Positions 1-24,273 of a stretch of DNA of 24,273 bases are shown in pieces. Under the pieces are notes generated by a model, which was given only the letters and a program-made list of their open reading frames with translations, was not told the DNA's origin and did no database searches. Positions within the stretch are counted from its first letter, which is position 1. Each line of letters begins with the position of its first letter. The translations under genes were made by a program, and so were the position numbers. The stretch is from a virus, in the IMG/VR virus record IMGVR_UViG_3300045421_000592, positions 1 to 24,273 of that record; one strand, 5' to 3'.

Positions 1-50
1 CACAATCACACCTCGACGGCAACATCATCACCACAGACTTCAAGGTTTAA
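1..50 (+). CDS. C-terminal end of a plus-strand gene cut by the window edge
   Basis: The frame starting at base 3 is open from the window edge and ends in TAA at 48-50, giving the tail QSHLDGNIITTDFKV. Most codons end in C or A, matching the plus-strand composition of the rest of this left arm. It would converge with the minus-strand gene ending at 40, overlapping it by 11 bases, an arrangement also seen at other convergent pairs here. The tail is too short to assign a family, and chance openness over 15 codons is possible. Confidence 0.35.
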   Translation, partial: QSHLDGNIITTDFKV

Positions 51-510
51 ACAAAGAAATACAACACTCCCCACAATTCATCGCCAACACCCCAGGACCC
101 ATCTGCAAATTCAACTCATAAAAAATTTTCGTGTCCAAACCACACAAATCACAAGCCGACGAATTCGGATCCACCTGCCTCATATGATCCGGAGCACACA
201 CCAAACAAGCAACACTCCGATACGCCGGCAAAATCACATGCGGCCGAGAAAAAGGCAACGAATCAATATGCGGACAAAAATTCACACACCGACGTTCAAG
301 CTCATCCAAAACGTCCCCAAGACGCAAACAAATCTCCCTCGCCACATCACCCTCAACAGACTCCAACCCAATCTCAAAACCCCTACTCAAATAATCGTCA
401 AACAACCTCTGAGCACCAACAGCCGCCTCAGACATAAACTTATCCAACAAAACATCATCAGAAAAATCAATATGATCCGGCTCACGAACACGAAACCTGG
501 CCTCACCCAC
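40..510 (-). CDS. Cys-rich zinc-binding phage protein
   Basis: A 156-aa protein starting at a GTG. The N-terminal half is acidic and probably helical. The second half has several Cys pairs: a CVNFCPH segment near residue 75, CLVC near 103, CDLC near 121 and CGECC near the C-terminus, the usual look of one or two zinc ribbons. Small proteins of this build are common hypothetical genes of actinobacteriophages; their role is unknown, and DNA or RNA binding is only a guess. No good Shine-Dalgarno sequence precedes the GTG, so the start could be at internal Met27. The coding strand is G/T-rich here, opposite to most of the window in plus-strand terms. Confidence 0.72.
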   Translation of the reverse strand: MGEARFRVREPDHIDFSDDVLLDKFMSEAAVGAQRLFDDYLSRGFEIGLESVEGDVAREICLRLGDVLDELERRCVNFCPHIDSLPFSRPHVILPAYRSVACLVCAPDHMRQVDPNSSACDLCGLDTKIFYELNLQMGPGVLAMNCGECCISLFKP

Positions 511-561
511 AACACCACACTACCCACAACCCAACCAACAACAAAAAGCACCCCCTAAACA

Positions 562-723
562 ATGGCCAACCAACGCAAATACATATGGACTTGCCCCAAA
601 TGCGGACAAACCCTCACCCTCCACATCAAAGCAACCGAAGTCATCTGCCGAAACAAAGAAGCCCACACCTCCACCCCAATCAAAATGCTCCCAACCCCCA
701 AAACCAGCCCACCAACCAGATAA
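562..723 (+). CDS. 53-aa zinc-ribbon protein
   Basis: An ATG at 562 opens a 53-codon frame ending TAA at 721-723. The product starts MANQRKYIWTCPKCG, has a third Cys near residue 29 and ends in a Pro/Thr-rich tail. The CPKCG knuckle followed by a Thr/Leu-rich strand and a later Cys/His pair resembles very small zinc-ribbon proteins found in many actinophages. Function unknown. It lies on the C/A-rich plus strand and its codons almost all end in C or A. It is therefore C-rich even though it is oriented opposite to its left neighbour, which argues that the local skew is mutational rather than a matter of gene direction. Confidence 0.7.
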   Translation: MANQRKYIWTCPKCGQTLTLHIKATEVICRNKEAHTSTPIKMLPTPKTSPPTR

Positions 724-912
724 ATCCAAACAAAAACCGAGCCCCAAACACTGGCACACACCTGCCCACCCCCGCCGCCGGCGCGCGAAAAGTTTCGGAA
801 GCCCCGTTGACAAAACCAAGACTGGCTCGACAACATAATCCTTGACTGTATTGGGGCTCAGGTGATCGTGCGAGCCATGGGATCGACAAGTCAATACCTG
901 TAGGATGTCCAT
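724..912. other. Non-coding skew-switch region, candidate replication origin
   Basis: This 189-bp gap follows a strongly C-rich stretch: by direct count the plus strand has 31 C and 4 G in 661-720, and 28 C and 8 G in 721-780. From about 850 rightward the plus strand becomes balanced and then G-rich. The gap holds a GC-rich run around 768-786, an inverted repeat GGCTC/GAGCC at 855-859 and 872-876, and repeated TCGACAA words near 827 and 882. TTGACA at 807-812 looks like a -35 box, but the nearest -10-like CATAAT is 21 bp away, too far for a standard promoter. A skew minimum with these small repeats suits an origin, but no initiator gene or iteron set is adjacent. Confidence 0.4.
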
Positions 913-1110
913 ATGCCAGCCGTAAATCGATTCGCTCATTATCAGATTGAGCAACGTCGTCGACTGGCGATCCGCATACTGGCCATTGTCTGGTTATTTG
1001 CTTTGCTTGCTCTCGATCTGAAAACCGACGTTCCGTTCACCTACACCACGATTGCTTGGTTCGTTTACGCCGCAGTTGTCTTGCTCGCCATCTTTGAGCG
1101 CAAGAAATAA
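913..1110 (+). CDS. Small two-helix membrane protein
   Basis: A 65-aa product with a basic N-terminus (EQRRR near residue 15) followed by two hydrophobic helices at about 19-34 and 44-60, ending in a charged ERKK tail. It is predicted to sit in the cytoplasmic membrane with both ends inside. An AGGA-type ribosome site lies 8-10 bases upstream of the ATG. It does not resemble a family I can name. It is the first gene right of the skew switch. A holin-like role cannot be excluded, but no endolysin is adjacent. Confidence 0.6.
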   Translation: MPAVNRFAHYQIEQRRRLAIRILAIVWLFALLALDLKTDVPFTYTTIAWFVYAAVVLLAIFERKK

Positions 1111-1177
1111 CCGTTCGTCGATGTTGTATGGTGACGTGGTGTTCGTATTCCTGCACGGGAAACGTGGAGCGTAGACG

Positions 1178-1642
1178 ATGAGCGAATCGAACAGTCCGCT
1201 AGCGCCGCTGCTACCCACCCTCACAAACGACTTCCTGTATCACGCCACGTTCCCTGATTGTGAGCAGACGATTCGTCAGGCAGGTATCGTGCCCGGTATC
1301 GATAACGTCGTGTACTTGGCCAACAAGGCGGAGTATGCGGCAGGGTTCATCAGGATTCGCAATGGCTTCAAGATGCTCGGCACGATCGAAGTCGAAACTC
1401 CCACGGGTGGCACGGAGATGACGTACGACATCAGCCAAACGAATACTGCGATCGTGTGCACGATCCTTGCAGATTTGCTTGATGCTGATGCATTGGCCGT
1501 GCACCAAGAGGAGGATGAGGTGAGTGGCTTCTACCCTTTTGATCTCGTGTCATTCAGGTACTCTCGCACTGTGCCGCCTAGTGCGATTCTGTCTTTCGAC
1601 AGTTTCAGGTTGAAGCGCTTTGATGGCGAGAGTTTCCTGTAG
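1178..1642 (+). CDS. Possible ADP-ribosyltransferase-fold (KptA/DarT-like) protein
   Basis: A 154-aa protein. The order of motifs resembles small ADP-ribosyltransferase-fold enzymes: FLYHAT near residues 19-24 (first catalytic-type His), an I..GI.P turn near 34-40, VVYLANK near 44-50, and a late RYSRTVPPSAI segment like the 'IPPe.I' of DarT/RES/KptA-type proteins. These proteins use NAD+ to modify nucleic acid or protein, or remove 2'-phosphate from RNA. Identity is by motif only and the catalytic Glu is not certain. A GGAG ribosome site lies about 10 bases before the ATG. The gene is followed by a hairpin shared with the convergent gene. Confidence 0.5.
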   Translation: MSESNSPLAPLLPTLTNDFLYHATFPDCEQTIRQAGIVPGIDNVVYLANKAEYAAGFIRIRNGFKMLGTIEVETPTGGTEMTYDISQTNTAIVCTILADLLDADALAVHQEEDEVSGFYPFDLVSFRYSRTVPPSAILSFDSFRLKRFDGESFL

Positions 1643-1661
1643 CGCCTACGGGTGACTACAG
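1637..1661. terminator. Hairpin between convergent genes, spanning both stop codons
   Basis: CTGTAG at 1637-1642 and CTACAG at 1656-1661 are perfect reverse complements around a 13-nt loop. The TAG of the plus-strand gene and the complementary CTA (stop of the minus-strand gene) both lie inside the stem, and the loop contains one copy of the ACGGGT word. No U-run follows on either side, so it would be a weak or bidirectional terminator. Confidence 0.4.
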
Positions 1662-2285
1662 CCAGGTGATCTCAAAGCCAATCGCTCTTAGACCCTGGCC
1701 GAGCGTCTTGAGGTAGACGCCGCGTTCCTGAGGCTCGTCCGCCTTCTCGACTTCGTTGAGCACTTTGCTGAACATCAGGGGGTACTTGCTGTTACCACCT
1801 CGCATGATCGTCCGACCTGGTGTAAAGATCTCCTTTTCCCATATGAGGGATCTTGGCACTGTGTACTTGTAGGGCTTCGTCATGAATAGAACTTGTTCTT
1901 GGTAGACGTGTGTGAAGGTGATGCACTCCTTGACTACGTCAGGGAGTTTGACGAACGCTTCCGGCAAAGGCATTTCCTGCGTGCGAAGGGGATCGATACT
2001 GACGTAGCCTTCGGCGATCATCGTGATCGAATCGATGCCGAGTGCTTGGCGAATGATTACTGATGCGTCGACGACTCGACCGAATCTTACCTCATGTGAT
2101 TGATCCATAAGCTGCGACGACATCTGGCAGATGGCGCTCAGGAATGGCCCGTTCCAGGCGTAGAGGTTGATGTTGATATCCTCGCCGATTCCATATTCCT
2201 TGACTGTCTGCTCTTTGACTTCCACAGCAGACGACACAGCCAATGCGAGCTTGTCTAGTGGTGATGGAAACGATGCTGGAAGCAT
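1656..2285 (-). CDS. Hypothetical phage protein, 209 aa
   Basis: No family recognised. The chosen ATG gives MLPASFPSPLDKLALAV; a TTG two codons earlier (2291) is the only upstream alternative. The product is of mixed alpha/beta character with no Cys cluster, signal peptide or membrane segment. A patch around residues 150-165 contains PGRTIMRGG. It converges with the possible ADP-ribosyltransferase gene through a shared hairpin and faces the Lys-rich gene across a short divergent gap. Confidence 0.68.
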   Translation of the reverse strand: MLPASFPSPLDKLALAVSSAVEVKEQTVKEYGIGEDININLYAWNGPFLSAICQMSSQLMDQSHEVRFGRVVDASVIIRQALGIDSITMIAEGYVSIDPLRTQEMPLPEAFVKLPDVVKECITFTHVYQEQVLFMTKPYKYTVPRSLIWEKEIFTPGRTIMRGGNSKYPLMFSKVLNEVEKADEPQERGVYLKTLGQGLRAIGFEITWL

Positions 2286-2321
2286 ATCCAATCGTACGCT
2301 TTTTTATGTGCCCGAAAATGC

Positions 2322-2350
2322 ATGTTGCGCCACGGGTGAGCTTGCGTCAA
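2322..2350 (-). promoter_or_regulatory. Weak candidate promoter for the 1656-2285 gene
   Basis: On the minus strand TTGACG (2350-2345) is followed after exactly 17 bp by CAACAT (2327-2322), 37 bp before the ATG. The -35 matches five of six consensus bases, the -10 only three. An ACGGGT word lies in the spacer. Inferred from spacing only. Confidence 0.28.
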
Positions 2351-2383
2351 CTAAGTTGTCTTGTGCAACCGATAGGAGCAGCA

Positions 2384-2560
2384 ATGTCAACAAGCAACAA
2401 GAAATCGTCAGCGAAGAAACAGTCAACAGCCAAGAAGAAGCCGACAGTCAAGAAAAACGCGAAGGAAAAAGATGCGCCGTCAGCCGTCGTCGTTTATGCG
2501 AACGACATCCAGAAGCCTGCGCTAAGAAAGCGCGTCGTTGCCTGGTTGCTCGGCAGCTGA
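2384..2560 (+). CDS. Lys-rich basic protein, histone-H1-like tail
   Basis: 58 aa from the ATG at 2384, chosen because GATAGGAG sits 5-6 bases upstream; a longer frame from 2243 would overlap the neighbouring gene. Residues 5-32 are dominated by Lys, Ser, Thr and Ala (SNKKSSAKKQSTAKKKPTV), like the tails of bacterial H1-type or Lsr2/HU tail-type DNA binders. The C-terminal half (VVVYANDIQKPALRKRVVAW) may be a short helix pair. Probably binds nucleic acid non-specifically (inference). Its TGA (2558-2560) abuts the stop of the convergent gene at 2561 with no space. Confidence 0.62.
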   Translation: MSTSNKKSSAKKQSTAKKKPTVKKNAKEKDAPSAVVVYANDIQKPALRKRVVAWLLGS

Positions 2561-2932
2561 CTATTCGAGTTCGAGATCAGGGCGATCCGAAATAGAGGGT
2601 TCCCGGAGTCGCAGTAGATCGATCGCCAAATGGCCGCGTGATGTCGCGACCCAATTCCCGTTATCGAGTTGCATGACCATTCCGTTGTTTTGCAACAGAA
2701 CCAACGCCCTCTTGCACACTGCCTGGCTTTTGAAAAGAACAGGATTGATGCTCATCAGAGCGGCTTGATCGTAGCCAGTCGAACGTGTCATCCTCGCGAA
2801 GTTCAGAGCTATGCGAGTAGTGGACACCCCTAGGGGGATGAATGCGATCATTTCCGCCATTTCTTTCGGCAGTTCCATCTGTTTTCGGCGAAGCTGTTTG
2901 CGTCGCCTACGTGCCTCTGGTGTATCAGCCAC
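2561..2932 (-). CDS. Possible winged-helix protein, 123 aa
   Basis: Starts at GTG, overlapping the stop of the upstream ribbon-helix-helix gene by 8 nt. The N-terminus is very basic (EARRRRKQLRRKQ). Residues 68-112 (SQAVCKRALVLLQNNGMV, then a Gly-Asn hairpin, then a terminal helix) have the pattern of a winged helix with recognition helix and wing. Likely a DNA-binding accessory protein; no named family. It is the last gene of the WhiB-primase block and its stop touches the stop of the convergent Lys-rich gene. Confidence 0.65.
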   Translation of the reverse strand: MADTPEARRRRKQLRRKQMELPKEMAEMIAFIPLGVSTTRIALNFARMTRSTGYDQAALMSINPVLFKSQAVCKRALVLLQNNGMVMQLDNGNWVATSRGHLAIDLLRLREPSISDRPDLELE

Positions 2933-3245
2933 GAAGCCGCTTTGTACACTTCAGGCAGAATTCGGCCCACGGGTAAGACAGGCGCATGTGCATAGGATGA
3001 TCGCATTCAAGCACCGATGTGGCTTCTTTGGAAGCCAAGCCACGCAACCATTCGCTCATTGACATGCCTGCTTTTGCGGCTGCGTCCTTCCAGCGTTCGC
3101 GCTCTTCGTCTGTCGTGCGAATGATGACTTGAGCCTGTGCCGCTTCGCCGTTCTTGGCTCCTGTCGACTTCGCTCGCGTAGGTACCAGCGTTTCGGCGAC
3201 TTTGTCCATCGCTGCGTCTAGGTTGTCGTTGTTGTCGTCACTCAT
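2925..3245 (-). CDS. Ribbon-helix-helix protein with C-terminal zinc knuckle
   Basis: 106 aa from the ATG at 3245, which overlaps the stop of the upstream gene by 8 nt; an earlier in-frame Met at 3296 would overlap by 59 nt and is less likely. Residues about 39-74 read AQVIIRTTDEERERWKDAAA followed by GMSMSEWLRGLA, a clear ribbon-helix-helix (Arc/MobC-like) domain: a beta strand, then two helices around a G-S-S/E-W turn. The last 28 residues hold CDHPMH and CLKC, fit to bind one zinc. Expected to bind DNA as a dimer. Family role in phages is usually autoregulation or nucleoprotein assembly (inference). Confidence 0.75.
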   Translation of the reverse strand: MSDDNNDNLDAAMDKVAETLVPTRAKSTGAKNGEAAQAQVIIRTTDEERERWKDAAAKAGMSMSEWLRGLASKEATSVLECDHPMHMRLSYPWAEFCLKCTKRLRG

Positions 3246-3921
3246 CTGCGTTCGCGTTTTCGTCCACGGGTAGATCTGACGCCAGTTTATCGTCACTCAA
3301 TCGATCTGTGGCAAAGCTGGCCGCCTCCAAAGCCTTAGGTCCTATCAGGTTATCCAATACCTCCTTGGACAACACGCCGCTCGAAGCCATGAGTTCTATC
3401 AGCTTCTTCGCTTCCATTTCCGGCGTGAACTGATTCGTTCGCTCGTGTGCTTGCTGAGCACCAGCCAATGTCGCGCGAATCGTTTCGCCACCAGACGTGA
3501 CGTCCATTTGTATCGACACATTGCTGCGTTCCATGCCGAGAAGCCTCGACCTCCGGTCCATTATCGACAAGACGCGATCCACGGCTTTCAAATCCGGTTC
3601 CAGCATCACTTCTTGTCCATCTTCCGATGTTTGCTTGCGATGTTGCGTCTGCGGCCAAATGTTCTGCTGCAATGAGTCGAGACGCTCCAATTCCATACGC
3701 AAAACTTCCGGATATGCGAGCATCGCCTCCGAATTGAGTTTCTCGAGCTGCCTGCGTATTGCCGAACCAACTGCCCCCGTGGTCATGCTGAATCGACGAG
3801 CTATCTCGGTGTGAGGTATGCCTGCTTGACGCATTTTGAAGATTCTGAGGTCGCGCTCAGCCAGGAACTCACGGGTAAGTGATTTCGCGGTTTTCTTTTC
3901 TTTTGGGGTTTCGTCAGACAT
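3238..3921 (-). CDS. HTH protein resembling small terminase subunits
   Basis: 227 aa. Residues about 18-58 form a helix-turn-helix (MRQAGIPHTEIARRFSMTTG). It is followed by a helical segment YPEVLRMELERLDSLQQNIWP and, after a short spacer, DRVLSIMDRRSRLLGME. That order (HTH, E.ERLD...WP, then RI..RR..LLG) is the pattern of many phage small terminase subunits, which recognise the packaging site. The C-terminal 90 residues are variable and acidic. ATG directly follows the primase TAA, with GAGG 8 nt upstream. No large terminase is in the window, so a non-packaging regulator is also possible. Confidence 0.6.
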   Translation of the reverse strand: MSDETPKEKKTAKSLTREFLAERDLRIFKMRQAGIPHTEIARRFSMTTGAVGSAIRRQLEKLNSEAMLAYPEVLRMELERLDSLQQNIWPQTQHRKQTSEDGQEVMLEPDLKAVDRVLSIMDRRSRLLGMERSNVSIQMDVTSGGETIRATLAGAQQAHERTNQFTPEMEAKKLIELMASSGVLSKEVLDNLIGPKALEAASFATDRLSDDKLASDLPVDENANADE

Positions 3922-5727
3922 TTAAAAGACCTCACCGCTATCAGGCCGCTTTTCTTCGATATCGGCTTTCATAAATTCTAGTGTCTCAAAAGGGAACTGT
4001 ACGCCACGTTTCATTTTGGACGGCCACGGGCGCCTATCGCGTGCACCCCTGAAGTGACGCACATCGTATACGTATTCAGTGCCTGACGTTTGATTTGGTG
4101 ACAGCGCCAAGCCGAATTCTGGCCAACGCGACCAAACGGCTGATCCGAAAGGTCGTAGTTCGCGTGATGTTGAGGACTGCCCCAGTGGCGCGTGGTGTTC
4201 CAGCCACAAGGCACAGTCGTATACGTCTCGGATGTAGTCGAAGAACTTCGCCACCTCAACAGCAAGCGCCTCGCTGGTCAATGTCCCCGTGTCGGCGTAG
4301 GACTTGTACAGGGGACCGACACAAAGAAGCTGAGGGCGTACTTCGTCAACTGTTTGTTCGAAAAGAGACCGCCCAGACGGTGTCATGAGATCCATTCCGG
4401 ATGGTTTGATCATCAGGTGTGCATCAGACCTTATGGCAGTTCCTCGCGCAGCACGATCTCGAGCGAATTGCTGTGCACGCTTCATGATCCATCGCGACGT
4501 TCGCCGAATGATGCGTTCAGGGTTTTCTAGATCGATCGTCAAAGTACGGATCGGAGCCATGGGTTGAAACGTAAACGGGTGCACGCCGACTGACGAGAGG
4601 ATCGCCACCTGCCGAGCGAGCATTGTTTTACCCACTCCCTCGGCAGCGACGATGATCACGCGTTCCTGCTTCTCGATGAGACCGGGTATCACCCATTCGT
4701 ACGTGTCTTTGTCGGTTTCTTCGAGGAACGTTTCCCATTCGACGAGACGGCCGTGGTCGCCGATTTCCAGGATGCCGAAACCATCAAGTAGCGCACGGGT
4801 GCGTGAAACTTTTTGATCCGTCCTGATGCTGCGACCGAATATTTCGATGATTTGTTCCAATATCCTGTTTTCGGCCAAGACTTCGGCGGTGAGACTCTCG
4901 GTTACGTTTTCTGCGGGTTGATAATCGAGTTCGACAAGGTCGTTGACGGCGTGACCAGAGTTGACGTGATCGGTTATGTCTTTTGCATAGTTGCTGACGA
5001 ACACGGACACGTTCGCGCATCCTGCGCCCTGTAATATGCGCTGGACGCCAATGGCGTGCGCTTTTCCTGCTTCGTCGTTGTCGGCGACGATTACTACGGC
5101 AGCAGCGTCTGCCAAGATGTCCGTGAACTGGGGTTCCCACGTTCCAGCGCCGCCAGCCGTGGTCGCGATGATGTTGTGTTTCTCGAGTGTGTCTACGTCT
5201 TTTTCGCCCTCGACGAGCCAGATGGGTTCTTTGTCTTCGATGGCTTTCTTGATTACGGGTAGGTTGTAGAGGACTCGTTGTTCTTTGGGGATCAGGGAAT
5301 AGATGTATTTGCCTGGCAGCGCCGGATCAGGCCGACGTTGCGAGAATCCTTTGCCGCCGTCTTCGTATCGATACTTGACCTTTTCGTACAGAACCTCGAA
5401 GTTGTCGTCTACATACTGATATACGGCTTCGACTTTGCGTTTCCCGCGATCTTTTTTGCTCGAAACAGACACGGGTAAGACTTTGTCTTGGTACAGGTCT
5501 TTCATCTCCAGGTTCATGTACCTGACGATCTGTTCCACGCTGCACGGGTTGCCGTTGTGGCACTTGATGAGCACCTGGTCGTTTCTGCCGACGCCTACGG
5601 TCAGCGATGGGTTCTCGTCGTCATTTCTGCACGGGCATTTCGCCGCCCAGCCCATGCCGCTGCGTGACACGCCATCCAGGCGGTTCAGGAAATTCTGAAC
5701 GTGCTCTGGGACGAATATCGAGTTCAC
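3922..5727 (-). CDS. Primase-helicase (CHC2-like zinc finger, TOPRIM, RecA/AAA_25 ATPase)
   Basis: 601 aa from a GTG at 5727 that overlaps the TGA of the upstream WhiB gene (GTGA). Longer upstream openness merely shadows WhiB and lacks primase features. Domains: zinc site at about 31-62 (CPC, then CH and C with a PSL between); TOPRIM at about 168-235 with E173 in LVEGEKD and D216/D218 in VADNDEAG; RecA-like ATPase from about 350 with Walker A at 361-368 (AAEGVGKT), LTIDLENP about 30 residues later and a Walker-B-type strand QLLCVGP. It should make primers and unwind or translocate DNA at the phage fork. No signs of breakage. Confidence 0.92.
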   Translation of the reverse strand: MNSIFVPEHVQNFLNRLDGVSRSGMGWAAKCPCRNDDENPSLTVGVGRNDQVLIKCHNGNPCSVEQIVRYMNLEMKDLYQDKVLPVSVSSKKDRGKRKVEAVYQYVDDNFEVLYEKVKYRYEDGGKGFSQRRPDPALPGKYIYSLIPKEQRVLYNLPVIKKAIEDKEPIWLVEGEKDVDTLEKHNIIATTAGGAGTWEPQFTDILADAAAVVIVADNDEAGKAHAIGVQRILQGAGCANVSVFVSNYAKDITDHVNSGHAVNDLVELDYQPAENVTESLTAEVLAENRILEQIIEIFGRSIRTDQKVSRTRALLDGFGILEIGDHGRLVEWETFLEETDKDTYEWVIPGLIEKQERVIIVAAEGVGKTMLARQVAILSSVGVHPFTFQPMAPIRTLTIDLENPERIIRRTSRWIMKRAQQFARDRAARGTAIRSDAHLMIKPSGMDLMTPSGRSLFEQTVDEVRPQLLCVGPLYKSYADTGTLTSEALAVEVAKFFDYIRDVYDCALWLEHHAPLGQSSTSRELRPFGSAVWSRWPEFGLALSPNQTSGTEYVYDVRHFRGARDRRPWPSKMKRGVQFPFETLEFMKADIEEKRPDSGEVF

Positions 5728-6092
5728 TTTTTGTCGGCTCGTTGTTTGGCGATGTGTTTTGCCCGGCCGGCGCGTCCCTTGGCTTGATTCCAGTCGACGT
5801 GCCAGATGAGTGCCTGTGTCGTGAATGAAACGAACGAAATTTTTTGTTCGCGTCGTATCACTCGTCGTTGTCGAGGTGAAAGACCAGCCCAAAATCCGAA
5901 TTCTTCGTGGCGTATCGCGTGTTCGTAGCACTCCGAGATAATCGGGCACTGTGTACAAACTTCTCGCGCACGGCGAAGATGATTCTTGTTTTCTTCGAGC
6001 ATTCGTGACGGAGGGAAAAACCAATCTTTGGGGAGTCCGGCGCAGGCCGCGAACGCGATCTTTTTATAGAACTGTTCACTTTGCTCGCTCAT
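5724..6092 (-). CDS. whiB: WhiB-family Fe-S transcription factor
   Basis: 122 aa. The four cluster ligands are all visible: C17, C46, C49 and C55 (CTQC then C after five residues), followed by the conserved turn GFWAGLS at 66-72 and a basic PRQRR DNA-binding stretch. The family binds a [4Fe-4S] cluster, partners with the primary sigma factor and is confined to actinobacteria and their phages. Phage copies such as that of TM4 interfere with the host WhiB2 programme (established knowledge). A strong GAGGAGGG ribosome site precedes the ATG by 4 nt. The 3' end is fused by a GTGA overlap to the primase gene, so the two are probably translated together. Confidence 0.95.
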   Translation of the reverse strand: MSEQSEQFYKKIAFAACAGLPKDWFFPPSRMLEENKNHLRRAREVCTQCPIISECYEHAIRHEEFGFWAGLSPRQRRVIRREQKISFVSFTTQALIWHVDWNQAKGRAGRAKHIAKQRADKK

Positions 6093-6156
6093 GCGACCCT
6101 CCTCAATTTCGTCTAGGGAGGTTACCGAATTTTCTTACGTCAAGCAAGAGTCTTCT

Positions 6157-6984
6157 TTACGTCCAGCAATAACCTTCGTCGCATTTTCCTTGATTGAAAA
6201 CTTCGGGTCCAAAGAGTTCGTCTTGTTCGGCAACCATCGCCTCACGGAGGGGTTTGCCGGTTCCTGTGAGGAACACTTCGCCTTTGTTGCGCTCGCGGCG
6301 CCGCTCCAGTAGTTTATCTTCTAGTTGGGCCGCTTTCTCGAAAAGCTCGGGTTCGTCGCGTCGAAGAACTCGCCATGTTTTAGCAGAATGGAAAGGGCAA
6401 AAGAAACAAGACGATTTAGGTGGTACGGGTAAACCAACGCGATCGAACACGCCTACGCAATTGCTGCGGTGATACCCGATATCGAGAAGAGGATAGACGC
6501 GTTTCTCCCACCGTTCGTCACGGCCGCGTCCAGCGCGTTCGAGTTCGTCGACCGAAATACCTACGCACACTTCGATCGGAAGCACCGACTTGTCGTAATG
6601 CTTTTCGATCCATTTGCCCACGACCTTGATTTTGTGATCTGCTGTGCAGGATCGCCGCATTGGTTTGCCGGTGTAACCATAGATCGGTATGGGTTCGCGC
6701 AGGGTGTCTCCCTTGTGGTCCATGATGCGCCCCCAAAGGGTCTGTTCGGACCCATCTCGCAGATATCGGCGCAGCTCGTGGACTTCGATTCCCTGCTTGG
6801 CAGCCCACGGGATCATAATTTCGCGGACATATTTCAGGGTTGCCGGGTGCTCGCTGTCGTCTCCGGTGTTGGCGAACAGCGCGTAGTCGATCGGTGGGAC
6901 TTCTCCGAGCGCCGCCAGGATGATCAGTGCCGAACTTTGAACACCGCCACCGTAGGAGAGAATCCTGTTGTGCTTTTGGGCCAT
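6157..6984 (-). CDS. PP-loop ATPase, PAPS-reductase-like family (1)
   Basis: 275 aa. The PP-loop ATP-pyrophosphatase motif is at residues 8-19 (ILSYGGGVQSSA). Other landmarks are GDDSEHP near 41-47, RRSCTADHKIK near 109-119 and SSCFFCPFHS near 190-200, giving three Cys residues able to bind a metal or carry sulfur. Such phage genes are usually annotated as PAPS reductase, but the family also includes tRNA- and DNA-thiolating enzymes such as DndC; true sulfate reduction is doubtful here. AAGGAG lies 7 nt before the ATG. The upstream 100-bp gap, shared with the divergent 7085 gene, carries two ACGGGT words. Confidence 0.8.
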   Translation of the reverse strand: MAQKHNRILSYGGGVQSSALIILAALGEVPPIDYALFANTGDDSEHPATLKYVREIMIPWAAKQGIEVHELRRYLRDGSEQTLWGRIMDHKGDTLREPIPIYGYTGKPMRRSCTADHKIKVVGKWIEKHYDKSVLPIEVCVGISVDELERAGRGRDERWEKRVYPLLDIGYHRSNCVGVFDRVGLPVPPKSSCFFCPFHSAKTWRVLRRDEPELFEKAAQLEDKLLERRRERNKGEVFLTGTGKPLREAMVAEQDELFGPEVFNQGKCDEGYCWT

Positions 6985-7084
6985 CTCTCGTCTCCTTGAC
7001 GTTGCTACTGCTTTTCAACAGTACCACGGGTAACGACAGCCCTACGGGTGGCGTTGGAACTACTGACGCTGATAGCCTGACTCA

Positions 7085-7411
7085 ATGGGCTTTGAAATCG
7101 AGCATCCACCCCTGGCCATCAGAAAGAGAATTCTGAACAAATACTACTACAAGGCAATTGAGGTCGCGTGCATTGATCATGCCACCGAACGAGACGCCGG
7201 AGACGACGCTGGCGAGCAGGCGGTGTTGGCCGTGCATTATAAAGCCATGCTTTCTTACAGTCGTATGATGCAAGAGCTGTACGAGGCATTCAACCCCGAA
7301 CTCTGGCGCAAACGACTGAAGCAAGAAGAGAAGAAGGTCCATTGGAAAAAGTTGGGATTTAGGTCGAAGAAGGAATACGAAGAGTGGAAGAAATACTCGG
7401 AGGATTTCTAA
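7085..7411 (+). CDS. Small charged protein carrying an antisense copy of ParB-like gene DNA
   Basis: 108 aa, no recognised family; predicted mostly helical, acidic at the N-terminus and Lys-rich at the C-terminus. Codons 34-50 (ERDAGDDAGEQAVLAV) are encoded by a 48-bp stretch identical to the complement of the DGQHR region of the 10308-11333 gene. The segment is exactly 16 codons long, so the frame continues. The second half (ELWRKRLKQEEKKVHWKKLG) looks like a genuine protein with normal codon use. A -10-like TAGCCT lies 9 bp before the ATG and no strong ribosome site is present, so leaderless translation is possible. Confidence 0.58.
   Translation: MGFEIEHPPLAIRKRILNKYYYKAIEVACIDHATERDAGDDAGEQAVLAVHYKAMLSYSRMMQELYEAFNPELWRKRLKQEEKKVHWKKLGFRSKKEYEEWKKYSEDF
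7186..7233. repeat. 48-bp perfect repeat, copy A (inside 7085-7411)
   Basis: Identical base for base to 10952-10999, with sharp loss of similarity on both sides. This copy is read in the plus direction, the other in the minus direction. The complement of this copy encodes GQHRLLASVVSGVSF, the signature of the DGQHR/ParB-like protein. Confidence 0.95.
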
Positions 7412-7432
7412 AAGTGATGGTAGGGTGGGGAA

Positions 7433-7657
7433 ATGAGCAGTTACACGAACGACGACGAAATCAGAGAAATCAAAGCAACGCTTGATTCGCTTGTCACCCT
7501 GGTGCGAACGGTTGCCGAGCAACTCTCCGGAATTGAAACATCCCTCCGCAACAACCTCCCGACTGCGGCCCAACGCCTTCAGGCGGTTACGGGTTCAAAG
7601 TCGAGCGTTCTGAACGACCTGCCGTCGATTGGTTCTTTGACAACAAAAACTAAGTGA
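7433..7657 (+). CDS. Small coiled-coil-like hypothetical protein, 74 aa
   Basis: The ATG at 7433 follows a GGTGGGG ribosome site. Residues 8-42 have a heptad-like pattern of Ile/Leu/Val (IREIKATLDSLVTLVRTVAE), suggesting a short coiled coil; the tail is Ser/Thr-rich. The stop TGA overlaps the stop of the convergent PP-loop gene by 8 nt. No family recognised; the 22-nt gap behind the 7085 gene suggests a two-gene plus-strand operon. Confidence 0.55.
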   Translation: MSSYTNDDEIREIKATLDSLVTLVRTVAEQLSGIETSLRNNLPTAAQRLQAVTGSKSSVLNDLPSIGSLTTKTK

Positions 7658-8807
7658 AGTCGTCTTTGGCGTCGAGCATGTTGGCGTCGGTCTGTTCAAC
7701 AGCTTGCTGAATCGAGTAAGCCTTGGTTCCAGGACCTATCGGATTTACTGCCGTGATGTGGAACTCGTGCATCAGAATATTGCGCACAAGCCAGTGAATC
7801 GGATAGGAACGTGGATCTCTGGCGTTCTTTTTGCGGAATTCGGCCGCGAAAGCCATCGCCCGCCTCCGCAACCCAGGGGTTATGACGTTGTCATCGATAC
7901 ACATTTTTACGCCATCCCATCCGTAGGTCGCATACCGCAAGATGTACGCCTCCATATCAAAATCCTTCCACCAAAGCCGTTGGGCGTCAACGTGCGGAAA
8001 ACATTCCACCAACCGATCGTAAAATTCCGGCTCGGTGGCGATGACATCACCAATCCTGCGTATAGCCACAGCATGTAGGGGAATGCCGACTCTTGAATTG
8101 CTCCCAGTTATGGCCGCATAGTCGTAATACTCGCAATAACTTGCTTTGTGTTCGTCAATTACGAATTTCAATACGTCGTCGGTCGTCCAATCGTAGATCA
8201 CCTTGGCGAATCTGAGCGGGATGGACCGTTTCATTTTGTAGGGAGCCACAATGTAATTTTCGTGCAGTTTCTGAACACATGAGCGATATCTCATCATCGA
8301 CTCATTCGCTCTGACACCCATAATGAAGGCAGTTCGACCCTTCTTGCCCTGCATTGTGTAATAGTCGATCGATTCCGGCACCGCTTTTGACGGATCTAAA
8401 CCAAAATGTCGTGCCGTTATAGCGTGCTCCGGCATATCCCTGACCAGGCGGCCGTCTTTTCGGCGCTGTTCCGACCACAGCAAGCAGTATTCGCGTTGTC
8501 CCAAAACCCAGATTTCTTGCCCCTGTGGCAGGCAATACCACTCCATGTCAACCCAGTCGTAGTTTCGGACTTCTTCCATGAATCGAACAACGGCAGGACT
8601 GACCATTTCTTCGTCCCTAAAAATTGCTTTCACTGGCCCGAGTTTTCGTTCTTCGTGAATCTCTTTGGCAAGATAAAGAACGGCGGTGGAGTCTTTGCCG
8701 CCAGAAAACTGGACGCAGACAGTGTCAAAGGTGTCGTATACGTGACGCATTCTCGCACGGGCAGCGTCGACACACGACACATCCAAGAAAAGACGTTGCC
8801 TAGTCAC
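7650..8807 (-). CDS. PP-loop ATPase, PAPS-reductase/IbrA-like family (2)
   Basis: 385 aa from a GTG overlapping the upstream stop by 8 nt. The PP-loop SGGKDS is at residues 35-40, in the context FDTVCVQFSGGKDSTAVLYLA. Downstream are FRDEE near 63-67, a GVRANESMMRYRS segment near 164-176 and a Trp/Tyr-rich C-terminal half. Architecture and the R.NES..RYRS motif fit the large PAPS-reductase-related proteins such as IbrA and DndC-like enzymes, which adenylate a substrate for sulfur or nitrogen transfer. The substrate is unknown. It differs from the other PP-loop gene in having no CxxC pair. It is co-directional with the zinc-ribbon and dimer-glycosylase genes upstream. Confidence 0.8.
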   Translation of the reverse strand: MTRQRLFLDVSCVDAARARMRHVYDTFDTVCVQFSGGKDSTAVLYLAKEIHEERKLGPVKAIFRDEEMVSPAVVRFMEEVRNYDWVDMEWYCLPQGQEIWVLGQREYCLLWSEQRRKDGRLVRDMPEHAITARHFGLDPSKAVPESIDYYTMQGKKGRTAFIMGVRANESMMRYRSCVQKLHENYIVAPYKMKRSIPLRFAKVIYDWTTDDVLKFVIDEHKASYCEYYDYAAITGSNSRVGIPLHAVAIRRIGDVIATEPEFYDRLVECFPHVDAQRLWWKDFDMEAYILRYATYGWDGVKMCIDDNVITPGLRRRAMAFAAEFRKKNARDPRSYPIHWLVRNILMHEFHITAVNPIGPGTKAYSIQQAVEQTDANMLDAKDDFT

Positions 8808-9171
8808 CGTAAACTTCTGCCTTGCACGACTCGCACACGGTCTTCATCCAGCCGTAGCTGTTTTTGTGCATTTTGGCGCCCATATCTCCACACAGCTCAC
8901 ACTTGTGGGATGAAACGTACTCATAAACGGCAACAACCTCGTTCATTTTCTTGCGGAGATGCTCCCTGCCGTCGGATGTGGAAAAGTAGTAGCGCAATGT
9001 CCCGAATTCTTCTTTTATCTGAAGCACCTGATACAGGGGATCAATCGCCCCCAACTCGAGATCGCAGTCAATTATGAGTTGATACCAGCCCGGGCCGCAT
9101 TCAACTACCGGCGGCGAGAAAGCTGGAAATCGCGATTTGACTTTTTGTAATTGGGCGGACTTGTCGATCAT
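8800..9171 (-). CDS. Conserved phage protein with C-terminal zinc ribbon
   Basis: 123 aa from the ATG at 9171, which forms an ATGA overlap with the upstream glycosylase stop; a TTG at 9180 is a poorer alternative. The middle reads CGPGWYQLIIDCDLELGAID then QIKEEFGTLRYYF, a pattern recurring in phage and bacterial hypothetical proteins. CELC and CESC near the C-terminus frame a zinc ribbon. Role unknown; the tight coupling with the DNA glycosylase and PP-loop genes suggests a DNA or nucleotide metabolism role (inference). Confidence 0.75.
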   Translation of the reverse strand: MIDKSAQLQKVKSRFPAFSPPVVECGPGWYQLIIDCDLELGAIDPLYQVLQIKEEFGTLRYYFSTSDGREHLRKKMNEVVAVYEYVSSHKCELCGDMGAKMHKNSYGWMKTVCESCKAEVYGD

Positions 9172-9578
9172 GGTGGCCAATAATAACCTAAGTTTGCGTC
9201 CACTTCCCAGTTGAATTGTTTGTAGTGCTCGGGCAACTTGCGCAAGAGGTTCGACTTGTGGCTGTCGTGTAACCGTTCATCGCCGAACCATTCCGGGAAG
9301 TCGTTTTTGTCCGGTGAGACAAGGGCCTGGATTTTGTGTAGGCAGGTGTCGTCATATCCGCGGTTGCACCACTCCAAGCACATCGTTATGCCATACCAGC
9401 TCAAACCAGCCTCGTGTCCACGCCACATTTTGGTTGCCGGGTGGTTTTTCCATCCTGCCGATTTTCCAGTCAGAGCGTTGAGGATTTGTAAGACCTCTAC
9501 GCGCTGCTTGCCCAGTCGCTGGGCGTCTAGGCAGTGGGCCGATAAAACATAACTGTCATAGGGTAGGAAGGTTTGCAT
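9168..9578 (-). CDS. Pyrimidine-dimer DNA glycosylase family protein (Pyr_excise, DenV-like)
   Basis: 136 aa. The start MQTFLPY, then CLDAQRLGKQRVEVLQIL at 16-33, GWKNHPATKMWRGHE at about 42-56, and the ending SHKSNLLRKLPEHY with a terminal YYWPP match the MSMEG_6728-type branch of the pyrimidine-dimer glycosylase family. T4 DenV, the best-known member, excises UV-induced dimers and nicks the abasic site. The branch seen here is common in actinobacteria and phages but less well studied, so repair of dimers is inferred. No clear ribosome site is seen before the ATG. The next upstream gene ends 30 bp away. Confidence 0.8.
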   Translation of the reverse strand: MQTFLPYDSYVLSAHCLDAQRLGKQRVEVLQILNALTGKSAGWKNHPATKMWRGHEAGLSWYGITMCLEWCNRGYDDTCLHKIQALVSPDKNDFPEWFGDERLHDSHKSNLLRKLPEHYKQFNWEVDANLGYYWPP

Positions 9579-9608
9579 AAAGATATTCTATTGGACCCTT
9601 CATAGTTA

Positions 9609-9935
9609 CTAGCTCTTTCTACGTGCCACAATCATTCGGCATCGCTCTATCAGGATATTCAGGCGCCGCCGATCATCGGGATCGAGTTCATCGAACACGA
9701 TTATGCAGGAGTGAACCAGGAACCAGTGGTGAATGTCGCGTATGTATCGATCCGGAATGGTGGATGCCTGCATCTTGGATGCCCAAGATGTTATGTCCTT
9801 GTAATCGGACAGTTTCATTCCGGCGATCATGTGGACAACGAATTCGCCGATGTCTTGGATGATCGCTTGGTCTAGGCCGGAACTGTACTCGGGCTGGAAC
9901 TCATGTTCCCATGCCTCGAGGTCTTTCTCGGACAT
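9609..9935 (-). CDS. Hypothetical protein, 108 aa
   Basis: Predicted all-helical, acidic N-terminus (EKDLEAWEHEF) and basic C-terminus (ERCRMIVARRKS), no Cys cluster or membrane segment. The ATG lies one base after the stop of the XRE gene, so the two are almost certainly one transcript. A partner or co-regulator of the XRE protein would fit a two-gene toxin-antitoxin-like layout, but no toxin motif is visible. Confidence 0.65.
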   Translation of the reverse strand: MSEKDLEAWEHEFQPEYSSGLDQAIIQDIGEFVVHMIAGMKLSDYKDITSWASKMQASTIPDRYIRDIHHWFLVHSCIIVFDELDPDDRRRLNILIERCRMIVARRKS

Positions 9936-9936
9936 T

Positions 9937-10155
9937 TCAGACGTCGATTATCGACTTTGGCTCCACATCGAGCGCCGTGCATATGCGGAAGAACGTGTCG
10001 AGGCTCGGTGAGAAGTGCCCGTTTTCGATCCTGTTGATCGTTTTGCGGTTGACGCCGGCCGCGTTGGCGACAGCGCGTTGGGTTACGCCGATTTCGATGC
10101 GTCGCGCTCTGATGAGTTTGGCGACCTGGTTTGCGCTGTGGGACTTTGTTGTCAT
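9937..10155 (-). CDS. XRE-family helix-turn-helix regulator
   Basis: 72 aa, just one Cro/C1-type HTH domain: VAKLIRARRIEIGVTQRAVA, then the recognition segment GVNRKTINRIENG and a closing helix SLDTFFRICTALDVEP. This is the usual compact DNA-binding domain of phage repressors and antitoxins, here without any extra domain for cleavage or oligomerisation. A purine-rich AAAGAAATGAG precedes the ATG. Likely represses its own promoter in the 10156-10307 gap or that of the ParB-like gene upstream (inference). Confidence 0.88.
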   Translation of the reverse strand: MTTKSHSANQVAKLIRARRIEIGVTQRAVANAAGVNRKTINRIENGHFSPSLDTFFRICTALDVEPKSIIDV

Positions 10156-10292
10156 TGTGTGCTCATTTCTTTGATGGGTGTTTTGAGGGGGGCAGTTTTA
10201 TGACGTGCCCAGGTCAAAACAACCGTTGCGCAGTTTGGAAGGAAACAACTACGGCTCGGTGGGTGGCTGTTCATCGCCCTTTCCAGCGTGTT

Positions 10293-10308
10293 GGTTTCGC
10301 CGGAAACC
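10293..10308 (-). terminator. Short hairpin at the end of the ParB-like gene
   Basis: GGTTTC and GAAACC form a perfect 6-bp stem around a 4-nt loop, touching the TAG stop of the ParB-like gene. No U-run follows, so intrinsic termination would be weak. The remaining 137 bp up to the XRE start contains a G-rich run (10185-10192) and no gene that I can support. Confidence 0.35.
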
Positions 10309-11333
10309 TATTCGTCTTCGTTGGTTTCCTCGGCCGGCTTGCCGGTCTTCCAGTCGAACGGTGTCGCCGTGGAGACTGCCGGGAATTCGGAATCGGTGCG
10401 GGTGCCCCACTGGCGCACCAGGCTCATCTGGCGGCCGTTGATGTAGGCGTTGAACACCCGCATGATGGTTCCGGCTTCGCGGAAGTTGCGTGCGTTGGCG
10501 CCAGCGGTCGTGCCGGTCTTCAGCATGAACGAGCGCAACGCGAGACGCGGGTCGCCGCCGTTGAATCCGATGCCCTTGCAGGTTTCGTCGACGAACTGCT
10601 CGATGAGCTTGCGGCCGCGGACTCGCGAAGCGAGGATTGCGAAGATTCCCCACGCCGAGTTGATTCCGCCGATGCCGTACTTGGCTTTCATGCCGAGGGT
10701 CTTTGCCCAGTCCACGAGGTCTTCGTGTTCGGTGCAGAACTGCACGAGGTCATCGCCGGTGACCAGGATCATCGTTCCGTGTTGGAGCGGGTTGAGACCT
10801 GCGTCCAGGGTGATCACTGGGCGGACCATTGCGCCGATGAATGTCGAGTTGGCGAAACCGCCGACCTTGAGCACGTCACCGTTGGTGCGCGAGACGCCCC
10901 TGTCGATGACCGAGAAGACCGAGGACGGCAAGTTGGAGATCAACTGGCACTCGAACGAGACGCCGGAGACGACGCTGGCGAGCAGGCGGTGTTGGCCGTC
11001 GATCAGCACGTCGTTGCCTTGGTCGTCTTTGGCGAGTCGGATTGCGTCGCCCGTGTAGACCCACTGACCACGCGTCATCGCTGATGCGTAGGCCTTGCAG
11101 CGCTCTTCCTTGACCTTGCGGTTGTTGACGTTCAGCGTCAGCAGTTCCGCGGCGATTGCCGGGCTGATGACTGTCTTCAATCCGTTGTTCGACTTCGCGA
11201 TCAAGCTGCGCGTTGTCGGCGACATCTTGACTGGCGCCGGCGTCGGGATGCTGTCGCCGGTCTTCTGGCTTGTGGTTGCTCCCACTTCGGGGATCGACAC
11301 CTTGGTGGGTGCCACTTTGGTCTTTCTGGGCAT
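10308..11333 (-). CDS. DGQHR/ParB-like protein
   Basis: 341 aa. A low-complexity N-terminus (1-45, rich in Pro, Thr, Ser) leads into a ParB/sulfiredoxin-fold domain: NVNNRKVKEERCKAYASAM near 68-86, RGQWVYTGDAIRLA near 88-101 and the hallmark VLIDGQHRLLASVVSG at 109-124. The rest is helical and may bind DNA. Actinophage versions are often called ParB-like partition proteins. The DGQHR signature is shared with DndB, a regulator of DNA phosphorothioation. GGAGG sits 6 nt before the ATG and a good promoter precedes it. The DGQHR-coding DNA is duplicated at 7186-7233. Confidence 0.82.
   Translation of the reverse strand: MPRKTKVAPTKVSIPEVGATTSQKTGDSIPTPAPVKMSPTTRSLIAKSNNGLKTVISPAIAAELLTLNVNNRKVKEERCKAYASAMTRGQWVYTGDAIRLAKDDQGNDVLIDGQHRLLASVVSGVSFECQLISNLPSSVFSVIDRGVSRTNGDVLKVGGFANSTFIGAMVRPVITLDAGLNPLQHGTMILVTGDDLVQFCTEHEDLVDWAKTLGMKAKYGIGGINSAWGIFAILASRVRGRKLIEQFVDETCKGIGFNGGDPRLALRSFMLKTGTTAGANARNFREAGTIMRVFNAYINGRQMSLVRQWGTRTDSEFPAVSTATPFDWKTGKPAEETNEDE
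10952..10999. repeat. 48-bp perfect repeat, copy B (DGQHR codons of the ParB-like gene)
   Basis: Identical to 7186-7233. On the minus strand it encodes residues 112-128 of the ParB-like protein. Because this motif is a conserved family signature here, this copy is the likely donor. Confidence 0.95.
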
Positions 11334-11377
11334 GTTTGCCTCCGTATTGGTTATGTGCCGTTATTGGCAGTGGATTC

Positions 11378-11407
11378 ACTATATGGGGGGCGTGGGACAG
11401 AAAGCAA
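11378..11407 (-). promoter_or_regulatory. Promoter of the ParB-like gene
   Basis: On the minus strand TTGCTT (11407-11402) and TATAGT (11383-11378) are separated by 18 bp, a good sigma-70/SigA-type promoter. It ends 44 bp upstream of the ATG at 11333. The G-rich run in its spacer reads C-rich on this strand. Confidence 0.6.
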
Positions 11408-11430
11408 CCTCTTTTTCAAAAATTTTTTGA

Positions 11431-11473
11431 TACCCCCCAGCCACCCGGTTCTACCCCCCCAGCCACCCGGTTC
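11431..11473. repeat. Tandem 21/22-bp direct repeat in a divergent promoter region
   Basis: Two adjoining copies of TACCCCCCAGCCACCCGGTTC at 11431-11451 and 11452-11473; the second has one extra C in the C-run and is otherwise identical. Immediately to the left, 11416-11430 is an AT-rich near-palindrome, TCAAAAATTTTTTGA. Together they fill the space between the ParB-like promoter and the DUF932 start. An operator for a regulator such as the XRE, WhiB or ParB-like protein is a natural reading; the two-copy, 21-bp period (two helical turns) supports cooperative binding (inference). Confidence 0.7.
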
Positions 11474-11490
11474 GAAGTATCCTGGAACCC

Positions 11491-12510
11491 ATGGGTCACG
11501 AAATAGAAATCAATAGGGACGGCACCGCCAGGTTCGCCTATGTGGACGTCGGGGTGGCCCCCTGGCATCGCCTTGGGACGAGCGTAAAAGGGCTGCAAAC
11601 AGCCGAAAAGATGCTCGAGGTCGCCCAGGCTGACTTTGACGTCCTGCTTACCCGCGTAGCCGCCGTAGACGACAACGGAGAACTCATTCTCAATACAGAC
11701 GGCACTCCTGTCATTATTCGGGATTCCAGGGCGACAGTGCGCCAAAACCCGGATGGCACCTTTGACCCACTGTCGACCGTGGGCACTCGCTATGAGGTGA
11801 GGCAGAACAGAGAAGTTCTCGAGCGCGCCCTCGCCGTCGTCGGTGCGTCAGCCGGTGACGCCGTTATGGACACGGTAGGCGTCTTGCGCGATGGCAAACG
11901 TTTTTTCGCCACGATCGAACTTGGAGCGCTCGTCATCGACCCCAAGGGTATCAACGATCGCATCGCCAGGTACCTCGTTGTTTCTTCTGGCCATGACGGT
12001 GTGTGGCCGATCAGGTATGCCAACACCGACATACGGGCGGTGTGCAAAAACACCGTCGCGCTTGGGATCAAGGAAGCGGAGCGGGTGTTCACCGCTCGAC
12101 ACACGCGCAACGTTGACCACGCGCTCGAAGATGCTCGCGAAGTGTTGCGAATCTCCGTCGAATGGGCAAAGCATTTCCAAATCCTTGCCGAGAAGATGCT
12201 TCTCACGAAAATACCTCTCGGATCACCGAAGATCGATCAAGTAATCAACAAAGTTTTCCCGGATGATTCTGACACCAGTCGGCAGCGCAAAAACAGGAAT
12301 GAAGCGATTGGGCTCGTGAAAAGTATTTACAACAACTCGAACAACGTCGGTAAGTGCGGACACAACGGCTGGTCGTTGTACAACGCGATCGTCGAGTATC
12401 TCGATCACTTCCGTGGCACCTCGATACAAGAACGCGCCATCGCTTCTATGGATGAAGCATCTCTTGTCACGCAGAAGAAACTCCTGACGCAAGCAGCCGT
12501 GCTATCTTAG
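11491..12510 (+). CDS. DUF932 / phage-plasmid-like protein (TIGR03299 type)
   Basis: 339 aa. The opening with GVAPWHRLG at 21-29, the central RYLVVSSGHDGVWPIRYANTD-like block near 160-180 and the late HNGWSLYNAIVEYLDHFRG segment near 288-306 are the landmarks of the DUF932 family found in phages and plasmids. The biochemical role is not established; members often sit next to replication, recombination or DNA-modification genes. The ATG is preceded by TGGAAC at 3-8 nt and by a -10-like TATCCT at 11478-11483, so the leader would be very short or absent. It is divergent from the ParB-like gene across the tandem repeat. Confidence 0.85.
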   Translation: MGHEIEINRDGTARFAYVDVGVAPWHRLGTSVKGLQTAEKMLEVAQADFDVLLTRVAAVDDNGELILNTDGTPVIIRDSRATVRQNPDGTFDPLSTVGTRYEVRQNREVLERALAVVGASAGDAVMDTVGVLRDGKRFFATIELGALVIDPKGINDRIARYLVVSSGHDGVWPIRYANTDIRAVCKNTVALGIKEAERVFTARHTRNVDHALEDAREVLRISVEWAKHFQILAEKMLLTKIPLGSPKIDQVINKVFPDDSDTSRQRKNRNEAIGLVKSIYNNSNNVGKCGHNGWSLYNAIVEYLDHFRGTSIQERAIASMDEASLVTQKKLLTQAAVLS

Positions 12511-12514
12511 AGAT

Positions 12515-13018
12515 ATGGCCGAAGAGGACTTTGAGTTCGAGTTTGACGATGGCGATGACGATGAAGTCTTTGACTTCGAGGAGGAATCGTCACATCGACC
12601 GGAGCGTCGAACGCGGGAGGAAATCCGCAAGATAAGCAGGGTTCAGGGTCAGACCTTTTATGCGCTCGACCAATATGCCAAACTTGTTGGTGACGAAGCT
12701 CTCAACGACGTGATATCGCAATGTGAGCGGCGTCTCCAATGGCAACTTGAATGCGTCAGTGATCGCTCAACGATCGATGACATACTCATGCGGCGCTACA
12801 ACATCTACGATCCGGATGCGTGGTTGCGTTATCGAAATTCCTGGTTTGAGAAGCGTGTCCGCAACGACATGCATCACATCGGCATGATGCATTCATCGAT
12901 GTTTGCACGGGCCGTTGCGAGGAGAAAACTCAACGTTCTTGGTCGCCTCACATTGTTTAGTCGCGAAATTCTTTGGGGGTTGATGCAAAAACTTGACAGA
13001 AAGCTGCAATCGCTGTAG
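12515..13018 (+). CDS. Acidic hypothetical protein, 167 aa
   Basis: The first 26 residues are almost all Asp, Glu and Phe (EEDFEFEFDDGDDDEVFDFE), like a DNA-mimicking or RNA-polymerase-clamp-like acidic tail. The remainder is basic and helical, with a Trp/Arg/His-rich centre (YNIYDPDAWLRYRNSWFEKR). GAGA lies just before the ATG and the DUF932 stop is 4 nt upstream. The gene is probably co-transcribed with DUF932. No family recognised. Confidence 0.68.
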   Translation: MAEEDFEFEFDDGDDDEVFDFEEESSHRPERRTREEIRKISRVQGQTFYALDQYAKLVGDEALNDVISQCERRLQWQLECVSDRSTIDDILMRRYNIYDPDAWLRYRNSWFEKRVRNDMHHIGMMHSSMFARAVARRKLNVLGRLTLFSREILWGLMQKLDRKLQSL

Positions 13019-13061
13019 CCACGGGCTGGTGTTGGTCTATAATTTACAGAAAGAGATGGTT

Positions 13062-13523
13062 ATGACGGCTTATTGGAAAGATTATTTTGGCCCGATCAAG
13101 GGCGTTCGCGTTGAGACAAAAGCAGCGCACAGAGAGAAATCGTGTCCCAAGGCAACAAGCGATATTGCCGTCAATCTCCGCAACCGCGGCAAAGCAATCA
13201 AGACGGCCATGTATGGTCCCCTCAATCCGGCAGAGTCAAACAATGATTACTGGACGAAACTTGCGTCAGAATGGGACGTTGACGTATCTGCTGCCAAAAA
13301 GCAACGATGTGGAAATTGTGCGGTGTTCGTTATCACCCCGGAAATGAAAAATTGCATCAAATCTGGACTGACCGGTGAGACCCGAAAGGACGAGTGGAAT
13401 GCCATTGATGCTGCCGGCGAACTTGGCTACTGTGAAGCGTTCGACTTTAAGTGTGCATCCAAGAGAACCTGTCGAGCATGGGTTACTGGTGGGCCAATTA
13501 CAAAGGAAAAGCCAGGAGAATGA
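13062..13523 (+). CDS. Cys-rich phage protein, possible HiPIP-like or zinc site (1)
   Basis: 153 aa from the ATG at 13062, chosen because AAAGAG lies 6 nt upstream and the protein then begins MTAYWKDYFGPIKGVRVET. Upstream in-frame Met codons at 12993 and 13056 are less well placed. The C-terminal half carries CGNCAVF, a Cys 11 residues on, GYCEAFDFKCASKRTC and an ending AWVTGGP, so about six conserved-looking cysteines that could hold a cluster or zinc. Similar Cys frames occur in phage proteins near head genes, but none are adjacent here. The TGA overlaps the next ATG (ATGA). Confidence 0.68.
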   Translation: MTAYWKDYFGPIKGVRVETKAAHREKSCPKATSDIAVNLRNRGKAIKTAMYGPLNPAESNNDYWTKLASEWDVDVSAAKKQRCGNCAVFVITPEMKNCIKSGLTGETRKDEWNAIDAAGELGYCEAFDFKCASKRTCRAWVTGGPITKEKPGE

Positions 13524-13840
13524 ACGTCAGCGACATTGTTGGATTGAGGTTTGAGGCAAAGCAGGAGAATCGACTCGCCCCCGCGGAACGGGAATTTGTT
13601 AACGCCTTGCGGTCGATCGCATCCAAATACGGGAAGTTGGCGGACTATGACAAGAACGGAATTTGGGTCGGCTACCAGACGCAAGCTCAAAACGACAACT
13701 ATTCGATCGGGGTGAAATGCTCCAACTGTGCGTTCTACGAATCACAGAACGTGTGTCAAATCGTCAAAGTCAAGATTGAACCGGGTGGATATTGTCGCCT
13801 GGCCGCGATACCTGATGGGTTGGTCAGCAAACGCGGGTGA
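13520..13840 (+). CDS. Cys-rich phage protein, related to its upstream neighbour (2)
   Basis: 106 aa from the ATG at 13520, which overlaps the previous stop as ATGA. The C-terminal third reads KCSNCAFYESQNVCQIVKV, then GGYCRLAAIP: the same CxNCAxY-C-GYC spacing pattern as the preceding gene but with fewer cysteines. This suggests that the two arose by duplication or share a cofactor type such as a HiPIP-like Fe-S cluster (inference). The N-terminus (RLAPAEREFVNALRSIASKYG) is helical. It converges with a small membrane gene. Confidence 0.7.
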   Translation: MNVSDIVGLRFEAKQENRLAPAEREFVNALRSIASKYGKLADYDKNGIWVGYQTQAQNDNYSIGVKCSNCAFYESQNVCQIVKVKIEPGGYCRLAAIPDGLVSKRG

Positions 13841-13868
13841 ACGCCAGACGAAACAGATTCAGCACAGA

Positions 13869-14045
13869 CTACTCTTCCCGAGAAGATACCTCATCCCGCT
13901 GGGACTCGGCAAACAATTCCAATTTTTCCAGGGCGTCAAGACGTCCCATCACGTACTTCCGAACAGTCTTTAGAGCACGAGAAACAAAATACCACGCCAG
14001 AAACATTAGGGCCAGAGCAACCGACAGGAAAAGAAACCGAATCAT
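13869..14045 (-). CDS. Small single-pass membrane protein, 58 aa
   Basis: From the ATG at 14045 the protein begins MIRFLFLSVALALMFLAWYF, one clear membrane helix at residues 2-22, followed by a basic stretch and an acidic cytoplasmic tail. A TTG at 14093 would extend it by 16 residues. No Shine-Dalgarno sequence is evident before either start. It is the last gene of the RNR-containing block. Confidence 0.5.
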   Translation of the reverse strand: MIRFLFLSVALALMFLAWYFVSRALKTVRKYVMGRLDALEKLELFAESQRDEVSSREE

Positions 14046-14101
14046 AGGGCACAAATGTACCAAAACAAGACGTGGACGTTTTGGAAAAAACAAAGGAAAC
14101 T

Positions 14102-14389
14102 TCAGTTGAATGGGGTGACGGCGAGAAGGGCTGGAGAACCTTGCTCTTTGACTATGTCGTTATATTCGCTCCAATCTTCGACCAACTTGTAAGTTGCTTC
14201 GATCACCACGGGTGGATCTACCCGCCTGTAGAGCTCTGTCCCCATGCTGAGGACAAGCCATTCTGGTGACGGGTAGATAATGTCGAGTTTGCGGCCGTCG
14301 TATTTGCCGTCGACGAAACTGACGGTCGCCTGTCTGATTTCGTTCTTCTTTTTGGTGGCGTTCTTGTTCGATTTAGCTTTGGGTGCCAT
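14102..14389 (-). CDS. Hypothetical protein, 95 aa, Lys-rich N-terminus
   Basis: The N-terminus is Lys/Asn-rich (PKAKSNKNATKKKNE). A beta-rich body follows, with FVDGKYDGRKLDIIYPSPEW and YRRVDPPVVIEATYKLVED, possibly a small barrel. The ATG overlaps the end of the upstream membrane gene by 17 nt. No family recognised. Confidence 0.6.
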   Translation of the reverse strand: MAPKAKSNKNATKKKNEIRQATVSFVDGKYDGRKLDIIYPSPEWLVLSMGTELYRRVDPPVVIEATYKLVEDWSEYNDIVKEQGSPALLAVTPFN

Positions 14390-14657
14390 CTTGGTTCAAG
14401 TTTAGGGCTTTTTCCGTGGCGCGAAGTCGCGGCTGAATGGCACGGGTAAGAATGTACTCGATGACGGCGCTTTTCTTTACGGCGTCAGTGAGCCGGTGGT
14501 CGACGTTCCCGTACATGACACGGAGTCTCTGAAGTTCTTCTTTGGTTGCTTTTGTTTGCTGCACGGCCCTGGCTAGCGCATGGCGGACAGTTGCGGCGAC
14601 GACAATTGTCACCAGTGCGTTGATTGCGGCGATTACAAAGATCTCAGCGGCGGTCAT
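14373..14657 (-). CDS. Membrane protein with N-terminal helix and coiled coil, 94 aa
   Basis: The ATG at 14657 overlaps the RNR stop as ATGA; an in-frame ATG at 14684 has GGAGGA directly against it, too close to work well. Residues 4-27 (AEIFVIAAINALVTIVVAAT) form one membrane helix. After it come QQTKATKEELQRLRVMYG and a helical charged tail. This single-helix-plus-coiled-coil build is shared by many phage holin-like or anchoring proteins; the function is not known. Confidence 0.62.
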   Translation of the reverse strand: MTAAEIFVIAAINALVTIVVAATVRHALARAVQQTKATKEELQRLRVMYGNVDHRLTDAVKKSAVIEYILTRAIQPRLRATEKALNLNQDGTQS

Positions 14658-16576
14658 TTGATGGGGCAAGCTCCAGTTGAACATTCCTCCAACGAGAGAT
14701 CACCCCCAAATGATGATTGGTGTAGCTGGATCGAGAAATCAATCTTTGAAAAAAGCTTCTCATACACCTCTTGGGTGATTTCTTCGTACGGAGGCAGCGG
14801 AAAATTGTGTTCTGAGTGTAGCAGGAATGAAACCGACTTTACAGAGTTGTCGTAATTTTTTTCGAGCCACTCCTTGATCGAAGGCAACTCTTCCTTGCGA
14901 TAGTAGACGGTGACCGACACGGCGTTGTCTGCCCACTCGGTCTGCATCTTCTTCACCCACTCAAGTTGTTCGAGTGCGGTCATGTTCGCGGCGAGCACAG
15001 CGCCCTTCGGAGATTCGCATGGGAACTCGACGACGACACGGGTGCGGTCTTCTCTGCCGTCCAGGCCGATGTCCCACACGACTTTGTATCCACGCTTGCG
15101 GAGTGGTTCGAGTAGCGGATCGGCCGAACCGAATCGGACGCGCCGAATGTAGTACTGCGCAAAAGCCGGGTGAATGCCCGGCGTGACACCGGGGAGAAGC
15201 GACAGCGTGCCTGATGGTTGAACCGTGGTGAGGCGCACGGAGATCGGCAGACCGTTCTCTTTGGAGTATTTCTTGTCGAAAGCACGCAGATTCTCGTACG
15301 CCTTCGAGAGCCACATGATTTTCTCTTCGGAGACCTGGAGGATGCCGGTGACGCTCTGGCCGATGCGGGCGTTTTTTCTGACGATGTCGGTCGTTTTGTC
15401 GTACGGGTAACTCATTTGGGTGATCTTCTTCTGCACCTTGTACAGGAGCTCGGAGATTTCGTGGAACTGATCCAATGATTCGACGTTCGGCAGGAAGATC
15501 GTTGACAGGTTGCATGATTCTCCGTCGGCGAGCCCGATTTCGGCGCATGGGTTGAACCCTTCGATGGTTGGGTCTGGCGTCTTCTCGCCCAGGCGCCCGT
15601 ACGCGCGCGCGAGCTTCCGGTTGACGAGACCGTACGGTTCACCCGAACCGTCGTAACCTTTCCAGAGTTCGGTCATTATCTCTTCGTAGGAGTCTGCGTA
15701 GATCGAGTTGTTGCTGTTGGCTCGCCAAGCTGGGACTGTTCCGCTGGACCAATTCTTTGCACGGAGGAACAGAACGTCGTCGGGGTCGCCGATGGCGATC
15801 TGTGCGGAGCGTCGCGACGAGCCGGATACGACGATTCGGCCGATGATGTTGCAAATGTCGAGTACGTCGACCGAGCGCAGCTTTTTGCCTTCGCGTGCTT
15901 GCATGACTTCGCAAATGTCTTCTATCCCATCAATGAGGGCGCCAGGGCCGGATGCGGTGCCACCGAAAGTCTTGAGGACTGCTCCGTATTCGCGGACGAG
16001 GAGGGTCGAGTAGGTGAAGGACTTGCCGGTGTCGAAGTACGACTTCAGTACGGCGTGCAAGAGACGTCGCCATCCCTGGCGGCTGTCGGGAACGATTATG
16101 TCGGCGTCGTTGGTGCGTTCATGGGAGATGGCTACGCCGGGTTTGATTTTGGGCAGCTCATGGATCTTGGATCGCTCCACGGAGAAGCCGACGCCGCCGC
16201 CGAGCATCAGGTAGTCGAACAGGAGTTCGAAGTCTTCGATCTTTTCGATGTTGGTGAAGTAACAGTTGTTCATTGATGCGGCATTGAATTTTTTGACGAG
16301 CGGAGTTCCGAGCTGCCAAAGTGCGCGACCGGAGACGGTGCAGCGAAGGTTGAACATGTGGTCGAAAAGTTTTTGTGCTTCGTCTTCGGTGAAGTCAACC
16401 CCGATCTCGACCGCACCTTCGACGACGCGACTTATGGTGTCGATCCATCCTTCTTGGCCGGTGTCCGTGCTGCGGCTGTAGGTGCGGAGGTAGACAACTT
16501 CGCCGAGACCGCCAAAGCCCCACGGTGCTTGCTTGGATATGTAGGAAGAAACAAATTCTTGACTCAAAATTGTCAT
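14654..16576 (-). CDS. nrdJ: Adenosylcobalamin-dependent (class II) ribonucleotide reductase
   Basis: 640 aa. It reduces ribonucleotides to deoxyribonucleotides using a cobalamin-derived radical; it probably belongs to the monomeric triphosphate reductase (RTPR) type. Visible landmarks: C105 in NNCYF (substrate-site redox Cys), the finger-loop NPCAEIGL at 342-349 with catalytic C344 and E346, C355 in GESCNL (second redox Cys), PSGTLSLLPGVTPGIHP, and a C-terminal redox pair CSTGAC at 632-637. It is somewhat shorter than the 739-aa Lactobacillus leichmannii enzyme. GAGGA lies 7 nt before the ATG. No cobalamin riboswitch fits in the 63-bp upstream gap. It should supply dNTPs for phage DNA synthesis in a B12-containing host. 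Confidence 0.93.
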   Translation of the reverse strand: MTILSQEFVSSYISKQAPWGFGGLGEVVYLRTYSRSTDTGQEGWIDTISRVVEGAVEIGVDFTEDEAQKLFDHMFNLRCTVSGRALWQLGTPLVKKFNAASMNNCYFTNIEKIEDFELLFDYLMLGGGVGFSVERSKIHELPKIKPGVAISHERTNDADIIVPDSRQGWRRLLHAVLKSYFDTGKSFTYSTLLVREYGAVLKTFGGTASGPGALIDGIEDICEVMQAREGKKLRSVDVLDICNIIGRIVVSGSSRRSAQIAIGDPDDVLFLRAKNWSSGTVPAWRANSNNSIYADSYEEIMTELWKGYDGSGEPYGLVNRKLARAYGRLGEKTPDPTIEGFNPCAEIGLADGESCNLSTIFLPNVESLDQFHEISELLYKVQKKITQMSYPYDKTTDIVRKNARIGQSVTGILQVSEEKIMWLSKAYENLRAFDKKYSKENGLPISVRLTTVQPSGTLSLLPGVTPGIHPAFAQYYIRRVRFGSADPLLEPLRKRGYKVVWDIGLDGREDRTRVVVEFPCESPKGAVLAANMTALEQLEWVKKMQTEWADNAVSVTVYYRKEELPSIKEWLEKNYDNSVKSVSFLLHSEHNFPLPPYEEITQEVYEKLFSKIDFSIQLHQSSFGGDLSLEECSTGACPIK

Positions 16577-16618
16577 GTGACATCCTCTTGTGCGATGCTC
16601 AGAGAGTACATTCTAAAA

Positions 16619-16641
16619 GACAGAAACCTTTTCGTCCTGTC
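16619..16641 (-). terminator. Candidate attenuator/terminator upstream of the RNR gene
   Basis: On the minus strand GACAGGA pairs with TTCTGTC-type bases (seven pairs including one G-U) around an A-rich loop and is followed by TTTT. It overlaps the stop of the 16640-16966 gene. On the plus strand the same hairpin is followed by six Ts, so it could work both ways. As an internal site it may lower RNR expression relative to the SSB-proximal genes. Confidence 0.4.
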
Positions 16642-16966
16642 AATTTTTTGAAATGCCGAGCTCCCTGGCGCGATCCAACGTCACATACGAGCCCTTCCTA
16701 TGGATAAGCACACGGGTGGTTGTGTATGGCGTGATCTGGCGGTTTTCGTAAATGTCCTCTTCAACCAGGATCATTTTTTGGTCTTTCAATGAAGTTGATT
16801 GAAAATTTTCGCCGATGATGTGATCAGGCTTGACAATGTTTTCATCCGTGCAATCGCCGGTCGGATGTCCGCAGACCGGGCATGGCTGTCTTTGTGCTCT
16901 TAGGATTTCGAATTCGCCGAACAACCGGTCTCTGTTGTGAAACGGATGGTCGTATGTGTCACTCAT
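16640..16966 (-). CDS. Conserved actinophage protein with CPVCGHPTGDC motif
   Basis: 108 aa from the ATG at 16966, which overlaps the upstream stop by 8 nt; a Met at 17053 would overlap it by 95 nt. Near residue 29 it has CPVCGHPTGDC, a compact zinc knuckle. Its C-terminus (TTRVLIHRKGSYVTLDRARELG) looks like a small beta-sheet plus helix ending that recurs in actinophage hypotheticals. Role unknown. Confidence 0.7.
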   Translation of the reverse strand: MSDTYDHPFHNRDRLFGEFEILRAQRQPCPVCGHPTGDCTDENIVKPDHIIGENFQSTSLKDQKMILVEEDIYENRQITPYTTTRVLIHRKGSYVTLDRARELGISKN

Positions 16967-17420
16967 CGGATCCCGCAACCTTGATTGAGTCAAGACGCTC
17001 GCTGTCGGTGATGACGTGCAGGCCGTCGTTGCGGTCGATGAAAAACCAGTCAAGAGTGGTCAACGCCATGTCTTCGACCACGGACAGCAGGGCGTCGTCG
17101 ATGTTGATCATTGACAAAAAAGAAATGTCTACGTCCATACGGCCGCCTTCACCGGAACGCACGAAACGCAAGCAGATGTTTCCGTTTTCTGCCGAGAGGA
17201 ATCCGAGCATTCCCTCAAACCCATCGAGGGTGATTTTCCGTGCTGTTGCTTTGGGTGAAATGAATTTGAATGTTCTGGAGAAATCGTTCAGCCATTTACG
17301 CAGTTGGCGCACGGAGTCAATCTTTTTGTTGGTGTCACCGGTGATCATGAGATGGCCGGTGTACGGGGGAATGGACGCGATTTGGATTTTGTCCCCGAAC
17401 ATCTTGAGGTGGTACTTCAT
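16959..17420 (-). CDS. Hypothetical protein, 153 aa
   Basis: The ATG at 17420 has GGAGG 4 nt upstream; an earlier in-frame start at 17441 lacks a site. The product is a mixed alpha/beta protein (KYHLKMFGDKIQIASIPPYT; later ITLDGFEGMLGFLS) without Cys, membrane or signal features. No family recognised. It lies between the membrane micropeptide and the CPVCG protein in the same transcript. Confidence 0.68.
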   Translation of the reverse strand: MKYHLKMFGDKIQIASIPPYTGHLMITGDTNKKIDSVRQLRKWLNDFSRTFKFISPKATARKITLDGFEGMLGFLSAENGNICLRFVRSGEGGRMDVDISFLSMINIDDALLSVVEDMALTTLDWFFIDRNDGLHVITDSERLDSIKVAGSDE

Positions 17421-17468
17421 TGGACCTCCACGGCTTTCCACGAACGACTCGGACAGGTTATCTCACCG

Positions 17469-17564
17469 TCACGGCCAGTCACGAGGGTCACGCGCCTTCA
17501 CAAGAGTCCAAAAGAGGCCTACGATTAGAAGAAAGACGATGCCACGGAACAGCCAGTCGGTCAT
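17469..17564 (-). CDS. 31-aa membrane micropeptide
   Basis: An ATG at 17564 overlaps the lysozyme-like stop as ATGA and is preceded by AAGGAAG 4-5 nt upstream, an excellent start context. The peptide MTDWLFRGIVFLLIVGLFWT continues with LVKARDPRDWP: a single membrane helix of about 17 residues with a positive C-terminal side. The adjacency to a secreted lysozyme-like enzyme suggests a lysis or secretion helper such as a minimal holin or pinholin-like peptide (inference). Confidence 0.62.
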   Translation of the reverse strand: MTDWLFRGIVFLLIVGLFWTLVKARDPRDWP

Positions 17565-18193
17565 TGGTCTTCCTTTCTCGGACATCTGGATTTGTCCCAT
17601 GAGCACGGGTCCCACGGCGACCATCCTGAAATGTCATAAAGAATTTTAGCGGCTTTGAGGTTGTTGAGGGGATCAAGAAGCGGTTCCTGTGTGCAAACTT
17701 GCATTTGGCGGCAGACCGCTGCCCATTTGTTGCGCTTCGTGTTGTAGTTGACGCCGTTGATTTGCATCAGCCCGGTATCGGAGCGGTGGTTCCATTCGGA
17801 GACCCCGGTGATGATGCAGTTTTTGTCAACGACGTCGCCGCCCTTTCGGTTGGGGCAGCCCCCTGATTCCCGGAGGATGATTTGACCGAGCTTTTGCCAG
17901 GTGCCTTCCGGCCAGCCCGCCTGGGCAGCGAGCGCCGGTAGCCAGGAGATGTCGCCGTGGGAAAAAGTGATGCCGTAGTGCTCCACCTCGTTCATGGGGA
18001 CCGTGACCTTGGGGGTCGAGTGTTCGACTTTTTCTGGCAGGTAGGTGAGCTTCTTGAAATCGGTGGGTCGAATTATGGTTACGGGCGTACTTGGGGGAGG
18101 GGCTTCGACACTCCTGGCGGGGTGGAGAGTTCCACCGACCACCGCGGTCATGGAAACCATCCAACTGGCTAGGTATCGAAGCAGCGGATTCAA
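17561..18193 (-). CDS. Secreted lysozyme-like / transglycosylase (SLT) domain protein
   Basis: 210 aa from a TTG at 18193 that overlaps the stop of the 30-aa ORF (TTGA); Met12 (18160) is an alternative start. Residues 1-22 form a signal or anchor helix. A Pro/Thr linker leads to a catalytic domain from about 74. There IILRESGG puts a Glu at 109 in the position of the lysozyme-superfamily acid, SDTGLMQING at 138-147 is the usual 'G-L-M-Q-I' motif, and LDPLNNLKAAKILYD near 183 matches the final helix. It should cleave peptidoglycan glycan strands outside the membrane. It could be an endolysin or an entry enzyme; the signal favours secretion. Confidence 0.8.
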   Translation of the reverse strand: MNPLLRYLASWMVSMTAVVGGTLHPARSVEAPPPSTPVTIIRPTDFKKLTYLPEKVEHSTPKVTVPMNEVEHYGITFSHGDISWLPALAAQAGWPEGTWQKLGQIILRESGGCPNRKGGDVVDKNCIITGVSEWNHRSDTGLMQINGVNYNTKRNKWAAVCRQMQVCTQEPLLDPLNNLKAAKILYDISGWSPWDPCSWDKSRCPRKEDQ

Positions 18194-18282
18194 CGTTTAC
18201 CCGCCCGCGACGGCCGATCAGACAACCAACCGGCATCGCAGCCTTGTTGGGATAAAGCATCACCAATCTCAAAGGGCTTCAT
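18190..18282 (-). CDS. 30-aa ORF before the lysozyme-like gene
   Basis: The ATG at 18282 follows AGGAGG (gap 3), the strongest ribosome site in this block. The peptide is MKPFEIGDALSQQGCDAGWL plus SDRPSRAGKR, hydrophilic, without a membrane helix. Its TGA overlaps the TTG start of the lysozyme-like gene, so it may act as a leader that couples translation of the weak TTG. Product function, if any, unknown. Confidence 0.5.
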   Translation of the reverse strand: MKPFEIGDALSQQGCDAGWLSDRPSRAGKR

Positions 18283-18420
18283 AATCCTCCTGGATGGGTT
18301 CTGTGCTAATGAACTAGGCGGGCACCGTATTCAGGAGTGGAGCCCTATTTGATTAGTAGACAAGTTTACCAGCCAAGATAAACAAAAAGCAAACACGCAT
18401 TACAACCCTTGCGGGGATTG

Positions 18421-18470
18421 GGTTTGGCCGCGGTACGACCTCGCGGGATTCGTTTTACCGCGGCCAAACC
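18421..18470. repeat. 15-bp perfect inverted repeat (strong stem-loop)
   Basis: GGTTTGGCCGCGGTA at 18421-18435 is the exact reverse complement of TACCGCGGCCAAACC at 18456-18470, around a 20-nt spacer that can pair further (CGA with TCG). It stands out in an AT-rich, gene-poor 200-bp gap between the SSB-linked micropeptide and the lysozyme leader ORF. There is no U-tract on either side. It could terminate most SSB transcripts, as actinobacterial terminators often lack U-tails, or be a replication or packaging structure. Confidence 0.75.
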
Positions 18471-18483
18471 ACAACTGGTCGGA

Positions 18484-18576
18484 TCAGTTGTCGGAATCAA
18501 ACTTGGTAGCGAGATACAGGGTGACGCCCAGAACGGCAACCAACCCCGCTGTGAAGAAAACGTCAAACCAAGTCAT
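18484..18576 (-). CDS. 30-aa membrane micropeptide downstream of SSB
   Basis: The ATG at 18576 lies 17 nt after the SSB stop. The peptide MTWFDVFFTAGLVAVLGVTL ending YLATKFDSDN has one helix at about residues 5-23 with an acidic tail. No strong Shine-Dalgarno sequence is seen. A small hairpin (AGCCGTT/AACGGCT at 18588-18604) covers the SSB stop just before it and could affect coupling. Function unknown; its similarity in design to the 17469-17564 peptide is notable. Confidence 0.5.
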   Translation of the reverse strand: MTWFDVFFTAGLVAVLGVTLYLATKFDSDN

Positions 18577-18593
18577 GATTCAGACCAAGCCGT

Positions 18594-19109
18594 TCAGAAC
18601 GGCTCGTCTTGTTCCAATTCTTCACGACTGGTGGCTGGCTTACGGGCGCCCGCCGCAGCTGGTACACGCCCCTGGGATGCCCGTGAGACGGCTCCAGAAG
18701 CCCTAGGAGCGCCCTGGGAGCGTGTTGCGGGCTTGGACTGCCCTTCGCCGCCCTCGGTGCGCTTACGGCGCACGTAGGACTCGATTTGGGAGACAGCCAC
18801 GGCGACGTCGTCGGCGACGAGCACGATCTTGGATCGCTTTTGTCCTGACTCTTTGTCTTCCCAGGTCTGTTGTTCGATGCGGCCGGTGACGCTGACGCGA
18901 GAACCCTTTTCGAGGACGCGGGCGATGTCTTCGGCAAGGTAACGCCAGGAGTAGCAGTCAAGGAAGCTGGTCTGCTCCTGTTTTTCGCCCTTGCTGTCGG
19001 TCCATGTGCGGTTGATCGCCACGGTGAAACTGGTCTTGACGGTTCCCGAGTCGAAATACTTGATTTCTGGATCTGCGACGAGATTCCCGACGACGGTTGT
19101 GTTGTTCAT
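18594..19109 (-). CDS. ssb: Single-stranded DNA-binding protein
   Basis: 171 aa from the ATG at 19109 (MNNTTVVGNLVADPEIKYFD), the classic SSB OB-fold start. It is followed by KTSFTVAINRTW, a TSFLDCYSWRYLAEDIARVL segment and GRIEQQTWEDKESGQ, covering residues 1-112. The tail is Ala/Arg/Gln-rich with the acidic tip EQDEPF, which in SSBs recruits partner proteins. It coats ssDNA at the phage fork. Purine-rich GAGCAAGAAAT precedes the ATG, and the leader shares a 20-bp element with the 23494-23748 gene. A longer in-frame start at 19190 would overlap the promoter and is rejected. Confidence 0.95.
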   Translation of the reverse strand: MNNTTVVGNLVADPEIKYFDSGTVKTSFTVAINRTWTDSKGEKQEQTSFLDCYSWRYLAEDIARVLEKGSRVSVTGRIEQQTWEDKESGQKRSKIVLVADDVAVAVSQIESYVRRKRTEGGEGQSKPATRSQGAPRASGAVSRASQGRVPAAAGARKPATSREELEQDEPF

Positions 19110-19119
19110 GATTTCTTGC

Positions 19120-19139
19120 TCTTTCTCTGCTGATTGTTG
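19120..19139 (-). promoter_or_regulatory. Shared leader element, copy 1 (ssb leader)
   Basis: TCTTTCTCTGCTGATTGTTG on the plus strand matches 23751-23770 at 18 of 20 positions. It lies 10 nt before the ssb ATG and overlaps its purine-rich ribosome site. An 11-bp word TCTACTGATGT next to it (19145-19155) recurs in inverted orientation at 23773-23783. Confidence 0.6.
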
Positions 19140-19171
19140 GCGCTGTCTACTGATGTTGACAACTTGGTTCA

Positions 19172-19200
19172 ACACTACCACGCCCCCCAATTGATGTCAA
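19172..19200 (-). promoter_or_regulatory. Promoter of ssb
   Basis: On the minus strand a perfect TTGACA (19200-19195) and TAGTGT (19177-19172) are separated by exactly 17 bp. Just downstream GTTGA/TCAAC arms (spacer 9) at 19155-19173 cover the expected transcription start and could be an operator. Confidence 0.68.
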
Positions 19201-19217
19201 GCGGCTAAGGTGAAGAA

Positions 19218-19472
19218 ATGGCAACACTCGATCCGGCGGTAGCAAGACTAAAAATCCTGGAAGCTCTGAAAGAAGAGTTCATGGACATCCTCGATGACGG
19301 CGAAGTGCCCGTTGCGGAACTAGCCAAGCTGAATTCGGAAATGACCGACTTTTCGGCCGACATTTTGGATGCGTTCCGGCTTGAGGTTATTGCTGTCCGA
19401 GGGGACGACGAATTCGATGTTCGTCTTCGGATTCCAAAATACGACGATTCTCCCGAAGGAGACGCTGCATAG
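19218..19472 (+). CDS. Acidic hypothetical protein, 84 aa
   Basis: The ATG at 19218 follows AAGGTGAAGAA. The protein is very acidic (EALKEEFMDILDDGEVPVAE) and helical with a short beta-hairpin end (DEFDVRLRIPKYDD). It is divergent from ssb, sharing a 108-bp gap. The last 86 bp overlap, on the opposite strand, the end of the 19387-19881 gene. No family recognised. Confidence 0.65.
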   Translation: MATLDPAVARLKILEALKEEFMDILDDGEVPVAELAKLNSEMTDFSADILDAFRLEVIAVRGDDEFDVRLRIPKYDDSPEGDAA

Positions 19473-19881
19473 TTTCGTTGTCGAGCCAAACGGTGGCTCC
19501 CCCAACGGAAATTTCACCATTCTCGTTGTCGACGTAAACAATCGAGATCATCTCGTTGGGAATCTTGAACACGGATGCGAGATCGGCAATGATGCGAGCC
19601 GAGCTCATCTCGTCGCTGACAACCTCCGATCCAAAAATATCGATGTCTTCCGGCACCTGCGGAATCGGTTTGGTTGGTGCAAGCTCGCCGAATTCTTTTT
19701 TTGCCTGGATCGCCACGGCACACAAAGTGCAGGCGATATATTTTGCGGTGGCTTTCCGCTTTCTTTTTTCTACATGGCCGCAAAACAGCCGGTGCTGATA
19801 CTCGACTGCGCCATATGATCCGATTCGGGTTATTTCCAAAACTTCTCGCTGTGGAGCCGCCTTGAGGTTGATGTCAGGCAT
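19387..19881 (-). CDS. Hypothetical phage protein with a CGH/CTLC site, 164 aa
   Basis: The ATG overlaps the stop of the SNF2 gene by 8 nt. The start MPDINLKAAPQREVLEITRI leads to LFCGHVEKRKRKATAKYIAC and a TLC, so Cys33-x-His and C-x2-C are spaced to hold one zinc. The C-terminal half is acidic then basic (RLLRENRRILESEDEHRIRR). The last 86 bp overlap the convergent 19218-19472 gene. The basic zinc region suggests nucleic-acid binding alongside the helicase (inference). Confidence 0.65.
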   Translation of the reverse strand: MPDINLKAAPQREVLEITRIGSYGAVEYQHRLFCGHVEKRKRKATAKYIACTLCAVAIQAKKEFGELAPTKPIPQVPEDIDIFGSEVVSDEMSSARIIADLASVFKIPNEMISIVYVDNENGEISVGGATVWLDNETMQRLLRENRRILESEDEHRIRRPLGQQ

Positions 19882-21829
19882 TCTGATCGAGTCCCTTCAT
19901 CAACATGTCCAACACCAACTGGGCTTTGCCGAACTCTTCGGCATCCTCCAACTCGCCCTCGGTCGCGTTGTCAACCACTTTTCGCTTGGATTGGATCAAC
20001 GTTTCGATGTGTTCGTCGACGGTGTCCTCCGCAATCAGATACGTGACCATGACGGAGCCTTTTTGTCCGATGCGGTGACACCGAGAATACAACTGGTCGA
20101 CGTCTGCCGGCGTCCACGGTAACTCAACGAACAGCACATCTTGTGCGGCCGTCAACGTGTGTCCTGTCTTTGCGGCTTGTATCGAGAGAATGATCGCCGG
20201 AGCTTCGGTAACGTCCTTCGTCATGAATCGCTTCTTGGCGTCTTCGACGTCCTCGACTTTCATTCCTCCCTGGATCTTCAACCCGCCGTGCTCAAAGGCG
20301 AGAGCATCGACGATGTCACGGTGGTGTGCGGCTACGACAACCTTGTTTCCTGCTTCCGTTTGGGCTGCGATGAGTTCACCTGCGAGTTCCAGTTTTGCTT
20401 TTGCGGCCAATCGGCGTAGTACGGAGAGTTTTGCGAGGTGGATGCTGGACGACGCTTTTATTTTCGCGCGCACGGCCGCACTGCGTGGGTCTGTGCCCAG
20501 TTCTTTTGCGAAGGCGATGGCTTGTTCGACCATGTAGTCAACGAACTCGTTTTCTGCTTTGACATATTCTTTCATGGTCTTGTCATCCAACTTGATCCTG
20601 ATCGTGGAATGACGTACGGGTGGGAGTTCGGAGAGAACCTGGTCTTTTGTTCGTCGGATGTAGCACGATGAGCGCAAGATTTCGTTTAGTTCGTCGAGGT
20701 GGGAATGTCCTGTGAGCACCCATTGTCCCCAACGGTCTTTGTAGGCGGCGCAGTAGCGACGGTAGAACCCGAAGAGGCCACCGAAGAACGAGAGTTTTCC
20801 AAGGATGTCGAGCTGGGATGCGTATTCAGCTGGACGATTGGTGATTGGAGTCCCGGTGAGGCAGAGCACCAAACCATCCGACGGGCATGATCGTGCCATT
20901 TTGATGGCGGCCTTGGTGCGCTTTGCGGTCGGTGTCTTGGCGTAGTGGGATTCGTCGAACACGTATGAGCGGTGTCTCAGGAGTTGTGCGACCCAAGTGG
21001 TGATGTTGCTGTAGCCGATTATGAGGACGTCGTATGGTTCTTCGGGAAAGTCGGAGCGGTTGGTGACGGTGACGATTTTGAGTTCGGGTAGCCATTTGGT
21101 GTATTCGGATTTCCAGTTGAGCACCAAGTTCGGCGGGCAAACAACGACGACTGGATAACTGTTGGGGATGTGTTCGATGGCCGCAATCGCCTGAATGGTT
21201 TTTCCGAGACCCATCTCGTCTGCGATGAATGTGCGTCGGTGGGCTGCGGCGTATTCGACGCCGGCTTCTTGGTATTCCAACAGAGACCCACGGAGGTTTG
21301 GGATGCTGAGTTTTGATGAGCCTCGTGTCGACCGTGACATCTCGATGGCTTTGTTCATTTCGGCTTCGAGGTTGTCGGCGAGTTTTTTGATGTCGGCCGG
21401 TACTTCGACCTCGAAAGATTTAGCCCAGTTGATGACGTCGGTGGAGGCCGAAATCGGTGCACGCCAGGCTGAACGGCTCGGATCAAAAGTTATGCCGGGG
21501 ATCTGCTTAATCGAATGAACTTTGACCCGGTCGTACGGGACTTCAAGGTAGAGGTAGTCGCCTTCACGGGTAATCGTTTGTCGTCGGCTGGCCTTGGTCG
21601 TGGGTTTGTCGAACTTGAGGACGTCGTTGTCGATGAAAAACGCGTTTTGCTGGGCGAAGACCCGTGCTTCTTCTATAGATGCGAGAGGAACTCGCCAGAC
21701 TTTTGCAACTTTGTCCCACTTGGCTCCCTGAATCTTCTTGATTTGGTCGACCTGCTTGCGGTCGAACGGGAAGTCCAACACCAGATGGTCTCCCCCGATG
21801 AACAGGTAGCCCTTGTCTTTAGTTTGCAT
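19874..21829 (-). CDS. SNF2-family helicase/translocase with HARP-like N-terminal repeats
   Basis: 651 aa. Two short repeats at about 15-60 and 92-140 (FPFDRKQVDQIKKIQGAKWD and VPYDRVKVHSIKQIPGITFD, each followed by a W-R-P/A strand) resemble the HARP modules of SMARCAL1-type annealing helicases. The motor follows: Walker A DEMGLGKT at 204-211, DESH box at 292-295, LTGTPITNR near 325, and helicase C with QLYSRCHRIGQ near 590. Expected to translocate on branched dsDNA using ATP for fork remodelling or recombination. It begins 11 nt inside the preceding gene. All core motifs are intact. Confidence 0.92.
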   Translation of the reverse strand: MQTKDKGYLFIGGDHLVLDFPFDRKQVDQIKKIQGAKWDKVAKVWRVPLASIEEARVFAQQNAFFIDNDVLKFDKPTTKASRRQTITREGDYLYLEVPYDRVKVHSIKQIPGITFDPSRSAWRAPISASTDVINWAKSFEVEVPADIKKLADNLEAEMNKAIEMSRSTRGSSKLSIPNLRGSLLEYQEAGVEYAAAHRRTFIADEMGLGKTIQAIAAIEHIPNSYPVVVVCPPNLVLNWKSEYTKWLPELKIVTVTNRSDFPEEPYDVLIIGYSNITTWVAQLLRHRSYVFDESHYAKTPTAKRTKAAIKMARSCPSDGLVLCLTGTPITNRPAEYASQLDILGKLSFFGGLFGFYRRYCAAYKDRWGQWVLTGHSHLDELNEILRSSCYIRRTKDQVLSELPPVRHSTIRIKLDDKTMKEYVKAENEFVDYMVEQAIAFAKELGTDPRSAAVRAKIKASSSIHLAKLSVLRRLAAKAKLELAGELIAAQTEAGNKVVVAAHHRDIVDALAFEHGGLKIQGGMKVEDVEDAKKRFMTKDVTEAPAIILSIQAAKTGHTLTAAQDVLFVELPWTPADVDQLYSRCHRIGQKGSVMVTYLIAEDTVDEHIETLIQSKRKVVDNATEGELEDAEEFGKAQLVLDMLMKGLDQNA

Positions 21830-22088
21830 CGGCCGTGAAACGGTTGCGCCACATTGATGGCGAATGGTTGTCTTCCACTTGTTGCTTGATGGCCCCGTCT
21901 TCGTACAGGCGAATGATGTGTATGCACGGGTCTACCCCCTCGTCGAACTCTGCGTCTTCCGCAAGGGTGGTTGGGAGACCGTCGTGTGTGTTGCAGACGG
22001 GCGGTCCGCACCATTTGTTGTTGATGCCGATCGTGATCCACTCTTCGAACGACATCTCTTTAGGCTTTTGGATCTTACCTTTGCCCAT
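21819..22088 (-). CDS. Conserved actinophage protein with CNTHDG and DPCIH motifs
   Basis: 89 aa from the ATG at 22088. The pattern CGPPVCNTHDGLPTT, then EDAEFDEGVDPCIHIIRLY, recurs in actinophage hypotheticals and has three Cys and two His able to bind metal. TGGAAC precedes the ATG as in the DUF932 gene, together with a shared 12-nt GTATCCTGGAAC word. A longer frame (22145) lacks a ribosome site. It is co-transcribed with the SNF2 gene. Confidence 0.75.
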   Translation of the reverse strand: MGKGKIQKPKEMSFEEWITIGINNKWCGPPVCNTHDGLPTTLAEDAEFDEGVDPCIHIIRLYEDGAIKQQVEDNHSPSMWRNRFTADAN

Positions 22089-22092
22089 GGAC

Positions 22093-22155
22093 GTTCCAGG
22101 ATACAGGTTTGAAGATCGGGAGCCCCGCTCGACTTTTTGGCTCACGGCCTCCGCC
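22093..22155 (-). promoter_or_regulatory. Paired upstream element, copy 1
   Basis: On the minus strand GGCGGAGGCCGT (22155-22144) is followed after 17 nt by GGGGCTCCC (22126-22118), then by GTATCCTGGAAC (22104-22093) just before the ATG. The first two words recur in the same order, 23 nt apart, at 23866-23909 on the plus strand. A hairpin CGCCA/TGGCG (22149-22163) overlaps the first word. Confidence 0.5.
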
Positions 22156-22251
22156 AGATTTTGGCGTTATCAACTGACGGTGGTGGATGAGGGGGTTGAT
22201 TTGCGGGCTGGGAGTTGACGGGCAGGTTCGGGTTGGTGAATGGGTGAATGA

Positions 22252-22280
22252 TTGACTTTTTTCCGTTGGGTCGGTAGAGT
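22252..22280 (+). promoter_or_regulatory. Promoter of the right-arm plus-strand genes
   Basis: TTGACT (22252-22257) and TAGAGT (22275-22280) are separated by exactly 17 bp, a good SigA-type promoter ending 37 bp before the ATG at 22318. A weaker TTGACG occurs at 22214. Confidence 0.6.
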
Positions 22281-22317
22281 TGTTGCCAAGCGGAGTACTT
22301 ATCTAAGGAGCGTAACC

Positions 22318-22548
22318 ATGAGAGGTTGGAAGTGGAAAGTGGTGAACCCACAGCGTTGGGAGGCGGCGAAGTTCTGCGCATTCTGCATGACCATGGTGTC
22401 GGCGGTGGCGTGCCTCGGTGGATTGGAATGGGAACCAGAATTCGCCGATATCGGTGAGCCATTCGTGCCGTACCCCGAAATGGGTTTGATGTTCCTCGCT
22501 GTGTCGGGTGCAATCGCCTGGCGGTTGGGCTCGACCTCGCGACGCTGA
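22318..22548 (+). CDS. Small two-helix membrane protein, 76 aa
   Basis: The ATG at 22318 is preceded by AAGGAG with a 7-nt gap. The N-terminus MRGWKWKVVNPQRW is basic and Trp-rich. Helix 1 covers about 16-33 (with CAFCMTMVSAVACLGG), an acidic loop EWEPEFADIGEPFVP follows, and helix 2 covers about 54-69. Predicted cytoplasmic-membrane protein with the acidic loop outside; function unknown. A clear promoter lies directly upstream. Confidence 0.7.
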   Translation: MRGWKWKVVNPQRWEAAKFCAFCMTMVSAVACLGGLEWEPEFADIGEPFVPYPEMGLMFLAVSGAIAWRLGSTSRR

Positions 22549-22567
22549 CGCCTGTAGATTGAGAGCC

Positions 22568-22792
22568 ATGCACTACACGCAACCAGAAATCGAAGTTCTT
22601 TCGCGCGAATTGCAGAGCGAATACGATTCGTCGACGGAGACGTCGGTCGAGGCAATCGCTCGTGCCGTGAAAGATTTGCAAGAGGGTGATTTTTGCAGGC
22701 GGCGGCTGGCTCTTGACGAAGAAATATTTTCGGCTGAAGAAATCATGATGGCCATTGAATTGTGGTCAGAAAGGATTGTCCATAGTGAATGA
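22568..22792 (+). CDS. Acidic helical hypothetical protein, 74 aa
   Basis: Starts MHYTQPEIEVLSRELQSEYD; GAGAG lies 3-4 nt upstream. It is helical and acidic with no Cys cluster (one Cys). It overlaps the next gene by 8 nt and follows the membrane protein by 19 bp. No family recognised. Confidence 0.65.
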   Translation: MHYTQPEIEVLSRELQSEYDSSTETSVEAIARAVKDLQEGDFCRRRLALDEEIFSAEEIMMAIELWSERIVHSE

Positions 22793-23075
22793 GATGACGT
22801 CGGTGTCCCAACCAACCAAATTCATCGTGAATTCGAAGACTGGTGACGTCTTCGAGCACAAAAAATGCCTAATCGCCCATGAGAGCGACGGTCGTGTGCG
22901 GGTCTACCACAAGAAGGGCAGAAAGATGACATCAGTGGACGGTGTCGACTGCGTCGTGGTGAACGTACATTCGAAAGTTCGTGCGACCGTCGAACACCCA
23001 ACGTTCCGCTATCTTGTGCGCCGTTTGGCTCAGCGGGAAGGTGTTCCGTTGGTGAAAGTGACGCAACCCGCATGA
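22785..23075 (+). CDS. Small basic hypothetical protein, 96 aa
   Basis: A GTG at 22785 gives the 8-nt overlap typical of this genome, with AAGG upstream; an ATG three codons later (22794) is the alternative. A body rich in Val, Lys and Arg with alternating strands (TKFIVNSKTGDVFEHKKCLI, RVRVYHKKGRKMTSVDGVDC) suggests a small beta-barrel, then a basic helix FRYLVRRLAQREG. Likely a nucleic-acid binder (inference). Confidence 0.62.
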   Translation: MNEMTSVSQPTKFIVNSKTGDVFEHKKCLIAHESDGRVRVYHKKGRKMTSVDGVDCVVVNVHSKVRATVEHPTFRYLVRRLAQREGVPLVKVTQPA

Positions 23076-23125
23076 CACCCATGATTGTTTTCGCGGTGTG
23101 CGTAATTCTCTGGATGATGTTCTAG
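23072..23125 (+). CDS. 17-aa hydrophobic micropeptide
   Basis: An ATG overlapping the preceding stop as ATGA opens MTPMIVFAVCVILWMMF, essentially one membrane helix. Its TAG shares three bases with the stop of the convergent gene ending at 23122, matching the tight stop-stop packing elsewhere. Very short, so it may be chance, but the coupling and hydrophobicity are suggestive. Confidence 0.35.
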   Translation: MTPMIVFAVCVILWMMF

Positions 23126-23310
23126 AACAGCGACTCCGATTGGCTTTTTCTCATGTCGAGGCAAGGGCCGTGGGCGTAATCAAAGTACTCTTCGACCCGT
23201 TTCACATGCGCTCCGTTGCCGTTCTTCAGCCAACATTTGACTTGACGCCAAATCCCGGGCGCCTTGGGGTCAATCGGATGGCCGCAAACGCAACAGGCAT
23301 ACTGACTCAT
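23122..23310 (-). CDS. 62-aa zinc-ribbon protein
   Basis: The ATG at 23310 overlaps the upstream stop as ATGA. It starts MSQYACCVCGHPIDPKAPGI and ends with AHGPCLD, a CxxC...H-x2-C zinc-ribbon arrangement of a type often seen in actinophage hypotheticals, with an intervening basic stretch (KCWLKNGNGAHVKR). No ribosome site, in line with translational coupling. Function unknown. Confidence 0.68.
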   Translation of the reverse strand: MSQYACCVCGHPIDPKAPGIWRQVKCWLKNGNGAHVKRVEEYFDYAHGPCLDMRKSQSESLF

Positions 23311-23489
23311 TCGGAGGCCCCGCGACGCTTCTTTCTCCCGCGGTTCTTTCGGCAGGCATTTCGGGAGTTTTCCTTCTTCTGATCTCGGAACCACTGCGCG
23401 CGTAGGCGAACGCCGTCACGGAACTGTTCGAGCTCGTGCGGAAGCCAAGCAGATGGGATGTGATCACGGGGAGCCATACGGGGAACCAT
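23307..23489 (-). CDS. Basic hypothetical protein, 60 aa
   Basis: The ATG at 23489 lies 4 nt after the stop of the upstream coiled-coil gene; Met5 at 23477 is an alternative start. The central IPSAWLPHELEQFRDGVRLR stretch looks like a real short helical domain and the C-terminus is strongly basic (CRKNRGRKKRRG). It couples by ATGA to the zinc-ribbon gene. Possibly RNA- or DNA-binding (inference). Confidence 0.55.
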   Translation of the reverse strand: MVPRMAPRDHIPSAWLPHELEQFRDGVRLRAQWFRDQKKENSRNACRKNRGRKKRRGASE

Positions 23490-23492
23490 TCT

Positions 23493-23504
23493 ACTAGTTC
23501 ACCC
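23493..23504. repeat. 12-bp direct repeat ACTAGTTCACCC, copy 1
   Basis: ACTAGTTCACCC recurs at 23803-23814 with further partial similarity on the right, and the core ACTAGT again at 23842-23847. Copy 1 covers the stop codon of the coiled-coil gene; copy 2 and the core lie upstream of the same gene. Possible operator sites bracketing one gene. Confidence 0.45.
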
Positions 23505-23748
23505 GTGAGACGCCCCACACCTCGCTGTGGAACCCGGCTTTGCGCAACTCTTCTGCGATCTGTCGGACTTCCAAGTTTTCTGTTCGGGATCGCCGGATCA
23601 GTTGGAGAAGACGGAAGATTTTCCGCTTGTTGGTCTCGAGGAAAACGATTTGTTTCCTGAGCCGGCGGTTTTCTTCCATCAGCTCGTAGTAGCGAGCCCA
23701 TGCGACACGGCGGTTCTGATCGAGTTTTTCTGGTGTGTTGAGGTTCAT
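23494..23748 (-). CDS. Coiled-coil protein with possible C-terminal HTH, 84 aa
   Basis: Residues 12-40 (RRVAWARYYELMEENRRLRK and on) have heptad spacing of a coiled coil. The end LEVRQIAEELRKAGFHSEVW could be a helix-turn-helix. AAAGAAAG lies 3 nt before the ATG as part of the 20-bp leader shared with ssb. Probably the first gene of a three-gene minus-strand unit. No family recognised. Confidence 0.65.
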   Translation of the reverse strand: MNLNTPEKLDQNRRVAWARYYELMEENRRLRKQIVFLETNKRKIFRLLQLIRRSRTENLEVRQIAEELRKAGFHSEVWGVSRVN

Positions 23749-23750
23749 GT

Positions 23751-23770
23751 TCTTTCTTTGCTGATTGGTG
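23751..23770 (-). promoter_or_regulatory. Shared leader element, copy 2
   Basis: TCTTTCTTTGCTGATTGGTG (plus strand) matches the ssb leader at 18 of 20 positions and contains the ribosome site of the 23494-23748 gene. A looser relative may precede the XRE gene at 10166-10182. Confidence 0.58.
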
Positions 23771-24186
23771 TTACATCAGTAGATGCCCCCTTCGGGGAAT
23801 CGACTAGTTCACCCATAGCTGACGGTCACCATCAGGTTTTGACTAGTGACTTTTTTCTTGCTTCCGGCGGAGGCCGTAACGGAAAATCCCGGCTGGGATC
23901 GGGGCTCCCATACGGGGGCGGACACGGAACAGAGATGAAGGCATTATCAGCCCACGGTGGCGGAAGACTTCGGCCGTCGGACAAAACATTTGTAACCCAG
24001 ACGTGGTTGCGAGCCGAGAACTTTATTGTGGCTGTGTAACAATAAAAAATAAGATGGCGTGGTTATTGGGTTTGCGGCTCGGATTTTTTGGTGCGGCCGT
24101 GTAGAGTTTCGTTTTTTCGGCTACCACGGGGTAGGGCCAAATCTTTGTGCAACAGGCCCTGGACGTTTGGCGAGAGGCGGATCCAA

Positions 24187-24205
24187 CCCCGCGAAAAATG
24201 CGGGG
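24187..24205 (+). terminator. Terminator-like GC hairpin near the right end
   Basis: CCCCGC and GCGGGG form a perfect 6-bp stem around a 7-nt A-rich loop, followed by CTGTTATTT on the plus strand. The T-tract is interrupted. It would end any RNA coming from the 23.9-24.1 kb region. Confidence 0.5.
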
Positions 24206-24273
24206 CTGTTATTTGGGGCGGGGGCAACTGCGTGTGCGACGTTTTGGTCTGACGGTGGCGGATGAGAGCATCC

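Follow-up and report, generated by a model that had tools for sequence, protein, structure and literature searches.

The window analyzed here is the whole 24,273-nucleotide stretch of IMG/VR virus record IMGVR_UViG_3300045421_000592, in which two unrelated genes 3.8 kb apart contain the same 48 bp. The two genes, referred to as gene 7085 (the putative recipient) and the ParB-like gene (the putative donor), and the two copies of the segment are as follows:

7085-7411, plus strand: gene 7085, 108 aa, an orphan with coding-like codon usage, predicted to be all helical
7186-7233, plus strand: the copy in gene 7085, running from codon 34 position 3 to codon 50 position 2
10308-11333, minus strand: the ParB-like gene, 341 aa, phrog_5931 (unknown function)
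10952-10999, minus strand: the segment in the ParB-like gene, codons 112-128, DGQHRLLASVVSGVSFE

The two copies are identical at 48 of 48 positions, form a direct repeat in the same orientation, and are bordered directly by unrelated sequence, so that the exact match with sharp edges reported by the first-pass annotation is borne out. A comparison of the window against itself, also proposed there, revealed no other exact repeat of 16 bp or longer whose copies are separated by 500 bp or more. The longest exact repeat in each of 100 second-order Markov simulations of the window measured 13 to 18 bp. Because the simulated windows reach at most 18 bp, the repeat is confirmed as real and far above chance. 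In the ParB-like gene, the segment extends from codon 112 position 2 to codon 128 position 1 and reads (D)GQHRLLASVVSGVSF(E). Gene 7085 reads it from the opposite strand as (T)ERDAGDDAGEQAVLA(V), with first codon positions lying opposite the third positions of the donor. The copied codons 34-50 form an alanine-rich stretch that is acidic, as had been described.

The name "ParB-like" denotes resemblance only and comes from annotated distant phage homologues that are about 26% identical, including a homologous region in a mycobacteriophage annotated as "ParB-like nuclease domain protein". A search for a ParB-domain profile gave no Pfam match at an E value of 0.1 and no NCBIfam match at an E value of 1. 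A closer homologue is encoded on the related contig L146, with 76% protein identity. It retains IDGQHRLLA, and the segment, in which the earlier annotation placed the family signature (DGQHR), encodes the conserved motif DGQHRL. Since the segment encodes a motif conserved in the donor family, the ParB-like gene is likely the source, and copying would have run from there into gene 7085. The recipient copy matches the ParB-like gene of its own phage at 48 of 48 positions in the window (47 of 48 in the second contig described below), whereas the L146 gene matches the donor segment at only 34 of 48, which suggests that the copying took place after the split from L146 or that the segment has been overwritten since. 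The ParB-like gene also has the highest third-position GC content of the genes measured (0.84, compared with 0.51-0.76 elsewhere).

Gene 7085 has a codon score of 0.35 bits per codon in its plus frame, within the 0.13-0.49 of the other window genes, and its antisense frame scores -0.02. The minus-strand ORF at 7082-7573 was considered as the true gene and rejected on the same measure (-0.03 versus 0.35). An AlphaFold2 model of the protein, made from the single unaligned sequence, is all helical with a mean pLDDT of 71. In this model, the copied residues 34-50 span a predicted turn between two helices, the turn itself being residues 35-40. Profile searches of the protein against PHROGs and NCBIfam returned nothing, and Pfam gave just two sub-threshold matches. 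Apart from the second contig, no homologue was found by tblastn against phage records and plasmids, by pattern scans of viral contigs and 84,980 bacterial and archaeal species genomes, or in the whole records of 49 further related phage contigs. Gene 7085 is therefore best described as a putative accessory orphan. The alignment of homologues that had been suggested consequently extends to the second contig, which carries the segment, and to no further homologue in the records searched. A homologue of gene 7085 lacking the segment, and thus representing an empty site, was found neither in phages and plasmids nor in species genomes and viral contigs, so insertion and replacement are not distinguishable. 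No copy-free relative, and hence no insertion as such, was seen among the records searched, which counts against the explanation favored below, and a reading of the segment as an insertion rather than a replacement is not supported.

The surroundings of gene 7085 differ among related phages. In two related loci (L085 and L086), a 110-aa MazG-domain gene precedes PP-loop gene 1 (about 90% identical). In three others (L004-L006), a different gene of 134 aa, nuclease-like by eye, comes after PP-loop gene 2 (94%) and a homologue of the gene at 7433. Because the neighboring genes of the relatives border other genes (the MazG-like gene and the 134-aa ORF), gene 7085 sits at a mosaic junction. Elsewhere in the window, a 19-bp perfect tandem-like repeat, CCCCCCAGCCACCCGGTTC, lies at 11433-11473, with copies 22 bp apart, just upstream of the DUF932 gene at 11491; it is a possible operator.

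A second contig, IMGVR_UViG_3300045010_000409 (L001, also listed as L148), is the same as window positions 1-7242 except at 1070, 4999, and 7230. The overlap identity is 99.96%, and the contig runs approximately 5.4 kb past the left end of the window. It continues from the left flank through the copy and stops 9 nt into the right flank. One of the three differences falls inside the repeat:

7230, no strand: C in the window, A in the second contig

The donor base is present at this position in the window and in the two known ParB-like genes. The repeat match in the second contig is thus 44 bp, one mismatch, and then CGT, the right-end CGT being common to both contigs. The first-pass annotation had argued that a length of exactly 16 codons preserved the recipient frame. 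This argument is unsafe because of the 44 + 3 match in the second contig, and the 48-mer is, in addition, free of stop codons in six of six frames. On the donor side, a long antisense ORF of 317 aa (10131-11084) covers much of the ParB-like gene. Since the 48-mer contains no stop in any frame, the open frame of the recipient is explicable without selection. Frame survival was therefore rejected as a mark of selection, as the length is the one property of relevance here and differs in the second contig.

The second contig also bears on whether the copy was pasted into gene 7085 by the assembler from ParB-like reads. Its end just 9 nt past the repeat and the difference inside the repeat at 7230 resemble a site that is hard to assemble. 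However, a separate contig that spans the left junction and reaches 9 nt past the copy argues against a mis-join, although the two samples are not necessarily independent. Moreover, the flanks share one open frame with uniform codon usage, so that two mis-joins would be needed in two contigs. An assembly artefact is thus unlikely. An exact-match search with a 23-mer across the right junction gave no occurrence, and a match of a left-flank 19-mer in contig L158 was dismissed as a chance match, as the contig is unrelated.

The A at 7230 in the second contig may be a contig-end error, a later mutation, or a sign that the window copy was converted toward the donor. The last of these would imply an ancestral copy of about 44 bp that ongoing gene conversion later made more similar to the ParB-like gene, with an A-to-C change at 7230 in the lineage of the window. 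That one of only three differences over 7242 bases lies within the 48 bp, and that it brings the window copy into full agreement with the donor, fits this proposal and counts against a single old event; by simple arithmetic, the chance of such a placement is about 2%. Against it, only one base carries the signal, this base lies 13 nt from a contig end, a region prone to errors, and the opposite direction, a mutation in the second contig, is equally simple. We consider ongoing conversion quite unlikely.

An 8-bp direct repeat brackets the copy:

7167-7174, plus strand: left member, CGTGCATT, 11 bp outside the left edge of the copy
7231-7238, plus strand: right member, CGTGCATT, sharing 3 bp with the right end of the 48-bp match

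This sequence occurs just twice on the plus strand of the window, and flanks sharing at least 8 bp were found for 52 of 4000 random 48-bp segments (1.3%). The pair would fit slippage or a strand returning to an earlier position. It is only suggestive because 11 bp of non-donor sequence separate the left member from the copy, and the resulting lack of clear junction microhomology counts against a templated copy.

The same direct repeat, together with the in-frame position of the segment within a gene, could be read as the trace of a small mobile element present in both genes. Rickettsia palindromic elements are short sequences that lie in frame inside protein genes, and the 48-bp copy resembles them in this respect. 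However, it belongs to no repeat family, is not palindromic, and has a functional gene segment as its source. Only two copies are present in the window, no exact 48-mer occurs in IMG/VR viral contigs, and no terminal inverted repeats were found, so that neither the multiple dispersed copies nor the inverted termini expected of such elements or of MITEs were observed. Furthermore, the donor segment is a conserved family motif and not an insertion. A mobile element is, in our judgment, scarcely credible.

The possibility of antisense pairing was also raised in the first-pass annotation. Here, the mRNAs of gene 7085 and the ParB-like gene would pair over 48 nt, and one would silence the other through RNase III cleavage. 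The genes lie on opposite strands, their transcripts are complementary over 48 nt, the calculated duplex energy is -113.4 kcal/mol, and the local co-fold is -169.4 as compared to -97.4 for the two RNAs alone. A 48-nt duplex is thus physically possible, but any 48-bp copy in this orientation would pair likewise. The sites show no unusual accessibility, with a mean unpaired probability of 0.39 (0.46 and 0.40 for the whole mRNAs), and they lie within coding regions, distant from the start sites. In the second contig, one pair is lost and the duplex energy is -106.2, and conservation of the pairing was seen in no relative. With average accessibility and a lost pair, a function in trans-antisense control is very unlikely. 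The more specific proposal, that gene 7085 gained a built-in antisense RNA to the conserved ParB-like motif so that production of one protein dampens that of the other, is highly improbable.

The most probable explanation is that the segment is a recent, short, templated ectopic copy of the ParB-like gene, made by a template switch or by illegitimate recombination and tolerated in an orphan gene. During replication or repair, a strand at gene 7085 would have been briefly templated on the ParB-like gene 3.8 kb away; alternatively, a short fragment of the ParB-like gene may have been joined into gene 7085 by illegitimate recombination. Either route would leave an exact copy of 44-48 bp within gene 7085. 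We infer that this copy, whether inserted or replacing earlier sequence, was then tolerated as an acidic, alanine-rich stretch at the predicted inter-helix turn. Templated insertions arising from polymerase template switching are exact short copies of sequence elsewhere in the genome, and an exact copy with sharp ends is what the 48-bp repeat presents. It differs from such insertions in that microhomology is not demonstrated at both junctions and no empty site is known. Of the micro-scale illegitimate recombination proposed earlier, ectopic copying into a protein gene is the best supported part, and a second contig supports its reality, whereas insertion and a frame-saving length were not supported.

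The general kind of event is already known. The illegitimate recombination and mosaicism of tailed phages (PMC2327257) likewise produce sharp-edged patches in a foreign context without extended homology, at mosaic gene junctions. However, tailed-phage mosaicism exchanges whole gene modules, whereas the patch described here comes from the same genome, is shorter than 50 bp, and lies antisense inside a reading frame. A literature search found no described phage case of the same kind. To place the copy among related loci, 151 other phage loci were surveyed, comprising 143 related-phage loci (1.42 Mb) and eight reference-phage regions, and exact repeats of at least 40 bp were found in two. Among the related-phage loci, there was one other such repeat with copies at least 1 kb apart, an 83-bp direct repeat (5696-5778 and 6829-6911 of L144) that flanks a PP-loop gene. 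Its first copy forms the beginning of the gene upstream, and the second, on the far side of the PP-loop gene, is a truncated remnant, a pattern that resembles insertion of the PP-loop gene as a cassette. Among the reference-phage regions, Rhodococcus phage Apiary (L150) has one exact repeat of 50 bp (201-250 and 3302-3351), with one copy located where no genes are annotated and the other inside a hypothetical protein gene; this is a possible parallel to the 48-bp copy. Such copies are therefore uncommon but not unique.

Taken together, the copy is real and is probably a minor recombination scar, and nothing indicates that it acts. It would become informative only if a relative with an empty site, or a survey, gave the rate of such copies. 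As a recombination scar, it illustrates the piecing together of new protein sequence in phages. The example is clean and datable: a few dozen bases of one gene have come to serve, on the opposite strand, as new codons of an unrelated gene. Protein sequence gained by this route usually escapes notice, since its source has diverged.
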